From contig NZ_JQEZ01000001.1 of the NCBI RefSeq assembly GCF_000743705.1, positions 922,070-986,069 of the forward strand: a stretch of DNA of 64,000 nucleotides, written 5' to 3'. Made by a program: the position numbers and the translations under genes. This document shows, piece by piece, positions 1 through 64,000 of the stretch. The notes below the pieces were generated by a model. It did no database searches. It was not told the origin of the DNA and saw only the letters and a list, made by a program, of their open reading frames with translations. This DNA comes from Ruegeria halocynthiae. GTDB lineage: Bacteria; Pseudomonadota; Alphaproteobacteria; Rhodobacterales; Rhodobacteraceae. The stretch's first letter is position 1; every line of letters starts with the position of its first letter.

Positions 1-545
1 TGACCCTGACCACCATTTCAATCCCCGAATTTCTGATCGGTTATGTTCTGGTCTATTTCGTTGCGGTTAAGCTGGGTATGTTCTCACCGCTGGCCATGAT
101 CAATGACAGCATGACACTGGGCCAAAAGCTGAATTCCATTGCCTTGCCCGTCATCGTTCTGACGTTGGTTGTTCTGGCGCATATGATGCGCATGACACGG
201 GCCGCGATCCTGAACGTGATGCAATCGGCCTATGTGGAAACGGCCGAACTGAAGGGTCTGAGCAATTTCAAGATCATCTACCGCCACGCGCTGCCCAACG
301 CGGTTGCGCCCATTGTCAACGTTGTGATGCTGAACCTGGCTTATCTGGTTGTCGGTGTCGTCGTGGTTGAAGTGGTGTTCGTCTATCCCGGCATGGGACA
401 ATACCTGGTGGATCACGTGACCAAACGTGACGTGCCTGTGGTTCTGGCCTGCGGTGTGATTTTTGCCGCCATCTATATCGGACTGAACATGGTTGCTGAC
501 ATCGTTGCCATTCTGGCCAACCCAAGGCTGAGGCATCCGAAATGA
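1..545 (+). CDS. Peptide-type ABC transporter permease, DppB-like (5' truncated)
   Basis: Inner-membrane permease of a dipeptide/oligopeptide/nickel-class (BPD_transp_1) ABC importer. The reading frame is already open at base 3 with no start in the window, so the N-terminal half lies off the left edge. About 181 residues remain, with several hydrophobic helices. The EAA loop that contacts the ATPase is visible around ETAELKGLSNFKIIYRHALP, followed by the family's VYPGMGQYLVDHV segment near the C-terminus. Its TGA overlaps the ATG of the next permease (ATGA), so the two are translationally coupled. The substrate cannot be told without the binding protein, which is presumably further left. Confidence 0.9.
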   Translation, partial: TLTTISIPEFLIGYVLVYFVAVKLGMFSPLAMINDSMTLGQKLNSIALPVIVLTLVVLAHMMRMTRAAILNVMQSAYVETAELKGLSNFKIIYRHALPNAVAPIVNVVMLNLAYLVVGVVVVEVVFVYPGMGQYLVDHVTKRDVPVVLACGVIFAAIYIGLNMVADIVAILANPRLRHPK

Positions 546-1357
546 AGAACATCCCAATCTCTGCAATGATCGGGCTGGCCTTTACAGCCCTGTATTTCAT
601 CATCGCCATCTTTGCCCCTCTGCTGGCCCCCTACGGTATGGCCGAAGTTGTCGGCGATGTGTGGGAGCCATCCAGTTCGCAATTCTGGCTGGGAACCGAC
701 AATATCGGGCGCGATCTGCTGAGCCGCATGATCTATGGCGGCCGCACGACGATCTTCATCGCCACTGCCGCGACGATCCTCAGCTTTGTGACCGGCTCGA
801 CCCTTGGCTTTCTGGCTGCCGTTCTGGGTGGCTGGGCTGATCAGGTCATGTCGCGCCTTGTCGATCTGATCATGTCGATCCCGACCCTGATCTCGGCGTT
901 GGTGGTTCTGGCGATGGTTCCGGTCACCATTCCGGTGCTGATCATCGTCATGGGCCTGCTGGACGCGACCCGTGTCTATCGTCTGGCCCGTGCGGTTGCG
1001 GTGGATATCGCCGTGATGGACTATGTCGAGGCGGCCAAGCTGCGGGGGGAACGTCAGGCCTGGATCATCTTCCGCGAAGTCCTGCCCAACGCCCTGTCAC
1101 CGTTGGTCGCAGAACTGGGCCTGCGGTTCATCTTCATGGTTCTGTTTGTCTCGACCCTGTCTTTCCTGGGCCTGGGCGTTCAGCCGCCGCTGGCGGATTG
1201 GGGCGGCATCGTGAAGGAAAACAAAGATGGCATCGTTTATGGCATCGGTGCGGCGCTGTACCCCGCCGTGGCGATTGCGACGTTGGCGATCTCGGTCAAC
1301 CTTGTGGCTGACTGGGTCCTGAACCGTACAACTTCGCTGAAAGGAGGCCGGGGATGA
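542..1357 (+). CDS. Peptide-type ABC transporter permease, DppC-like
   Basis: Second inner-membrane permease of the same importer, 271 aa, normal for DppC/OppC. It opens with a TM helix (FTALYFIIAIFAPLLAPYG) and the family's N-terminal FWLGTDNIGRDLLSRMIYGG segment. The EAA loop is YVEAAKLRGERQAWIIFREV, and conserved FLGLGVQPPLADWG follows. The start overlaps the upstream permease stop, and the stop overlaps the ATPase start (ATGA at 1354-1357), so three genes are read as one unit. Family assignment is certain; substrate (peptide, opine, nickel or glycoside) is not. Confidence 0.92.
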   Translation: MKNIPISAMIGLAFTALYFIIAIFAPLLAPYGMAEVVGDVWEPSSSQFWLGTDNIGRDLLSRMIYGGRTTIFIATAATILSFVTGSTLGFLAAVLGGWADQVMSRLVDLIMSIPTLISALVVLAMVPVTIPVLIIVMGLLDATRVYRLARAVAVDIAVMDYVEAAKLRGERQAWIIFREVLPNALSPLVAELGLRFIFMVLFVSTLSFLGLGVQPPLADWGGIVKENKDGIVYGIGAALYPAVAIATLAISVNLVADWVLNRTTSLKGGRG

Positions 1358-2991
1358 GTGATACCCTTCTCAAGGTCCGCGACCTCAAGATCGGCGCGAC
1401 TGTGTACCCGCCGGGTGAGAAACCCCATGACATCGAGATCGTGCACGGGGTCAGCTTTGACCTTGAGCGCGGCAAGGTGCTGGGGCTGATCGGAGAATCC
1501 GGGGCCGGCAAATCCACCATCGGTCTGGCCTCGATGGCCTATGGCCGGGGCGGGGTCGAGATCACCGGAGGCGAGGTTTGGGTCAACGGGCGCGACATCC
1601 TGAAATCTCCTCACGGGGATATCCGCAAGCTGCGGGGGGGCGAGGTTACCTATGTCTCGCAATCCGCGGCGGCATCCTTCAACCCTGCCAAGAAGATCAT
1701 GGATCAGGTGGTTGAGGCTGCGGTCGAACAGAAAAAGTTCAGCCGCAAAGAGGCCGAGCGTCGTGCGCGCGAACTGTTTGCCAAGCTGGGTCTGCCCGAT
1801 CCGGACAATATCGGCGAGCGCTATCCGCACCAGGTTTCGGGCGGTCAGTTGCAGCGGTGCATGACTGCGCTGGCGCTGTGTCCCGAACCCGATCTGGTGG
1901 TGTTTGACGAACCGACGACGGCACTGGACGTGACCACACAGATCGACGTCCTGATGGCGATCAAAGAGGCCATTGCCGACACTGGCGTTGGCGCGCTGTA
2001 TATCACCCACGATCTGGCAGTTGTGGCGCAGGTCAGCGACGACATCATGGTCCTGCGAATGGGCGATATGGTCGAATACGGCAGCACCGACCAGATCATC
2101 AACAACCCGCAAGAGGGATACACCCAGGCGCTGGTCTCGGTTCGGTCCATCGAACACGAAGAGAAAAAGCCCACACCAGAACCGGTGCTGAGCGTTGACG
2201 GTATCACCGCGCGCTACAAGGGGTTGAACTTCGACGTGTTGCACAACGTCAATGTCGAGCTTCATCCGGGGCAGACATTGGCCGTTGTGGGCGAATCCGG
2301 CTCGGGCAAGTCGACACTGGCGCGGGTGATCACCGGGTTGCTGCCGCCGCGCGATGGCGAGATCACCTTTGCCGGCCGCAAGCTCAGCCCCAATCTGAAG
2401 GGCCGCAACCGCGAAGACCTGCGCGAGTTGCAGATGATCTATCAGATGGCTGACGTGGCGATGAACCCGCGCCAGACAGTTGGTACGATCATCGGACGCC
2501 CGCTGGAGTTCTACTTCGGTATGCGCGGCGCTGAAAAACGCAAGCGGATCATCGAATTGCTGGACGAAATCGAGCTGGGCGAAAAGTTCATGGATCGCTA
2601 TCCGGCGGAACTGTCCGGTGGTCAGAAACAGCGTGTCTGCATCGCCCGGTCGCTGGCGGCCAAGCCCAAGTTGATCATCTGCGATGAGGTCACTTCGGCG
2701 CTGGATCCACTGGTGGCGGACGGCATCCTGAAGCTGCTTCTGGACCTGCAAAAGATCGAGGATGTGGCATATCTGTTCATCACCCACGATCTGGCCACGG
2801 TCCGCGCAATCAGCGACAGCATTGCGGTGATGTATCAGGGGCGCGTGGTGCGGTATGGATCAAAATCCGAGGTTCTGAGCCCGCCGTTCGACGACTATAC
2901 CGACTTGCTGCTCAGCTCGGTCCCCGAGATGCATCTGGGCTGGCTGGAAGAGGTCGTCGCCCACCGCAAGATGGAAAGCGCCGGAAACTGA
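1354..2991 (+). CDS. Double ATPase of peptide-type ABC importer (DppD-DppF fusion)
   Basis: A single 545-aa chain carries both nucleotide-binding domains that are separate DppD and DppF proteins in E. coli. Domain 1 has Walker A GESGAGKST (residues 47-55), signature VSGGQLQR near 160 and Walker B LVVFDEPT. Domain 2 has Walker A GESGSGKST near 312, signature LSGGQKQR near 420 and LIICDEVT. It energises the two upstream permeases at the cytoplasmic face. Fused ATPases are common in alphaproteobacterial importers of this class. It is the last gene of the operon, followed by a strong hairpin at 3029-3068. Confidence 0.94.
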   Translation: MSDTLLKVRDLKIGATVYPPGEKPHDIEIVHGVSFDLERGKVLGLIGESGAGKSTIGLASMAYGRGGVEITGGEVWVNGRDILKSPHGDIRKLRGGEVTYVSQSAAASFNPAKKIMDQVVEAAVEQKKFSRKEAERRARELFAKLGLPDPDNIGERYPHQVSGGQLQRCMTALALCPEPDLVVFDEPTTALDVTTQIDVLMAIKEAIADTGVGALYITHDLAVVAQVSDDIMVLRMGDMVEYGSTDQIINNPQEGYTQALVSVRSIEHEEKKPTPEPVLSVDGITARYKGLNFDVLHNVNVELHPGQTLAVVGESGSGKSTLARVITGLLPPRDGEITFAGRKLSPNLKGRNREDLRELQMIYQMADVAMNPRQTVGTIIGRPLEFYFGMRGAEKRKRIIELLDEIELGEKFMDRYPAELSGGQKQRVCIARSLAAKPKLIICDEVTSALDPLVADGILKLLLDLQKIEDVAYLFITHDLATVRAISDSIAVMYQGRVVRYGSKSEVLSPPFDDYTDLLLSSVPEMHLGWLEEVVAHRKMESAGN

Positions 2992-3028
2992 TCTGCCCCC
3001 CGCAGTGTAACAAGCTGATGAAACTTTG

Positions 3029-3068
3029 AAATCCCGGCGCTTGGCATGATGACAAGCGTCGGGATTTT
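3029..3068 (+). terminator. Intrinsic terminator after the peptide ABC operon
   Basis: A 15-bp stem with one G-T wobble (3029-3043 with 3053-3067), a 9-nt loop and a short T-run. It lies 37 bp past the ATPase stop and so closes the operon. It also argues against any start for the next gene upstream of 3154. Confidence 0.8.
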
Positions 3069-3153
3069 GCTATTGGGGGCGCGAACTGACGGCCGGAGGC
3101 AAACGAATCCCCTTAGGTCGGACAAAACCGCAATTTTTTCACGAGATCGAACC

Positions 3154-3993
3154 ATGGACCGTAAACTGCTACTGATCGTTCTGGACGGCGTCCCCTGGCG
3201 CAACTTTCGCCGCTTGTTCGGCAACCTGGAAGGCTGGGTCGACAGCGGCGAAGCGCAGGTCTGGAAGATGCGCGCGGTCCTGCCGTCGACATCCGCCAGT
3301 TGCTATGCCTCGATCCATACCGGTGTGACGCCGCAGGAACATGGCTGCACCGGCAATGGCAATGTGTTTCGGTTAAGCCACAAGGACGTGTTCAGCCAGG
3401 TGCGCGAGGGCGGTGGCGTCACGGGTGCTGTGACGCACAGCTACTGGTCGCAATTTTTCAACCGCCATCCGTTCGATTACGTCCGCGATGTCGAATACGA
3501 CGAACCCGAAAGCCAAACCATCAACCATGGCCGTTTTCACAGCATGACCGGCTATGGCAAGGCCAATCAGATGACGCCCTGCGACGTGGACCTGTTCGGC
3601 ACGCTGACCAATCTTTGTCTGCGCTTTGGGCTGGATTACGGCATCCTGCACACCTGCACGCTGGACAGTATGGGGCACCGGTTCTTCCACGATTGCGAAG
3701 AAATGGATCACGCCTGTTTCGTCATGGACGAGATGCTGGCCCCCTTCATCACACGCTGGCGGCAATTGGGCTATGAGGTAATCGTGACCGCCGACCACGG
3801 GCAGGACGAACGCGGCCACCACGGTGGGCGCAGCCCGATGCAGCAGGAAACGGCGCTGTATTACTTTGGCGACGCCAAGGGCCCGGACGCGGATACCGTG
3901 ATCGACCAGTTGCAACTGGCCCCCACGATCCTCAGACGTATGGGCGCACCGGTGGCAGAGACCATGAAAGCCAAGTCTTTCCTGACCTGGTAA
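3154..3993 (+). CDS. Alkaline-phosphatase-superfamily phosphodiesterase/nucleotide pyrophosphatase-like protein
   Basis: A 279-aa cytosolic-looking protein of the type I phosphodiesterase/nucleotide pyrophosphatase family; no signal peptide. Metal-ligand motifs are LLIVLDG (D11), TLDSMGHRF with Asp and His, and TADHGQDERGHHGG near the C-terminus. The usual nucleophile Thr region reads LPSTSASCY, so Ser47 is my best guess for the nucleophile. These enzymes cleave phosphodiester or phosphonate bonds using two metal ions; the substrate is unknown here. The frame extends upstream to 3046, but that start lies inside the terminator, so the ATG at 3154 is chosen. Confidence 0.75.
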   Translation: MDRKLLLIVLDGVPWRNFRRLFGNLEGWVDSGEAQVWKMRAVLPSTSASCYASIHTGVTPQEHGCTGNGNVFRLSHKDVFSQVREGGGVTGAVTHSYWSQFFNRHPFDYVRDVEYDEPESQTINHGRFHSMTGYGKANQMTPCDVDLFGTLTNLCLRFGLDYGILHTCTLDSMGHRFFHDCEEMDHACFVMDEMLAPFITRWRQLGYEVIVTADHGQDERGHHGGRSPMQQETALYYFGDAKGPDADTVIDQLQLAPTILRRMGAPVAETMKAKSFLTW

Positions 3994-4008
3994 CAGGGGT
4001 TGCGGGGG

Positions 4009-4932
4009 TCAGTCGTAGGACCAGATCCCCTGCCCCAAAGCTTCGATCCCGACCGAGATCCTCTCAAAGCTGTCGGCCGCGCGTTTCACTGTCGTACGGG
4101 CGCGCAGATAGCCATGAACAAGGCCGGGCTCATTGATCCAATGGGCCTGTCCGCCTGCTGCGGTGATCTTGTTGCAATAGGCTGACCCGTCGTCCCGCAA
4201 AGGGTCGCAATCCGCCGTCACCACAACCGTGGGCGGCAGATTGGAAAAATCCGTGTCGTGCAGCGGCGCAAAGCTGGGATCGTTTTCCGGAACCGGGCCG
4301 CCACTGCGCAATTTCTCATAGAACAGGATATCATCCAGTGTCAAAAGCGGCGCATGGGCGTGTTCCACGTATGATCCCTGCGATGTGTCGCCGCCCAAGC
4401 CCGGATAGATCAGAACCTGACCCAGCACATTATCCAGACGTCCACGCGCGTGATGTGCCACTGCAGTTGCCAGGTTACCCCCAGCACTGTCGCCTGCCAG
4501 AATCAAAGGGTCGCCAAATTCCACTGCGGCCCAGGTTGTCGCTGTCCAGGCGTCCTGAAACTGTGCCGGGTGCAGATGTTCCGGGCACAGACGATAATCG
4601 ACCGAGACGATCCGATACCCGGTCTGCGCGCAAATCTCGGCACAGACATCATCGTGGCTGTCCAGCCCCCCGACAACAAAACCGCCGCCATGAAAATAGA
4701 CAACGGTCCGCGTTGGATCACCGGCAGAATAGACCCGGACAGGCACGCCATCGGCGGGCCTGTCCTGCGTTTCCACACCTGCGGGTCGAGGTTGGCGAAA
4801 GCTCTGACACATTGCGTCATACACCCGCCGCTGATCATCGACTGACAGATCGACCGCATCGTCGGGGTAACTTTCAGCCGTTCGTCTTATGAACGCCCAT
4901 GTCTCTTCGTCGATCAGACGTTCATAATCCAT
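4009..4932 (-). CDS. Alpha/beta hydrolase, HSL family (esterase/lipase-like)
   Basis: 307 aa. Oxyanion-hole motif FHGGGF (HGGG at 81-84), nucleophile Ser149 in GDSAGGN, and the likely rest of the triad, Asp243 (DCDPLRDDG) and His273 (LVHGYL), define a hormone-sensitive-lipase-type carboxylesterase. No signal peptide, so it acts on intracellular short-chain or aromatic esters. The SD AGGAGGTGAT is nearly perfect and begins at the stop codon of the upstream acyl-CoA synthetase, so the two are co-transcribed and coupled. The pairing suggests a catabolic route in which an ester or thioester is released and CoA-activated; this is inference. Confidence 0.85.
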   Translation of the reverse strand: MDYERLIDEETWAFIRRTAESYPDDAVDLSVDDQRRVYDAMCQSFRQPRPAGVETQDRPADGVPVRVYSAGDPTRTVVYFHGGGFVVGGLDSHDDVCAEICAQTGYRIVSVDYRLCPEHLHPAQFQDAWTATTWAAVEFGDPLILAGDSAGGNLATAVAHHARGRLDNVLGQVLIYPGLGGDTSQGSYVEHAHAPLLTLDDILFYEKLRSGGPVPENDPSFAPLHDTDFSNLPPTVVVTADCDPLRDDGSAYCNKITAAGGQAHWINEPGLVHGYLRARTTVKRAADSFERISVGIEALGQGIWSYD

Positions 4933-4944
4933 ATCACCTCCTGA

Positions 4945-6834
4945 TCAGGCGGCCCATTCCCACGGTCGGGTGAACGATCCCAGCACTTTGTTGACATCGT
5001 CCTCGGAGGAACCGTTCGCGTCAAGCTGCGCAACAAGTCCACGCTTCTTGTCGTCGATGACCGACGAGACCCGCGCGGTAACGCCACCCTCTTCCAGCGC
5101 GCTGTCGTAGATCCGCGTGATCGCCTGTTTGCGCAATTCTGGCTTGAAGACCTTACCGACCGCAGTTTTCGGCAGTTCGGACAGGATCGTCAGATGTTTC
5201 GGCTGCGCTGCGCGTTCATGTACGTGCACTTTGCAGAACTCCATCAGTTCCGCCTCGGTCACGCTGGCCCCATCGACCAGTTCGACAAAGGCACAGGGAA
5301 CCTCGCCTGCGTGGGAATCCGGCTGTCCGATGGCACCAGCAAAGGCTACCGCATCGTGACCCAGCAGGGCCTCTTCGATTTCCGCCGGGTCGATGTTATG
5401 ACCACCCCGGATGATCAGGTCTTTGGCGCGGCCGGTGATCCACAGATAGCCGTCCTCGTCAAACCGACCCAGATCGCCGGTGCGCAGATATTTGTCGAAG
5501 TGATAGAGGTTCGTGTTCTTGTCCACCTCGGTATAGGTGTTGCCCGCATACACCCCGGGGTTCGAGATACAGATCTCACCAATCTCATCAGCGGCGCATT
5601 CCTTGGGCCCATCGGGGCCGTCATGCAGAATTTTGACATCCGTATAGGGGAAGGGAATCCCGATTGACCCGATTTTCTTTTCGCCATCCACCGGGTTGCA
5701 GGACACCAGACATGTCGCCTCGGTCAGACCATAACCTTCGACGATGGTGACACCGGTGGCTTCTTCGAAGCGGCGGAACAGTTCAACCGGCAACGGTGCC
5801 GAGCCCGAGAACGCGGTTTTCACGCTTGAGATATCCGCATCCACCGGACGCTGCATCTTGGCGGAAATCGCGGTGGGCACGGTGATGATGAACGAGATTT
5901 TCCAGCGTTCGATCAGTTTCCAGAAATTGTCGAACACCCCGTCTCCGCGATATCCGGCAGGTGTCGGGAACACCACATGCGCCCCGGACGCCACAGCGGC
6001 CATCATGATCACATGCACCGCAAAGACGTGGAACATGGGCAGCGGGCACATGATCACATCCTCGTCCGAGAACATCAGCGTACTGCCCAGCCAGCCGTTG
6101 TAGATCAGGCCGGAATACTTGTGCTGCGCCACCTTGGGCATCCCGGTCGTACCGCCGGTGTGGAAGTAACAGGCAACACGGTCTTCCTTGCTGTCCTCAA
6201 AGGTCAGCGTCGTGGGCTGTTTGGCCAGTTCCTGATTGAAATCCTTGTAATCGGCGTGCGCCAGGTGTTCCTTATCCCCCATCTTGGGGCGCAGGAAGGG
6301 CACCAGCCAGGATTTGGGCGGTGTCAGATATCGGTTCAGATCAATCTCAAGAATGGTGTTGACCTTGGGCGCGTGGCGTACCGCCTCTTCGACCTTTTGC
6401 GCCACATCGGTTTTGGGAAAGGCCTTGAGCGTCACCACAACCTTGGCCCCGGTTTCGCGCAGGATGGCGGCGATCTGTTCGGGCTCAAGCAGCGGGTTGA
6501 TCGGATTGACGATCCCGGCAACGGCCCCGCCCATCATGGTGATCAGCGTTTCATTACAATTGGGCAGCACATAGGCAACAACGTCCTTTTCCCCAATCCC
6601 CAACGAGCGGAACAGGTTCGCTGCCTGATTGACCTTGCCCAGCAGTTGGGACCAGGTCAGCGTTTCGGCCTTGTCCTTCGGGCCCGACATCAGCTGAAAG
6701 CTGATCGCATCATTGTTCGGAAACTTGTCCGTTGTGCGGGACAGCATCTGGTGGAATGTGACCGGAACATCCCGATCCTCCCACGACATTTCCTGCTCAA
6801 TCCTCGCTTTGTCTTCTACGCCCACAAAGGCCAT
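4945..6834 (-). CDS. AMP-forming acyl-CoA synthetase
   Basis: 629 aa, ANL superfamily. Visible motifs are the ATP loop HTGGTTGMPK, EGYGLTEAT, the hinge region YLRTGDLGRFDEDGYLWITG, DLIIRGGHNIDP, and the C-terminal catalytic Lys in PKTAVGKVFKPE. The enzyme makes acyl-AMP and then acyl-CoA from a free acid, ATP and CoA. Length and motifs fit a medium/long-chain or uncharacterised fatty-acid-type ligase rather than acetyl-CoA synthetase. The start has a GGGAGGAA SD. It is the first gene of a two-gene operon with the downstream HSL-type hydrolase, 12 bp away. Confidence 0.88.
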   Translation of the reverse strand: MAFVGVEDKARIEQEMSWEDRDVPVTFHQMLSRTTDKFPNNDAISFQLMSGPKDKAETLTWSQLLGKVNQAANLFRSLGIGEKDVVAYVLPNCNETLITMMGGAVAGIVNPINPLLEPEQIAAILRETGAKVVVTLKAFPKTDVAQKVEEAVRHAPKVNTILEIDLNRYLTPPKSWLVPFLRPKMGDKEHLAHADYKDFNQELAKQPTTLTFEDSKEDRVACYFHTGGTTGMPKVAQHKYSGLIYNGWLGSTLMFSDEDVIMCPLPMFHVFAVHVIMMAAVASGAHVVFPTPAGYRGDGVFDNFWKLIERWKISFIITVPTAISAKMQRPVDADISSVKTAFSGSAPLPVELFRRFEEATGVTIVEGYGLTEATCLVSCNPVDGEKKIGSIGIPFPYTDVKILHDGPDGPKECAADEIGEICISNPGVYAGNTYTEVDKNTNLYHFDKYLRTGDLGRFDEDGYLWITGRAKDLIIRGGHNIDPAEIEEALLGHDAVAFAGAIGQPDSHAGEVPCAFVELVDGASVTEAELMEFCKVHVHERAAQPKHLTILSELPKTAVGKVFKPELRKQAITRIYDSALEEGGVTARVSSVIDDKKRGLVAQLDANGSSEDDVNKVLGSFTRPWEWAA

Positions 6835-6990
6835 GCGGTTCCTCCCTTATCGTCTCCCATGTCATGCACGGGTTTGTTTTCCACGTCAGGATGGAAGCAA
6901 AACCGCGCATGTGCAAGCAAGGGCATAGCGACAGCAGAGGTAATTTTGTAGATTTACGCAGCGGCGGTCGCGGCTTGCCCAAACGTCAAG

Positions 6991-8811
6991 TCACTCGGCG
7001 GCGACACCGTCGGTGAACTGAAGCCGGGCCAATCGGGCATACAGACCGTCTTGCGTCACAAGGTCATCATGGGTGCCCTGCGCCACGATCTGCCCGGCCT
7101 CCAACACAATTATCCGGTCGGCTTTTTTCACGGTCGCCAAACGGTGTGCCACGATCAGCGTGGTGCGCCCGGCCCGCATCTGGTCAACCGCACCCTGCAC
7201 CGCCCGTTCGCTTTCGGCATCCAGCGCCGAGGTCGCCTCGTCCAGCAGCAGCACCGGCGCATCGCGCAGGATTGCGCGGGCGATGGCGATGCGCTGTTTT
7301 TGACCGCCTGACAACATGACACCGCGTTCACCGACAAAGCTGTCATACCCTTCGGGCAGGGCCGAGATGAAATCATGCGCGGCGGCCGCCCGAGCGGCGG
7401 CTTCGACTTCGGCATCGGTTGCGTCCAATCGGCCAAACCGGATGTTTTCACGGGCCGAGGCCGCAAAAATGGTCGGGTCTTGCGGAACCAGCGCCATATG
7501 GCTGCGGAAATCGGCGCGATCCAGATCGCGCAGATCGACACCATCCAGGCTGACGCGCCCCGCATCGGGGTCATAGAACCGCTGGATCATCTGGATGACG
7601 GTTGTTTTACCGGCACCAGAGGGGCCAACAAAGGCCACGGTTTCACCGGGGCTGACCCGCAAGGACAGGTGATCCAGCGCCACCACATCCGGGCGCGCCG
7701 GATAGCGAAAGGTGACATCGTCAAAGCGGATCTCACCCCGGACCGGCACTGGCAGAGCCTTTGCCGAGGCAGGGTCGATCACCGTGTCCTGGACGTTCAA
7801 CAATTCGACCAGACGTTCAGTCGCGCCTGCCGCGCGTTGCAGCTCGCTCCAGATTTCGGACAGGGCTGCCACGGAACCGGCCATGATGATCGAATAGATC
7901 ACGAACTGGATCAGAACCCCTTCGGTCATCACGCCGTTGCGGACATCGTTTGCCCCCATCCACAACACGCCGACAATGCCCGAGAACACCAGAAAGATCA
8001 CGATAACCGTCAAAACAGCGCGCGTTTGAATACGCCGCAACGAGACGACAAAAGATGTCTCGGTCATGTCACCGAACTGCTTGCGGCTGGCCTGTTCGTG
8101 GGTAAACGCCTGCACGGTCTGGACCGCGCCCAGCGCCTCACCCGCATTGCCGGACGAGGCCGCGATCCAGTCCTGATTTTCGCGGCTGATCACCCGCAGG
8201 CGACGCCCAAGCACCAGAATGGGCACCACAACCAGCGGAATCAGCAGCAACACCATGCCCGTCAGCTTGGCCGAGGTCAGCAGCATCAGAACCAGCCCGC
8301 CGATGAACATCAGCATATTGCGCAGGGCAATGGACACGGACGATCCCAGAACCGACTGAATAAGGGTGGTGTCGGTGGTAATCCGGCTTAGGACTTCGCC
8401 GGTCATGATGCGTTCGTAGAACTCTGGGCTCATCCCGATCACGCGGTCGAACACGGCCTTGCGGATATCGGCCACCACCCGTTCACCCAGCCGGGTGACC
8501 AGCGCATAGCGGATGCCGGTTCCGACAGCCAGAACCGCAGCAATGACCAGCGCAGCCAGAAAGTACCAATCCAGCAGCTCACCATCTTCGATGCGGAAAT
8601 TATCTACCACGCGGCGCACTGCCAGCGGCAAGGTCAGGGTCATGCTGGCAGTCAACGTCAGCGCCATCGTCGCGCCAATCATCAACATCCGGTAAGGCTT
8701 CATGAACGGCCACAGCGACGACAGAATGCCAATCTTCTTCGAACCTGCGCGCTCTTCGCTGGCACCGGGGGCAGGTTTGCTTGCTGGGCTGGCGGAGGTG
8801 GTTCTTGCCAT
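6991..8811 (-). CDS. ABC exporter, MsbA/ABCB-like half-transporter
   Basis: 606 aa with a fused membrane domain (about residues 35-320, six predicted helices) and a nucleotide-binding domain. The latter shows Walker A GPSGAGKTT, signature LSGGQKQR, Walker B LLLLDEATSALD and switch AHRLATV. It acts as a homodimer or heterodimer exporting lipid, drug or peptide from the cytoplasmic side. The N-terminal 25 residues are Ala/Ser/Pro-rich and unlike core MsbA. It stands alone between the acyl-CoA synthetase and a tRNA gene, so context gives no substrate. Confidence 0.9.
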   Translation of the reverse strand: MARTTSASPASKPAPGASEERAGSKKIGILSSLWPFMKPYRMLMIGATMALTLTASMTLTLPLAVRRVVDNFRIEDGELLDWYFLAALVIAAVLAVGTGIRYALVTRLGERVVADIRKAVFDRVIGMSPEFYERIMTGEVLSRITTDTTLIQSVLGSSVSIALRNMLMFIGGLVLMLLTSAKLTGMVLLLIPLVVVPILVLGRRLRVISRENQDWIAASSGNAGEALGAVQTVQAFTHEQASRKQFGDMTETSFVVSLRRIQTRAVLTVIVIFLVFSGIVGVLWMGANDVRNGVMTEGVLIQFVIYSIIMAGSVAALSEIWSELQRAAGATERLVELLNVQDTVIDPASAKALPVPVRGEIRFDDVTFRYPARPDVVALDHLSLRVSPGETVAFVGPSGAGKTTVIQMIQRFYDPDAGRVSLDGVDLRDLDRADFRSHMALVPQDPTIFAASARENIRFGRLDATDAEVEAAARAAAAHDFISALPEGYDSFVGERGVMLSGGQKQRIAIARAILRDAPVLLLDEATSALDAESERAVQGAVDQMRAGRTTLIVAHRLATVKKADRIIVLEAGQIVAQGTHDDLVTQDGLYARLARLQFTDGVAAE

Positions 8812-8938
8812 GTCTGGCCCTTACGTCATATTCGGACTTGTTGATCGCTTCTTGGCGGCAGCAGCACACGGGGTCAAGCGGCGGGGCGCGAAATCACCGC
8901 CCGAAAGGGCCATTTGACGCAGAATTTGGGGGATGATC

Positions 8939-9012
8939 TGGAGCGGGCGGCGGGAATCGAACCCGCGTCATTAGCTTGGAAGGCTAAGGTCTTACCACTA
9001 CACAACGCCCGC
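8939..9012 (-). tRNA. tRNA-Gly (anticodon UCC)
   Basis: On the minus strand a 74-nt cloverleaf can be folded. The acceptor stem GCGGGCG pairs with CGCCCGC. The anticodon arm TTAGC-CTTCCAA-GCTAA has UCC in the loop. The T-arm contains GGTTCGAATCC, and the discriminator T is followed by an encoded CCA (8939-8941). It reads GGA and related glycine codons. Confidence 0.97.
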
Positions 9013-9152
9013 TCAACGGGGGTCGGTTTAAGCGATGCGTCTGGTGTCGTCAAGCGTCGTTCGCGCGCGGAATTCAATTTTGCCGCGCGCTGCTGCTGAC
9101 GCATTCAAACGGCAACGCAGGGCAGTTCGAGTGCCCCCAGGCATCACGCTTA

Positions 9153-10289
9153 TTACTGGGCCGCTGAAAGCCAGGCACATGATTGGAGGTCAGCCGACAC
9201 CCGGATCATCGAATTGAAATTGAGTTGTGACGCGCCGGGCAAACCTATCAACTGCGCAGGATAGGTTGTGGCGGCAAACAGCGCATCCTGTAGCGGCACA
9301 CCGACCTGATGAACCAACACCCGCAACGCGGTTGTCAGGTCAAGATCGGCCCCGGCCAGCGTCCCGTCTTCCAGGGTTAGCCGCCCGTCGGTTCGGGTGA
9401 TCCGGCGGCCTTCCAACCGGAATTCGGTTTGCTCTGTGCCCGCCACGGCCATGGCGTCGCTGACCAAAAATATCCGCCCCGGCTGGGTTTTGGCGGCCCA
9501 CGCGGCCCGCATCACTTCGGGGTGGACGTGGATGCCATCGGCGATCAAACCCGCCGACAAGCCGCCATTGGCAAGCGCTGCGCCGACCACGCCCGGCTCT
9601 CGGTTTCCAAGCTGGCTCATGGCGTTGAACAGATGGGTTACACAGCGCGCGCCTGCCTCGGCGTACCGCTGGCAGGTGGCAAAGTCCGCATCGCTGTGCC
9701 CCAATGAAATCAGGATTCCGGCATCGGCAAGCGTCTTAACCTGCTGTTCCGAAACCGCCTCGGGGGCGATGGTGACCTTGAGGCACGGCAGTTCACTTGC
9801 TGCCGCGATCAGTGCGGTCAGATCCGCATCTTCCATGGGTCGGATCAGCGCCGCGTCATGGGCCCCCTTGCGGGCAACCGACAGATGCGGCCCCTCAAGA
9901 TGCAGGCCCGCCACACCGGGCACGCCTTGGCGCACCGCCTGTATCGCGGCCTTTATCGCCGCCTGTGTTTTTTCTGCCGTGTCGGTGATCAGCGTGGGCA
10001 ACAGGGACGCCACCCCCAATCGGCGGTGCGCGCTGGTGATCCGGCGGATCGTCTCAACCGACGGATCATCGTTGAACATGACGCCGTCGCCGCCGTTGAC
10101 CTGCAGGTCAACGTAACCGGGGCTGAGGATGTCCCCGTTCAGGTCAATCACCCGCCCTTCGGTCGGCAACTCGGATTCAGGCAGGATTTCGGCCGATGCG
10201 CCATCGCGAAAGAGGATCGCGCGGCCATACAGCAAACGCGCGCCGTCAAAGACGGGTCCGTTCCGAAATGCTACCGTGCCTGTGGTCAT
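9153..10289 (-). CDS. nagA: N-acetylglucosamine-6-phosphate deacetylase
   Basis: 378 aa. Hydrolyses GlcNAc-6-P to glucosamine-6-P and acetate in the cytosol. It carries the NagA signatures GYVDLQVNGGDGVMFND, the metal-binding Glu in HLEGPHL, LGHSDADF, HLFNAMSQLGNREPG and the catalytic Asp in LVSDAMAVAGT. The start overlaps the stop of the upstream SIS-domain gene by 4 bp, placing it as the last gene of the leftward amino-sugar operon (kinase, gntR, deaminase, nagA). It links the kinase/MurQ product GlcNAc-6-P to the SIS deaminase. Confidence 0.95.
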   Translation of the reverse strand: MTTGTVAFRNGPVFDGARLLYGRAILFRDGASAEILPESELPTEGRVIDLNGDILSPGYVDLQVNGGDGVMFNDDPSVETIRRITSAHRRLGVASLLPTLITDTAEKTQAAIKAAIQAVRQGVPGVAGLHLEGPHLSVARKGAHDAALIRPMEDADLTALIAAASELPCLKVTIAPEAVSEQQVKTLADAGILISLGHSDADFATCQRYAEAGARCVTHLFNAMSQLGNREPGVVGAALANGGLSAGLIADGIHVHPEVMRAAWAAKTQPGRIFLVSDAMAVAGTEQTEFRLEGRRITRTDGRLTLEDGTLAGADLDLTTALRVLVHQVGVPLQDALFAATTYPAQLIGLPGASQLNFNSMIRVSADLQSCAWLSAAQ

Positions 10290-11314
10290 ACGGTCTCCGT
10301 CACTTTTTTCAGATGCCGAGGGGCGTCCGGGTCGATGCCCCGGCTGCGCGCCACGGCCTCAATCATGCTGTAGAACGAGGTGATAACGCTGATCGGGTCC
10401 GTCAGCCAGTGATCGGTGCGCGTCACCGGCAGGCTGTGCGCGCGCGCCACCTTGTCCGTCGCAGCGAACACCGTCGCGCCCTTGTCCGCCAGCGCATCCG
10501 CAGCTTCGGCAGTGGCCTGTTCTGCGGCGTCACGGGCGGCAAAAACAATCGTTGGAAATCCTTCCTCAACGATTGAGACCGGCCCATGCAGAACCTCAGC
10601 CGCCGAATAGCTTTCGGCGTGAATCTGGCAGGTTTCCTTGATCTTCAATGCCGCTTCGCAGGACATCGCATAAGACGGCCCGCGCCCTAGCGTAAACAAC
10701 GACCTGCCGGTAATCGTTTCAGCCGCTGCCGACCAGTCACATTGCGCCGCCTGTTTCAGGTGGTTGGGTAAAGTATGAAGGGTTTTGCTAAGTTCGACGT
10801 CCCCCTTGATTTCCGCCAGCAACCAAAGCCCGGCCACCAGAGAGGTGACAAAGGTCTTGGTGGCGGCCACACTCAGCTCTGGCCCGGCGTGCAGGGGCAA
10901 CACCGCATCGGCGGCATCGGCCAAGGGTGACCCCGTGGCGTTGGTAATCGCAACCGTCACCGCGCCCGAGGATTTCAGGGATCGCGTCATACCCACGATG
11001 TCCGGGCTTTGCCCTGACTGAGACACCGAAAGGCATAAGGCCCCCCTTGCCTTTAGATCAACGCCATAGATCGAACTGACCGACGGCCCGACCGAGGCGA
11101 CGGGTAGGTTCATCAGCAGCTCACTGGCGTATTTCAGATAGGTGCAGGCGTGGTCGGATGACCCCCGCGCCACCGAGATCAGAAACTGCGGGTCCGCGTC
11201 CCGCACCTTGCTTGCCGCCTGCTGAATGTTGGCAGCACCCTGGGTCAGTAATCTTTCAACGGCATCGGGTATCTCAAGGACCTCCTGACGCATCTTCGAA
11301 CTGTGTTCCGTCAT
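10286..11314 (-). CDS. SIS-domain glucosamine-6-phosphate deaminase-type protein (NagB-II/AgaS-like)
   Basis: 342 aa with two tandem SIS (sugar isomerase) domains, as in the isomerase half of GlmS but lacking the glutaminase domain. Visible are SVARGSSDHACTYLKY, SVSQSGQSPDIVG and PELSVAATKTFVTSL. In proteobacteria this architecture replaces classical NagB and converts glucosamine-6-P to fructose-6-P and ammonia. The ATG at 11314 is preferred because the longer frame would run into the gntR coding end. It is co-transcribed with gntR (19 bp) and nagA (4-bp overlap). GlmS-like isomerase activity remains an alternative, but context favours degradation. Confidence 0.88.
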   Translation of the reverse strand: MTEHSSKMRQEVLEIPDAVERLLTQGAANIQQAASKVRDADPQFLISVARGSSDHACTYLKYASELLMNLPVASVGPSVSSIYGVDLKARGALCLSVSQSGQSPDIVGMTRSLKSSGAVTVAITNATGSPLADAADAVLPLHAGPELSVAATKTFVTSLVAGLWLLAEIKGDVELSKTLHTLPNHLKQAAQCDWSAAAETITGRSLFTLGRGPSYAMSCEAALKIKETCQIHAESYSAAEVLHGPVSIVEEGFPTIVFAARDAAEQATAEAADALADKGATVFAATDKVARAHSLPVTRTDHWLTDPISVITSFYSMIEAVARSRGIDPDAPRHLKKVTETV

Positions 11315-11333
11315 GAACTTCCGGCCTTTCCGG

Positions 11334-12083
11334 TTACAACCGCAATTCGGCGACAAAATCGTAGGCGTCACCGCGATATAGCGACCGGGTCAGTTCGGCG
11401 ACCCGCCCGTTTTTGAGGAAGGAGACACGCTCGATATTTAGTCCGGCGGCCCCTTCTGGTACATCCAGAAGCTCGGCCTCGCGCGCCGCTAGGTTAAGCG
11501 CCGAAATCTTCTGCACCGCGCGCACCGGACGCCTGCCCAGACCATCCAGAACTTCATACAACGAGGTGGTCACCTCGATCGGGTTCGGCAGGATGTCCAA
11601 CGGCAGGGCAGCGCGTTCCAGCGCCAAGGGGCGGCCGTTCGCCTCGCGCAAGCGGTAGATGCGGGAAATCTGCTCTCCATCCGACAGGCTCAGCGCCTTT
11701 ACCTCTTGGGCGGTTGGGGCAAATACCCCACGCTCCAACCATTTGGACGTGGTTTGCATCCCCCGGCTCGCCATATCCTCAGTGAATGAGGTCAGATGCT
11801 TTAGCGATTGCTCGACGCGCGGCATCCGTTCGCGAATGAAAGACCCCGACCCCTGACGCTGTTCGATCACACCTTCCTGAACAAGCTCCTGAATGGCCTT
11901 CCGTACCGTGACGCGTGACAGATCCGTAATTTCGACCAGTTCACGCTCCGATGGCAGCGACGCATTTGGGGCAAGCACACCGGTGTCGATCCCCTCTTGC
12001 AACCTACGCCGCAACTGGACGTATCGCGGACCATTTTCCGGTGTCAGCCACAAGTCGGCGCGCAGGAATTCAGTGATGCTCAT
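11334..12083 (-). CDS. GntR-family regulator with UTRA domain, amino-sugar operon repressor candidate
   Basis: 249 aa. The N-terminal winged helix-turn-helix includes SERELVEITDLSRVTVRKAI and QRQGSGSFI. The C-terminal half is a UTRA effector domain, which in NagR/DasR-type proteins binds phosphorylated amino sugars. The start overlaps the kinase stop by 14 bp. It is encoded inside the operon it most likely controls. The probable operators are the paired GGTATT repeats at 12949-12965 and 13070-13086, placed on the promoters of both divergent operons. Confidence 0.9.
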   Translation of the reverse strand: MSITEFLRADLWLTPENGPRYVQLRRRLQEGIDTGVLAPNASLPSERELVEITDLSRVTVRKAIQELVQEGVIEQRQGSGSFIRERMPRVEQSLKHLTSFTEDMASRGMQTTSKWLERGVFAPTAQEVKALSLSDGEQISRIYRLREANGRPLALERAALPLDILPNPIEVTTSLYEVLDGLGRRPVRAVQKISALNLAAREAELLDVPEGAAGLNIERVSFLKNGRVAELTRSLYRGDAYDFVAELRL

Positions 12084-12945
12084 GCCGGACCTCCGCTGCC
12101 AACGCCAGCGCCCCTGTCAGCGGCTCACCCAAGGGTGGGCGGATGGCGGATTGCATATCGGTAGGCAGGTAATCTGCGTATTGCATCGCAATGCCCCCCG
12201 TCAGGCAAATCGCCTTGCCAGCCTGCCAACCCAGTTGTTTTGCGATACCCGCGATATAGTCGGCCCCAGCCCGCATGATCAGCTGGGCGACCTGATCACC
12301 AGACCGGGCCGCCGCAGTCACATCCGGCGCAAGCGCCCCGAACTGGGCGGGTGTCGCAGCACCCGCAAAGCGCACGATACCAGCCGGGCCATGCAGGTCC
12401 GCCAACAGTTTCTGCGTCAGTCCGGTGTCGACTTGCGTGCCATCATATGCGCAAAGCGCCGCAGACAACGCGCGCCGCCCGACCCACTGGGCCGATGCCT
12501 CATCCCCAAGAACCGATCCCCAGCCCCCGGCAAACCGCATCACACCATCCTGCTGCGCTGCAAGGAAAGATCCGGTGCCGCAATGCGCAATCACGCCGTC
12601 CTGCGCACCAAGGGCCCCACGCAATGCCGCAGGGCGGTCATCTTCTATCCGCGCGTTCGTCAGCCCCAACGCGGCCCGCAGGCGATCCGCCATCCGCGCA
12701 TCGGTTACACCGGCCAGCCCGACGAAAGCGGGCCATTTGATCATGTCCCGAACCTTGACGCCAAGCACACCGGCCAAGTCTTCAATCCCAGCTTTGATCT
12801 GAACAAGCGCGCCATCAAAATCGGTCGAAACATTGGCCGCACCCGTTTCGACACTATGAAAGGTGTCGCCAATCCTACAGGCAACGCGGCAGCGCGTTCC
12901 ACCGCCATCCACAGCCATTACAGCGCTGATCCGAGACTCAGTCAT
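12070..12945 (-). CDS. BadF/BadG-type N-acetylglucosamine (or MurNAc) kinase
   Basis: 291 aa, ASKHA-fold kinase of the BadF/BadG/BcrA/BcrD family. The phosphate-binding loops AVDGGGTRCRVAC (start) and IAHCGTGSFLAAQQ are clear. It phosphorylates imported GlcNAc and/or MurNAc at O6; members of this family include dual GlcNAc/MurNAc kinases. First gene of the leftward operon. The frame is open to 13287, but only the ATG at 12945 gives a normal kinase N-terminus. That ATG has no SD and follows a perfect TATAAT (12955-12960) by 9 bp, so the mRNA may be leaderless. Confidence 0.85.
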   Translation of the reverse strand: MTESRISAVMAVDGGGTRCRVACRIGDTFHSVETGAANVSTDFDGALVQIKAGIEDLAGVLGVKVRDMIKWPAFVGLAGVTDARMADRLRAALGLTNARIEDDRPAALRGALGAQDGVIAHCGTGSFLAAQQDGVMRFAGGWGSVLGDEASAQWVGRRALSAALCAYDGTQVDTGLTQKLLADLHGPAGIVRFAGAATPAQFGALAPDVTAAARSGDQVAQLIMRAGADYIAGIAKQLGWQAGKAICLTGGIAMQYADYLPTDMQSAIRPPLGEPLTGALALAAEVRHEHH

Positions 12946-12948
12946 GAC

Positions 12949-12965
12949 AATACCATTATAATACC
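12949..12965 (-). promoter_or_regulatory. Paired GGTATT operator and -10 box of the leftward amino-sugar operon
   Basis: On the minus strand two GGTATT hexamers lie exactly 11 bp apart (12960-12965 and 12949-12954), one helical turn. A perfect TATAAT (12955-12960) lies between and across them. The start codon follows 3 bp later. This fits a repressor site on the promoter; GntR binding is inferred. Confidence 0.55.
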
Positions 12966-13060
12966 TTTTCTCACTGCGAAAGCCTGAAATCACCAGAGTT
13001 GATGAAAAAATTCGCCCTAAAACGAAAAATACGACCACCAAGACCAGTATAATAAATTTG

Positions 13061-13088
13061 TAGACAAGTGGTATTGAATAGGTATTGT
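13061..13088 (+). promoter_or_regulatory. Promoter and paired GGTATT operator of the murQ-ABC operon
   Basis: TAGACA (13061-13066) and TATTGT (13083-13088) are spaced 16 bp and fit -35 and -10 boxes. Two GGTATT hexamers, 13070-13075 and 13081-13086, are 11 bp apart and fill the spacer and -10. This is a mirror image of the pair in front of the kinase. Occupancy by the GntR protein would block both operons. Confidence 0.55.
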
Positions 13089-13117
13089 ATCGGGAACACC
13101 TGGGAGGGGAGATTCTT

Positions 13118-14005
13118 TTGACGCTGCCGTCAACCGAACAACTGCATGACGCCTCGGCCATTCTGGACCGAAGCGATCTGACCGCTTCGGCGCAGGCCCT
13201 GGTCGAGGGGCAGATTGCCGCCGCAACATCGGTTCGTGCCGCATTGGGCGCCATCGCGGATGGGGCCAAAGCGATGGCCAGCACCATACGCTCGGGCGGG
13301 GTTCTGCACTATGTGGCGGCCGGGTCTTCCGGCCTGATGGCGGCGGCGGATGCGCAAGAGCTGGGTGGCACCTTCTCAATCTCTCCCTCTCAATTAAAGA
13401 TACACATGGCAGGCGGCCTGCCGACCGGGGTCGAAATGCCCGGCGGGGCCGAGGATGCCGCCGGTGACCTTGCCCAGGCACTTAGTTCACTACAGGCGCG
13501 GGACACGGTGGTTGCGGTGTCAGCCAGCGGCTCGACCCCGTACACGCTGACCGGGAGCGAAATCGCGCGCGCATCCGGCGCAACCATTCTCGGGATCGCC
13601 AACAACGCGGACAGCCCGCTGTTATTGGGCGCAGATATCCCGATCTTGCTGGCCACCCCGCCCGAGCTAATCTCGGGGTCGACACGCATGGGCGCGGGCA
13701 CAGCGCAGAAGATCGCCCTGAACATGCTGTCATCGCTGATGGCGCTGGAGCTTGGCCATGTACATGGCGGGATGATGGTAAATCTGCGGGCTGACAATGA
13801 AAAACTACGCGCCCGCGCAACCGGCATTGTCGCCCGTATCGCCAATGTTGACGCGGACGCCGCGCAACACGCGCTGGATGCCGCCAACGGGGACGTGAAG
13901 CCTGCGGTTCTGATCGCGGCGCGCGGCCTGTCCCTGACGGATGCGGCAGCGCGGCTGCGCGCGACCGGGGGAATTCTGAACAAGGCATTGGAAACAGAGA
14001 CATAA
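13118..14005 (+). CDS. murQ: N-acetylmuramic acid 6-phosphate etherase-like protein (MurQ)
   Basis: 295 aa, usual MurQ length. Cleaves the lactyl ether of MurNAc-6-P to give GlcNAc-6-P and D-lactate. SIS-fold signatures are AAGSSGLMAAADAQELGG, VSASGSTPY, PELISGSTRMGAGTAQK and GHVHGGMMVNL. The two glutamates implicated in MurQ catalysis appear as E81 and E112, with the same 31-residue spacing as I recall for E. coli (83/114). The TTG at 13118 is chosen because GGGAGGGGAG sits 6 nt upstream; the earlier TTG at 13085 has no SD and overlaps the -10. The N-terminus is divergent, so activity on a related phospho-amino-sugar is possible. Confidence 0.85.
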   Translation: MTLPSTEQLHDASAILDRSDLTASAQALVEGQIAAATSVRAALGAIADGAKAMASTIRSGGVLHYVAAGSSGLMAAADAQELGGTFSISPSQLKIHMAGGLPTGVEMPGGAEDAAGDLAQALSSLQARDTVVAVSASGSTPYTLTGSEIARASGATILGIANNADSPLLLGADIPILLATPPELISGSTRMGAGTAQKIALNMLSSLMALELGHVHGGMMVNLRADNEKLRARATGIVARIANVDADAAQHALDAANGDVKPAVLIAARGLSLTDAAARLRATGGILNKALETET

Positions 14006-14030
14006 CTACGAACCAACTGGGAGAATGAAA

Positions 14031-15284
14031 ATGACACGCAGAAGCCTGAAACTGGCCTTACTTGGCACCACCCTGATGGCGACAACCGCATACGCCGAAG
14101 ATGTGACGCTGACGATCGAAAGTTGGCGCAACGATGACCTGACCCTGTGGCAGGATCAGATCATCCCCGCATTCGAAGCGAAACACCCCGGGATCAAGAT
14201 CAATTTCACCCCGTCCGCCCCGGCGGAATATAATGCCGTTCTGAATTCAAAGCTGGATGCGGGTTCAGCCGGCGATTTGATCACCTGCCGCCCGTTCGAT
14301 GCGTCATTGGCGCTGTATGAGGCCGGGCATCTGACCGACCTGTCCGGGGTCGAGGCAATGGGCAACTTCTCGGACGTGGCCAAATCGGCCTGGCAGACCG
14401 ATGATGGTTCGGCCAGCTTCTGCGTTCCGATGGCCTCGGTGATCCATGGCTTCATCTACAACAAGGACGCCTTTGCCGAATTGGGTATCGAGGCCCCGAC
14501 AACCGAGGATGAATTCTTTGCCGCGCTCGACAAGATCCGCGAAGACGGCACTTATGTCCCGATGGCCATGGGCACCAACGACCAGTGGGAAGCCGCCACG
14601 ATGGGTTACAACAACATTGGCCCTAACTACTGGAAAGGCGAAGAAGGTCGCCAGGCGCTGATCGCGGGCGAACAGAAGCTGACAGATGAGGCCTGGACCG
14701 CGCCCTACGCCACTTTGGCTCGCTGGGGCGAGTATCTGGGCGACGGGTACGAGGCACAGACCTATCCCGACAGCCAGAACATCTTTACCCTCGGCCGCGC
14801 TGCGATCTACCCGGCGGGGTCTTGGGAAATCTCGGGCTTTAACGCGCAGGCCGATTTTGAGATGGGCGCGTTCAAGCCGCCGGTGCAGAACGCTGGCGAC
14901 ACCTGCTATATCTCGGATCACACTGACATCGGCATCGGCATGAACGCCGCAACCGAGCACCCCGAAGCGGCCGAGACATTCCTGGCCTGGGTCGCCAGCC
15001 CGGAATTCGCCGAGATCTTCGGCAACGCCCTGCCCGGATTCTTCCCGCTGTCTGACACGCCGGTCGATCTGCAAGACCCGCTGGCGAAAGAGTTTGTCGG
15101 CTGGCGTGGCGAATGTGAATCCACCATCCGCTCGACCTATCAGATCCTGTCGCGCGGCACGCCGAACCTGGAAAACGATACCTGGGGCGCATCTGTGGCG
15201 GCCATCAAGGGCACCAGCACCCCGGCCGAACTGGGTGCCGAACTGCAGGAAGGTCTGGCGTCATGGTACGCGCCGCATCAATAA
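14031..15284 (+). CDS. ABC transporter sugar-binding protein (CUT1 family)
   Basis: 417 aa periplasmic solute-binding protein of the carbohydrate uptake 1 type. The signal peptide spans about residues 1-22 (basic MTRRSLK, hydrophobic core, cleavage after TAYA). The mature part begins with the family pattern VTLTIESWRNDDLTLWQDQI. The ATG at 14031 has GGGAGA at 6 nt; the ATG at 14025 abuts the SD and is less likely. It lies between murQ and its permeases, so the ligand is most likely GlcNAc, a chito-oligosaccharide or MurNAc. A 10-bp hairpin follows the gene. Confidence 0.92.
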   Translation: MTRRSLKLALLGTTLMATTAYAEDVTLTIESWRNDDLTLWQDQIIPAFEAKHPGIKINFTPSAPAEYNAVLNSKLDAGSAGDLITCRPFDASLALYEAGHLTDLSGVEAMGNFSDVAKSAWQTDDGSASFCVPMASVIHGFIYNKDAFAELGIEAPTTEDEFFAALDKIREDGTYVPMAMGTNDQWEAATMGYNNIGPNYWKGEEGRQALIAGEQKLTDEAWTAPYATLARWGEYLGDGYEAQTYPDSQNIFTLGRAAIYPAGSWEISGFNAQADFEMGAFKPPVQNAGDTCYISDHTDIGIGMNAATEHPEAAETFLAWVASPEFAEIFGNALPGFFPLSDTPVDLQDPLAKEFVGWRGECESTIRSTYQILSRGTPNLENDTWGASVAAIKGTSTPAELGAELQEGLASWYAPHQ

Positions 15285-15300
15285 TCATCTGATCGAACCC

Positions 15301-15328
15301 TATCCGGGCGGCGTGGATCGCCCGGATA
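15301..15328 (+). other. Intercistronic hairpin after the binding-protein gene
   Basis: A perfect 10-bp stem (15301-15310 with 15319-15328) with an 8-nt loop lies 16 bp after the binding-protein stop and has no T-run. Such hairpins protect the upstream mRNA and raise binding-protein expression over permeases in other sugar operons; here that role is inferred. Confidence 0.6.
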
Positions 15329-15356
15329 ATCCCGACACCCCATTGAAAGCAATCCC

Positions 15357-16271
15357 ATGAACCGCCCCCGCATCCGCTGGCATATCGTCGTGTTCCTTGC
15401 ACCGGCTGTTCTTGTTTATACGGCGGTGATGATTTTCCCGCTGTTCAACACGCTGCGTCTGGCGCTGTTCACCGAGGTTGACCAGACCCGCGTGTTTGTC
15501 GGGTTGCAAAACTTTCGGACCCTGTTCTTCGATCCGATCTGGTCAGAACAATTCTGGAATGCGCTGGGGAACAACTTTTGGTTTTTTCTGATTCATATGC
15601 TGGTGCAGAACCCCATCGGCATCGCCTTGGCCGCGCTTCTCAGCCACCCGCGCCTGCGGTTTGCCGCGCTGTATCGGTCGGCGATCTTCATTCCCACCAT
15701 CCTGAGCTTTGTGATCGTTGGCTTTGCCTGGAAACTGATCCTGTCGCCGATCTGGGGCATCGCACCATCTATGCTGGACGCCATCGGGTTGAAATCACTG
15801 TTCGCGCCTTGGCTGGGGAAAGAGGAATATGCCCTGACGACGCTGGCGCTGATCTCGGTCTGGCAGTTTGTCGGCATCCCGATGATGCTGATCTATGCGG
15901 CCCTGCTGACCATCCCCGAAGAAATTCTGGAAGCGGGTGAGATTGACGGGATCACCGGTGCCTCGGCGTTCTGGAAGATCAAGCTGCCGCTGATCCTGCC
16001 GTCGATCGGCATCATCTCGATCCTGACCTTTGTGGGTAATTTCAACGCGTTCGACCTGATCTATGCGTCACAGGGCGCGCTGGCCGGCCCGGATTTCTCG
16101 ACCGACATTTTGGGCACGTTCATGTACCGCACGTTCTTTGGTTTCCAGTTGCAACTGGGTGATCCGCACATGGGATCGGCCATTGCTGGGGCGATGTTCG
16201 CCATCATCCTAGTGGGCGTGTGTATCTACCTGTTTGGCATCCAGACCCGGATGCGCCGGTATCAGCTATGA
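15357..16271 (+). CDS. Sugar ABC transporter permease 1 (CUT1, MalF-like)
   Basis: 304 aa inner-membrane permease with six hydrophobic helices, starting IVVFLAPAVLVYTAVMIFPLF. The EAA loop is EEILEAGEIDGITGASAFWK, followed by KLPLILPSIGI. It forms a heterodimer with the next permease and docks on the ATPase at 18149. It lies 72 bp after the binding-protein gene, with the hairpin between, and 10 bp before permease 2. Weak SD (GAAAGCAA). Confidence 0.93.
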   Translation: MNRPRIRWHIVVFLAPAVLVYTAVMIFPLFNTLRLALFTEVDQTRVFVGLQNFRTLFFDPIWSEQFWNALGNNFWFFLIHMLVQNPIGIALAALLSHPRLRFAALYRSAIFIPTILSFVIVGFAWKLILSPIWGIAPSMLDAIGLKSLFAPWLGKEEYALTTLALISVWQFVGIPMMLIYAALLTIPEEILEAGEIDGITGASAFWKIKLPLILPSIGIISILTFVGNFNAFDLIYASQGALAGPDFSTDILGTFMYRTFFGFQLQLGDPHMGSAIAGAMFAIILVGVCIYLFGIQTRMRRYQL

Positions 16272-16281
16272 GGGCCACGTG

Positions 16282-17121
16282 ATGAACAAAGCACGCCAAA
16301 ACCCGTTCAACGTCGTCGCCATGCACGGCGCGTTGATCCTGTACACGCTGGTCGCGTTGTTTCCAGTGTTTGTGATCCTGATCAACAGTTTCAAAACACG
16401 GCGCGCAATCTTTCGGGAACCACTGGCCCTGCCCAACGCAGACAGCTTTTCGCTGATCGGATACCAGACGGTGATGAAGCAGGGCGATTTTTTCCTGTAC
16501 TTCCAGAACTCGATGATCGTCACGGTCGCGTCGCTGTTCTTTATCCTGCTGTTTGGCGCGATGGCTGCCTATGCGCTGTCCGAATATCAGTTTCGGGGCA
16601 ATCTGCTGATGGGCCTGTATCTGGCATTGGGCATCATGATCCCGATCCGCATCGGGACAGTGGCGATCCTCGAGATGATGGTGGCGACCGGGCTAGTGAA
16701 TACCCTGTGGGCATTGATCCTGGTCTATACGGCCCAAGGCTTACCGCTGGCAGTGTTCATCCTTTCGGAATTCATGCGACAAGTCAGCGACGACCTGAAG
16801 AACGCCGGGCGCATTGACGGGCTGTCGGAATACACGATCTTTTTCCGCCTAGTGCTGCCTTTGGTCCGCCCTGCCATGGCCACTGTGGCGGTGTTCAACA
16901 TGATCCCGATCTGGAACGATCTGTGGTTCCCACTGATCCTGGCCCCGGCAGAAGAGACCAAGACGCTGACTCTGGGCAGCCAGGTCTTCATCGGTCAGTT
17001 CGTCACTGACTGGAATGCGGTGCTGTCTGCCCTTTCCATGGCGATCCTGCCAGTCCTGATCCTGTACATCATCTTTTCGCGCCAGCTTATTCGCGGCATC
17101 ACATCCGGAGCAGTGAAATGA
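16282..17121 (+). CDS. Sugar ABC transporter permease 2 (CUT1, MalG-like)
   Basis: 279 aa, the usual MalG-class length. It opens with MNKARQNPFNVVAMHGALIL, and the EAA loop is DDLKNAGRIDGLSEYTIFFR followed by LVLPLVRPAM. The frame extends upstream into permease 1, but the ATG at 16282 (or GTG at 16279), 10 bp after its stop, is the sensible start, with GAGGG upstream. Its stop overlaps the start of the oxidoreductase gene (ATGA at 17118). Confidence 0.93.
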   Translation: MNKARQNPFNVVAMHGALILYTLVALFPVFVILINSFKTRRAIFREPLALPNADSFSLIGYQTVMKQGDFFLYFQNSMIVTVASLFFILLFGAMAAYALSEYQFRGNLLMGLYLALGIMIPIRIGTVAILEMMVATGLVNTLWALILVYTAQGLPLAVFILSEFMRQVSDDLKNAGRIDGLSEYTIFFRLVLPLVRPAMATVAVFNMIPIWNDLWFPLILAPAEETKTLTLGSQVFIGQFVTDWNAVLSALSMAILPVLILYIIFSRQLIRGITSGAVK

Positions 17122-18148
17122 CCCGTGTTCTGATCGCAGGCCTTGGCAATATGGGGTTGAGCCACGCGTTGGCCCATCACCATCACCCCGATGCGCAGAT
17201 CGTTGGGCTGGTGAACCGATCCGGGCAAGTAGACCATCCGGAGCTGGCAGATTACCCGGCCTATTCGGACTTTGAAACGGCGCTGGCCGAGACCAAGCCT
17301 GATCTGGTCGTGATCGCCACCTATTCCGACAGCCATGCCGATTATGCCTGTGCCGCGATGGAGGCGGGTGCCCATGTTTTTGTCGAAAAACCTCTGGCCA
17401 CCAATGTTGTTGATGCGCGCCGCGTGGTTGCGGCGGCCAAGCGGCTGAATCGCAAGCTGGTCGTCGGCTATATCCTGCGCCACCACCCGTCATGGGTGCG
17501 GTTGATTGATGAGGCGCGCAATCTGGGCGGACCTTATGTGTTTCGGCTGAACCTGAACCAGCAATCTTCGGGCGCGGAATGGGAAACACACAAGGCGCTG
17601 ATGCAGACGACTTCTCCGATTGTCGATTGCGGCGTGCATTACGTCGACGTGATGTGCCAGATCACCGATGCGCAGCCCGTTCGCGTACACGGAATGGGCC
17701 TGCGCCTGTCGGACGAAATCGCCGAAGACATGTATAACTATGGCCAGTTTCAGGTGGTATTCGCCGACGGCTCGGTCGGGTGGTATGAGGCGGGCTGGGG
17801 CCCGATGATGTCCGAAACCGCGTTCTTTGTGAAAGATATCGTGTCGCCAAACGGCTCGGTCTCCATCACCGATGGGAACAAGGGTGCATCGTCCGACATC
17901 GACGGCCACACCAAAGTGGGCGGGCTTTCGATTCACACCTCGCAAGGCGACCGAACCATCGAGATGCCGGATGAGCCCGGCCATCAGGACCTGTGCAACG
18001 CCGAGCAGGCATTCATGCTGCGTACCATCACCAACGATATCGACCTGACCCGTCACATGAACGACGCGGTTCAATCCCTCGCCATTTGTCTGGCCGCGGA
18101 TCAAAGCATCCGCACCGGCCAACCCGTTTCCCTTGAGGAGCCCGCGCC

Positions 18149-18152
<4 letters not shown>
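17118..18152 (+). CDS. Gfo/Idh/MocA-family NAD(P)-dependent sugar oxidoreductase
   Basis: 344 aa. The N-terminal Rossmann fold starts VLIAGLGNMGLSHALAHHHH. The family's catalytic Lys lies in HVFVEKPLATNVV near residue 95. The C-terminal alpha/beta substrate domain has the HYVDVM segment. These enzymes oxidise or epimerise sugars at a ring hydroxyl. It is locked between permease and ATPase by 4-bp overlaps at both ends, so it belongs to the amino-sugar uptake unit. No known GlcNAc/MurNAc route requires such an enzyme, so it hints at an extra or different substrate. Confidence 0.9.
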
Positions 18153-19144
<992 letters not shown>

Positions 19145-19299
19145 CCCGTCGCATCGCAGACAATCATCAACGACAATGTGATCGAATTGGCAGAATAATT
19201 ACTAAGCCCCTTTGATCACTTCGCTTTTTCCGCGGAGCAGTGGGATTCCGCACGCGAAGATATATTTTTTTCGCGCGATGGCGAATTCCCTTAATCCGA

Positions 19300-19317
19300 T
19301 TGTTAACCAGTTGTCAC
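19300..19317 (+). promoter_or_regulatory. Pho-box-like site upstream of phoX
   Basis: TTGTTAA-CCAG-TTGTCAC has the 7-4-7 layout of a PhoB box (CTGTCAT-N4-CTGTCAY). The second half matches 6 of 7 and the first half 4 of 7. It sits 54 bp before the phoX start. PhoB control of phoX is known in other bacteria; the site here is a candidate only. Confidence 0.4.
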
Positions 19318-19371
19318 ACATCCCGCCTAAATCCCGCACATCAAACTTCAAAAGACAGCCAGGAGCCATCC

Positions 19372-21261
19372 ATGAAAGACGTCGACCCCACCACCCTGTC
19401 CGCCGACGACTGGGACGAACTGCACTTTCCCCGCCCCGAGGAAAACGACTTTGACCGCGTGGTCGAAAGCGCCATCTCGCGCCGTGGTTTCCTGGGCGGT
19501 ATCGTGGCTTTTGGTTCAGGTGCCGCCGCGATGGGCGCGGGCCTGATGGGCGCGACCTCGGCGCAGGCGCTGGCCGCGTCCCGCTTTGCGTTCACCCCGA
19601 TTGCCGCGCAAACTGACGGCACTGTGCATGTGCCGGAAGGCTATGAATGGAAGGTTTTGGCCCGCTGGGGTGACCCGCTGTTTGCGGACGCGGATGGGTA
19701 CGACCTGACTGACGGTGGCGCGGTTGAGAATTCGGACAAGATCTTTGGCGAAAACACCGACGGGATGGAGACGTTTTCCTTTCAGGGTCATGAGCTGATC
19801 GCGATCAACCACGAATACCCGAACCGCAAAATCAACCTGCCGGCATCGCAAGAGGGTGTTCCGGCCAGCGCCGATGATGTTCTGAAACTTCAGAACATTC
19901 AGGGCGTGACCGTCATGGAAATCAAGGAAGGCCCCGAAGGTTGGTCAGTTGTCAAGGACAGCCCCTTCAACCGCCGCATTCACCACAACACGCCGGTGAA
20001 AATCGTTGGCCCTGCGGCGGGTCACGATCTGCTGAAAACGCAGGCTGATCCGACCGGCACCAACGCACTGGGCACAATGAACAACTGTGGCGCGGGAAAG
20101 ACGCCCTGGGGCACCTACCTGACCTGTGAAGAGAATTTTAACGGCTATTTCGGCGCGTCGGACGAAAACACCAGCTATGATCAGAAGGTCGCGGATGGCT
20201 TCAAACGCTACGGCGTCAAAGCCGAAAGCTGGAACGGATACGAGCTGTTTGATCCACGTTTCGACACATCGAAAACCCCGAACGAGCCGCACCGCGTGGG
20301 CTGGATCGTCGAAATCGACCCGACCAACCCGGACAGCACCCCGGTCAAACACACCGGCCTGGGTCGTTTCAAACACGAAAACGCCGAGGTGACGCTGGCC
20401 GCTGATGGTCGTGTAGTTGTTTACATGGGCGATGATGAACGCGGGGAATACCTGTATAAATTCGTCTCGAACGGCACCTATCAGCCCGGCGCTGAAACCG
20501 AAGGTCTGCTGAACGATGGCACGCTGTATGTCGCCCGTTTCAACGACGACATGACGGGCGAATGGCTGGCCCTGACGCCGGAAACCACAGGTATGGATGC
20601 GGCTGAAATCCTGATCTTCACCCGTATGGCGGCGTCAAAGGCTGGCGGCACCACCATGGACCGCCCCGAATGGGTGGCGTCCAGCCCCGTTGCGGTCGAG
20701 GCATACTGCTGTCTGACCAACAACAAAAACCGTGGCGTGAAACCAAACGCAGGGGGTGACGATACATCTGTCAACAGCCCCAACCCGCGTGAGGCCAACA
20801 AATACGGTCAGATCGTGCGCTGGCGCCCGGCCAATGATGATCACGCGGCGGAAGGCTTCGATTGGGACCTGTACGTGATGGCGGGCAACCCGACCGTGCA
20901 TTCCGATGATCGTGCCGGTTCGGAAAACGTGAACGAGGGCAACCTGTTCAACTCACCCGACGGTATGGTCATCGACACGACCGGGCTGATCTGGATTCAG
21001 ACCGACGGCAATGACGACAACGAGGACGACTTTGCCGGTAACGGTAACAACCAGATGCTGGTTGGCGATCCGGTCACCGGTGAAATCGTACGCTTTATGA
21101 CCGGCCCGAACGGGTGCGAGGTCACAGGTCTGGCCTGGTCCGCCGATCTGCGTACGATGTTTGTTGGCATCCAGCATCCGGGCAGCAACTGGCCCGATGG
21201 CGGCACGCCACGTTCGTCGGTCATCGCAATCAAGCGCACCGACAACGGTTTGGTGGGTTAA
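19372..21261 (+). CDS. phoX: PhoX-family secreted alkaline phosphatase (DUF839), Tat-exported
   Basis: 629 aa. A twin-arginine signal SRRGFLGGIVAFGSGAA lies near residue 36 after an unusually long acidic N-region, with cleavage probably near ATSAQA. The rest has the PhoX/DUF839 pattern (IAINHEYPN, NNCGAGKTPWGTYLTCEENF, IVEIDP, GRFKHENAEV, YMGDDERGEYLYKF). PhoX hydrolyses phosphomonoesters in the periplasm or outside using Ca and Fe. The start at 19372 has AGGAG 7 nt upstream; the longer frame to 19240 lacks an SD. A Pho-box-like site lies upstream and a terminator follows. Confidence 0.88.
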   Translation: MKDVDPTTLSADDWDELHFPRPEENDFDRVVESAISRRGFLGGIVAFGSGAAAMGAGLMGATSAQALAASRFAFTPIAAQTDGTVHVPEGYEWKVLARWGDPLFADADGYDLTDGGAVENSDKIFGENTDGMETFSFQGHELIAINHEYPNRKINLPASQEGVPASADDVLKLQNIQGVTVMEIKEGPEGWSVVKDSPFNRRIHHNTPVKIVGPAAGHDLLKTQADPTGTNALGTMNNCGAGKTPWGTYLTCEENFNGYFGASDENTSYDQKVADGFKRYGVKAESWNGYELFDPRFDTSKTPNEPHRVGWIVEIDPTNPDSTPVKHTGLGRFKHENAEVTLAADGRVVVYMGDDERGEYLYKFVSNGTYQPGAETEGLLNDGTLYVARFNDDMTGEWLALTPETTGMDAAEILIFTRMAASKAGGTTMDRPEWVASSPVAVEAYCCLTNNKNRGVKPNAGGDDTSVNSPNPREANKYGQIVRWRPANDDHAAEGFDWDLYVMAGNPTVHSDDRAGSENVNEGNLFNSPDGMVIDTTGLIWIQTDGNDDNEDDFAGNGNNQMLVGDPVTGEIVRFMTGPNGCEVTGLAWSADLRTMFVGIQHPGSNWPDGGTPRSSVIAIKRTDNGLVG

Positions 21262-21274
21262 GCCTGCGTAATCG

Positions 21275-21309
21275 AAACACCCCCGGCCTTTGTGGTTCGG
21301 GGGTGTTTT
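21275..21309 (+). terminator. Intrinsic terminator between phoX and the TPR gene
   Basis: A perfect 10-bp stem AAACACCCCC/GGGGGTGTTT (21275-21284, 21299-21308) with a 14-nt loop. It is placed 13 bp after phoX, convergent with the TPR gene, and could serve both strands. Confidence 0.75.
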
Positions 21310-21314
21310 ACGTC

Positions 21315-21881
21315 TCAGATATCTTCGCCCGGCGGCGCCAGCGGCCCTCCGGGCGCCATAAGGTGGCGCTCAGACAGCCAGGGGTTCAGTTCCAACGCCT
21401 GAGACAAAGCCTCGCGCGCCTCATCGACACGCTGTAGCCCCAGCAGGGTCAGCGCCCGACCGCTGATTGCCGCGACATGGTTCGGGGACAGCTCAATAGC
21501 CTTGTCCAGATCAGGCAACGCCGCCTGAAAATCCTGCCGCAGATAATGGGCAAAGGCGCGCTGGTTGTAGCCTTCGGCATAAGATGGGCAATAGGTTATC
21601 AGCTTGTCGAAATCCTCGATCGCGCCCAGCAAATCCCACGCGTTGCGGCGCGTCATGCCCCGATCCAGCACCGCCTGCGCGCTTTCATCCGGCGCGTCGG
21701 TCCAAAGCTCCCACAATTGGTTGTTCAAAGCGCGGGCAGCCTGTTCATTCTCGGCTTGTTGGATTTGCGCGATGACGCCGCTGACGTCTGCGCTGTGATC
21801 CGGCGCGACCGGGCAATCCTCGGACCGGGCCGCTACGGTGGTTGCTAAGAGCAGGATGGAAGCAATGGCAAACTGTTTCAT
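21315..21881 (-). CDS. Exported TPR-repeat protein
   Basis: 188 aa. The signal peptide spans residues 1-20 (MKQFAIASILLLATTVAARS). After it come about three tetratricopeptide-like helix pairs: WDLLGAIEDFDKLITYCPSY, YNQRAFAHYLRQDFQAALPDL and ALTLLGLQRVDEAREALSQA, ending LNPWLSERHL. TPR proteins act as protein-protein scaffolds; this one would be periplasmic. The ATG at 21881 is chosen over 21899 because it begins the signal peptide. It is monocistronic, convergent with phoX. No specific function can be assigned. Confidence 0.8.
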   Translation of the reverse strand: MKQFAIASILLLATTVAARSEDCPVAPDHSADVSGVIAQIQQAENEQAARALNNQLWELWTDAPDESAQAVLDRGMTRRNAWDLLGAIEDFDKLITYCPSYAEGYNQRAFAHYLRQDFQAALPDLDKAIELSPNHVAAISGRALTLLGLQRVDEAREALSQALELNPWLSERHLMAPGGPLAPPGEDI

Positions 21882-21911
21882 TCTGCAATGGTGACGCACG
21901 CGCGCTTTTCG

Positions 21912-22403
21912 TCAACCCACCCCATCAATCGCGCCAGATACGCCCGTCTCTTTCACCGCCTCCATCGCGACAAAGGTCGATGTGCTGGCCACATGTGGAA
22001 GGGAGGAGATCTTCTCGGCCAAAACCGCGCGGTATTCCGACATTGATCCGGTACGAATTTTAAGGAGATAGTCAAAATTCGATGCAATCATATGGGCTTG
22101 CTCGATCTCGGGCACTTTGCGCACCGCCGCGTTGAACTCGGCCAGCGCCCTCTCACGCGTGTTGGTCATGCGCACCTCGACAAAGGCGACATGGTCAAGC
22201 CCAAGGCGAATGGGGTCCAGCAAAGCGCGATATCCGGTGATGATACCATCTGCTTCAAGTCTTTTCACACGTGCTTGAGTTGGCGATTTTGACAATCCGA
22301 TGCGCCGCGCAAGGTCGGCCACGGAAATGCGCCCGTCCTCGGCCAGAATCGTCAGGATTGCCCGGTCAAACCGATCCAGGTCAGGGCCGCCGTTTTGCAT
22401 CAT
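21912..22403 (-). CDS. putR: Lrp/AsnC-family regulator, probable proline-responsive PutR
   Basis: 163 aa. N-terminal AsnC helix-turn-helix (LDRFDRAILTILAEDGRIS, LARRIGLSKSPTQARVKRLE), then a RAM ligand-binding domain (HVAFVEVRMTN). It is transcribed away from putA with about 100 bp between starts. In Rhodobacter, Agrobacterium and relatives the Lrp-type PutR activates putA in response to proline. The PutA here lacks the DNA-binding domain it has in enteric bacteria, which fits a separate regulator. The symbol is given on context. Confidence 0.85.
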   Translation of the reverse strand: MMQNGGPDLDRFDRAILTILAEDGRISVADLARRIGLSKSPTQARVKRLEADGIITGYRALLDPIRLGLDHVAFVEVRMTNTRERALAEFNAAVRKVPEIEQAHMIASNFDYLLKIRTGSMSEYRAVLAEKISSLPHVASTSTFVAMEAVKETGVSGAIDGVG

Positions 22404-22502
22404 GATTCCTCATTATTTCAGGTCATTTACCTACCAAATGTCAAACTTAAGGCGATTGTCCTGAAAAATCGACTGTATACTCATCAAAAGCCCGGAGGAA
22501 AC
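22404..22502. promoter_or_regulatory. putR-putA divergent promoter region
   Basis: 99 bp between the divergent starts, AT-richer than its surroundings. TATACT is a plausible -10 for putA, but I see no convincing -35 at normal spacing. CGATT and AATCG arms flank the middle and may be part of an Lrp-type site. The putA SD is GGAGGA. Confidence 0.4.
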
Positions 22503-25500
22503 ATGTCACACAGCCTGCGCACCCATATCGACGGTCAGACCTATGTTGATCAGTCCAGCATTCTGGATCACCTGACCACACAGGCCGATCTGTCAGACGC
22601 CGACCGCTCTGCCATCTGCACGGCAGCGGCACAGTTGGTGCGCGACATCCGCGCGGGCACCTCACCGGGTATGATGGAGGTGTTTCTGGCTGAATACGGC
22701 CTGTCCACCGATGAAGGCGTTTCGCTGATGTGTCTGGCCGAGGCGTTGTTGCGCGTACCTGACGCCGACACGATTGATGCCCTGATCGAGGATAAGATCG
22801 CGCCGTCGGACTGGGGTAAACATCTGGGGCAATCCTCGTCATCGCTGGTCAATGCGTCCACCTGGGCGCTGATGTTGACAGGCAAGGTTCTGGACGAAGG
22901 CAAGACATCCCCGGTCAGCGCCCTGCGCGGGGCGATCAAACGGCTGGGTGAGCCGGTGATCCGCACCGCCGTCGGGCGCGCGATGAAGGAAATGGGCCGT
23001 CAGTTCGTTTTGGGCGAAACCATCCGGTCTGCCATGGACCGCGCCGCCGGGATGGAGGCGAAAGGGTACACCTATTCCTACGACATGCTGGGCGAGGCTG
23101 CGCGCACCGAAGCCGATGCTGCCCGCTATCACCTGTCTTATTCGCGGGCGATTGCGGCCATCGCTGATGCCTGCAACCATGATGACATCCGCGCCAACCC
23201 GGGGATTTCGGTGAAACTGTCGGCGCTGCACCCTCGCTATGAACTGGCGCAGGAACAGCGGGTGATGAAAGACCTTGTTCCCCGCCTGCGGTCGCTGGCC
23301 CTGTTGGCGAAATCGGCGGGGATGGGTCTGAACGTCGACGCCGAAGAGGCCGACCGCCTGTCACTGTCCCTGCAAGTGATCGAGGCCGTCCTGGCCGAGC
23401 CTGCGCTGGCCGGTTGGGATGGGTTCGGGATCGTGGTTCAGGCCTATGGGCCGCGCGCCGCGCTGGTGCTGGACACGCTTTATGACATGGCCGAACGCCA
23501 TGACCGCAAGCTGATGGTCCGGCTGGTCAAAGGCGCTTATTGGGATACCGAGATCAAGCGCGCGCAGGTCGAAGGCGTGGATGGGTTCCCCGTGTTCACA
23601 CGCAAATCGGCGACGGACATCTCGTATATCTCCAATGCGCGCAAGCTGCTGGGTATGACCGACCGGATCTACCCGCAATTCGCGACCCACAACGCCCATA
23701 CGGTCAGCGCGATCCTGCATATGGCCGACACCCAACCGTTCGAGTTTCAGCGCCTGCATGGCATGGGCGAGACCCTGCACCAGATCGTCAAGGATCAAAG
23801 CAACACGCGCTGCCGGATTTACGCTCCGGTGGGCGCGCACCGGGATCTTCTGGCCTATCTGGTGCGGCGGCTGTTGGAAAACGGCGCGAATTCTTCCTTC
23901 GTCAACCAGATCGTGGATGACACTGTGCCCCCGGAAGAGGTCGCCGCAGACCCGTTCGATGCGATCCGCGCGTCCGTGCTGCCCCTGCCCACTGGCCCCG
24001 AGCTGTTTCAGCCCGAGCGGCCCAACTCGCACGGATTCGATCTGCAGCACACCCCGACGCTTGACCGGATCGACGCCGCCCGCGATGCCTTTCGGGCGCA
24101 CCACTGGTACGCGCAACCCCTGTTGTCTGCGGACGCGCATCCTGAGGCAGACGAGCCAATTGTGAACCCCGCGCACCCGCAGGATCGGCCCGGCGCCGTA
24201 GCCCCCGCCAGCGCGCGTGACGTTGAACTGGCTCTGGCCTCGGCCTGCCCGTGGCAAGCATCTGCCGCAGATCGTGCGCGTATCCTGAACGCAGCCGCCG
24301 ATCTGTATGAGGTTCACTATGGCGAACTGTTCGCCCTGCTGGCCCGCGAGGCGGGAAAATCCCTGCCCGATGCGGTGGCAGAGCTGCGCGAGGCGGTCGA
24401 TTTCCTGCGTTATTACGCGGCAAATATTCCAGATGCTGAACCGGCTGGTACCTTCACCTGCATCAGCCCATGGAACTTTCCACTGGCGATTTTCACCGGC
24501 CAGATTTCGGCGGCACTGGCCACTGGCAACGCGGTTCTGGCCAAACCCGCACCGCAGACGCCATTGATCGCACACCGCGCCGTGCAACTGATGCATGAGG
24601 CCGGCGTGCCGCGCGACGCGCTGCAACTGCTGCCGGGCGGGCCATCCGTCGGGGCCGCGCTTACCTCGGACGCGCGCGTGTCCGGGGTGGCTTTTACCGG
24701 CTCGACCGCCACCGCGCTGATAATCCGCGCAGCGATGGCGGAAAACCTGCGCCCTGGCACACCGTTGATCGCGGAAACCGGCGGGTTGAACGCAATGATC
24801 GTGGACAGCACGGCCCTGCCGGAACAGGCGGTGCAATCCATCATCGAAAGCGCGTTTCAATCGGCGGGACAAAGGTGCTCGGCCCTGCGTTGTCTTTACG
24901 TGCAGGAGGACATCGCCGAAGATCTTCTGACCATGCTGACCGGCGCGATGGAGGCGTTGCAGGTCGGCGACCCTTGGCTGCTGTCGACCGATTGCGGCCC
25001 CGTGATTGATGAGGCCGCGCGCCAGGGCATTGCCGATCATATCGCTAAAGCCCACGCCGAAGGGCGAGCTTTGAAAGAGGTGCCCACCCCGCCCGAGGGC
25101 ACGTTCATCGCACCGACCCTGATCGAAGTCCCGGGCATTAAGGCGCTGGAGCGCGAAATCTTTGGCCCCGTTCTGCATGTCGCGCGGTTCAAGGCCTCGG
25201 AACTGGACCAGGTCATCGCTGACATCAACGCCACGGGCTATGGGCTGACCTTCGGCCTGCACACCCGTATCGACGACCGCGTGCAACACATCACCGAGGC
25301 CGTTCATGCGGGCAATATCTATGTGAACCGCAATCAGATCGGTGCCATTGTGGGGTCTCAGCCCTTTGGCGGCGAAGGTCTATCAGGCACCGGCCCCAAG
25401 GCAGGTGGCCCGAACTACATGACCCGTTTCTGCGCACCGGACCGTCAGATCAGCACGGCCGAGTGGACCAGCGCCATGGGCGATCTGCCCGCCCCACAGG

Positions 25501-25904
25501 GCCGGCCCGCTGCCGTCCGCACCCGATCCCTGCCCGGCCCGACCGGCGAATCCAACCGGCTGAGCGAATTCCCACGTGCGCCCCTGCTGTGCATGGGACC
25601 AGGTCCCGAGGCCGCGCAGGCGCAGGCCGAAGCGGTCGAAGCGCTGGGCGGTACCGCCATCCGTGCGAGCGGGATGATGGACCTGCACCGGCTGGAAAAC
25701 GTCGCCAATATCTCAGGCGTTCTGTGGTGGGGCGATGATGACACCGGACGTGACATCGAATGCCATCTGGCCCGTCGCGACGGTCCTATTCTGCCGCTGA
25801 TCCCTGGCCGGCCTGATCGGGCGCGCGTTCTGGGTGAACGCCACGTCTGTGTCGACACCACCGCGGCGGGCGGTAACGCCGCGTTGCTGGGCGGTGCGGC
25901 GTAA
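22503..25904 (+). CDS. putA: Bifunctional proline dehydrogenase / L-glutamate-5-semialdehyde dehydrogenase (PutA)
   Basis: 1133 aa. Oxidises proline to glutamate in two steps. The FAD-linked proline dehydrogenase part holds RLVKGAYWDTEIKRAQ and YAPVGAHRDLLAYLVRR (within about residues 60-480). The NAD-linked aldehyde dehydrogenase part holds TCISPWNFPLAIF, GFTGST-type VAFTGSTAT, and nucleophile Cys792 in GQRCSALR. A C-terminal tail of about 130 residues follows. There is no N-terminal ribbon-helix-helix domain, so it is not self-regulating. The ATG at 22503 is preceded by CCGGAGGAAAC; the longer frame to 22395 would overlap putR. A hairpin follows. Confidence 0.96.
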   Translation: MSHSLRTHIDGQTYVDQSSILDHLTTQADLSDADRSAICTAAAQLVRDIRAGTSPGMMEVFLAEYGLSTDEGVSLMCLAEALLRVPDADTIDALIEDKIAPSDWGKHLGQSSSSLVNASTWALMLTGKVLDEGKTSPVSALRGAIKRLGEPVIRTAVGRAMKEMGRQFVLGETIRSAMDRAAGMEAKGYTYSYDMLGEAARTEADAARYHLSYSRAIAAIADACNHDDIRANPGISVKLSALHPRYELAQEQRVMKDLVPRLRSLALLAKSAGMGLNVDAEEADRLSLSLQVIEAVLAEPALAGWDGFGIVVQAYGPRAALVLDTLYDMAERHDRKLMVRLVKGAYWDTEIKRAQVEGVDGFPVFTRKSATDISYISNARKLLGMTDRIYPQFATHNAHTVSAILHMADTQPFEFQRLHGMGETLHQIVKDQSNTRCRIYAPVGAHRDLLAYLVRRLLENGANSSFVNQIVDDTVPPEEVAADPFDAIRASVLPLPTGPELFQPERPNSHGFDLQHTPTLDRIDAARDAFRAHHWYAQPLLSADAHPEADEPIVNPAHPQDRPGAVAPASARDVELALASACPWQASAADRARILNAAADLYEVHYGELFALLAREAGKSLPDAVAELREAVDFLRYYAANIPDAEPAGTFTCISPWNFPLAIFTGQISAALATGNAVLAKPAPQTPLIAHRAVQLMHEAGVPRDALQLLPGGPSVGAALTSDARVSGVAFTGSTATALIIRAAMAENLRPGTPLIAETGGLNAMIVDSTALPEQAVQSIIESAFQSAGQRCSALRCLYVQEDIAEDLLTMLTGAMEALQVGDPWLLSTDCGPVIDEAARQGIADHIAKAHAEGRALKEVPTPPEGTFIAPTLIEVPGIKALEREIFGPVLHVARFKASELDQVIADINATGYGLTFGLHTRIDDRVQHITEAVHAGNIYVNRNQIGAIVGSQPFGGEGLSGTGPKAGGPNYMTRFCAPDRQISTAEWTSAMGDLPAPQGRPAAVRTRSLPGPTGESNRLSEFPRAPLLCMGPGPEAAQAQAEAVEALGGTAIRASGMMDLHRLENVANISGVLWWGDDDTGRDIECHLARRDGPILPLIPGRPDRARVLGERHVCVDTTAAGGNAALLGGAA

Positions 25905-25913
25905 GCGAGCCTT

Positions 25914-25941
25914 GACGCTGGGCCGTGAAAAGCCCAGCGTC
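25914..25941 (+). other. Hairpin between putA and the rhomboid gene
   Basis: A perfect 10-bp stem (25914-25923 with 25932-25941), 8-nt loop, no T-run. It begins 9 bp after the putA stop and ends 5 bp before the rhomboid ATG, so it would cover that gene's ribosome-binding region if both are on one mRNA. Confidence 0.55.
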
Positions 25942-25946
25942 GCACC

Positions 25947-26690
25947 ATGTTTCCGATCCGTGACCATAACCCTTCGGGGCGAACACCTTATATCGTCTAT
26001 CTTTTGATGGCGGGTAATATTCTGATTTTCCTTAGCTATGTGGGGATGATGGACAATGCGCGCCTGATCAATCAGCTGTATTTCGATTATGCAGTTATAC
26101 CGGCGCGGATCACCGATGGGTTTGCCTTTGAAACCCTCGTCACTTCGATGTTTTTGCACGGGGGCTGGATGCATCTGGCGGGCAATATGCTGTTTCTGTG
26201 GATCTTCGGCGACAACCTCGAAGATGAGATGGGCCACCTGCCCTTTTTGCTGTTCTATCTGGTCGCCGGAATCGGCGCGGGCCTGATCCATGTCGCCACC
26301 GCGCCGGGTTCAATAGTGCCCACCATCGGGGCATCCGGGGCGATTGCGGGAGTTATGGGAGGCTATTTATTGCTGTTCCCCAAGGCCCGCGTGGATATCC
26401 TGCTGATCCTGATCGTCTATTTCCGGATTTTCACCATACCAGCCTTTATCATGCTGGGCGTCTGGCTGGGCCTTCAATTCATGGGCAGCCTTGCAAGCAA
26501 CCCCGACGAAGGCGGCGTTGCCTATTGGGCGCATACGGGTGGTTTCTTTGTTGGCCTGATCCTGTGCATCCCGCTTTGGCTGAAACGCGGCGGCCCAGGA
26601 TACTGGAACCGGACGCACGGCCATCCGCCCCACCCCGAGCACACATATAAAATCTCGCAATCCCGCATTCCCCGCGTATCTCGCAAGTAG
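25947..26690 (+). CDS. Rhomboid-family intramembrane serine protease
   Basis: 247 aa with about six TM helices. Catalytic Ser130 in GASGAIAG, His196 in YWAHTGGFFVG and the oxyanion-side motif HGGWMHLAGN (76-80) make it a likely active rhomboid that cuts TM helices of membrane proteins. The N-terminus MFPIRDHNPSG is typical for alphaproteobacterial members and fixes the start, although no SD is visible and a hairpin sits directly in front. It is convergent with bhcR, 7 bp apart. Its substrate is unknown; proximity to putA is probably incidental. Confidence 0.9.
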   Translation: MFPIRDHNPSGRTPYIVYLLMAGNILIFLSYVGMMDNARLINQLYFDYAVIPARITDGFAFETLVTSMFLHGGWMHLAGNMLFLWIFGDNLEDEMGHLPFLLFYLVAGIGAGLIHVATAPGSIVPTIGASGAIAGVMGGYLLLFPKARVDILLILIVYFRIFTIPAFIMLGVWLGLQFMGSLASNPDEGGVAYWAHTGGFFVGLILCIPLWLKRGGPGYWNRTHGHPPHPEHTYKISQSRIPRVSRK

Positions 26691-26697
26691 ACCGGCA

Positions 26698-27528
26698 TCA
26701 ATCGCCCGGCACATTCGGATTGCGCCCCCCGCTAAGCCGGGTGATCTCTTGCGCGGCCTCCACCACGCGCGCGCCCAACTCGGGCGCGCGGGCCGCGTCA
26801 AAGCGGACCGTCGGCCCGGAAACCGAGATACCGGCGCAGGGCTCGGCCCTTTCATTAAAGATCGCGGCACCGATGCAGGACATCCCCTCGTACCGTTCTT
26901 CGCGGTCATGAGACCAGCCGCGTGCGCGGGTTTCGGACAGATCCGATCGCAGCGTCTTTTCCTGTACCAGCGTGTTGCCCGTGAAGGGCACCGGATTGGC
27001 TATTGCCAATGTTCTGGCCAAGCCATCATCGCTCATCGCGGCAAGAATGGCTTTGCCCGTGCCCGAGGCATACATCGGTGTCCGCGCCCCCGGTGGGAAA
27101 AATGCCCGGATCGGGTTCAGAGTTTCAACCTGTCCGACAAACACTACCTCGGCCCCATCCGGCACTGCCAGATTGGCGGTCTCGCCGCTGTCCTGCATCA
27201 GACGCCGCAGGATCGGCCGTCCGATTTCCAACACGCTGTTGCGTCGCAGAAACGAGGCACCCGTCCGGTATGCCTCGATCCCGGTCATCCATTCCTGTCG
27301 CTCCTCATCAAAGGCGACAAACCCGTGCTTTTGCAGTGTCACCAGGATGCGATGGGTCGTCGCCGTGGGCACGCCCACTTCACGCGCCAGATCGCTCAGC
27401 GCTGCGCGTTCAAGCCGCGCAACCGTCGTCAAAACGCCCAGCGCACGATCCAAAGACTGCATCGTCCCGGCCGAGCTTTCCTTGAACAGCGACTTTGGCC
27501 TGCCGCGCGGTCTTTTCTGGTTTTCCAT
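26698..27528 (-). CDS. bhcR: IclR-family regulator of the beta-hydroxyaspartate cycle (BhcR)
   Basis: 276 aa. N-terminal winged helix-turn-helix (ALGVLTTVARLERAALSDLA, PTATTHRILVTLQKHGFV) and a C-terminal IclR effector domain (YASGTGKAILAAM, EGMSCIGAAIFN). It is divergent from bhcABCD. In Paracoccus denitrificans the homologous BhcR controls the cycle and senses glyoxylate. The basic N-terminus (MENQKRPRGRPKSLFK) starts at 27528 with a TAAGGAGG-type SD, which is better than the ATG-like start at 27549. Confidence 0.9.
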   Translation of the reverse strand: MENQKRPRGRPKSLFKESSAGTMQSLDRALGVLTTVARLERAALSDLAREVGVPTATTHRILVTLQKHGFVAFDEERQEWMTGIEAYRTGASFLRRNSVLEIGRPILRRLMQDSGETANLAVPDGAEVVFVGQVETLNPIRAFFPPGARTPMYASGTGKAILAAMSDDGLARTLAIANPVPFTGNTLVQEKTLRSDLSETRARGWSHDREERYEGMSCIGAAIFNERAEPCAGISVSGPTVRFDAARAPELGARVVEAAQEITRLSGGRNPNVPGD

Positions 27529-27641
27529 CCTTACCTCCTTAACCCGCACGCCAGAGATTTTGTGTCAGTCATTTTCGGCTTTCGGAAATGAAAAACAGAA
27601 GATTTCGTTATTTCAGCGCGTTAGCAATTAAATCGCAAAAA

Positions 27642-27656
27642 TGAAAATATTTTTCA
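27642..27656. promoter_or_regulatory. Palindrome in the bhcR-bhcA intergenic region
   Basis: TGAAAA-TAT-TTTTCA has perfect 6-bp arms around 3 bp. It lies 60 bp before the bhcA start in an A/T-rich stretch. Position and symmetry suit an IclR-family operator; BhcR binding is inferred. Confidence 0.4.
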
Positions 27657-27716
27657 AGAAAATTGCACCTGACGGAGCAATTTACGACACTTGCCTCCAA
27701 AGCGGAGGAACACGAG

Positions 27717-28907
27717 ATGTCCAACCAAAACCCAGTATTCATTCCCGGCCCGACAAACATCCCGGACCGGTTGCGGCTTGCCATGCATGTCCAGACCCAG
27801 GATCACCGCGCGCCTGATTTTGTCGATACTTTCATGCCTGTTCTGGAGGGGACCAAAAAAGTTTTTGGCACCACGACCGGGCAGATCGTGACGTTTCCGG
27901 CCAGCGGCACCGGCGGGTGGGAGGCGGCGATCACCAATACGCTCAGCCCCGGCGACAAGGTTCTGGTCGCCCGGTATGGCGTGTTCAGCCATCGCTGGAT
28001 CGACCTGTGCGAACGGCACGGGCTGGATGTTCAGGTCATCGAATGCCCCTGGGGCAGCGGCGCGCCTGCGGATCAGTTTCAGACCGCGCTGGCCGATGAC
28101 ACCGCCCATGAAATCCGCGCGGTTCTGGTCACCCACAATGAAACGGCAACCGGGGTCCGTTCGGATATCAGCGCTGTTCGGCGGGCGATGGATGTTACCG
28201 ATCACCCGGCGATGCTGTTTGTGGATTGCGTCAGCTCTTTGGCCTCGATGCCGTTTGCGTTTGACGACTGGGGCGTTGATATCGCTGTCTCGGGGTCGCA
28301 AAAAGGGTTCATGCTGGCCACCGGCATGGCCATCCTGTGTGTCAGCCCCAAGGCGCAAGAGGCGATGGCAAGCGCGAAACTGCCCCGGACATTTTTTGAT
28401 TTCGGTGATATGATGGCGGCCAACGCCTCGGGCGGGTTTCCCTACACGCCGCCTTTGCAACTGATCTATGGCATGCGCGAAAGCCTGAACATGTTGTTCG
28501 AAGAAGGCCTGGAAAACGTCTATGCCCGCCACTTCCGGCTGGCTGAAGGGGTGCGCCGGGCGGTCGATGCCTGGGGGTTGAAGCTGGTTGCGCAATCGCC
28601 GGACCTGTATTCCGACACCGTCAGCGCGATCTATGTGCCCGACGGGTTCGACAGCAATGCGCTGACCGATCACGCCTTCAACACCTATGACGTGTCCTTC
28701 GGCGTCGGTCTGGGTCAGATGAACGGCCGGGCGTTCCGCATCGGCCATCTGGGCAGTTTGACGGACGTGATGGTTCTGTCCGGTCTTGGCGCCATCGAAA
28801 TGGCAATGGCCGATCTGGACTATCCGATCGTTTTGGGCAGCGGAGTAGCCGCCGCGCAGGACTATTACCGCAGCGGGCCGTCCGACAGCGCCAAAGCCGC
28901 AGCCTGA
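27717..28907 (+). CDS. bhcA: Aspartate:glyoxylate aminotransferase (BhcA)
   Basis: 396 aa PLP enzyme of the class V aminotransferase (serine-glyoxylate type) family. It transfers the amino group of aspartate to glyoxylate, giving oxaloacetate and glycine, and so closes the beta-hydroxyaspartate cycle. The N-terminus has FIPGPTNIPDRLRLAMHV and the PLP lysine is K196 in VSGSQKGFML. The ATG at 27717 has AGGAA 6 nt upstream. First gene of bhcABCD, with bhcB 11 bp on. From sequence alone it could be called serine-glyoxylate aminotransferase; the neighbours decide. Confidence 0.92.
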   Translation: MSNQNPVFIPGPTNIPDRLRLAMHVQTQDHRAPDFVDTFMPVLEGTKKVFGTTTGQIVTFPASGTGGWEAAITNTLSPGDKVLVARYGVFSHRWIDLCERHGLDVQVIECPWGSGAPADQFQTALADDTAHEIRAVLVTHNETATGVRSDISAVRRAMDVTDHPAMLFVDCVSSLASMPFAFDDWGVDIAVSGSQKGFMLATGMAILCVSPKAQEAMASAKLPRTFFDFGDMMAANASGGFPYTPPLQLIYGMRESLNMLFEEGLENVYARHFRLAEGVRRAVDAWGLKLVAQSPDLYSDTVSAIYVPDGFDSNALTDHAFNTYDVSFGVGLGQMNGRAFRIGHLGSLTDVMVLSGLGAIEMAMADLDYPIVLGSGVAAAQDYYRSGPSDSAKAAA

Positions 28908-28918
28908 GGAGTATGAAG

Positions 28919-29905
28919 ATGTTGGATCACGTCGCCGCCTCGGACCTTACGGTCAACGACATGCGCGCTGCACATAAGCGGATCAAACCCCATATCCGGC
29001 GCACCCCGGTCATGGAATCCGAGTATCTGAACGAACTGACCGGCGCGCAGCTGTTCTTTAAATGCGAGAACTTTCAAGAGGCCGGTGCCTTTAAGGTGCG
29101 TGGCGCATGCAATGCGGTGTTCAGCCTGCCCGATGACATGGCGGTCCGGGGCGTGTGTACGCATTCCAGTGGCAACCACGCGCTGTCCCTGTCTTATGCC
29201 GCAGGTCGGCGGGGCATTCCCTGCAATGTGGTCATGCCGCGCACGGCCCCGCAAGCCAAGAAGGATGCGGTGCGCCGCTATGGCGGCACGATCACTGAAT
29301 GTGAGCCGTCAACATCGTCGCGCGAGGCAACATTTGCCGAGGTGCAGGCCCAAACGGGTGGAGAGTTCGTACACCCCTATAACGATCCGCGCGTCATTGC
29401 CGGTCAGGCCACATGTTCGGCTGAATTGCTGGAACAGACCGATGGCGTGGATGCGGTAATCGCCCCGATTGGCGGCGGCGGCATGGTGTCGGGCACTTGC
29501 CTGACGGTCTCGAACCTGTCGCCCGATACGGCGATCTACGCGGCGGAACCGGAACAGGCGGATGACGCGTACCGGTCGTTCAAAGCCGGCCACATCATCG
29601 CCGATGACGCGCCGAAAACCGTAGCCGATGGCCTGCTGGTGCCCCTGAAGGAAAACACGTGGCACTTCGTGTCCAACCACGTGACCGACATCTTCACCGC
29701 CTCTGAGGCTGAGATCATCGAGGCGATGAAACTGACCTGGAAATATCTGCGCGTTGTGATGGAGCCGTCTTCGGCGGTGCCCCTGGCAACCATTCTCAAG
29801 ACCCCCGACGTGTTTCGGGGCAAGCGTGTCGGGGTGATCATAACCGGCGGCAATGTGGATTTGGACAAGCTGCCCTGGCTGACAGGGCAAGGAGGAACGA
29901 CATGA
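28919..29905 (+). CDS. bhcB: beta-Hydroxyaspartate dehydratase (BhcB)
   Basis: 328 aa, fold type II PLP enzyme like threonine/serine dehydratases. In the cycle it removes water from (2R,3S)-beta-hydroxyaspartate to give iminosuccinate. The PLP lysine K59 lies in EAGAFKVRGA, the substrate loop in THSSGNHALS, and the glycine loop in PIGGGGMVSG. The ATG at 28919 sits 7 nt after GAGGAG and is preferred over 28913, which abuts the SD. Its stop overlaps the bhcC start by 4 bp. Confidence 0.92.
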   Translation: MLDHVAASDLTVNDMRAAHKRIKPHIRRTPVMESEYLNELTGAQLFFKCENFQEAGAFKVRGACNAVFSLPDDMAVRGVCTHSSGNHALSLSYAAGRRGIPCNVVMPRTAPQAKKDAVRRYGGTITECEPSTSSREATFAEVQAQTGGEFVHPYNDPRVIAGQATCSAELLEQTDGVDAVIAPIGGGGMVSGTCLTVSNLSPDTAIYAAEPEQADDAYRSFKAGHIIADDAPKTVADGLLVPLKENTWHFVSNHVTDIFTASEAEIIEAMKLTWKYLRVVMEPSSAVPLATILKTPDVFRGKRVGVIITGGNVDLDKLPWLTGQGGTT

Positions 29906-31065
29906 ACAAACCTGTGAACATCAATGACCTAGAAGTTGGGTACGACATCCCCGCCGCCATCGGCATGGATGAAAGCGAGATTCAGACACCCTGCCTGATC
30001 CTGGATCTGGATGCGCTTGAACGAAACATCAAAAAGATGGGCGATTACGCCAAGGCGCATGGGATGCGCCACCGCGTTCATGGCAAGATGCACAAGTCGG
30101 TGGATGTCGCCAAGCTGCAGGAGGAGCTGGGCGGCTCGGTCGGAGTGTGCTGCCAAAAAGTGTCCGAGGCCGAGGTTTTCGCGCGGGGCGGCATCAAGGA
30201 TATTCTCGTTTCCAATCAGGTGCGTGACCCGGCCAAGATCGACCGGCTGGCGCAGCTGCCCAAGTTTGACGCCCATGTCATCGTCTGTGTGGACGACATC
30301 GACAATGTGGCCGATCTGTCTGCTGCGGCTGTCAAACATGGCACCGATCTGAGTGTTTTCATCGAAATCGACTGCGGCGCGGGCCGTTGCGGTGTGACCA
30401 CCACGCAGGATGTTGTTGCGATTGCCCGCGCAATTGATGCGGCAGACAACCTGAAGTTTCTGGGCATTCAAGCCTATCAGGGCGCGATGCAGCACATGGA
30501 CAGCTTTGAAGACCGCAAGGCCAAGCTGGATGTTGCCATCGGCATGGTCGCGGATGCCGTTCAAGGCTTGAAAGCTGTCGGGCTGGACCCGGAACTGGTG
30601 TCGGGCGGGGGCACCGGATCGTATTATTTTGAAAGCAATTCGGGCGTTTATAACGAACTGCAATGCGGGTCCTATGCCTTTATGGATGCTGATTATGGCC
30701 GCATTCTGGATAAGGACGGCAAGCGGATCGACCAGGGTGAATGGGAAAACGCGCTGTTCATCCTGACCAGCGTCATGAGCCACGCCAAGGCCGACAAAGC
30801 CATTTGTGACGCGGGCCTCAAGGCGCAGTCGGTCGACAGCGGCCTGCCCTTCATCTTTGGCCGCGACGATGTGGAATACCTCAAATGCTCGGACGAGCAC
30901 GGGGTGATCGGTGACCCGGATGGCCTTCTGAAAGTTAATGACAAGCTGCGGCTGGTGCCCGGTCATTGTGATCCCACCTGCAATGTCCATGACTGGTATG
31001 TCGGTGTGCGCAACGGCAAGGTTGAAACCCTATGGCCCGTCTCCGCACGCGGAAAGGCTTATTGA
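29902..31065 (+). CDS. bhcC: beta-Hydroxyaspartate aldolase (BhcC)
   Basis: 387 aa, D-threonine-aldolase/alanine-racemase-like fold type III PLP enzyme. Condenses glycine with glyoxylate to beta-hydroxyaspartate, the carbon-carbon bond-forming step. The PLP lysine is in RVHGKMHKS (K62 or K65). The C-terminal metal site of the family appears as VPGHCDPTCN (H355, D357), binding a divalent cation. Coupled to bhcB by ATGA and followed after 15 bp by bhcD. Generic annotation would be D-threonine aldolase; the complete operon supports the BhcC role. Confidence 0.92.
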   Translation: MNKPVNINDLEVGYDIPAAIGMDESEIQTPCLILDLDALERNIKKMGDYAKAHGMRHRVHGKMHKSVDVAKLQEELGGSVGVCCQKVSEAEVFARGGIKDILVSNQVRDPAKIDRLAQLPKFDAHVIVCVDDIDNVADLSAAAVKHGTDLSVFIEIDCGAGRCGVTTTQDVVAIARAIDAADNLKFLGIQAYQGAMQHMDSFEDRKAKLDVAIGMVADAVQGLKAVGLDPELVSGGGTGSYYFESNSGVYNELQCGSYAFMDADYGRILDKDGKRIDQGEWENALFILTSVMSHAKADKAICDAGLKAQSVDSGLPFIFGRDDVEYLKCSDEHGVIGDPDGLLKVNDKLRLVPGHCDPTCNVHDWYVGVRNGKVETLWPVSARGKAY

Positions 31066-31080
31066 GAAATGAGGGATGCC

Positions 31081-32067
31081 ATGAATACGCAAACCGACGG
31101 CCTGCTGATTGTGGGCGAAGACTTGTGCGAACAACTGGTCGGTCGAAGCCAGGCTTTTGACGCCGTCCAATCCGTTTTCGCCGCAATGGCCAGTGGTGGG
31201 GCGCGCAACTTTCCCGTCATCCGCGAGGCGTTGGGTTATGCCGATGCGCTTTACGGTTTTAAATCGGGGTTTGATCGGGATGGTCAGGTTCTGGGGGTCA
31301 AATCCGGCGGCTATTGGCCGGGCAACGCCGACAAGGGGCTGACCAATCATCAGTCGACGGTGTTTCTGTTCGACCCCGATACCGGGCAATTGTCCGCACT
31401 GGTTGGTGGCAATTATCTGACGGCGGTGCGCACGGCGGCCTCATCTGCGGTGTCGATTGCACAGCTTGCCCGCAAGGATGCCAAGGTTCTGGGCATGGTC
31501 GGGGCCGGGCATCAATCTGCGTTCCAACTGCGCGCCGCCGCTGAACAACGCGATTTTGAGAAAGTCGTCGCGTGGAATCCGCACCCCGACATGCTGCCCC
31601 GGCTGGCGGCCGTCGCCGACGAGATCGGGCTGGAATTCGAGGCCGTCAGCCAACAGGAACTGGGCGCACAGGCAGATGTGATCATCACCATCACCTCGGC
31701 TTTTGAGCCGCTGCTGATGAAAGACTGGATCAAACCCGGCACGCATCTGGCCTGCATGGGCACGGATACGAAGGGAAAGATGGAGGTCGACCCGGAGCTG
31801 GTCACCTCGGCCACGGTTTTCACAGATGAAGTTGCCCAATCCCTGACAATTGGCGAAGCGCAACACGCGGCGGGCACTGGTGCCCTGACTGAATCCGCGA
31901 TCACCCCCATTGGTGCCGTGATCAACGGCGATCATCCGGGCAGAACGGGCGCGGATGAAATTACCCTGTTCGATGGAACGGGCGTCGGGCTACAGGATCT
32001 TGCGGTGGCGTCCGTTGCCGCACGTCTGGCGGATGAGGCCGGGCTGGCGCAGCGGGTTGCACTGTGA
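31081..32067 (+). CDS. bhcD: Iminosuccinate reductase (BhcD)
   Basis: 328 aa of the ornithine cyclodeaminase/mu-crystallin family. It reduces iminosuccinate to L-aspartate with NAD(P)H, completing the cycle begun by BhcA-C. It shows the family's GGNYLTAVRTAASSAVS segment and a Rossmann loop VLGMVGAGHQSAFQL, then CMGTDTKGKMEVDPEL. The ATG at 31081 has GAGGGA 5 nt upstream and is preferred to the ATG at 31069. Last gene of the operon, followed by a hairpin at 32075. Confidence 0.92.
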   Translation: MNTQTDGLLIVGEDLCEQLVGRSQAFDAVQSVFAAMASGGARNFPVIREALGYADALYGFKSGFDRDGQVLGVKSGGYWPGNADKGLTNHQSTVFLFDPDTGQLSALVGGNYLTAVRTAASSAVSIAQLARKDAKVLGMVGAGHQSAFQLRAAAEQRDFEKVVAWNPHPDMLPRLAAVADEIGLEFEAVSQQELGAQADVIITITSAFEPLLMKDWIKPGTHLACMGTDTKGKMEVDPELVTSATVFTDEVAQSLTIGEAQHAAGTGALTESAITPIGAVINGDHPGRTGADEITLFDGTGVGLQDLAVASVAARLADEAGLAQRVAL

Positions 32068-32074
32068 CACAAAA

Positions 32075-32100
32075 AAGCGCGCCTCGATCGGGGCGCGCTT
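32075..32100. terminator. Bidirectional terminator between bhcD and suhB
   Basis: Stem AAGCGCGCC/GGCGCGCTT (32075-32083, 32092-32100) with an 8-nt loop. Six A's on the left give a U-run for the leftward suhB transcript, so it is strongest on the minus strand. It also lies 8 bp after bhcD. Confidence 0.8.
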
Positions 32101-32122
32101 GCTTGATGGATATCCGGAAGGC

Positions 32123-32908
32123 TCAGCCCCGGATCACCTTGGCAAACTGATCAAAGATCGGCTCGTTCCCACAGATCACCTCGCCATCATCCAGCACGTT
32201 ACCTTTGGGGTTCAGCGGCTGAACAAAGCCACCGGCCTCTTTCACGATGATGATCCCGGCGGCCAGATCCCAGGCGTTCAGGCGGCGTTCCCAGAACCCT
32301 TCGTACCGTCCTGCAGCCACATAGGCCATATCCAGCGCGGCAGCACCCCAGCGGCGCACACCGGAACAGACGGGCATCAGACGGGCCAGATCCTGCAACG
32401 TGGCAGGCAAATCTGAACGACCACCAAAGGGCAGACCGGTCGAAAAGATCGACTCGATCATGCGATGGCGACCCGAAACCCGGATGCGCATGTCATTCAT
32501 CCACGCGCCCTCGCCTTTTTCGGCAAAGAACATCTCATCCTTGGCGGCATCATAGATCACACCGGCAACGATCTTGCCTTTGTGCTCCAGCGCGATGGAA
32601 ATCGCCCAATGCGGCAGGCCGTGCAGGAAATTGGTGGTGCCGTCCAGCGGGTCCACGATCCAGCGGCGGGTCGGGTCTTCGCCCTCAATCACGCCGCCCT
32701 CTTCGGCCAGCCAGCCATAGGTCGGGCGCGCGCCCAGCAGTTCCTCTTTCAGGATCGCCTCGGCGGCAATATCAGCTTTGGACACAAAGTCGCCCGCACC
32801 TTTCATCGACACCTGAAGGTTCTCGACTTCACGAAAATCCTTGACCAAAGAACGCCCCGCCTTGCGCGCGGCCTTGATCATGATGTTGAGGTTTGCACTG
32901 CCAACCAT
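32123..32908 (-). CDS. suhB: Inositol-1-monophosphatase family protein (SuhB)
   Basis: 261 aa, normal for SuhB. Metal-binding motifs are EEGG, WIVDPLDGTTNFLHGLP and WDLAAGIIIVKEAGG, all intact. It dephosphorylates inositol monophosphate or related sugar phosphates with Mg; in enteric bacteria SuhB also joins the rRNA antitermination complex. Monocistronic or downstream of metR by 96 bp on the same strand; convergent with bhcABCD. The start matches the family's MVGSANLNIMIKAARKAG. Confidence 0.92.
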   Translation of the reverse strand: MVGSANLNIMIKAARKAGRSLVKDFREVENLQVSMKGAGDFVSKADIAAEAILKEELLGARPTYGWLAEEGGVIEGEDPTRRWIVDPLDGTTNFLHGLPHWAISIALEHKGKIVAGVIYDAAKDEMFFAEKGEGAWMNDMRIRVSGRHRMIESIFSTGLPFGGRSDLPATLQDLARLMPVCSGVRRWGAAALDMAYVAAGRYEGFWERRLNAWDLAAGIIIVKEAGGFVQPLNPKGNVLDDGEVICGNEPIFDQFAKVIRG

Positions 32909-33004
32909 TGTTCAAAGGCTCCTGTCCGGTCAAACCGCGCGTATACTGATGCAATGCGCCCTTGCCAAGAGGAATGATGCGCATAGCAGACCCGCGTTTT
33001 GCGC

Positions 33005-33910
33005 CTATTGCGATTGCAGCTTGCGCGCCTCGGTTTCGGCCAGCTTGATCAGCTCTTGCACAAAGGGTTTTTCAAGGTCATCGGTACGCACCGCCGCATA
33101 CAGCCTGCGGGTGATCCCATCCTTGGTTAGCGGGCGGGTGACATAGTCCGAATTGTACTTTACCTCGCGCACAACCCAGTCGGGCAGCACTGAAATTCCC
33201 CGGTTCGACGCCACCAACAGCAAGATCACGGCAGTCAGTTCGACCTGTCGGATCGCCGCCGGTTCAACGCGCGCGGGGATTAGCAACTGGCTGAAGACGT
33301 CCAGCCGGGTGCGTTCTACGGGATAGGTGATCAGGGTTTGCCCCCGGAAATCCTCGGCCTCGATGAATTCCTTTTGCGCCAGCGGGTGCGTCGATGCCGC
33401 GACAAAGACCGCGTCATAGTCGAACAACTCGATGAACTCGACACCCGGCAAATTTTCGGGGTCGGATGAGACGACCAGATCGACCTCTTCTTTCTGAAGC
33501 GCGGGCAAGGCGTCAAAGGCCAGGCCCGGACGGATATCCACATCCACATCGCCCCAGGATTTACGAAAGGCTTCAAGCACCGGGAAAAGCCATTCGAAAC
33601 AGGCATGGCATTCAATGGCAATATGCATCCGCCCGGTGCGCCCTTCGCGCAGCGATGTAAATTCGTGCTGCGTGGCCTCGACCTGCGGCAGGATCTGTTC
33701 GGCCAGACGCAACAGTCGCAGCCCCGCCGCCGACAGTTTCATCGGTTTGGACCGGCGCAGGAACAGTTCGACCCCGGCTTGATCCTCCAGCCCTTTGATC
33801 TGATGGCTCAGCGCAGATTGGGTGATGTTCAGCTGATCCGCAGCGCGGGCAAGCCCACCACATTCATGGATCGCCTTGATCGTGCGCAGGTGCCGGAATT
33901 CTATGTGCAT
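33005..33910 (-). CDS. metR: LysR-family regulator MetR
   Basis: 301 aa. The N-terminal LysR helix-turn-helix reads RHLRTIKAIHECGGLARAAD then LNITQSALSHQIKGLE. The effector domain has the MetR-typical HIAIECHACFEWLFPVLEAF. MetR activates methionine biosynthesis genes with homocysteine as co-inducer. It is divergent from metF, its classic target. The ATG at 33910 (MHIEFRHL) is chosen because the frame's earlier start at 33925 would overlap the inverted repeat at 33916-33955. Confidence 0.9.
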   Translation of the reverse strand: MHIEFRHLRTIKAIHECGGLARAADQLNITQSALSHQIKGLEDQAGVELFLRRSKPMKLSAAGLRLLRLAEQILPQVEATQHEFTSLREGRTGRMHIAIECHACFEWLFPVLEAFRKSWGDVDVDIRPGLAFDALPALQKEEVDLVVSSDPENLPGVEFIELFDYDAVFVAASTHPLAQKEFIEAEDFRGQTLITYPVERTRLDVFSQLLIPARVEPAAIRQVELTAVILLLVASNRGISVLPDWVVREVKYNSDYVTRPLTKDGITRRLYAAVRTDDLEKPFVQELIKLAETEARKLQSQ

Positions 33911-33915
33911 TGCAG

Positions 33916-33955
33916 TGAGACTCATGTTGTTCTTGAGTAATATGAGTTTGTCTCA
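33916..33955. promoter_or_regulatory. Inverted repeat in the metR-metF intergenic region
   Basis: Outer arms TGAGAC (33916-33921) and GTCTCA (33950-33955), inner arms CTCAT (33921-33925) and ATGAG (33942-33946). A LysR-type site between divergent metR and metF is expected; the match to the enteric MetR consensus is only partial. Confidence 0.5.
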
Positions 33956-34004
33956 CAATGAATGACATGGCACAAGGGCTGCGAACTGAACAGACGAGAT
34001 CACA

Positions 34005-34871
34005 ATGACCAAGCCAGAAATTTCATTCGAGTTCTTCCCGCCGCAAACGCTTGAGGCCTCGTTCCGGCTTTGGGATACAGTTCAGACCCTGGCGCCACTT
34101 GACCCGCGTTTCGTGTCGGTCACATACGGCGCAGGTGGCACAACGCGCGAATTGACCCGCGATGCGGTGGCAACGCTGCACAAGTCGTCGGGCCTGCCGG
34201 TCGCGGCCCACCTGACCTGCGTTGACGCCTCGCGTCAGGAAACGCTGGAAATTGCCGACACCTTTGCACGCGCGGGCGTTCAGGACATCGTGGCGCTGCG
34301 TGGTGATCCGCCAAAAGGTCAGGAGCGGTTCGAAGCACACCCAGATGGTTTTGCGAATTCGGTCGAACTGATTTCTGCGCTGGCGGAAACGGAAATGTTC
34401 AGCATTCGCGTTGGTGCCTATCCTGACATCCACCCCGAAGCGCGGGATGCGCGCACCGATGTCGATTGGCTAAAAGCCAAACTGGACGCTGGCGCGGACG
34501 AAGCCCTGACGCAGTTCTTCTTTGAGGCCGAGACGTTTTTCCGGTTCCGCGATGCCTGCGAAAAGGCGGGAATAGACAAACCCATCGTTCCGGGCATTCT
34601 GCCGATTGAGAATTGGAAAGGCGCGCGTAATTTTGCCCGCCGCTGCGGAACACGCATCCCGGCCTGGGTCGAGCAAGCCTTTGAAAAGGCTGTGCGCGAT
34701 GACCGCGAGGATTTGCTGGCCACGGCTCTGTGTACGGAATTGTGTTCCGACCTGATCGAAGGCGGTGTGGACAAACTGCATTTCTATACGCTGAACCGAC
34801 CAGAGCTGACGCGTGATGTGTGCTTTGCCCTGGGCATTACCCCAAAGACCGAGCTGCAAAACGTCGCCTAA
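34005..34871 (+). CDS. metF: 5,10-Methylenetetrahydrofolate reductase
   Basis: 288 aa, usual bacterial MetF length. FAD enzyme that reduces methylene-THF to methyl-THF, the methyl donor for methionine. Motifs are the catalytic Glu in SFEFFPPQT, FVSVTYGAGGTTRELT, HLTCVDASR, ALRGDPPKG and QFFFEAETFF. It is the divergent partner of metR, with the candidate operator 50 bp upstream of the start. No other methionine gene is adjacent. Confidence 0.95.
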   Translation: MTKPEISFEFFPPQTLEASFRLWDTVQTLAPLDPRFVSVTYGAGGTTRELTRDAVATLHKSSGLPVAAHLTCVDASRQETLEIADTFARAGVQDIVALRGDPPKGQERFEAHPDGFANSVELISALAETEMFSIRVGAYPDIHPEARDARTDVDWLKAKLDAGADEALTQFFFEAETFFRFRDACEKAGIDKPIVPGILPIENWKGARNFARRCGTRIPAWVEQAFEKAVRDDREDLLATALCTELCSDLIEGGVDKLHFYTLNRPELTRDVCFALGITPKTELQNVA

Positions 34872-35076
34872 ATCCATGCCCGCTGCAATTGTCTGCCTGA
34901 ATCCGGGCTGATGACTGCGGCGGCACATCAATTGATGCATAAATCTGCGCATAAACAATATCCGCAAAACTGCGGCAATTGTCTTGAGAACCCCTCAAAT
35001 ACACCAACAAATTTGACAAATTCGTGAGGCCCTTCACAGTAAGAGCGTACAGTTTGTTTAAAGAGTGTTTTGAGTT

Positions 35077-35730
35077 ATGGAGCCTGTTGACAAGATCATG
35101 GCCCGCGCCGACGCCTTGGCAGTCCTTGGCCTGGATCAAAGCGCCGGATCAGATGATATTCGGGACGCATGGCGCCATATTGCTTTTCATGCGCATCCCG
35201 ATCACACCACCAGCGATTGTTCCAGTTTCGCCCGCGCGAAAGAGGCATACGATCTGCTGCGCCGCGAAGGTCTGGCGGGCAAAGGGGCTACGCCCGGCAA
35301 AATCCGGCGACCGAAAGTGCGCAAGCGTGTTGTCGATCTGGACCATACTGATATCGACGCCTGCCGCATCTTGTTAAACAAGGCGTTGTCGCACAATCCC
35401 GAAGGGGTTGCGCCATCGTCTGATGCGCAAACCGTTACAGATTCGGATCATGTGCCGGATGCAGTGGGTTTTTATGGTCGTCATCTGACATATTTCGTTT
35501 CGACGCCGGTTTGCGAGGGGGCCAATCGGGTTGCCCTGCCAACCTCGTTTCTGGCGGCCGCGCGGCGCATGGAAACCGAAGTGCTCAGCTTTCAGTCAAA
35601 GGATGCCGGTGCCGGTGAGGTCGTGGTGCCCGAGACGATTACAGCGCGTAAATTTCCGGGGGCCAAAAGCGTTCGCATCAGGTTCGACGCCGACAAGCAA
35701 ATACGCGATGAATTCTGGCTGGCCGGATAA
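35077..35730 (+). CDS. J-domain (DnaJ-like) protein with an uncharacterised C-terminal domain
   Basis: 217 aa. Residues 12-60 form a J-domain with the HPD tripeptide at 40-42 (HAHPDHT), which stimulates the ATPase of an Hsp70. A basic linker follows (GKIRRPKVRKRVV), then a domain of about 120 residues with no zinc-finger Cys repeats and no Gly/Phe region. That domain includes FYGRHLTYFVSTPV and LPTSFLAAARRMETEVLSF, which I do not recognise. It is therefore a class III-type co-chaperone likely tied to a specific client. An AT-rich 205-bp upstream region presumably holds its promoter; a strong terminator follows. Confidence 0.75.
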   Translation: MEPVDKIMARADALAVLGLDQSAGSDDIRDAWRHIAFHAHPDHTTSDCSSFARAKEAYDLLRREGLAGKGATPGKIRRPKVRKRVVDLDHTDIDACRILLNKALSHNPEGVAPSSDAQTVTDSDHVPDAVGFYGRHLTYFVSTPVCEGANRVALPTSFLAAARRMETEVLSFQSKDAGAGEVVVPETITARKFPGAKSVRIRFDADKQIRDEFWLAG

Positions 35731-35745
35731 CCGGCCGAACCAAGC

Positions 35746-35776
35746 AAAGCCCGGCCAGATGCAGCCGGGCTTTTTT
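35746..35776 (+). terminator. Intrinsic terminator after the J-domain gene
   Basis: A perfect 10-bp stem AAAGCCCGGC/GCCGGGCTTT, 8-nt loop, run of six T's. Starts 16 bp after the stop. Confidence 0.88.
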
Positions 35777-35791
35777 GTCTTAACTCGTGCC

Positions 35792-36310
35792 TTAGTTCGT
35801 GACCGGGCCTTCAGAGGTGAATTTCGGGATCACGCTGGTGGATGCCTCGGTGGATTCGATACCGGGCCAATTGCCTTCGGCCAGATTGATGTTGCCGGGA
35901 ACGTCTTCTTCGAAGAAGCCGACAACAACGTCGGTGATGTTCAGATACAGCTTGTCATCAACGATCCGCCACAGGTTCGGGTTGGCCGGAACCTTACCGC
36001 CGCGCGACACGCCGTATGCGCAGTGCCCGTCATATTGCGGGGCATAATGGGCTGGATTCTCAAGGAACTTGTCGCGGTTTTCTGCGCTTGCAAACGCCCA
36101 GGTCGCACCGTTGTAGTCGGCAGTATAATCCGCACGCCCCCGCACAGCTTCGGGTTGGGACTGACCAATCGGTGCCTGATCAAGGTTGCGATAGGCGACG
36201 ACGTCGTAACCTGACACGGCAAACCCTGTGCCATCCACATACTGGTCGCCTGCAAAGGCAGGAAGGGCAAGGGTCAGGGCTGTTGCTAGGGTCAAGGCAA
36301 AGCGTTTCAT
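35792..36310 (-). CDS. Exported YHS-domain protein
   Basis: 172 aa. The signal peptide spans residues 1-20 (MKRFALTLATALTLALPAFA). The body holds a YHS-like domain (GYDVVAYRNLDQAPIGQ, YNGATWAFASAENRDKFLENPAHYAPQYDGHCAYGVS), which in relatives binds metal (Cu or heme) in the periplasm. The ATG at 36310 has AGGATTG upstream; the frame continues to 36604 but that extension has no signal or SD. A 15-bp palindrome sits 35 bp upstream. Function unknown beyond likely metal handling. Confidence 0.8.
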   Translation of the reverse strand: MKRFALTLATALTLALPAFAGDQYVDGTGFAVSGYDVVAYRNLDQAPIGQSQPEAVRGRADYTADYNGATWAFASAENRDKFLENPAHYAPQYDGHCAYGVSRGGKVPANPNLWRIVDDKLYLNITDVVVGFFEEDVPGNINLAEGNWPGIESTEASTSVIPKFTSEGPVTN

Positions 36311-36345
36311 GTGGTCAATCCTTTTGTCCTCAGGGTTGTGAAATC

Positions 36346-36360
36346 GCCCGAATTTCGGGC
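36346..36360. promoter_or_regulatory. Palindrome upstream of the YHS gene
   Basis: GCCCGAA-T-TTCGGGC, 7-bp perfect arms around one base, 35 bp upstream of the YHS start. It could be an operator or a small hairpin in the leader. Confidence 0.3.
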
Positions 36361-36561
36361 CTGACCAGACAATAGGTGATTTCCGCGCGCTGCGCAGTGC
36401 CCCTCGCGACGCTGTGACGTCGAATGATAAATCGTGAGAGGTTCGACGCCGTTTGTTACAAGATTGCGCCCTCATCCGGGGTTGGACTTTGGACTTTGCA
36501 ATATTAGCTGTTGTGACGGACGGACAATTCACATGAACTTTGCTGAGAAAGGCAAGACGCG

Positions 36562-37440
36562 ATGAGCGAGCAATCGACCTATACCCCCCCAACGGTCTGG
36601 ACATGGGACAGTAAAAGCGGCGGGCAATTCGCCAATATCAATCGCCCGATTGCCGGTGCCACCCATGACAAGGATTTGCCGGTCGGGCGTCATCCGATTC
36701 AGCTGTATTCGCTGGCCACCCCCAACGGTGTCAAAGTGACTGTGATGCTTGAGGAACTGCTGGCGCTGGGCCATGAAGGCGCGGAATACAACGCCTGGCT
36801 TGTCGACATTGGTGAGGGCGATCAGTTCAGCTCGGGGTTTGTAGATGCCAATCCCAACTCGAAAATCCCGGCGCTGTGGGACCGGTCGGGTGATGAACCT
36901 TTGCGCGTGTTCGAAAGTGCGTCGATCCTGTTCCATCTGGCCGAGAAATTCGACGCCTTCCTGCCGAAATCCGGCCCCGAGCGCACCGAAGTGATGAACT
37001 GGGTGTTCTGGCAGATGGGCAGCGCGCCTTATCTGGGTGGCGGATTTGGCCATTTCTACGCCTATGCGCCCGAGAAATGGGAATATCCGATCAATCGCTT
37101 CGCCATGGAAACCAAGCGCCAGTTGGACGTTCTGGATCGCGAACTGGCGGATAAGACCTTTATCGCGGGCGAAGATTACACGATTGCCGACATGGCGATC
37201 TGGCCCTGGTATGGCCAGTTGGTTCTGGGTCGTCTGTACAGCGCGGCGGAATTCCTGGATGTGGAATCCTATGAAAACGTGATGCGTTGGGCCAAGGCGA
37301 TTGACGAACGGCCAGCGGTTCAGCGTGGCCGCATGGTCAACCGGCCGTTTGGGGAACCGCACACGCAGCTTCACGAACGCCACGAGGCCAGCGACTTTGA
37401 AACCCGCACGCAGGACAAACTGGAAGCGGCTGCCGAATAA
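36562..37440 (+). CDS. Glutathione S-transferase, YghU-like
   Basis: 292 aa. Extended N-terminus (TPPTVWTWDSKSGGQFANINRP) before the thioredoxin fold, as in E. coli YghU and the nu-class disulfide-bond oxidoreductase GSTs. The glutathione site appears as TPNGVKVTVMLEE, NSKIPAL and ESASILFHLAEKF. The C-terminal helical domain ends DEFETR-like (ASDFETRTQDKL). Probably a cytosolic glutathione-dependent reductase or peroxidase. SD is AAAGGCAAGACGCG. Followed directly by a terminator. Confidence 0.9.
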   Translation: MSEQSTYTPPTVWTWDSKSGGQFANINRPIAGATHDKDLPVGRHPIQLYSLATPNGVKVTVMLEELLALGHEGAEYNAWLVDIGEGDQFSSGFVDANPNSKIPALWDRSGDEPLRVFESASILFHLAEKFDAFLPKSGPERTEVMNWVFWQMGSAPYLGGGFGHFYAYAPEKWEYPINRFAMETKRQLDVLDRELADKTFIAGEDYTIADMAIWPWYGQLVLGRLYSAAEFLDVESYENVMRWAKAIDERPAVQRGRMVNRPFGEPHTQLHERHEASDFETRTQDKLEAAAE

Positions 37441-37450
37441 CTCTGAAAGG

Positions 37451-37476
37451 CCCCACAGATCTGTGGGGTCTTTTTT
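37451..37476 (+). terminator. Intrinsic terminator after the GST gene
   Basis: Palindromic CCCCACAG-AT-CTGTGGGG stem (37451-37468) followed by TC and six T's, 10 bp after the stop. Confidence 0.88.
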
Positions 37477-37483
37477 CCGGGGA

Positions 37484-38272
37484 CTACTTAAGAATAGGCG
37501 GTTTTTCAGGGTCACTTCCGGGGACAATCTGCGTCATGACACGCGCCTCGGGCTGAGGCAGATCGAACCGCAACCCGACCCGCGCCAAAGATGCCGCCGC
37601 CGCGTCATGAGGTCGAAAAAAGCCGACATCCAACGCCCCGGCTTCGATCCCGGAAAAGGTCAACGCCTCGGATGCGGCCTTGGCCAATGCTGGTTCCGCA
37701 CCATCAATCGCCCCCACAAATCCCAAAAGATGCCCTGTCCCACCCTCTGGGGACTTGGTGGCCACCAGAAACGCGGCCTCGGCCAGACCGACGGCGGTGG
37801 CAAGCTTTGCGTCCAGCGCAGTCAGCAAATCGTCCGGCAGGCCCGCTGGCGACAGGAATTCAGCCAGATGCTGCTGAACTTCCTCTGGGCCATGCTGCAA
37901 CGTGACCGCCAGCCAGCCCAGCGCCTCGGGCGGGATCAGCATCGACGAAGGCGCGACCTCAAGATTCAAACCCAGACCGATCCCCTGCCCCGTCAGCAAA
38001 GAGGCGAGGATGCGACCCGACAGCGCCACATAAGGCACAGGACGTTCAGCAAAACGCGCAAGCCGATCCTCGCGGTCAAAGGCCAGCACGAATTGCCCGT
38101 CCGCCACATCGAAAAGCTCGGGCGAGATGTTTTCGCCCTGCGCCTCTTCGGTCAGCATCAGGAACAGCTCACTATCGGCCAGCCGTTCAAAGAACCTTAA
38201 CCGAAGGGCATCATCCTGCGGGGTGGCTTCCATTGCGGCATGGGCATTGTCCAGCGCCGTTGTCTCAGTCAT
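37484..38272 (-). CDS. SseB-family protein
   Basis: 262 aa, soluble, with no signal peptide or TM. The N-terminal half resembles the SseB N-terminal domain (ALRLRFFERLADSELFLML, DGQFVLAFDREDRLARFAE, YVALSGRILASLL, GLGLNLEVAPSSMLIPPEAL). The family has no firmly known biochemical role. The C-terminal half is Ala-rich helices. Its start overlaps the stop of the upstream UDG-family gene by 8 bp, so the two are co-expressed. Confidence 0.75.
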   Translation of the reverse strand: MTETTALDNAHAAMEATPQDDALRLRFFERLADSELFLMLTEEAQGENISPELFDVADGQFVLAFDREDRLARFAERPVPYVALSGRILASLLTGQGIGLGLNLEVAPSSMLIPPEALGWLAVTLQHGPEEVQQHLAEFLSPAGLPDDLLTALDAKLATAVGLAEAAFLVATKSPEGGTGHLLGFVGAIDGAEPALAKAASEALTFSGIEAGALDVGFFRPHDAAAASLARVGLRFDLPQPEARVMTQIVPGSDPEKPPILK

Positions 38273-38852
38273 TCAGAACCTCTTGCACCCGTGCCCGCAG
38301 AACGGGCAGCAGATCAGCCTCAAACCACGGGTTTTTCTTCATCCATGCCGTATTTCGCCACGACGGATGTGGCAAGGCAAAGATGCGCGGCGCGTGGTCC
38401 CGCCAGTTGCGCACGGTATCAGTGACATTTGTTCGGGTCTTGAGGTGGTATTTATGGGCGTGGCCGCCGACCAGGATGGTCAAAGGAACGTCACCAAGGT
38501 CCTGCATCACCCTGTCGTGCCAGGTTTGGCCGCAAATCACGGGTGGCGGCAGGTCAGCCTTTCGCTTGTCGTATCCCGGGAAACAAAAGGCCATCGGCAC
38601 GATCGAAACGCGGGACCGGTCGTAGAACACGCTCTCGTCGATCCCCAACCAATCCCGCAGCCGATCACCCGAAGGGTCAGTGAAGGGCCGACCCGACGCA
38701 TGAACCCGCGCGCCCGGTGCCTGCCCGGCGATTAAGATCGGCGCCCCTTGCCGGAACCAGACAACGGGGCGTGGTTCATGCGCTGTTTCGGTGGCTGCGA
38801 ACCTGTCCGCGCACAGGCGGCAGGACTGGATTTCTTTTTCAAGCGAATTCAT
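38265..38852 (-). CDS. Uracil-DNA glycosylase superfamily protein
   Basis: 195 aa. The active-site region is PILIAGQAPGARVHASGRPF then DPSGDRLRDWLG, and the C-terminal motif ALPHPSWRNTAW matches the HPS segment of the superfamily. An N-terminal SCRLCADRF pair of Cys recalls family 4 enzymes but without two further obvious cluster ligands. It would remove uracil or another damaged base, or be a non-catalytic relative. The ATG at 38852 is chosen because the upstream frame (to 38927) does not look like the family; the SD is distant. Confidence 0.8.
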   Translation of the reverse strand: MNSLEKEIQSCRLCADRFAATETAHEPRPVVWFRQGAPILIAGQAPGARVHASGRPFTDPSGDRLRDWLGIDESVFYDRSRVSIVPMAFCFPGYDKRKADLPPPVICGQTWHDRVMQDLGDVPLTILVGGHAHKYHLKTRTNVTDTVRNWRDHAPRIFALPHPSWRNTAWMKKNPWFEADLLPVLRARVQEVLND

Positions 38853-38970
38853 CAGATGGCAAGGTTTCCTGAAACAAACTGGTTGACGTTCGACCTGAAA
38901 GATAGTCAACGCGCAGCTTTGGGCCAACCGGTGTAAAAGTCACAATACCAACAGGCCAGTTCGGCACGCA

Positions 38971-39000
38971 TTGATCATTTGTTTCATAATTCGACATAAT
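38971..39000 (+). promoter_or_regulatory. Candidate promoter of the kps operon
   Basis: TTGATC (38971-38976) and CATAAT (38995-39000) with an 18-bp spacer, in an AT-rich stretch 84 bp before kpsT. The rest of the 38853-39083 gap shows nothing else recognisable. Confidence 0.35.
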
Positions 39001-39083
39001 GTGGCCAATATGGGCGCTTAATGGAACGACACTTTCACCGCCCCTGTCGGTGCAACAAACAAGACAAAAGCAGCAGGCTATGA

Positions 39084-39743
39084 ATGCTTGAGTTCGAGAA
39101 TGTCAGTAAGTCCTTTTGGACCGGGACACGCCGTAAGGTGATTCTGGATCAGGTCTCGTTTCGGGTCGAACTGGGCAGGTCCATTGGCATTCTGGCCCCT
39201 AATGGGACCGGTAAGACAACGCTGATCAATATGATGGCTGGATTAGAGAAACCCGACGAAGGCGTGATCCGAAAATCTTGCCGGGTGTCATTTCCGATGG
39301 GGTTTACCGGGGGTGTTTCCGGCAAGCTGTCCGCGTTGGAAAACGCACGCTATATCGCCAAGATCTATGGCATGGATCCCGACTACGTCGAGGCGTATTG
39401 TAGCTGGCTCTGCGGTTTGGGCGAGTACTTCAATCAGCCCCTTGCCACCTATTCGTCCGGGATGAAGGCACGGTTTACCTTTGCGCTGATGCTGGCTCTG
39501 GACTTCGACATGTATCTGATTGACGAAGGGATGCCAGCGACAACAGATGTCGAGTTCAACAGAAAGGCGGGGGACATCCTGCAGGAAAGGCTGCGCACGA
39601 CGACGTTGGTGATCGTGTCGCACAGCCCTGCCGTTCTGGAACGCTTTGCGCGCCAGGCTGCGGTTCTGCTGGACGGCCAGCTTCACATGTTCGAAACCTT
39701 GGAAGAGGCAAAACAGTTATATGACTACCAAACCCAAGGCTAG
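39084..39743 (+). CDS. kpsT: Polysaccharide export ABC ATPase (KpsT-like)
   Basis: 219 aa, short like KpsT/Wzt N-domains. Walker A APNGTGKTT, degenerate signature YSSGMKARF and Walker B MYLIDEGMPATTD are typical of capsule exporters. It would power export of a capsular or surface polysaccharide across the inner membrane with a KpsM permease, which is not in this window. It overlaps kpsE by 23 bp. The presence of kdsA downstream suggests a Kdo-containing glycan or linker. Confidence 0.88.
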   Translation: MLEFENVSKSFWTGTRRKVILDQVSFRVELGRSIGILAPNGTGKTTLINMMAGLEKPDEGVIRKSCRVSFPMGFTGGVSGKLSALENARYIAKIYGMDPDYVEAYCSWLCGLGEYFNQPLATYSSGMKARFTFALMLALDFDMYLIDEGMPATTDVEFNRKAGDILQERLRTTTLVIVSHSPAVLERFARQAAVLLDGQLHMFETLEEAKQLYDYQTQG

Positions 39744-41292
39744 AAAGTACAACTGGCGCCGCAAACGTCAGGGGGCCGGCACAGCTGACGCCCGTTCGGA
39801 TGCCATTTCGCGAATCAGGCAGGCGACACAGCCGCCCGATGCCGCGAATACACCGCCCGCGACGGAAATTGAGGACATCAAACGGGAGGGGCTGACTGGC
39901 CGCCAGCTACGGGTGGCCCGGCGTCTGGCGCAGATGAACGGATTGGCCGCGGCCTCGGATTACGAAGCCGTTCGGCTGCTGCGTCTCAAGGGGATTGACC
40001 CTTTTGAACGCACCAATCTGCTGGAACTGGCTGCCGAAAAAAGTGGTGCAGACTCCCCCGCCGAAGACAAGATCACGATTCAGTTGCCGCAAACGGTCAA
40101 GCAGGCACCACAAAATCTGCCTGGCCCAGAGTTAAGCCCCGCGCAACGCCGGGACTTTGAGATTGGCGAAATCCAAAAGGATATCGCGCGCCGCCGCAGG
40201 CGGAAGCTGCTGGCGCTGTTCGCGCGGTTGGCAGCATTTGTTTTGCTGCCGACGCTAATTGTCGGTCTGTATTTTTATCGGATCGCGACGCCGATGTACG
40301 CAAGCGATTCCGCGTTTTCGATTCTGCAGGCGGATGGCGGCGGCGGCTCTATCGGCGGGCTGTTGTCGGGCACGCAATTTGCCACGGCGCAAGATTCCGT
40401 CGCAACGCAAGAGTTTCTGGAATCCAAAGACGCCTTGCAGCGGCTGGAACGGGATATCGGGTTTTCCGAGATTTTCAAACAGGACTGGATTGATCCGATT
40501 CAGCGGCTATCCCCGGATGCCAGCCTTGAAGAGACCTATAAGCTGTACACGCGGATGATCGTGATCGGCTATGATCCGACGGACGGTATCATCCGCATGG
40601 AAGTCGCGGCACCTGAACCCGAAATTGCGGTCGTCCTGTCAAACAAGCTGATTTCTTATGCCGAGGACACCATAAACGGGCTGACAGAGTTAAAGCGCGA
40701 GGACCAGATGCGCGACGCTTTGAAAGGGTTCGAATCCGCGCAGGAGGAGCGGCGTAAAGCCCAGGAACAACTGATCGAACTGCAATTGCAGGGCGCGGTT
40801 CTTGATCCCGAAAACGTTCTTGCGGGATTGCGGGTCCGCATCAACGAAATCGAAATCCTGCTTCAGGACAAAGAGCTTCAACTTGCTGCGCTGTTGGATA
40901 ACCTTCGCCCCAACAAGGCCAAGGTGGACGGGGTCCAGGCTGACATAGTTCGGCTAGAAGCAGTTCTTGAGGAGCTTAACGCCGAAATGCTGGACGCATC
41001 GGCAGGCGAAAACTCGCTGGCGCGTCTGAGCGTGCGAATTCAGATGGCTCAGACCGACCTTGCGGCGCGCGACATGATGCTGCAAAGCGCAATGGAGCAG
41101 ATGGAAACCACACGGACCGAGGCGAACCGCAAAGTGCGGTACCTGACGGTTTCGGTAAATCCGGTCGCAAGCCAGGAACCCAGCTATCCGCGCAAGTTCG
41201 AAAATACGATTTTGGCTTTCCTGTTGTTTGCTGGTATCTACCTGATGATCTCGCTTACCGCGTCGGTCCTTCGTGAACAGGTATCCTCGTAA
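39721..41292 (+). CDS. kpsE: Capsule polysaccharide export inner-membrane protein (KpsE/Wzz-like)
   Basis: 523 aa polysaccharide co-polymerase family. TM1 is near residues 163-188 (LFARLAAFVLLPTLIVGLYF) and TM2 near 493-515 (FLLFAGIYLMISLTASVL). Between them lies a long periplasmic region with coiled coil (about 330-470). KpsE spans the periplasm and connects the ABC exporter to the outer-membrane channel. Unlike the classical protein of about 380 aa it has a cytoplasmic N-terminal extension of about 160 residues, highly charged. The ATG at 39721 lies inside the kpsT end; the longer frame (39646) is just kpsT shadow. Confidence 0.88.
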   Translation: MTTKPKARKYNWRRKRQGAGTADARSDAISRIRQATQPPDAANTPPATEIEDIKREGLTGRQLRVARRLAQMNGLAAASDYEAVRLLRLKGIDPFERTNLLELAAEKSGADSPAEDKITIQLPQTVKQAPQNLPGPELSPAQRRDFEIGEIQKDIARRRRRKLLALFARLAAFVLLPTLIVGLYFYRIATPMYASDSAFSILQADGGGGSIGGLLSGTQFATAQDSVATQEFLESKDALQRLERDIGFSEIFKQDWIDPIQRLSPDASLEETYKLYTRMIVIGYDPTDGIIRMEVAAPEPEIAVVLSNKLISYAEDTINGLTELKREDQMRDALKGFESAQEERRKAQEQLIELQLQGAVLDPENVLAGLRVRINEIEILLQDKELQLAALLDNLRPNKAKVDGVQADIVRLEAVLEELNAEMLDASAGENSLARLSVRIQMAQTDLAARDMMLQSAMEQMETTRTEANRKVRYLTVSVNPVASQEPSYPRKFENTILAFLLFAGIYLMISLTASVLREQVSS

Positions 41293-41297
41293 GACAC

Positions 41298-42131
41298 ATG
41301 AAACATGTAAAAATCTCCGATCTCACGGTCGGCAATGATCTGCCTCTGACGATCATTGCCGGCCCTTGCCAGCTTGAAACCGCCGATCACGCCCAGATGA
41401 TCGCGGGCAAAATGAAAGAGGCCTGCGACGCCGTTGGCGCCCAATACGTTTTCAAGGCATCCTACGACAAGGCGAACCGGACATCCTTGTCTGGTGAACG
41501 CGGCATGGGAATTGATACCGGACTGAAAGTTCTGGATGACATTCGCAAAACGATGGGCATTCCGGTTCTCACCGATGTCCACACCGAAGCCCAATGTGCC
41601 ATCGCCGCCGATGCGGTGGACGTGCTGCAAATCCCGGCACTGTTGTGCCGGCAAACCGATTTGGTGTTGGCCGCAGCCCAAACGGGCGCGGCAATCAATG
41701 TCAAAAAAGGGCAGTTTTTGGCACCTTGGGATATGGAAAACATTGTCACTAAGATTGAAAGCACCGGAAATACGAACATCCTATTGACGGAACGCGGAAC
41801 CTCGTTTGGCTACAACACGCTGGTTACCGATATGCGGTCGCTGCCGCAGATGGCAGCGACTGGCTATCCCGTTGTGATGGACGCAACCCATTCTGTTCAA
41901 CAACCGGCCGGGCTTGGCGGTTCGACCGGTGGTCAGCGTGAATTTGCCCCGGTCATGGCCCGCGCTGCTGTGGCCGTTGGCGCAGGTGCCGTTTTCATGG
42001 AGACGCATCAAGACCCGGACAACGCCCCCTGCGACGGGCCGAACATGATCTATCTGGATCAGATGCCCCAACTGGTTGACACATTGATGCGCTTTGATGC
42101 GCTGGCCAAAGCCAATCCAATTCAGATTTAA
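41298..42131 (+). CDS. kdsA: 3-Deoxy-8-phosphooctulonate (Kdo-8-P) synthase
   Basis: 277 aa. Condenses phosphoenolpyruvate with arabinose-5-P to Kdo-8-P, for LPS inner core or capsule linker. Motifs are IIAGPCQLE, FKASYDKANRTS, VLTDVHTEAQC, FLAPWDMENI and DATHSVQQPAG. It starts 5 bp after kpsE and precedes the phosphohexomutase by 14 bp, so export and precursor genes are one operon. A metal-type classification cannot be made safely by eye. Confidence 0.95.
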   Translation: MKHVKISDLTVGNDLPLTIIAGPCQLETADHAQMIAGKMKEACDAVGAQYVFKASYDKANRTSLSGERGMGIDTGLKVLDDIRKTMGIPVLTDVHTEAQCAIAADAVDVLQIPALLCRQTDLVLAAAQTGAAINVKKGQFLAPWDMENIVTKIESTGNTNILLTERGTSFGYNTLVTDMRSLPQMAATGYPVVMDATHSVQQPAGLGGSTGGQREFAPVMARAAVAVGAGAVFMETHQDPDNAPCDGPNMIYLDQMPQLVDTLMRFDALAKANPIQI

Positions 42132-42145
42132 GCAAGAGTAATCTT

Positions 42146-43642
42146 ATGACCAAACCTACGCCTGAGGTGACCCCGAACACCTGGAGCTTTCTGCGCGATC
42201 CGATGATCAAACCCACCGGTTTTCGTGAATACGACGCCCGCTGGAAGTATCCGGAAGAGATCAACCTGCCCGGCATGACCGCCCTTGGTCTGGGCTTGGG
42301 CACGCAGATGCGCAAACGCGGGATTGATCCGGTGATCGCGGTCGGCAACGATTATCGCGACTATTCTCTGGCGATCAAAAACGCACTGATCCTGGGTCTG
42401 ATGCAGGCGGGAATTCAGGTCAAGGATATTGGCCCCGCGCTCAGCCCGATGGCTTACTTCGCGCAGTTTCACCTGAACGTACCTGCCGTGGCCATGGTCA
42501 CCGCCAGCCACAATCCAAACGGCTGGACCGGCGTCAAGATGGGCTTTGACCGCCCGCTGACCCATGGTCCGGACGAAATGTCCGAACTGCGCGACATCGT
42601 CCTGAACGGTGAAGGTGCCGCGCATGAGGGTGGGTCATACGAATTCGTCGACGGCGTGAAAGAGGCTTATATCGACGATCTCGTTGGCGATTTCAAAGTA
42701 TCCCGACCGCTAAAGATTGTCTGCGCCACCGGCAACGGCACGGCCTCGGCCTTTGCGCCCGAAATCTTTGAACGGATGGGGGTCGAAGTGGTGCCCAGCC
42801 ACAACCGGCTGGATTACACATTCCCCAACTACAACCCCAACCCCGAAGCGATGGAGATGTTGCATGACATGTCCGACACCGTGAAATCCAGCGGTGCTGA
42901 CATGGCGCTGGGGTTTGACGGCGACGGCGACCGCTGCGGCGTTGTGGACGATGAGGGCGAAGAGATTTTCGCCGACAAAGTCGGTGTGATCATGGCCCGC
43001 GATCTGGCCAAGCTGTATCCCAATTCGACCTTTGTGGCCGACGTGAAGTCGACCGGCCTGTTTGCCAGCGATCCCGAATTGCAGGCCCACGGTATCAAGG
43101 CCGATTACTGGAAAACCGGCCACAGCCACATGAAGCGCCGGGTCAAGGAAATCAACGCGCTGGCCGGGTTCGAGAAATCGGGTCACTACTTTCTGGCCGA
43201 ACCGATCGGGCGTGGGTATGACTGCGGCATGCGGGTGGCAGTGGAAATCTGCAAGCTGATGGACCGCAACCCGGACAAAAGCATGTCGGATCTGCGCAAG
43301 GCGCTGCCAAAAACCTGGGCGACGCCGACCATGTCGCCCTATGCCTCAGATACCGAGAAATATGACATTCTCACGCGTCTTGTTGCCAAGCTGGTCGCCA
43401 AGGCTGAAGCTGGCGAAACCTTCGCAGGCCGCGCGATCAAAGAGGTAGTGACCGTCAACGGTGCACGGGTCATCCTGGACAATGGCAGTTGGGGTCTGGT
43501 GCGGGCGTCTTCGAACACGCCAAATCTGGTTGTGGTCTGCGAAAGCAGCGCCAGCGAAGACGAAATGCGCGCGATCTTTGCGGATATCGACGCCGTCATT
43601 CGTACTGAACCCGGCGTCGGCGATTACGACCAGACCATCTAG
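42146..43642 (+). CDS. Phosphomannomutase/phosphoglucomutase (AlgC/ManB type)
   Basis: 498 aa alpha-D-phosphohexomutase. Phosphoserine loop TASHNPNGWTGVKMG, Mg loop GFDGDGDRCGVVD, sugar loop GFEKSGHYFL and C-terminal phosphate loop RASSNTPNLVV are all present. It interconverts hexose 6- and 1-phosphates for nucleotide-sugar supply (GDP-mannose or UDP-glucose). Last gene of the kps operon; a hairpin separates it from the convergent AsmA-like gene. Confidence 0.93.
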   Translation: MTKPTPEVTPNTWSFLRDPMIKPTGFREYDARWKYPEEINLPGMTALGLGLGTQMRKRGIDPVIAVGNDYRDYSLAIKNALILGLMQAGIQVKDIGPALSPMAYFAQFHLNVPAVAMVTASHNPNGWTGVKMGFDRPLTHGPDEMSELRDIVLNGEGAAHEGGSYEFVDGVKEAYIDDLVGDFKVSRPLKIVCATGNGTASAFAPEIFERMGVEVVPSHNRLDYTFPNYNPNPEAMEMLHDMSDTVKSSGADMALGFDGDGDRCGVVDDEGEEIFADKVGVIMARDLAKLYPNSTFVADVKSTGLFASDPELQAHGIKADYWKTGHSHMKRRVKEINALAGFEKSGHYFLAEPIGRGYDCGMRVAVEICKLMDRNPDKSMSDLRKALPKTWATPTMSPYASDTEKYDILTRLVAKLVAKAEAGETFAGRAIKEVVTVNGARVILDNGSWGLVRASSNTPNLVVVCESSASEDEMRAIFADIDAVIRTEPGVGDYDQTI

Positions 43643-43650
43643 CAGATGTT

Positions 43651-43681
43651 GATCTTGGGGCGCGCAAAGCGCCCCGAGATC
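43651..43681. terminator. Hairpin between the phosphohexomutase and AsmA genes
   Basis: A 13-bp stem with one T-G wobble (43651-43663 with 43669-43681) and a 5-nt loop, in the 39-bp convergent gap. No T-run; probable bidirectional terminator. Confidence 0.6.
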
Positions 43682-45667
43682 CTAATCACTCCCAAACAGC
43701 TTGAGCAGGCCCTTTTTAGCCTCTTCTTCCAGCTTGTTTTTCAGCGCGTCTTCAATGTCTTCGCTTTCCGTTACTGTGGTTCCCAACTCGTCGCTGACTT
43801 TTTCCAGAACCTTTTGTTTGGCGTCATCCTCAAGCTCTTTGACCTTTGCTTCGGCGGCAGCCTCAAGCGCTTTGCTCAGGTCCGGTTTGACCGACGGGTC
43901 GCTCCACGGTCCGACAATGCGCACCGGAACGGATATGCCTTTGCCTGAGTTTGCGCGCAAAGCGACCGGCGTGAACAGATAGTCGATATCACGCGCGCCG
44001 ATGCCCACGCGACCTGTGCCATCGGCCCGGAAGTTGTCCAGAGACATCAACAGGTCATCGTTGTACAAATTCCCCTGATCCATCGTGAAACTGGCGGTCA
44101 GACTGTTGAACACGGTTGTGCTGCCCGTCCCTTCGCCGCGCCCCATCAGGCGATCCAGGTCAAACCCGTTGATTACGCCCCGCCCCAGGTTCAGATTACC
44201 CTTGCCGCTGAGCGAGCGCATGATCTGATCCTCGGATTGACCAACACCCAGAAATTCCAGTGACCCAGAGCCTGAGCCGGACAAACGGTTGACATCCCCC
44301 AGCGCCGATAAGGCTTGCTGAATGTTGATATCCGTCGCTTGCAGGTTGCCGCCGACCGACAGGCCGTTTCGATTGTTGGCAACCACCTGTCCATTCAATT
44401 GGCCCGAAAACAGGGTTGCCGGGTTCATCTTCAGAACCGCCCGCGATCTGTCCAGGCTGAGCGTCAGATCACTGGGTCCCAGCGTCAGATTCGGCACTGC
44501 GATGGACTTTGCTTTCAATCGTATCTGCCCGTTTGCCAGCGCCAGAGCCGATGCGTCGATCGGTGCCGTGGACCACCCGCTGGATTCACTTGTCGCCGAA
44601 CCGGACCCGCCACCGGCCGGGGCTGATGTTGGGTTGTCCGGGGCCGACCCTTCGTTGAACCGCGACAGGTCAATATCGCCACCGTCCAATCGCGCCGTGA
44701 TCTTTGGCGGGTCCGAGATCACGATATCCACCTCACCGGTCAATCGGTTATGATCCAGTTGCGCCACCATGTTGCGCACCGATATCCGTCCCTCACTTGT
44801 GTAGGTCATCTGCCCCGACACATCGGCGATCCGCCCCAAGCCCAGCGGCACACCGACACCGGCCTGACCAAATGCGGCCAGCATCCGTTCGGTATCCGTT
44901 GTTTTGACTTGCAACTTTCCGTCCATTTCACCGGAAAGATTAACCCGGCCGTCAAAATCGACCTTCCCCCCCGGCGCGGCCAGATCCAGCGTTAAAGGTG
45001 CAACCGCCCCCGAGGCATAGGCCGGCAGGTCGGGGATCGTCAGGTCCACGCTGACCTTGCCACCCGGGACCGCCATTTGCGCCTTCATGACCATCGGGGC
45101 CGTCGCGGCGGGCCAACTGGCAGACAGATCGACGTCGGAAAAGCTGAACTTTGTCGCGCCGTTTTCGACATAGATCAGCTGCGCGCCGGTCAGTTCCAGA
45201 CGGTCCAGCGTCACAGCGCGCGGGCGGGGTGTCGTTGGTGTGCCGCCGCCCCCGGTGCTTTGGCCTGCTGCGGGCTGTGGTGCCGCGGATTCCAGCTCCC
45301 AATTTCCGTGCCCGTCCGATAATTCAAGGCGCAGAACCGGATTGTCTGCAATGACGCGCTTGATCCGAAAATCTCCGTTGATCAGCGCGGCTGCCTCCAC
45401 ACCAATGGCCAGACTTTCGGCGCTGAGCATGGGTTGCGGCCCGGCCCAGGACGCGTTGCCAAAGGTTACAGGGCCGGTTTCCACGCCCAGCACGGGCCAG
45501 AACGACAAGTTCACGTCGCCGGACAATATCAGATCACGACCCGTCTCAGCCTTGACCTGCTCGGCGAGAATCCTCGCCAGCTTGTCCCCCGGCATCAGCA
45601 ACAATGCGCCGATCACCAGTCCAACCACGGCTAGGATTAGAAACAGAATGCGCAACAGCCACTTCAT
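43682..45667 (-). CDS. AsmA-family protein
   Basis: 661 aa. One N-terminal TM helix (LLRILFLILAVVGLVIGALLL), then the AsmA pattern LILSGDVNLSFWPVLGVETG with periplasmic beta-repeat segments and a low-complexity Pro/Gly/Ser linker near residue 360. The C-terminal AsmA domain includes GRGVINGFDLDRLMG and FNSLTASFTMDQGNLYNDDL. AsmA-like proteins bridge the envelope and are linked to phospholipid transport to the outer membrane. The ATG at 45667 has GGAGAG upstream; the longer frame lacks an SD. Monocistronic, divergent from rimO. Confidence 0.88.
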   Translation of the reverse strand: MKWLLRILFLILAVVGLVIGALLLMPGDKLARILAEQVKAETGRDLILSGDVNLSFWPVLGVETGPVTFGNASWAGPQPMLSAESLAIGVEAAALINGDFRIKRVIADNPVLRLELSDGHGNWELESAAPQPAAGQSTGGGGTPTTPRPRAVTLDRLELTGAQLIYVENGATKFSFSDVDLSASWPAATAPMVMKAQMAVPGGKVSVDLTIPDLPAYASGAVAPLTLDLAAPGGKVDFDGRVNLSGEMDGKLQVKTTDTERMLAAFGQAGVGVPLGLGRIADVSGQMTYTSEGRISVRNMVAQLDHNRLTGEVDIVISDPPKITARLDGGDIDLSRFNEGSAPDNPTSAPAGGGSGSATSESSGWSTAPIDASALALANGQIRLKAKSIAVPNLTLGPSDLTLSLDRSRAVLKMNPATLFSGQLNGQVVANNRNGLSVGGNLQATDINIQQALSALGDVNRLSGSGSGSLEFLGVGQSEDQIMRSLSGKGNLNLGRGVINGFDLDRLMGRGEGTGSTTVFNSLTASFTMDQGNLYNDDLLMSLDNFRADGTGRVGIGARDIDYLFTPVALRANSGKGISVPVRIVGPWSDPSVKPDLSKALEAAAEAKVKELEDDAKQKVLEKVSDELGTTVTESEDIEDALKNKLEEEAKKGLLKLFGSD

Positions 45668-45763
45668 TTTACTGCTCTCCGCTTTTTTGGCATGCGTTGA
45701 AAAGATCATTCAAAGCCTGCACCGCATTTGCAAGGGGAAGCTTTCCCCACTATATGCCGCGCC

Positions 45764-47152
45764 ATGACCACGAACCCGCCAAACCTCCGCCCCGACCTGG
45801 CGCCTGCCGCCCGGATGCCCGAGATGCCACGTTCGAACCAGCCCACCATCGGTATGGTGTCGCTGGGTTGCCCCAAGGCATTGGTTGATAGTGAACGGAT
45901 TCTGACCCGCCTGCGGGCCGAAGGCTATGGGATTTCCCCCGATTATTCAGGGGCCGATGCCGTGATCGTGAACACCTGCGGGTTCCTTGACAGTGCCAAG
46001 GCTGAATCGCTGGACGCCATTGGTGAGGCTTTGGTGGAAAACGGCAAGGTCATCGTGACCGGCTGTTTGGGGGCTGAGCCGGATTACATCCGCGAACACC
46101 ACCCCCGCATCATGGCCGTCACCGGACCCCATCAGTACGAGCAGGTTCTGGATGCCGTCCATAAGGCTGTTCCACCCGACCCGGACCCGTTTGTCGATCT
46201 TCTGCCCGCCAGCAGCGTGCAGCTGACGCCGCGCCATTACAGCTATCTCAAGATTTCCGAAGGCTGTAACCACAAGTGCAAGTTCTGCATCATCCCCGAC
46301 ATGCGCGGCAAATTGGCCAGCCGCCCGGCCCATGCCGTCCTGCGTGAGGCCGAAAAGCTGGTCGACAATGGCGTCCGCGAGCTGCTGGTAATCTCGCAGG
46401 ATACCTCGGCCTATGGGCTGGACCGGAAATATGACGTGAACCCGTGGAAAGACCGCGAGGTTCGCAGCCACATTACCGATCTGGCGCGCGAATTGGGGCA
46501 GCTCGATGCGTGGGTGCGCCTGCACTATGTCTATCCCTATCCGCATGTGCGCGATCTGATTCCCCTTATGGCGGGCGCTGGCAGTAACATCCTGCCCTAT
46601 ATGGATATTCCCTTTCAGCACGCCCACCCGGACGTTCTGAAACGCATGGCCCGCCCGGCGGCTGCCGCCAAGACCCTGGACGAGATCGCCGCCTGGCGCG
46701 CGACCTGCCCGGACATCACCCTGCGGTCGACCTTCATCGTCGGCTACCCCGGCGAGACTGAAGCCGAGTTTCAGACCCTGCTGGACTGGATGGACGAGGC
46801 GCAGCTGGATCGTGTCGGTTGCTTTCAATACGAAAACGTGGCTGGCGCGCGGTCGAACGACCTGCCCGATCACGTCCCGGCCGAAGTCAAACAGGACCGG
46901 TGGGACCGCTTCATGGAAAAGGCCCAGGCCATTTCCGAGGCCAAACTGGTGGCCAAGGTGGGGCAAACCATTCAGGTGATCGTGGACGAGGTTGACGCCG
47001 ACGCCGCCACTTGCCGCACGCAGGCAGATGCGCCCGAGATTGATGGCAACCTGTTCATCGACGAAGGGTTCGAAGACCTCAAACCCGGCGATATCATTCC
47101 CGTCGAGGTGGATGAAGCTGGCGAATATGACTTGTGGGGCAAACGTCTGTGA
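45764..47152 (+). CDS. rimO: Ribosomal protein S12 methylthiotransferase RimO
   Basis: 462 aa radical-SAM enzyme that adds a methylthio group to the conserved Asp of ribosomal protein S12. N-terminal UPF0004 domain ([30 protein letters not shown]) holds the auxiliary cluster Cys. The radical SAM motif is [12 protein letters not shown], and a C-terminal TRAM domain ends [12 protein letters not shown]. The S12-type context (ASRP after the SAM loop) separates it from MiaB. The ATG at 45764 is chosen; the extension to 45728 has no SD. Confidence 0.95.
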
Positions 47153-47264
47153 CGTGACAGGCCGGTCACCTTTGATCGGAGAAGCGTGAGCCGAGTTTAT
47201 TGGCGTCGGGCGCAGGAATCCCGGATTATGACAGGACACCTTGGTTCGTTAGAAGGAGGGTACA

Positions 47265-47624
47265 ATGTCTGATCCACGTTCTTTTGCTGCGAAATTCGTG
47301 GCCGTGCTTCTTGCGGTCCAGCTTTATGCCGCACCGGTAATTGCCGAGGGCATCATCAGCAGTTCAGGGGGCTTCGACATCGTCGGGTCCAAACCGCTGA
47401 GCATTCACCACCGCAGCAAACACCATGTAAATCGGTATTATTTCGCGCCCAAGGTTAAGGCCCATTCGGCCAAACCCCCAATACATCACGTAAAGCCACG
47501 GAAAAAACACCACCGCGCGACACGCAAACACCATAAGAAACGGTACAAACAATTCTACGTGCCAAAGCGATATGGGATCAGGCACCGAAAGCACCGACAT
47601 GGGGGCTTGTGGCATAGTCGCTAA
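47265..47624 (+). CDS. Small exported His/Lys/Arg-rich protein
   Basis: 119 aa. Strong SD (AGAAGGAGGG, 4 nt gap) and a clear signal peptide (FVAVLLAVQLYAAPVIA, cleavage about 27). The mature 92 residues contain roughly 15 His, 14 Lys and 11 Arg and only two acidic residues, in clusters such as KPRKKHHRATRKHHKKR. It should be an exported, strongly basic, possibly metal- or polyanion-binding protein. I recognise no family. It stands alone between rimO and dgkA. Confidence 0.7.
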   Translation: MSDPRSFAAKFVAVLLAVQLYAAPVIAEGIISSSGGFDIVGSKPLSIHHRSKHHVNRYYFAPKVKAHSAKPPIHHVKPRKKHHRATRKHHKKRYKQFYVPKRYGIRHRKHRHGGLWHSR

Positions 47625-47640
47625 GGGCTTCCCGGGCAGA

Positions 47641-47997
47641 TCAAAACAAACCCCAAAGCCCAACGGCCCACGCAATGCCAGCCGCCACAGCGGTTAAGGC
47701 CACGGCTGCGCTGGCCGCATCCTTGGCCTGACCTGCCAATGTGCTGCGCGCGGTCGAGGTGTGATCGACAGCCCGTTCAATCGCGGTGTTGAACAACTCA
47801 GCCACCAATACAAGAATGCCCAACACCACAATGACTGCGCGGACCCCATCGCCAAGTGGCAACAAAAACGCCAAAACAGCGGAAATGAGATTGGCCCAGA
47901 CCCAGGCGCGAAACGAATATTCGGCGTGCCAGGTGGCGGTCAGACCCTGCCAGCTCCAGCGGGTGCGATCTTTGAGGCGGTCAACGAAGTTGATCAT
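47641..47997 (-). CDS. dgkA: Diacylglycerol kinase
   Basis: 118 aa, normal DgkA size, three TM helices. Starts MINFVDRLKDRTRWSWQG and carries the family motif AELFNTAIERAVD with catalytic Glu/Asn. It phosphorylates diacylglycerol in the inner membrane, recycling lipid head-group by-products. The frame extends to 48303, but the homologous start is at 47997. Convergent with the basic exported protein gene, 16 bp apart. Confidence 0.9.
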   Translation of the reverse strand: MINFVDRLKDRTRWSWQGLTATWHAEYSFRAWVWANLISAVLAFLLPLGDGVRAVIVVLGILVLVAELFNTAIERAVDHTSTARSTLAGQAKDAASAAVALTAVAAGIAWAVGLWGLF

Positions 47998-48054
47998 GAG
48001 CTTTCGACTTTCCAGTGGATCAGACGCAACCCTGATCGGCATATAGCAGGCAAG

Positions 48055-48074
48055 AAAAAACCGCCCAGAGGCGG
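48055..48074 (-). terminator. Terminator after the small lipoprotein gene
   Basis: On the minus strand a 5-bp GC stem (48061-48065 with 48070-48074, 4-nt loop) is followed by six T's. It lies 53 bp past the lipoprotein stop. Confidence 0.55.
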
Positions 48075-48127
48075 CCATACTGCGGGAAATTGTGCGGACG
48101 GCTTGGAAAAAGCCGCCCGCGGAATGC

Positions 48128-48316
48128 TTATTGTGCGACCGGGTTACAGACGGTCTGACCAGCTTCGGTTGTGGCCAGATCAGTGCCTGCCGGGCAGCTC
48201 GGCGAACCAAACTTGTCATATTCGGGTGTAATATAAACCGGTGTCGGTTCTTCCTGCTGCGAACAAGCAGCCAGAACCAGGGCAATTGCGCTAACGGCAG
48301 CAAATTTGAGTTTCAT
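48128..48316 (-). CDS. Small lipoprotein
   Basis: 62 aa. Signal with lipobox LVLAAC (Cys18) and then SQQEEPTP. The short mature part has two Cys in SPSCPAGTDLATTEAG and QTVCNP, possibly a disulfide. The ATG at 48316 has AAAGGA about 10 nt upstream; a TTG three codons earlier is too close to the SD. Probably outer-membrane anchored; function unknown. Confidence 0.7.
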   Translation of the reverse strand: MKLKFAAVSAIALVLAACSQQEEPTPVYITPEYDKFGSPSCPAGTDLATTEAGQTVCNPVAQ

Positions 48317-48544
48317 GTCCGACAATCCTTTGTTAATTTTCTGATATTGCCCAATAATTCGGGGCCAGTTGCAGAATAGGGCCTCGATGGTATATTTGCA
48401 ACAAGATCAAACACACGATTGTGAATAAAGGCGAATCCACGCTGGTACAGCGATTTTCAGCCGTTTCCGACACGGTATTCCCTACAGTTTTCAGCGCACT
48501 ACCCTAAACTGACGCAGGGACATTAGCGAAAACGGAGTAGCCAC

Positions 48545-48787
48545 ATGCCTGACAGTCCGAAAATTGCCCAAAAAGCACCATACCCGGTCGAGGTGACCGA
48601 AGGCCGAAGCTATTTCTGGTGCGCATGTGGTCGATCCAAGCGGCAACCATTTTGCGACGGGTCGCACCAGGGAACGGGAATTGAACCAGTTAAATACACG
48701 GCCGAGGCCAGCAAAAAGGTCTTTTTCTGCGGCTGCAAGCACAGCGCAACGCCGCCCCTTTGTGACGGGTCGCATTCCAAGCTTTGA
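48545..48787 (+). CDS. CDGSH iron-sulfur domain protein with two motifs
   Basis: 80 aa cytosolic protein with two CDGSH-type sites. Site 1 has C26, C28, C37 and H41 (FWCACG ... FCDGSH). Site 2 has C62, C64, C73 and H77 (FFCGCK ... LCDGSH). Each CCCH set should hold one redox-active, labile 2Fe-2S cluster. Tandem-motif CDGSH proteins are common in bacteria. SD CGGAG at 8 nt. The stop touches the end of the convergent four-Cys gene. Confidence 0.9.
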   Translation: MPDSPKIAQKAPYPVEVTEGRSYFWCACGRSKRQPFCDGSHQGTGIEPVKYTAEASKKVFFCGCKHSATPPLCDGSHSKL

Positions 48788-49048
48788 CTACGGCTTCAGG
48801 CCGTTCAGCAGCTGGGCGTTTGCACAAAAATCCGGGGCTAGGCGGGCTTCGGATTGTTGTTGTGACAGCCAGATCGCACATCGGTCGTTGCATTGGGACG
48901 CCCGGCACCGTGTAACCATCTCGGCGTAGTGTTCGGATGTGAGGCGACCTTCCGCCATCGCCTCGGACAGAGAAACATTCATGCTCCGCGCAACCGAGCG
49001 GGTAAGCCAAAAGTGCGTTTCAACGTCCCCCAGAACATGCCGTGTCAT
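48788..49048 (-). CDS. Small four-Cys protein, copy 1 (DUF6455-like)
   Basis: 86 aa, no signal peptide. C48, C53, C57 and C75 lie in the C-terminal half (CRASQCNDRCAIWL, PDFCANAQLL). The 83-aa protein encoded 47 bp upstream is a clear paralogue with the same overall layout. I recall this as the DUF6455 type of Rhodobacterales, function unknown. The ATG at 49048 has AGGAAA 4 nt upstream; the longer frame to 49204 overlaps copy 2. Confidence 0.75.
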   Translation of the reverse strand: MTRHVLGDVETHFWLTRSVARSMNVSLSEAMAEGRLTSEHYAEMVTRCRASQCNDRCAIWLSQQQSEARLAPDFCANAQLLNGLKP

Positions 49049-49095
49049 CAGATTTCCTATTTTTCTGTTGATCCCCGCAGGGATCACTTTGCGCG

Positions 49096-49347
49096 TTACG
49101 GGATCAATTTGGTCAGCAGTTCCTGATTCCGGCAGTATTCCGGCGCTTGGCGCGCGGGGTCGGGACGGTTCAGAAAGCTCTGACAATGGCCGGGGTTTGG
49201 GCAATCCGTACAGCGCAAGACCGCATCGGAAAGCTGGTCGATTGAAACCTCACCCTCAATTGCGGCGCTTTGCAGGTCCACCCCAAGCTTGGTCGCCATC
49301 TGATCGACCATACCGGCGTGCCGCTTTAGTGTTTCTTGGCAGTGCAT
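49096..49347 (-). CDS. Small four-Cys protein, copy 2 (DUF6455-like)
   Basis: 83 aa. C46, C49, C55 and C72 (CTDCPNPGHCQSFL, PEYCRNQELL) plus Cys3. The first-to-third Cys distance is 9 residues in both copies, and the last Cys follows 17-18 later in a P-[DE]-[FY]-C-x-N-x-[EQ]-LL context. A bound metal is likely but unproven. SD GAGAGGA. Same orientation as copy 1, so probably one mRNA. Confidence 0.75.
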   Translation of the reverse strand: MHCQETLKRHAGMVDQMATKLGVDLQSAAIEGEVSIDQLSDAVLRCTDCPNPGHCQSFLNRPDPARQAPEYCRNQELLTKLIP

Positions 49348-49416
49348 TGGAAATCCTCTCCCTTTCTCACGCCTCAGAAAGGTACGTCATTTCCGCAGGT
49401 GGGCCTTTGACTCAGG

Positions 49417-49785
49417 TCAAGGCACGGCGCTGATATGGTCCAGATAGGCGCGGGTGGCGTCCTGAACCCGGCGAAATCGGTCACCGCCCAGCTTTTTGCC
49501 CCCGTACCAGCGGGTGACGATGACAACATGCCCCTCAAGCCCGGCGCGTTCCAACATACGCAGGATCACCATGCCCGCCCCGCTTTCACCATCGTCCGCC
49601 TTAAGCGCACCTGTCGGCAAGATCGCAGCCCAGGTGTTATGCGTCGCCTTGGCATAGGCTTTGTCCGATTTAAGGTCGCGCAAGACCGCATCAACATCCG
49701 CCCGCGCGCCGACAGCTGCGCCTGACACCGCGTATTTCGACCCTCGGTCCGTCAAGACCACCCCAAGCCGCGTCAATGACGTCAT
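49417..49785 (-). CDS. IMPACT/YigZ-family protein (UPF0029), short form
   Basis: 122 aa, only the N-terminal UPF0029 domain. Contains KATHNTWAAIL, DDGESGAGMVILRMLE and VTRWYGGKKLGGDRF, matching the family's conserved H-N-x-W/Y, DDGEP-like and RYFGG-like motifs. The C-terminal EF-G-like domain of YigZ is missing. The family's molecular role is not settled. The start overlaps the stop of the M48 lipoprotein gene by 4 bp, so it is co-translated. Confidence 0.85.
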   Translation of the reverse strand: MTSLTRLGVVLTDRGSKYAVSGAAVGARADVDAVLRDLKSDKAYAKATHNTWAAILPTGALKADDGESGAGMVILRMLERAGLEGHVVIVTRWYGGKKLGGDRFRRVQDATRAYLDHISAVP

Positions 49786-50489
49786 TGCGTCAATCCGACT
49801 TGCTTCGCCGTTTCCAGAACGATCTGGACGCGCTGGGCATTGGGCGGGTGCGTTCCCAGAAACCGGTCGCCCGGATCGGGGATGCGGTCAAAGTATTTGG
49901 CGCCAATCAAAGGGTTGTACCCAGCGTTATGGGTGATGATGGTGCCCAGTTGATCTGCTTCCAGTTCAAAATCTTTCACATAGACCTGCGCACCCACTTG
50001 GGCCCCCAGTTTTTGCGCCTCTTCAACCGCGACCCCTTCTGCGCCGCTCAGCCGGGCCAATTCACCAAAGATGACCGCGCTCTGGCGCGAGTTTTCGGCT
50101 TGTCGGGGAATATGGCGCAGCACGTGATGGGCGGCTTCGTGCCCCATGACAAAGGCCAGCTCATCCGCGTTCTGGGCGGATTGGATCATCGCGCGGGTAA
50201 AGATGATCACCGGTTGGTCTTTGTCGTCCAGGGTTTGAAACGCATTCGCCGGCGCGCGCGGGTTCAGGTCAACAACGATCGTGAAATCGCAATTCTTGAC
50301 CTTGGACCGCCGCAGACACTCAGCACGGGCTTCTCGGCCAACCGCGCGACTGATTTTCTGGAAAGAGTCAGCCCCAACCTGAAAATCCGACGTGTCCTGT
50401 GCCCAGTCCGCCGCAGGCTGCACACGCAGCGTGTCAGCGCCGCAAGCCGCCAGAATCAGGGGAAGCAACAAACAGATCAGACGGCGCAT
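49782..50489 (-). CDS. M48-family metalloprotease lipoprotein
   Basis: 235 aa. Lipobox LILAAC (Cys16) shows a membrane-anchored periplasmic protein. Zinc motif HEAAH at 117-121, with the third ligand Glu probably in FELEADQLG near 174-180, gives an active M48 (LoiP/YcaL-like) peptidase. Such proteases handle misfolded envelope or outer-membrane proteins. First gene of a two-gene unit with the IMPACT-family gene. Confidence 0.88.
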   Translation of the reverse strand: MRRLICLLLPLILAACGADTLRVQPAADWAQDTSDFQVGADSFQKISRAVGREARAECLRRSKVKNCDFTIVVDLNPRAPANAFQTLDDKDQPVIIFTRAMIQSAQNADELAFVMGHEAAHHVLRHIPRQAENSRQSAVIFGELARLSGAEGVAVEEAQKLGAQVGAQVYVKDFELEADQLGTIITHNAGYNPLIGAKYFDRIPDPGDRFLGTHPPNAQRVQIVLETAKQVGLTQ

Positions 50490-50563
50490 GCGTATTCCTT
50501 TGAAACGGCAATCCCGTTTTCAAGACCATAGCGCGGTCCTGTTGGGACTGCCACTGTGCGATT

Positions 50564-50860
50564 ATGGCTGAACGGGTTGCAATGCCACCGAACGCCCGGC
50601 ACTGTGCCATCATGTTTTCGATTGAGCATGAATTCGACTCGACGGTGATTACTCTGGTGGACGAAGGTGCCAAGCCTTTGCAAGAGGATGTGGTCATCAA
50701 CAACTTTGCCGAATGCGTGACGCTGGAACAGTTTGACCCGCGTACGGACACGGTTCAAAGGATCACGCTTTCGCCCGAGCAGGTGCGCGACCTGGCCGCT
50801 GCTCTGGATTTGCCTGAAGGTGTCTACCAAATTCACGAAACACCAGATCAGGGCACATAA
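50564..50860 (+). CDS. Conserved hypothetical protein
   Basis: 98 aa from 50564, or 82 aa if translation starts at the ATG at 50612 (MFSIEHEFDSTVIT), which gives a neater N-terminus. No good SD is seen for either. Acidic, soluble, with a C-terminal helix LSPEQVRDLAAALDLPEGVY. I do not recognise a family. It is tail-to-tail with the DUF167 gene, overlapping by 13 bp. Confidence 0.6.
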   Translation: MAERVAMPPNARHCAIMFSIEHEFDSTVITLVDEGAKPLQEDVVINNFAECVTLEQFDPRTDTVQRITLSPEQVRDLAAALDLPEGVYQIHETPDQGT

Positions 50861-51123
50861 ACGAACAATTTGTCCCGCGCGCTATGACCGCGTTTCAGGA
50901 CAAGCGTTGACGGCGCGACCCCCATCGCTGCGGCAAGGATACTGCGCACGGCCTCGTTTGCCTTGCCGTTTTCCGGCGCTGCGGTGACGTCGATACGAAT
51001 GCCGCCGCTTTGCGGATCAATCCTGTTTTTTGCAGCTTTGGGCGTGACTCTGACCTGTATGCCAGCGCCGGAAATGGCCCGATCGCTTAGATCCGGCAAA
51101 TTGCGCAGCTTCGGTTTGGCCAT
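50848..51123 (-). CDS. DUF167-family protein (YggU-like)
   Basis: 91 aa. Typical DUF167 core: IQVRVTPKAAKNRID, VTAAPENGKANEAV and LVLKRGHSARDKLFVY. Small cytosolic alpha/beta protein widely conserved and of unknown function. Monocistronic on the minus strand. Confidence 0.88.
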   Translation of the reverse strand: MAKPKLRNLPDLSDRAISGAGIQVRVTPKAAKNRIDPQSGGIRIDVTAAPENGKANEAVRSILAAAMGVAPSTLVLKRGHSARDKLFVYVP

Positions 51124-51259
51124 TGTCCCGTCCTGATTGTAATCACCCTTGCACGGTTAGCGCTGGAATGAAATTGATCCACGCAAGCCAGCCGTTAGCC
51201 CTTGAAACCTGCCAGATGCTGACCAAGATACAGACTGCCCATGTAAAGGAAGTTAACAT

Positions 51260-51838
51260 ATGTCCTTGAAGAACCCGGCCGCCCTGGAATTTCTGCAAAC
51301 GCGCCGGTCTCGTCCCGCGAAAACCCTGGTTGCCCCAGCCCCCACCCGAGACGAGCTTTTGCCCTTGCTGATGGCTGCAGCCCGCAGCCCGGATCACGGC
51401 AAGCTAGAGCCGTGGCGGTTCATCGTGCTGGAAAAAGGCGCGATGCCGCGCCTGTCGGCACTGACGCAGGAATTCGGTGCGACATTGGGCAAAACGCCCG
51501 AGGAAATCGCAAAGGCCCGCAGCCAGTTCGATATGGGCCATCTGGCCGTAGCGGTGATCGAGGTGCAGAAACCGTCGGAAAAAGTTCCCGCGATCGAGCA
51601 GACCTATTCCGCTGGTGCGGTCTGCCTGGCCTTGCTGAACGCGGCGCTTGCGGCGGGCTGGGGGGCGAACTGGCTGTCGGGCTGGCAAACCCATAACCCC
51701 AGGTTCTGCCAAAAAGCTTTTGGGCTGAAGGACAATGAACGCGTTGTCGGGCTGGTTCATATCGCCACCGAAGGCGCAACCCCGCCAGAACGCCCCCGCC
51801 CTGATGTGGCGACCCTGACCGAATGGGTTTCGGCATGA
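51260..51838 (+). CDS. Nitroreductase-family protein (YdjA-like)
   Basis: 192 aa, flavin (FMN) oxidoreductase fold. N-terminal LQTRRSRPAKTLVAP phosphate-binding Arg pair, then AARSPDHGKLEPWRFIVLE. The body and the C-terminal WLSGWQ and GLVHIAT segments match the short YdjA-type nitroreductases. It would reduce nitro groups or quinones with NAD(P)H. SD AAGGAAG. Its stop overlaps the start of the EI24-like gene. Confidence 0.88.
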   Translation: MSLKNPAALEFLQTRRSRPAKTLVAPAPTRDELLPLLMAAARSPDHGKLEPWRFIVLEKGAMPRLSALTQEFGATLGKTPEEIAKARSQFDMGHLAVAVIEVQKPSEKVPAIEQTYSAGAVCLALLNAALAAGWGANWLSGWQTHNPRFCQKAFGLKDNERVVGLVHIATEGATPPERPRPDVATLTEWVSA

Positions 51839-52533
51839 TCATCCTCAACGCGTTTTTCGCGGCACTCGGCCAGATCGGGGACCCAAAGTTTCGCGGTGTC
51901 CTGCTGCGCGGTGTTGGCCTGACCATCATTCTGTTGATTGCCGCCTGCGCGGGCGCAATCTGGCTGATCAACAGGCTGTCCGGGGATGAGATCTCATTGC
52001 CCTGGATCGGCGCGGTGCCATGGCTGAATGATGTACTGAACTATTCGGGCATCTTCGTGGTGCTGATCCTGCCGGTGTTCCTGATGGTCCCTGTGGCCTC
52101 GGCGATTACGTCGATGTTTCTGGAAGAGGTCGCGCAGGCAGTCGAGGACAAGCATTATCCCACCCTGCCCGCCGTTCCGGGCATCCCGTTCAGCGACGGG
52201 TTGCGCGATGCGCTTGCGTTCATGGGGGTGTTGATCGTGGCCAACCTGCTGGCGCTGATCCTCTATGCGATTTTCACGCCACTCGCGCCGTTTATCTTCT
52301 GGGCAATGAACGGGTTTTTACTAGGACGCGAGTATTTTACACTGGCCGCGATGCGGCGCATCGGGCGGGATGGCGCGCGCAAACTGCGGGCCAAACATTC
52401 GGCCACCATCTGGCTGGCGGGCACCCTGATGGCCATTCCCCTGTCAGTGCCGCTGATCAACCTTGTGATCCCGATCTTCGGGGCCGCGACATTCACGCAT
52501 ATTTTCCACAAGTTGTCAGGGCCAACGCCCTGA
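51835..52533 (+). CDS. EI24/CysZ-like membrane protein
   Basis: 232 aa with about four to six TM segments (GVGLTIILLIAACAGAIWLI, FVVLILPVFLMVPVASAI, FMGVLIVANLLALILYAIF, LAGTLMAIPLSVPLINLV). It resembles the EI24/CysZ superfamily, with FWAMNGFLLGREYFTL as the typical central motif. CysZ imports sulfate, but this subgroup is uncharacterised. It starts at the ATG overlapping the nitroreductase TGA (ATGA). Confidence 0.82.
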   Translation: MIILNAFFAALGQIGDPKFRGVLLRGVGLTIILLIAACAGAIWLINRLSGDEISLPWIGAVPWLNDVLNYSGIFVVLILPVFLMVPVASAITSMFLEEVAQAVEDKHYPTLPAVPGIPFSDGLRDALAFMGVLIVANLLALILYAIFTPLAPFIFWAMNGFLLGREYFTLAAMRRIGRDGARKLRAKHSATIWLAGTLMAIPLSVPLINLVIPIFGAATFTHIFHKLSGPTP

Positions 52534-52536
52534 CGG

Positions 52537-52812
52537 CTAGTTGCGCGGCTCCAGCTGGTTCAGCCAGTCAAAATCCCGAACCGAAATCACACCGGACAGA
52601 ATGATCCCTGCTATGATGGCCCACAGCACCACCGAAATACCGGTGGTGATCCACATCTTTTTCTTCATGTGATGCACTTCCGGCGCGCCCGCATGGGTGC
52701 CCGGAACGATGTCACCCAGATCACCCTGCGTCTTGATGCGGATCGGCAGAATCACCAACAGCGTCATGAACCAGATGACGGAAAACAGAACCAGTCCGGC
52801 AGTTATTGTCAT
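52537..52812 (-). CDS. DUF1467-like small membrane protein
   Basis: 91 aa, two TM helices (AGLVLFSVIWFMTLLVILPI and GISVVLWAIIAGIILSGVI) around a short polar loop with KTQGDLGDIVPGTHAGAP. This pattern, next to mce, is a familiar alphaproteobacterial arrangement (DUF1467). It starts 21 bp after the mce stop, so the two share an mRNA. Function unknown. Confidence 0.82.
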   Translation of the reverse strand: MTITAGLVLFSVIWFMTLLVILPIRIKTQGDLGDIVPGTHAGAPEVHHMKKKMWITTGISVVLWAIIAGIILSGVISVRDFDWLNQLEPRN

Positions 52813-52833
52813 TTCGACCCCTCCGGGGTTGGA

Positions 52834-53238
52834 TTAAACCTGTTCCAGCTCGACCAGGCAGCCGTTGAAATCCTTGGGATGCAGGAACAGCACCGGCTTG
52901 CCGTGCGCACCGATCTTGGGCTCGCCTGAACCCAAAACGCGGGCCCCGGTTTCCTGCAGATGATCGCGGGCGGCGATGATGTCGTCGACTTCGTAGCAGA
53001 CGTGGTGAATGCCCCCCGCGGGGTTCTTTTCCAGAAAACCGTTGATCGGGCTGTTGTCACCCAGCGGGTACAGCAGCTCGATCTTGGTGTTGGGCAGTTC
53101 GATGAACACAACGGTCACACCATGATCAGGCTCGTCCTGCGGGGCACCAACTTTGGCACCCAACGCGCTGCGATACTGCTCGGACGCGGCCTCAAGATCG
53201 GGAACGGCAATTGCAACGTGGTTCAGGCGACCAATCAT
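52834..53238 (-). CDS. mce: Methylmalonyl-CoA epimerase
   Basis: 134 aa vicinal-oxygen-chelate (glyoxalase) fold. Metal ligands appear in LNHVAIAVPD, IELLYPLG, GIHHVCYEVDD and CLVELEQV. Interconverts the R and S forms of methylmalonyl-CoA in propionyl-CoA degradation (and in the ethylmalonyl-CoA pathway). SD AGGAGAG. Divergent from the receiver-domain gene. Confidence 0.92.
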   Translation of the reverse strand: MIGRLNHVAIAVPDLEAASEQYRSALGAKVGAPQDEPDHGVTVVFIELPNTKIELLYPLGDNSPINGFLEKNPAGGIHHVCYEVDDIIAARDHLQETGARVLGSGEPKIGAHGKPVLFLHPKDFNGCLVELEQV

Positions 53239-53373
53239 GGAACTCTCCTTAGGTTCTGCGTTGCGGCGGTTATGAGGGCAGCCGCGACAAAGAACAAGTG
53301 CGCCAAATTGCCGTTAACGCTGTGTTAGCCAGAAGTTCCTAGCGTGAGGCATCTGCTGATTAGGAGTTCTGCC

Positions 53374-54090
53374 ATGGACGATTCGAGCCCCTTCGCCTCC
53401 CCCGTGCAGCCGACCGCGATGCGGCCGCTGCTGGGTCAAACCATTCTGGTTGTCGAAGACAGCCGCTATGCCTGTGACGCAATCCGTCTGATGTGCCTGC
53501 ACAGCGGTGCGCGCATCCGACGCGCGGATTGCCTGACATCTGCCCGGCGTCACCTGCAGATCTACCGCCCCTCGGTCATTCTGGTGGATATCGGCCTGCC
53601 GGACGGGTCCGGGGCCGAACTGATTGCCGAACTTACCGATGCAACACCACGTATCGGTGCCATTCTGGGCATGTCCGGCGATGATCACGCCCAGGACACT
53701 GCATTGCAGGCCGGGGCAGACGGGTTCCTGGCCAAACCCATGAAATCGCTGTCCAGCTTTCAGAGGTTCATTTTGGAAAGCCTGCCCGAAGATCGCCGCC
53801 CCAACAGCCTCCATGCTGTCCGGGACGAGGTTATCCGCCCCGACCCGATGGCCTATCAGGATGACATGGCCCATATCGCGGATGTGCTGGCCGGGCCAAA
53901 TGATCACCGAACATTGGACTATGCCGCCCAGTTTTTGCGTGGGGTAGCCCGCGATGCCGAAGACATGGTTTTGGCCGATGCCGCGCAAAGGCTGGCAGAA
54001 TCGCGCGCAGAAGGCACCCCGATCACCGCGCTGGCCGCGCAGGTTGCCGGTATCGTTCAGACACGGCTGGAACAGCGTAAGGCGATCTGA
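53374..54090 (+). CDS. Response regulator with a degenerate Hpt-like C-terminal domain
   Basis: 238 aa. The receiver domain has acidic pocket E28/D29, phospho-acceptor D72 (ILVDIGLPDGSG), Ser101 and K121 (FLAKPMK), so it should be phosphorylatable. There is no DNA-binding domain. Residues about 155-235 are helical and follow the Hpt pattern, AAQFLRGVARDAEDMVLADA. The usual AHxLKG is AQFLRG, with Gln186 where the phospho-His belongs. It may dock on histidine kinases or receivers without phosphotransfer. The ATG at 53374 has TAGGAG upstream. Confidence 0.8.
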   Translation: MDDSSPFASPVQPTAMRPLLGQTILVVEDSRYACDAIRLMCLHSGARIRRADCLTSARRHLQIYRPSVILVDIGLPDGSGAELIAELTDATPRIGAILGMSGDDHAQDTALQAGADGFLAKPMKSLSSFQRFILESLPEDRRPNSLHAVRDEVIRPDPMAYQDDMAHIADVLAGPNDHRTLDYAAQFLRGVARDAEDMVLADAAQRLAESRAEGTPITALAAQVAGIVQTRLEQRKAI

Positions 54091-54091
54091 G

Positions 54092-54307
54092 ATGACGACA
54101 GCATACTTTCTGACAGCTACCATCGTGATCATCTGGGCATATTGCCAGACAAGAACAACGGCCCGAAACATCCGGACCGCGCGCGATTCACAATCTGGTC
54201 TATTGGATTCGCCAGTCGGCGACTGGCACCGGCCCCTATTCGAGCAAGCAGGCACCCGGCATTGGGTAAAAGAAAAACCCGCCGCAGAGGCTGCGACGGG
54301 TGGTTGA
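54092..54307 (+). CDS. Possible small single-TM protein
   Basis: 71 aa, starting 1 bp after the response-regulator stop. It begins TAYFLTATIVIIWAYCQTR, a plausible membrane anchor, followed by a polar tail. Its 3' end runs through the aspS terminator hairpin, which argues either for a chance frame or for terminator and coding overlap. No SD of note other than within the upstream gene. Confidence 0.4.
   Translation: MTTAYFLTATIVIIWAYCQTRTTARNIRTARDSQSGLLDSPVGDWHRPLFEQAGTRHWVKEKPAAEAATGG
54273..54301 (-). terminator. Intrinsic terminator after aspS
   Basis: On the minus strand an 11-bp stem with one T-G wobble (54291-54301 with 54277-54287), 3-nt loop, then TTTT. Starts 23 bp past the aspS stop. 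Confidence 0.85.
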
Positions 54308-54324
54308 TCATTTCTTCGGGTTGA

Positions 54325-56100
54325 TCATTCCTGCGGGATAATGCGCAGCCCCAGATCCATCAACTGGTCCGACGTCGGATCTGACGGCGCGTCCATCATC
54401 AGGTCTTCGGCGCGCTGGTTCATCGGGAACATCATGACCTCGCGGATGTTGGCCTCATCCGCCAGCAGCATCACGATCCGGTCGATGCCCGCAGCACAGC
54501 CGCCGTGTGGCGGTGCGCCGTAATGGAAGGCGTTGAACAGGGCACCAAAGCGGGATTTAACCTCATCCTCGCCATAGCCCGCCAGTTCAAAGGCTTTCAA
54601 CATGATTTCTGGCTTGTGGTTCCGGATCGCACCCGAAACCAGCTCGTACCCGTTACAGGCCAGATCGTACTGATACCCGCGCACATCCAGCGGATTGCCG
54701 TTCAGCGCGTCCATCCCGCCCTGCGGCATCGAGAACGGGTTGTGTTCAAAGTCGATTGCGCCGGTTTCTTCGTCCTGTTCGTAGATCGGGAAGTCGACGA
54801 TCCAGGCAAAGGCGAACCGGTCTTTTTCGGTCAGGTTAAGTTCTTCGCCAATCACATCACGTGCCTTGCCAGCGACCTTTTCAAAGGCTTTCGGCTTGCC
54901 ACCCAGGAAGAACGCTGCATCGCCAACGCCCAGACCCAACTGCTGACGGATCGCCTCGGTACGTTCGGGGCCGATGTTTTTGGCCAGCGGCCCCGCGGCC
55001 TCCATGCCGTTGCCCTGATCGCGCCAGAAGATGTAGCCCATACCGGGCAGGCCTTCTTTCTGGGCAAAGGCGTTCATGCGGTCGCAGAACTTGCGACTGC
55101 CACCAGTGGGCGCAGGGATGGCGCGGATTTCGGTACCTTCCTGCTCCAGCAGCTTCGCGAAAATCGCGAAGCCACTATCGCGGAAGTGGTCAGAGACCAC
55201 TTGCATTTTAATAGGATTGCGCAGGTCCGGCTTGTCCGAACCATACCACAACGCCGCGTCCTTATAGGAAATCTGCGGCCAGTCCTGATCGACCTTGCGG
55301 CCCCCGCCGAACTCCTCGAACACGCCAGTTAGAACCGGCTGGATCGTGTCGAACACGTCCTGCTGCTCGACAAACGACATCTCAAGGTCAAGCTGATAGA
55401 AATCGGTGGGCGAGCGGTCGGCGCGCGGGTCTTCATCGCGGAAGCACGGCGCGATCTGAAAGTATTTGTCGAAGCCCGACACCATGATCAGCTGTTTGAA
55501 CTGCTGCGGCGCCTGCGGCAGCGCGTAGAACTTTCCCGGGTGCAGGCGCGAGGGCACCAGAAAGTCGCGCGCGCCTTCAGGCGAGGAGGCGGTAATGATC
55601 GGCGTCTGATATTCACGGAAACCCTGATCCCACATGCGACGACGCATCGAGGACACCACGTCCGAGCGCAGGGTCATGTTCTGCTGCATCGCCTCGCGGC
55701 GCAGGTCCAGATAGCGATAGCGCAGGCGCGTTTCCTCGGGGTATTCCTGCTCACCAAAAACCATCAGCGGCAGTTCGTCAGCTGCGCCCAGAACCTCAAG
55801 CTCGCGCACGTAAACCTCGATTTCGCCGGTGGGCAATTTCGAGTTTACCAACTCCGGGGCACGCGCCTTGACGGTGCCGTCGATGCGGATACACCATTCG
55901 GATCGCACCTTCTCAAGCTCGGCAAAGGCGGCGCTGTCGCCGTCGCACAGAACCTGTGTCACACCGAAATGGTCGCGCAGGTCGATGAACAGCACGCCGC
56001 CGTGATCACGGACCCGATGCACCCAGCCAGACAGGCGGACGGTTTCACCAACATTGGCGGCAGTCAAAGCGGCGCAGGTGTGGCTGCGATAGGCGTGCAT
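54325..56100 (-). CDS. aspS: Aspartyl-tRNA synthetase
   Basis: 591 aa, bacterial-type AspRS. N-terminal OB-fold anticodon domain ([20 protein letters not shown]), class II motif 2 ([16 protein letters not shown]), a GAD insertion domain in the middle and motif 3 [14 protein letters not shown] near the end. Charges tRNA-Asp, and in bacteria lacking AsnRS often tRNA-Asn too. The ATG at 56100 ([12 protein letters not shown]) is the usual start; the upstream frame to 56142 is spurious. Last gene of a leftward cluster starting at pabB. Confidence 0.96.
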
Positions 56101-56178
56101 GGAAATATCCCTTCGGGCGCAGAATTCGTCGCGCCGATACACCCCGTCAGGCCCGGAAAGTCAAGGCAGGTCAGGTCG

Positions 56179-56850
56179 TCAAAACGGTCTTTGCACGTTA
56201 CCCGAATAGAAATAGATGCCCAGACCGGCGGCAAAGATGATATTGCCCGCTATCGCGTGCAGCAGAACCGCATAGAAAAACGACCCGCGTTTGCGATAAG
56301 CCCATGTGAACAGCAGCCCCCCGGCAAAGGTCATGGCCGCCACGATCCAGCTCCAATACATTAGATGGGCCAGCGAAAACAAAGCGGCGTTCAGCAGATA
56401 GGCGGCCCGACCATTGGGCAGAATCGCGTGATAGCGCCGGAAAAACAGGGACCGGAACAACAGCTCTTGCGGCAGGGCGGACAGCAGCGGATAGCCAAGC
56501 CAGATCACGGCCAGAAACTCGGGCCGGTTGCGCAGCAGGAAAAACGCCGCCTCCGGGCGGGTCAACATCACAAGTGTTGCACAAAAAAGTGTCATCGCGA
56601 TCGCAAACGCGGCGACTTCGCCCCAGGACCAGCTGCGCCAGTTGTACAGCAGTTCGGCCCAGGCGAAGCCCGGCGTGAAGTGAAGTAACACGATGCCAAT
56701 CGCCGTGAAGGTGAACAGCGACGGAAACATCCAATTCGGAGGAAAGAAGACCGCGATCAGCACGGGCACGGCGATGAAGAACAGTCCGAATTCCAGACGC
56801 AGCCGCAAATGCGGTGCCGCGCGATCCGCCCAATCGGTTTGTTTGCTCAC
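56179..56850 (-). CDS. CPBP-family intramembrane protein (Rce1-like)
   Basis: 223 aa with six or more TM helices. The CPBP/ABI motifs are present but motif 1 reads PQELLFRSLFFRRY (QE instead of EE before xxxR). Motif 2 is FSLAHL and motif 3 HAIAGN. Family members are glutamate-type membrane proteases or peptide-processing/immunity proteins. Losing one of the two Glu may still leave activity, since the second Glu and the His residues remain. The start overlaps the pabC stop (ATGA). Confidence 0.85.
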   Translation of the reverse strand: MSKQTDWADRAAPHLRLRLEFGLFFIAVPVLIAVFFPPNWMFPSLFTFTAIGIVLLHFTPGFAWAELLYNWRSWSWGEVAAFAIAMTLFCATLVMLTRPEAAFFLLRNRPEFLAVIWLGYPLLSALPQELLFRSLFFRRYHAILPNGRAAYLLNAALFSLAHLMYWSWIVAAMTFAGGLLFTWAYRKRGSFFYAVLLHAIAGNIIFAAGLGIYFYSGNVQRPF

Positions 56851-57494
56851 TGTAACGCCAACTCCGCCCGGATCAGACCACGCAACGAATTACCTACATA
56901 GAGTTTTTCCGCGTTTTTCAGATCGGTCAAGGACAAGACGGACTCGGCAACCTGTTTATTTTCAAGACGTTCTTCCCGCAAAACGCCGGGCAACAGCCCG
57001 CAGGACAACGCAGGCGTCAGGCGGGGCCCGTCGGGCATGTCCAGAAACAGGTTGGTGATCGTGCCTTCGCACAGTTCATTGCGGTGGTTCAGGAACAAAA
57101 CCTCGTCGATACCATCTGGCAAGGCCGCACGCGCCTGATCGTAAACGGCGCGCTGCGTTGTCTTGTGCCGCAACCAGACATCCGACGCGGTCAATCGGGT
57201 CTGGGCGATGGCGACCCTCCACACCGGTGGGTTTTCGGCCAACGGGCCGGTTGTCACGTCAACCTGCCCGTCCGCCGCCAGGGTCAGACGACACCGCAGC
57301 GGTGACGGTCCGGCGACCCCTTCCAGCGCCGCAACGGCCTGTCCTGTGTCGAAAGGCAAGCCCAACGCCGCAGCCGAGCGTGCCATGCGGGCCAGATGCC
57401 GGTCGCGCCGCACAAGCCCCTGCCCGGGCCGAAAGGCTAGCGTTTCGATTACGCGGAAGTCAGGATCATCTGGTGGGCAAAGCGGGCTTTCCAT
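56847..57494 (-). CDS. pabC: Aminodeoxychorismate lyase (class IV aminotransferase, PabC)
   Basis: 215 aa, short PabC. PLP fold IV features are FRPGQGLVRRDRHLARMARS, LRHKTTQRAVYDQARA with the probable PLP Lys, and EVLFLNHRNELCEGTITNLFL. Releases pyruvate from aminodeoxychorismate to give 4-aminobenzoate for folate. The reading frame begins inside the 3' end of pabB (46-bp overlap), giving tight coupling. Followed by the CPBP gene. Confidence 0.88.
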   Translation of the reverse strand: MESPLCPPDDPDFRVIETLAFRPGQGLVRRDRHLARMARSAAALGLPFDTGQAVAALEGVAGPSPLRCRLTLAADGQVDVTTGPLAENPPVWRVAIAQTRLTASDVWLRHKTTQRAVYDQARAALPDGIDEVLFLNHRNELCEGTITNLFLDMPDGPRLTPALSCGLLPGVLREERLENKQVAESVLSLTDLKNAEKLYVGNSLRGLIRAELALQ

Positions 57495-58582
57495 AACGCT
57501 TCCTCATATTCGGATGGGGCCGTGCTGTCCCAGACCACGCCGCCGCCGACGTTCAAGGTGGCCGTGCCATCTTCAACCATCAGGGTACGGATCGCCACAT
57601 TGAATTCCGACCGCCCATCTGGCGCGGCCCAGCCGATGGCCCCGCAGTAGATATCGCGCGACCAAGGCTCAAGCTCGGACAGAACCTCCATCGCGCGGAT
57701 CTTGGGCGCGCCGGTGATCGAACCGCAGGGGAACAGCGCCGTCAGGATGTCGGACAGTTCCGCCCCAAGATGCAGCTGTGCCTGCACCAGCGAGATCATC
57801 TGATGCACGGTGGCATAGGTTTCGACCTTGAACAGTTCGGGCACTTTGACGGACCCGGGCAGCGCGACGCGGCTGATATCATTGCGCAACAGGTCGACGA
57901 TCATCAGGTTTTCGGCCCGGTTCTTTTCGTCGACCGACAAAAACGCCCGGCGGCGCGCGTCTTCGGCCATATCCTCGCTACGCGGTTGCGTCCCCTTCAT
58001 GGGGCGCGTTTCGATGCTGCGATCCGCGCCGGTGCGAAAGAACAGCTCTGGCGAGCGGCTGAGCAGATCGGGCAGATCGTCCTGTTCGACCAGCGCGCCG
58101 TGGCCCACCGTTTGACCAGCGGCCAACGCAGCATAAAGCGCAGCACTGTTGCCCGCGACGGTCAGGTCAATCGGAAAGGTCAGGTTGGCCTGATAGATAT
58201 CCCCTGCCCCGATGGCATCATGCACGTGACGGAAGGCACGGGTATAGCGCGCCTCGTCCCAGCGCGGTGCAAAACCTATGACACCACCATCTGCTGGGGG
58301 CAGATCGCGTTGTATGGGCGCGTCAAAGACCCCAAAACACATCAGCGGCAGGCGGCGGTCATTGGGCATACGGTGCGACAGGCGTGGCTCCAGGGCAAAC
58401 CCCAGCTCGTAACTGGCATAGCCCGCCAGCCATGCGCCTAGGGCGCGCGCCTCATCCAGCGCCGCCATCGCCTGGGGCACGTCCTCCGCAGTGTCGGCGC
58501 GGATCACCCTGTCTGGCCGGTCGAAACTGGTTCCCGGTCCGGCCGGCCCCTGATCGAAACGAATACGCAAGTGCATCCTCAT
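57449..58582 (-). CDS. pabB: Aminodeoxychorismate synthase component I (PabB)
   Basis: 377 aa chorismate-binding enzyme. Contains ETRPMKGTQPR, MIVDLLRNDISRVA, FPCGSITGAPKIRAME and EPWSRDIYCGAIGW. Makes 4-amino-4-deoxychorismate from chorismate with ammonia from PabA. It lacks most of the N-terminal tryptophan-binding domain of TrpE, favouring PabB. First gene of the pabB-pabC-CPBP unit. Confidence 0.93.
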   Translation of the reverse strand: MRMHLRIRFDQGPAGPGTSFDRPDRVIRADTAEDVPQAMAALDEARALGAWLAGYASYELGFALEPRLSHRMPNDRRLPLMCFGVFDAPIQRDLPPADGGVIGFAPRWDEARYTRAFRHVHDAIGAGDIYQANLTFPIDLTVAGNSAALYAALAAGQTVGHGALVEQDDLPDLLSRSPELFFRTGADRSIETRPMKGTQPRSEDMAEDARRRAFLSVDEKNRAENLMIVDLLRNDISRVALPGSVKVPELFKVETYATVHQMISLVQAQLHLGAELSDILTALFPCGSITGAPKIRAMEVLSELEPWSRDIYCGAIGWAAPDGRSEFNVAIRTLMVEDGTATLNVGGGVVWDSTAPSEYEEALWKARFAHQMILTSA

Positions 58583-58752
58583 TTGCCGTGTTGCGCGGTA
58601 TAGAGATTACGGCGACAAGGGAAAGAGGGGAAAGCGGCAAATTCGCGCCCGTTTCCGATACCTCTTGAACCTTTTCGCGCGGTCCCTATAACGCAGGACA
58701 ATTTGGGCGCATGGGGGCGTCCTGACTCGCAGACAACCAAAGGAACAGGGCC

Positions 58753-61700
58753 ATGCCGAGAAGAACCGACATCCAGTCGATCATGATCATCGGGGCGGGA
58801 CCCATTGTTATCGGTCAGGCTTGCGAGTTCGACTATTCCGGCGCTCAGGCCTGCAAGGCGCTGCGGGAAGAAGGCTACCGGGTTATTCTGGTGAACTCAA
58901 ACCCCGCCACGATCATGACCGACCCCGGCCTGGCCGACGCCACCTATATCGAACCGATCACGCCCGAGGTTGTCGCCAAGATCATCGAGAAAGAACGTCC
59001 CGACGCCTTGCTACCGACCATGGGCGGGCAAACCGGGTTGAACACCTCGCTGGCGCTGGAAGAGATGGGCGTGCTTGAGGAATTCGGCGTTGAGATGATT
59101 GGTGCGACCCGCGACGCCATCGAAATGGCCGAAGACCGCAAACTGTTCCGCGAAGCGATGGACCGGCTTGGTATCGAAAACCCCAAGGCCACTATCGTCA
59201 CCGCCCCCAAACGCGAAGACGGCAGCACCGATCTGGACGCAGGCGTGCAGATCGCGCTGGGTGATTTGGAGGGCATCGGCCTACCCGCCATCATCCGCCC
59301 GGCCTTTACCATGGGCGGCACCGGCGGCGGCGTGGCCTATAACCGCGAGGATTATATCCATTTCTGCCGCACCGGCATGGACGCCTCGCCGGTAAACCAG
59401 ATTCTTGTCGATGAATCGCTGTTGGGCTGGAAAGAATTTGAGATGGAGGTTGTTCGCGACAAGGCGGACAACGCCATCATCGTCTGTTCCATTGAAAACA
59501 TTGACCCGATGGGCGTGCATACCGGTGACTCGATCACTGTGGCCCCTGCGCTGACGCTGACCGACAAGGAATACCAGATCATGCGCAACGGCTCGATCGC
59601 CGTTCTGCGTGAAATCGGCGTGGAAACCGGCGGATCGAACGTTCAGTGGGCAATCAACCCCGACGATGGCCGCATGGTCGTGATCGAGATGAACCCGCGG
59701 GTGTCGCGATCGTCTGCACTGGCCTCCAAAGCGACCGGTTTCCCGATTGCCAAGATCGCGGCCAAGCTGGCCGTTGGGTATACGCTGGACGAGTTGGACA
59801 ATGACATCACCAAGGTCACACCTGCCAGCTTTGAACCGACCATTGATTATGTCGTCACCAAGATCCCGAAATTCGCCTTTGAGAAATTCCCGGGTTCTGA
59901 ACCGTATCTGACCACAGCCATGAAATCGGTGGGTGAGGCGATGTCCATCGGCCGCACCATCCACGAATCGATGCAAAAGGCGCTGGCCTCGATGGAATCG
60001 GGTCTGACCGGCTTTGATGAGATCGAAATCCCCGGCCTGAACGTAGGTGTCTGGGACGAGGCCGACGACAAGGCCGCCGTAATCAAGGCGATCAGCCAGC
60101 AGACACCTGACCGTTTGCGCACCGTTGCGCAGGCGATGCGGCATGGTTTGACCGATGACGAAATCTTTGGTGTCACCAAGTTCGACCCGTGGTTTCTGGC
60201 CCGCATCCGCGAGATCATCGAAGCCGAAAGCCAGCTGCGCAAAGACGGCCTGCCGGAGACCGAAGAAGGCATTCGCAAACTGAAGATGCTGGGCTTCACC
60301 GACGCGCGTCTGGGCAACCTGACCGGCACGCCCGAAACCGACATCCGCCGCGCTCGCCGCAATCTGGGCGTTACGGCCGTGTTCAAACGCATCGACACCT
60401 GCGCGGCCGAGTTCGAGGCGCAGACGCCCTATATGTACTCGACCTATGAGGCCCCAATGATGGGCGACGTGGAATGCGAAGCACGTCCATCAGATCGTAA
60501 GAAGGTGGTCATCCTCGGCGGTGGCCCCAACCGGATCGGTCAGGGGATCGAGTTCGACTATTGCTGCTGTCACGCCTGCTTTGCGCTGACCGAGGCGGGC
60601 TATGAGACGATCATGATCAACTGCAACCCCGAGACTGTCAGCACCGACTATGACACCTCGGATCGTTTGTATTTCGAACCGCTGACCTTTGAACATGTCA
60701 TGGAAATCCTCACCAAGGAACAGGACAACGGCACGCTGCACGGCGTAGTCGTCCAGTATGGCGGCCAAACGCCGCTGAAACTGGCCAACGCGCTGGAAGC
60801 GGAAGGTATTCCAATTCTGGGCACCACGCCCGACGCGATTGATCTGGCCGAAGACCGCGAACGCTTTCAGGCGCTGGTCAATGATCTGGGATTGAAACAG
60901 CCCAATAACGGCATCGCCTCAACCGATGAGCAGGCGCTGGAGATTGCCGAGGGCATCGGCTTTCCGCTGGTGATCCGCCCCTCTTATGTTCTGGGTGGGC
61001 GCGCGATGGAAATCGTGCGCGATATGGATCAGCTGAGGCGCTATATCAACGAAGCCGTGGTGGTTTCGGGCGACAGCCCGGTTCTGCTGGACAGCTACCT
61101 GGCCGGTGCGGTGGAACTGGATGTGGACGCAATCTGCGATGGCACCGACGTCCATGTCGCAGGCATCATGCAACATATCGAAGAGGCCGGTGTGCACTCG
61201 GGTGACAGCGCCTGTTCGCTGCCGCCCTATTCGCTGTCCAAGGACGTCATCGAACGGATCAAGGATCAGGCGTTCAAACTGGCCAAGGCGCTGAACGTTG
61301 TTGGCCTGATGAACGTGCAATTCGCCATCAAGGACGATGAGATCTACCTGATCGAGGTCAATCCGCGCGCCAGCCGCACCGTACCGTTTGTGGCCAAAGC
61401 CACAGACAGTGCGATTGCGTCAATTGCTGCGCGCGTCATGGCAGGTGAAAAACTGGCGAACTTCCCGATGCGCCCGGCCTACAAAGAAGGTCAAGACACA
61501 AAAATTGCCGACCAGATGACGCTGGCCGACCCGGATATGCCGTGGTTTTCGGTGAAAGAAGCCGTGCTGCCCTTCGCCCGCTTCCCCGGTGTCGATACCA
61601 TTCTGGGCCCGGAAATGCGCTCGACCGGCGAGGTCATGGGCTGGGACCGCGACTTCCCGCGCGCCTTCCTCAAGGCCCAGATGGGCGCGGGCATGGTGCT

Positions 61701-62097
61701 ACCCTCCGAGGGTTGCGCGTTCATCTCGATCAAGGATGCCGACAAGACCGCGGCGATGCTTGAAGCCGCTCAGGTTCTGACCGCACAAGGCTTCACGCTT
61801 GTTGCCACACGCGGCACGCAATCCTGGCTGGCCGAACAAGGCGTGGCCTGTGACGTGGTCAACAAGGTCTATGAAGGCCGCCCGGATGTGGCAGACATGC
61901 TCAAGGACGGTCAGGTGCAGCTGGTGATGAACACGACCGAGGGCGCGCAGGCTGTCGAAGACAGCAAGGCGATCCGCTCAATCGCGCTCTATGACAAGAT
62001 CCCCTACTTCACAACGGCCGCTGCAAGCCACGCCGCAGCGCTGGCCATCAAGGCGCAGGCCGAAGGGGATGTCGAGGTGAAGTCGCTGCAAGGCTGA
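58753..62097 (+). CDS. carB: Carbamoyl-phosphate synthase large subunit
   Basis: 1114 aa, full length. Two ATP-grasp halves: carboxyphosphate half ([20 protein letters not shown] near 13-35) and carbamoyl-phosphate half ([19 protein letters not shown] near 587). Between them an oligomerisation domain, and from about 960 an MGS-like allosteric domain ([17 protein letters not shown]). Makes carbamoyl phosphate for arginine and pyrimidines using ammonia from CarA, which is not adjacent. SD AAAGGAACAGG. Terminator follows. Confidence 0.97.
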
Positions 62098-62123
62098 TGC
62101 GCCCCACACGAACAAAAAAAGCA

Positions 62124-62152
62124 AAACCCCCGGTCTGTGACCGGGGGTTTTT
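62124..62152 (+). terminator. Intrinsic terminator after carB
   Basis: A perfect 11-bp stem AAACCCCCGGT/ACCGGGGGTTT (62124-62134, 62140-62150), 5-nt loop, T's after, and A-rich in front. It can act on both strands in the carB/RND convergent gap. Confidence 0.9.
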
Positions 62153-62155
62153 CAT

Positions 62156-64000
62156 TTAAACAGCGCTTTGCTGTGCGGTCTTCCTTCGCTCTTCCGGCAG
62201 GAAGAACACCATATAGAACACCGGGGCCGCCACCATCGTCAGGATGGTGGCAAAGGCCAGCCCGCCCATGATCGTCACCGCCATCGACTTGAAAAAGGCA
62301 TCCGTCAACAACGGCGCCATACCCAGAATGGTGGTGATCGCAGCCAGCATGACCGGGCGCAGGCGGGATACCGATGCCTCAACAATCGACTCGCGCAGCC
62401 CTTTGCCGGTCTCGCGGACAAGGTCGATCTCTTCGACCAGAACAATGCCGTTCTTGATCAGCATCCCCGACAGGCTGAGCAGCCCCAGCAGCGCGGTGAA
62501 CGTGAAAGGCAGCCCGGTGCCCAATAGGCCGATCACCACGCCGTTCACCGACATCGGCACCAACAGCCAGATGATGATCGGCTGGCGTATCGCGTTAAAG
62601 ATCAACACCGAGATCAGCACCATGATCAACAGGCTCAGCGGCAATTGACGTCCCAGGCTGGCGTTTGCATCGCCCGAGGCTTCGAACTCACCCCCCCATT
62701 CCATCCGATACCCCGGGGGCAGTTCCATTTCCTCAATGGCCTGACGCACCTCGGAATGCACCTGTGCCGCCGTCATGCCCGGCGGGATGTCGGCACCGAC
62801 GGTGATGGTCAGCACACGATCCCGGCGATGAACCAGAGTGTTGAGGGATTTGTATTCGAACCCGTCGACCATCTGTTCAATGGGAACAAAATTTTCCGAC
62901 TGGTTCGAATACACGACCTGATCCACGATCGAGTAATCCCCGTCTGCGGGACGACGCAGGATAATTGGAATCAGACGGTCACGTTCGCGAAGCACGCCGC
63001 CCGTGATCCCATCCGTCGAAAATTGCAGCGTGGCGGCGATGTCCTCGCGGGTTACCCCGGCTGTCTGCGCGCGCTCGGTCGCATAGATCGGCTGAACCGC
63101 CAGCTCCTGTTCGCGCCAGTCGTGGTACACGTTCAGCGCATTCTTGGACGCGCCGCGCATCACCTGCACCGCCTCATCCGCCAATTGACGCAGAACGGCC
63201 GGATCACTGCCAGAGAAACGCGCCTGAATCGGGTCACCCCCGCCAGGGCCAAAGATCAGCCGCTTGGTGCGGAACTTGCCTTCGGAGAATTGCGCGGAAC
63301 CAAACGCCTCAAGATCTGCCTGCAACGCTGGAATGTCGTCCAGGGTTTCCGTACGGATGATCATGTGACCATAGCTGGAACTTGGCTTTTCAGCGTCATA
63401 GGTCAGCAGGAAGCGGGTCGCGCCCTGCCCGACAAAAGTGGCAACGGAAACAACATCATCACGTTGGGCCAGCCAGTCCTCGAATACCGTCATGTCCTGC
63501 GCTGTGCGGGCGATGGGCGTGCCCTGCGGCAAGTTGTAGTGCACAAAGAACAGCGGCGTGTTCGAATCCGGAAAGAACTGCTGCCGCACCAGGCCGAACC
63601 CGGCGAAACACACCACCGTGACCCCCACCAGCCCGGCGATGACCAGCCAGCGGAACCGCAGAGCCCAGCGCAGAACGCTGCCGTAGATACGGAACATGAG
63701 GCCACTATAGGCATCCGCCGCGCCTTCTTTGCCCTGTTTGAAGAAGTAGTGACCCAGCATTGGCGTCACAGTCAGAGCCAGCACCCAGCTGAGCAACAGC
63801 GAAATTCCGATTACCGCAAACAAAGAGAACAGGAATTCACCCGTTGAATCAGGGCTTAAACCGATGCCCGCAAATGCCATGATGCCAATGACCGTGGCCC
63901 CCAACAGCGGGATCTGGGTTTTAGACGCGGCCTCGTCCGCGGCATCGCGCGAGTTTTTGCCGCGCTGCATGGCGATCTGCATCCCCTCGGCCACCACGAT
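62156..64000 (-). CDS. RND-family efflux transporter inner-membrane subunit (partial)
   Basis: C-terminal about 614 residues of an AcrB-type protein whose N-terminal part lies beyond the right edge; the frame is open at base 64000. Seen are the second TM bundle (ALLGLLSLSGMLIKNGIVLVEEID, MAPLLTDAFFKSMAVTIMGG) and the first bundle segment GATVIGIMAFAGIGLSPDS, with the large periplasmic domain between. It uses proton antiport and a periplasmic adaptor to export drugs or other solutes. The periplasmic loop appearance (FVGQGATRFLLTYD) fits the HAE1-like, multidrug/solvent branch rather than the metal (CusA) branch. Confidence 0.93.
   Translation of the reverse strand: MVVAEGMQIAMQRGKNSRDAADEAASKTQIPLLGATVIGIMAFAGIGLSPDSTGEFLFSLFAVIGISLLLSWVLALTVTPMLGHYFFKQGKEGAADAYSGLMFRIYGSVLRWALRFRWLVIAGLVGVTVVCFAGFGLVRQQFFPDSNTPLFFVHYNLPQGTPIARTAQDMTVFEDWLAQRDDVVSVATFVGQGATRFLLTYDAEKPSSSYGHMIIRTETLDDIPALQADLEAFGSAQFSEGKFRTKRLIFGPGGGDPIQARFSGSDPAVLRQLADEAVQVMRGASKNALNVYHDWREQELAVQPIYATERAQTAGVTREDIAATLQFSTDGITGGVLRERDRLIPIILRRPADGDYSIVDQVVYSNQSENFVPIEQMVDGFEYKSLNTLVHRRDRVLTITVGADIPPGMTAAQVHSEVRQAIEEMELPPGYRMEWGGEFEASGDANASLGRQLPLSLLIMVLISVLIFNAIRQPIIIWLLVPMSVNGVVIGLLGTGLPFTFTALLGLLSLSGMLIKNGIVLVEEIDLVRETGKGLRESIVEASVSRLRPVMLAAITTILGMAPLLTDAFFKSMAVTIMGGLAFATILTMVAAPVFYMVFFLPEERRKTAQQSAV

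What the first reader, a model, noticed from the sequence alone, without database searches (positions are those of the whole stretch)
12946..13117. Mirror-image paired GGTATT operators on the divergent amino-sugar promoters
Four GGTATT hexamers lie in the intergenic region: 12949-12954 and 12960-12965 on the minus strand, 13070-13075 and 13081-13086 on the plus strand. In each pair the spacing is exactly 11 bp and the 20-bp blocks match at about 15 positions. Each pair overlaps a promoter (TATAAT on the left; TAGACA-N16-TATTGT on the right). Direct repeats one helical turn apart are unlike the short dyad usual for GntR/UTRA regulators, and the two sites about 120 bp apart could loop.
Basis: partly seen in the sequence, partly recalled or inferred. 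Interest (0 to 1): 0.6.

Follow-up and report, generated by a model that had tools for sequence, protein, structure and literature searches.

The report
Helically phased NagQ repressor DNA loop
Two mirror-image binding sites for an amino-sugar repressor sit on back-to-back promoters, and across many related bacteria they stay a whole number of DNA turns apart on DNA patterned to bend, as expected if the repressor ties them into a loop that shuts both gene sets.

Summary
The four GGTATT boxes are real and at the stated places. The motif is not new: direct repeats of TGGTATT are the published site of NagQ, the GntR/HutC regulator of N-acetylglucosamine use, and the encoded regulator (GntR+UTRA, in a nagK-nagQ-nagB-nagA cluster) fits NagQ. 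What appears new is the loop geometry. Over 137 distinct intergenic spacers from related bacteria, the distance between the mirror-image operators falls mostly near 92, 102, 112, 122, 134 and 144 bp; 133 of 137 lie within 2.1 bp of a 10.5-bp lattice, with at least 29 class changes on a NagK tree of 117. The spacer letters are not conserved, but AAA/TTT triplets favour one helical face and G/C triplets the face half a turn away, at the same phase from both operators. Five K-side operators without a partner in reach lack the pattern. A fixed -35/operator register excludes a repeat-register artefact. Best reading: NagQ on both operators occludes both promoters and bridges them in a small loop whose DNA is selected for helical phase and bendability. 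Binding, bridging and effector are untested. Static curvature from a wedge model is modest, and not raised for the window's own spacer.

The parts
12949..12965 (-). K-side operator (K-op) GGTATT-ATAAT-GGTATT, contains the -10 of the nagK promoter
   Evidence: consensus GGTATTaTAaaGGTATt over 117 spacers, nine of the twelve box positions at 1.8-2.0 bits (sites were selected as near matches)
13070..13086 (+). Q-side operator (Q-op) GGTATT-GAATA-GGTATT, between -35 and -10 of the murQ promoter
   Evidence: consensus GGTATT..AtAGGTATt
12966..13069 (.). 104-bp spacer between the operators (proposed loop DNA); AAA/TTT triplets mostly, not all, at the common 10.5-bp phase
   Evidence: window tracts at 2, 3, 15, 23, 41-44, 55-56, 61-63, 90, 93 bp upstream of K-op; group result
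12955..12960 (-). -10 element TATAAT of the nagK promoter
   Evidence: sequence; conserved inside K-op
12977..12982 (-). -35 region CTTTCG of the nagK promoter (N16 to TATAAT)
   Evidence: CTT at this register in 96 of 117 spacers (summed)
13061..13066 (+). -35 element TAGACA of the murQ promoter
   Evidence: register conserved in 111 of 117 spacers
13083..13088 (+). -10 element TATTGT of the murQ promoter
   Evidence: sequence, N16 from -35
12070..12945 (-). nagK: BadF/BadG-type N-acetylglucosamine kinase (ATG 3 nt after K-op, nearly leaderless by inference)
   Evidence: Pfam BadF/BadG above cut-off; NagK model matched below its cut-off; start offset
11334..12083 (-). nagQ: GntR/HutC (UTRA) regulator, proposed ligand of the operators
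10286..11371 (-). NagB-II-like glucosamine-6-P deaminase ORF (start codon not fixed)
   Evidence: model matched below its cut-off
9153..10289 (-). nagA: GlcNAc-6-P deacetylase
   Evidence: TIGR00221 above cut-off
13118..14005 (+). murQ-like N-acetylmuramic acid 6-P etherase (probable TTG start at 13118 behind GGGAGGGGAG; ORF opens at 13085)
   Evidence: subfamily model above cut-off
14025..19144 (+). sugar ABC transporter (binding protein 14025-15284, two ORFs read as permeases by position, ATPase 18149-19144) and Gfo/Idh/MocA oxidoreductase 17118-18152
   Evidence: the two permease ORFs were not scanned

Best explanation
The paired GGTATT repeats are two NagQ operators, one in each of the divergent promoters of an amino-sugar divergon (nagK-nagQ-nagB-nagA to one side, murQ-ABC transporter to the other). 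NagQ bound at each site covers the -10/-35 region (inferred). Proteins on the two mirror-image sites touch each other and close the intervening DNA into a small loop (inferred), so both promoters are held off together until an amino-sugar phosphate releases NagQ (effector by analogy with NagR/YvoA, recalled). Selection keeps the sites a whole number of helical turns apart and keeps A/T-rich triplets mostly on one face and G/C-rich triplets on the other through the loop; both patterns are shown by comparison, and their purpose, easing the loop, is inferred.
For: Known motif: NagQ direct repeats TGGTATT. Regulator type and context: GntR+UTRA, nag genes on both sides. Spacing: exact four-core pattern in 57 of 390 genomes of the order at d 97-127, with nothing at 97-99, 105-110, 115-120 or 125-127 in that search and 0 in the reversed-pattern control (further ranges); 115 of 117 distinct spacers within 2.1 bp of the lattice 112.4+10.5n, R=0.825 at 10.5 bp, best period 10.4; 20 further spacers, all within 2.9 bp. 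At least 29 changes of turn class on a NagK tree. Neutral indel simulations on the tree: 0 of 3000 for mean indels 1.5, 3 and 6; four mixtures 7, 0, 0 and 2 of 3000. A-tract autocorrelation score 1.14 in 94 thinned spacers against 500 shuffles with maximum 0.40 and 132 A/T-rich control windows at 0.13; tract phase 0.96 bp (K) and 0.59 bp (Q) upstream of the operator starts, 73 of 77 spacers in phase; G/C triplets antiphase at 6.5; repeated in the 20 new spacers, R 0.59, 0 of 1000 shuffles. Five operators without a partner in reach have 0,0,0,0,1 in-phase tracts against a mean of 4.4 (and 1.1 out of phase) in 81 loop loci. In-phase tract clusters rise with loop class, except the single +4 locus.
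Against: No binding, footprint or looping data. One neutral model (few indels of mean size 10) reaches the observed phasing in 62 of 3000 runs. The wedge-model curvature is modest (55.9 against 44.8 degrees in controls), and the window's own spacer is not more curved than its shuffles. A-tracts near promoters can also serve RNA polymerase (recalled). The five partnerless loci are few and three look related. Two of 117 spacers are off the lattice (73 and 96 bp). The paper on the nearest solved relative, NagR, does not use the word tetramer, so the bridging contact is unknown.
Confidence: 0.74

Rival explanations
1. Each NagQ site acts alone on its own promoter; the helical phasing and A-tracts serve RNA polymerase (UP elements bound by alpha-CTD) or the back-to-back fit of two polymerases.
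For: Operators lie at a fixed register in each promoter, so operator phasing and promoter phasing cannot be fully separated; tracts lie about 40, 50 and 60 bp upstream of the inferred nagK start (my arithmetic), the place of UP elements (recalled).
Against: Tract phase is nearly the same from both operators (0.96 and 0.59 bp) but differs by 2.9 bp between the two inferred starts. Tracts run across the whole spacer, also far from each promoter. Five nagK promoters with K-op but no partner site in reach lack the tracts.
Confidence: 0.14
2. The patterned spacer is a site for another protein (HU, IHF, an activator) and NagQ does not bridge.
For: In the gal loop a bend by HU at the apex is part of the mechanism (PMC4693257, passages); HU has no strong motif (recalled) and could not be excluded here.
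Against: Beyond about 35 bp from either operator no spacer position exceeds 0.6 bits; an IHF-like sequence is in 0 of 117. A single central protein does not by itself explain spacing in whole-turn steps from about 91 to 145 bp.
Confidence: 0.08
3. Shared ancestry: a few ancestral spacer lengths inherited by many species mimic a lattice.
For: One neutral model (mean indel 10) reaches the observed R in 62 of 3000 runs; only a quick NagK gene tree was used, no species tree.
Against: At least 29 class changes and 61 value changes on the tree; mixtures give at most 7 of 3000; the A-tract phase is a second signal in spacers thinned to under 10% shared 8-mers.
Confidence: 0.04

Closest known systems
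NagQ operators (Yang 2006, not seen; as cited by Suvorova 2015 PMC4494728 and treated by Leyn 2016 PMC5343134; passages)
   Same: Direct (tandem) repeats, TGGTATT, bound by a GntR/HutC regulator of GlcNAc genes in alpha-, beta- and some gammaproteobacteria
   Different: The passages I saw do not describe paired mirror-image sites, helical phasing or loop DNA for NagQ; supplements were not readable
E. coli NagC loop between nagE and nagB (recalled; a phrase of the loop paper's title is in 11 held papers, search listing only)
   Same: Divergent amino-sugar operons, one operator per promoter, repression loop
   Different: NagC is a ROK-family protein (family label also in the table of PMC5343134), unrelated to GntR; details recalled, not tested here
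E. coli GalR repressosome, 113-bp loop of 11 turns (PMC4693257, passages)
   Same: Loop length close to the commonest class here (112-113 bp); two operators, antiparallel loop
   Different: LacI-type regulator with palindromic operators (recalled); uses HU at the apex; here the spacer itself carries a bending pattern
Atu1419, tetrameric looping GntR regulator (PMC7797058, passages)
   Same: GntR-type protein seen by electron microscopy to loop two sites 190 bp apart
   Different: FCD/VanR effector domain, 10-bp palindromes, tetramer; NagQ has a UTRA domain and direct repeats
NanR on (GGTATA)3 (PMC8012715, abstract and passages)
   Same: GntR-type repressor on direct GGTAT-type repeats; N-terminal extension gives cooperativity
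   Different: A different GntR subfamily (recalled), tight array of three repeats; no paired distant array in the passages seen
NagR/YvoA (PDB 2wv0, 4u0v, 4wwc; PMC4333415, passages)
   Same: Closest solved relative by sequence (E 3.8e-38), HutC subfamily, GlcNAc regulator
   Different: Binds palindromic or near-palindromic dre-sites, not direct repeats

Membership tests
NagQ regulon (GntR/HutC) | GntR DNA-binding domain plus UTRA domain | tested here: met
   PF00392 and PF07702 above cut-offs
NagQ regulon (GntR/HutC) | Operator is a direct repeat of TGGTATT | tested here: met
   GGTATT repeats in the window and relatives; motif from PMC4494728. The base before a box is T or A, not always T
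NagQ regulon (GntR/HutC) | Sites lie before nag catabolic and uptake genes | tested here: met
   nagK, nagB-II-like, nagA, murQ-like, ABC transporter
NagQ regulon (GntR/HutC) | Orthology of the regulator with named NagQ proteins | not tested
   no named NagQ sequence was compared
NagQ regulon (GntR/HutC) | Protein binds the repeats; effector releases it | not testable with these tools
   needs bench work
DasR/NagR dre-site | Palindromic GGT...ACC operator | tested here: not met
   no inverted ACC box in either window operator or in the consensus of the relatives, which were selected as direct repeats
NanR (GGTATA)3 operator | Three tight repeats of GGTATA | tested here: not met
   two GGTATT boxes 11 bp apart; a degenerate third box GGTAGA precedes Q-op in 50 of 117
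DNA repression loop | Two operators at whole-turn spacing | tested here: met
DNA repression loop | Repressor physically bridges the sites | not testable with these tools
   needs footprinting, EM or 3C

The most novel reading that the evidence does not exclude
A loop conserved by shape and not by letters: in Rhodobacteraceae the DNA between two NagQ operators evolves freely in sequence but almost only in whole helical turns, and turn after turn keeps A/T triplets on one face and G/C triplets on the other, so that a HutC-type GntR repressor closes a small loop on pre-patterned DNA, bridging perhaps through its conserved N-terminal FLxPxxW helix.
Probability: 0.6. Interest if true: 0.72.

Novelty: new variant of a known kind. 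Interest (0 to 1): 0.62.

Why it matters
Repression loops are known from a limited number of model operons, often shown by inserting DNA at the bench (recalled). Here 137 natural spacers form an evolutionary insertion series: whole-turn changes are kept and half-turn changes are almost absent. That would let one read from genomes alone that a repressor loops, estimate the helical repeat that matters in cells (best fits 10.4-10.6 bp here), and see selection on loop DNA mechanics, a question usually studied with synthetic spacers. It also suggests that unrelated regulators (NagC in E. coli, recalled, and NagQ here) reached the same solution for divergent amino-sugar genes.

Tried and rejected
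Repeat-register artefact: because boxes recur every 11 bp (a third weak box GGTAGA before Q-op in 50 of 117), a wrong choice of box could fake 11-bp steps. Rejected for the main set: the -35 GA stays at its register before Q-op in 111 of 117 spacers, including 110 of the 111 in classes -1 to +3 apart from one and three misses in classes -1 and 0 (11 of 12, 48 of 51, 36 of 36, 9 of 9, 3 of 3), and the four-core searches need exact GGTAT. Not excluded for single rows such as L208, where 102 and 113 score alike.

Dropped or doubtful rows: the hits G160:C4 and G225:C9 looked coding and were left out; one search found no K-op plus nagK for either (L131, L133). The G002 hit (91 bp) was counted, but one search shows that it is not beside nagK (L137). 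For G021, with three boxes, one search counted 113 and not 124. In the 117 set K-op matches without mismatch in 94 and Q-op in 111 (summed); L054 (91 bp) has a poor K-op. The partnerless set L029, L040, L032, L082, L176 was chosen by hand: L056/L057 were left out because a two-mismatch Q-op lies at 102, L200 because it appears to be the L082 contig again, and L217, L229, L231 and L248 because their K-op matches are poor and 15-74 nt from a start.

Static curvature: the wedge model (parameters recalled) gave only a modest excess, and none for the window itself, so I speak of a bending pattern and not of strongly curved DNA.

Wider distribution: in 385 alphaproteobacterial genomes the four-core pattern at d 97-127 was found in 3, all of the window's own family; 0 of 380 outside it. 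Locus L067, titled Roseibium, has the arrangement at d 102, so it is not strictly confined to one genus group.

IHF-like site: 0 of 117. An AlphaFold model of NagQ (mean pLDDT 86.2) shows a short N-terminal helix at residues 3-8; a single chain says nothing on bridging, so I ran no fold search. Literature: ten searches used; none lists a report of helical phasing or looping by NagQ, but most subscription papers and all supplements are outside this.

Full report
What is there. The intergenic region 12946-13117 holds GGTATT-N5-GGTATT twice, on the minus strand at 12949-12965 and on the plus strand at 13070-13086. The exact pattern occurs three times in the 4.31-Mb genome, two of them here. The left site (K-op) contains the -10 TATAAT of the promoter for nagK-nagQ-nagB-nagA; the right site (Q-op) lies in the gap between TAGACA and TATTGT and overlaps the latter, in the promoter for murQ and an ABC transporter. 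Gene names rest: a GntR+UTRA regulator; a BadF-type kinase whose only NCBIfam match is a GlcNAc kinase model, below its cut-off; a NagB-II-like enzyme, best match also below its cut-off; NagA above its cut-off; and a MurQ-like etherase (subfamily model above its cut-off).

The motif is known. Suvorova et al. 2015 (PMC4494728, passages) list NagQ as a HutC-subfamily exception that binds direct repeats TGGTATT, citing their reference 30; Leyn et al. 2016 (PMC5343134, passages) state that the NagQ motif is a tandem repeat and that NagQ occurs in alpha-, beta- and some gammaproteobacteria. I did not compare it with a named NagQ sequence. The closest solved relatives by sequence are NagR/YvoA and DasR.

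Conservation of both sites. 80 loci with relatives of the regulator were fetched, the best 80 of 566. Together with the window and 68 loci from whole-genome searches, 149 sequences were examined; 140 have a K-op-like site (up to 2 mismatches) 1-5 nt before a nagK start, 136 of these also a Q-op (up to 1 mismatch), with 119 distinct spacers. In a wider search (start from -6 to +90) on the window and 80 loci, nagK was recognised after K-op in 62 of 81 rows and its first start lay 2-4 nt after K-op in 61 of them, L070 with a two-mismatch site being the exception. Of the 19 rows missed there, one search shows 12 more with a near-exact site 2-3 nt before a long ORF, mostly missed for a narrow protein pattern. 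So nagK is nearly leaderless if the -10 is as read.

Spacing goes in whole turns. With a pattern of four exact GGTAT cores in mirror orientation, 57 of 390 genomes of the order matched at start-to-start distance d 97-127, 9 of 390 at 128-158 (two of them chance hits) and 3 of 390 at 66-96 (one of them not beside nagK). In one search values fall at 100-104, 111-114 and 121-124, with nothing at 97-99, 105-110, 115-120 or 125-127; add 133-134, 144-145, 91 and 73. The reversed-pattern control found nothing in these three searches. Among the 119 distinct spacers, two are very long (432 and 661 bp); of the other 117, 115 lie within 2.1 bp of 112.4+10.5n, constants chosen after seeing the data. The exceptions are 73 and 96 bp; the 73-bp locus also lacks the -35. 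The best period is 10.4 bp with R 0.827. NagK was found in 218 of 390 genomes, in a capped list; I fetched 85 more upstream regions from the listed matches not already held. Of these, 28 had both sites, 6 only a K-op-like match (most of them poor) and 51 none. After dropping 5 duplicates and 3 rows with nagK far from the site, 20 new spacers gave d 92, 99, 101 (2), 102 (5), 104, 110-114 (8), 122 and 166, all within 2.9 bp of the lattice; three of the 102s look like close relatives with a weak Q-op, and the L208 choice (102 or 113) is ambiguous. In all, 133 of 137 are within 2.1 bp and 136 of 137 within 3.1 bp.

Relatedness. On a FastTree NagK tree of the 117 loci the turn class changes at least 29 times and the exact value 61 times. 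Neutral indel simulations on this tree, roughly matched to the observed variance, reached the observed R in 0 of 3000 runs for mean indels of 1.5, 3 and 6 bp and in 62 of 3000 for mean 10; four mixtures of small and large indels, which make fewer value changes than observed, gave 7, 0, 0 and 2 of 3000.

The spacer is patterned, not conserved. Beyond about 35 bp from either operator no spacer position exceeds 0.6 bits. Yet in 94 spacers thinned (from 116) to less than 10% shared 8-mers, AAA/TTT triplets are spaced at 10-11, 20-22 and 30-31 bp and avoid 5, 15-16 and 25-26; the score is 1.14 against -0.005 (sd 0.13, maximum 0.40) in 500 dinucleotide shuffles and 0.13 (bootstrap maximum 0.33) in 132 A/T-rich windows from the same loci, which are somewhat more A/T-rich than the spacers. 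Their phase is 0.96 bp upstream of K-op start (95% interval 0.75-1.16) and 0.59 bp upstream of Q-op start (0.32-0.88) modulo 10.5, with R 0.57 and 0.53. G/C triplets sit at phase 6.5, about half a turn away. In 73 of 77 spacers with two or more tracts the phase agrees within 2.6 bp. The 20 new spacers repeat the result: 72 tracts, R 0.59, phase 1.14, 0 of 1000 shuffles. The number of in-phase clusters grows with loop class from 1.7 (n 3) to 5.5 (n 2); the single longest locus has 2. Five loci that have K-op but no Q-op in reach (L029, L040, L032, L082, L176; how chosen is told under Tried and rejected) have 0,0,0,0,1 in-phase and 0,0,1,0,0 out-of-phase tracts, against means of 4.4 and 1.1 in 81 loop loci; L029, L040 and L032 look related, L032 reads N in part, and L082 and L176 are G+C-rich there. 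Upstream regions of 51 nagK genes without K-op score 0.32.

Meaning. A/T steps on one face with G/C steps half a turn out is a pattern known from DNA that wraps easily (PMC3795714, introduction passages), and the same passages say that phased A-tracts have been studied at length in DNA looping. A wedge model gave 55.9 degrees for loop spacers against 44.8 for 189 control windows (p 1e-6), but for the window's own spacer less than its shuffles. I therefore claim a conserved bending pattern, not strong static curvature. The phase being nearly equal from both operators (difference 0.4 bp) but 2.9 bp different from the two inferred starts, and its absence in the five loci without a partner operator, favour looping between operators over an RNA polymerase contact. 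This is inference; no protein was tested.

How it would work. NagQ on K-op covers the nagK -10; on Q-op it fills the -35/-10 gap. Contact across the loop would make repression of both operons cooperative and, because nagQ lies in the nagK operon, autoregulated. By analogy with NagR, GlcNAc-6-P may release it (recalled and inferred). The contact is unknown: NagQ has a conserved N-terminal segment, F6 L7 W12 in at least 90% of 41 sequences, modelled as a short helix; an N-terminal extension mediates cooperativity in NanR (PMC8012715, passages). GntR-type looping has been seen for the tetrameric Atu1419 (PMC7797058, passages).

Place among known systems. As a motif this is a NagQ operator. As a mechanism it resembles the gal loop (113 bp, PMC4693257, passages) and the NagC loop of E. 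coli (recalled). New, as far as ten searches of an open-licence library show, are the natural whole-turn series and the letter-free bending pattern of a NagQ loop.

Noticed in passing
window 12943-12965: nagK starts 2-4 nt after K-op in 61 of the 62 rows where nagK was recognised, with the -10 inside the operator: a conserved, probably nearly leaderless nagK message.
   Followed up: partly
L029 and L040, upstream of nagK: The two operators are 661 and 432 bp apart and the phased tracts near K-op are missing; something seems to have been inserted between the promoters.
   Followed up: partly
window 13059-13064 and relatives: A degenerate third box GGTAGA 11 bp before Q-op, overlapping the -35, in 50 of 117 spacers; the window has TGTAGA there by my reading. 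L052 and G021 have three boxes.
   Followed up: partly
L079 (SAR324 MAG), 4728-4882: Two minus-strand GGTATT pairs before a relative of the regulator outside the usual divergon; may mark another arrangement or a transferred copy.
   Followed up: no
L072, 61 bp before the regulator match: A single exact repeat pair directly upstream of the nagQ-like gene and no K-op found before a nagK: perhaps a rewired autoregulatory site.
   Followed up: partly
NagQ residues 1-16: Conserved N-terminal segment FLxPxxW before the winged helix, modelled as a short helix; candidate contact for dimer-dimer bridging.
   Followed up: partly
window, whole: GGTATT occurs 21 times against 11 expected in shuffles; only four of these are explained here.
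   Followed up: no
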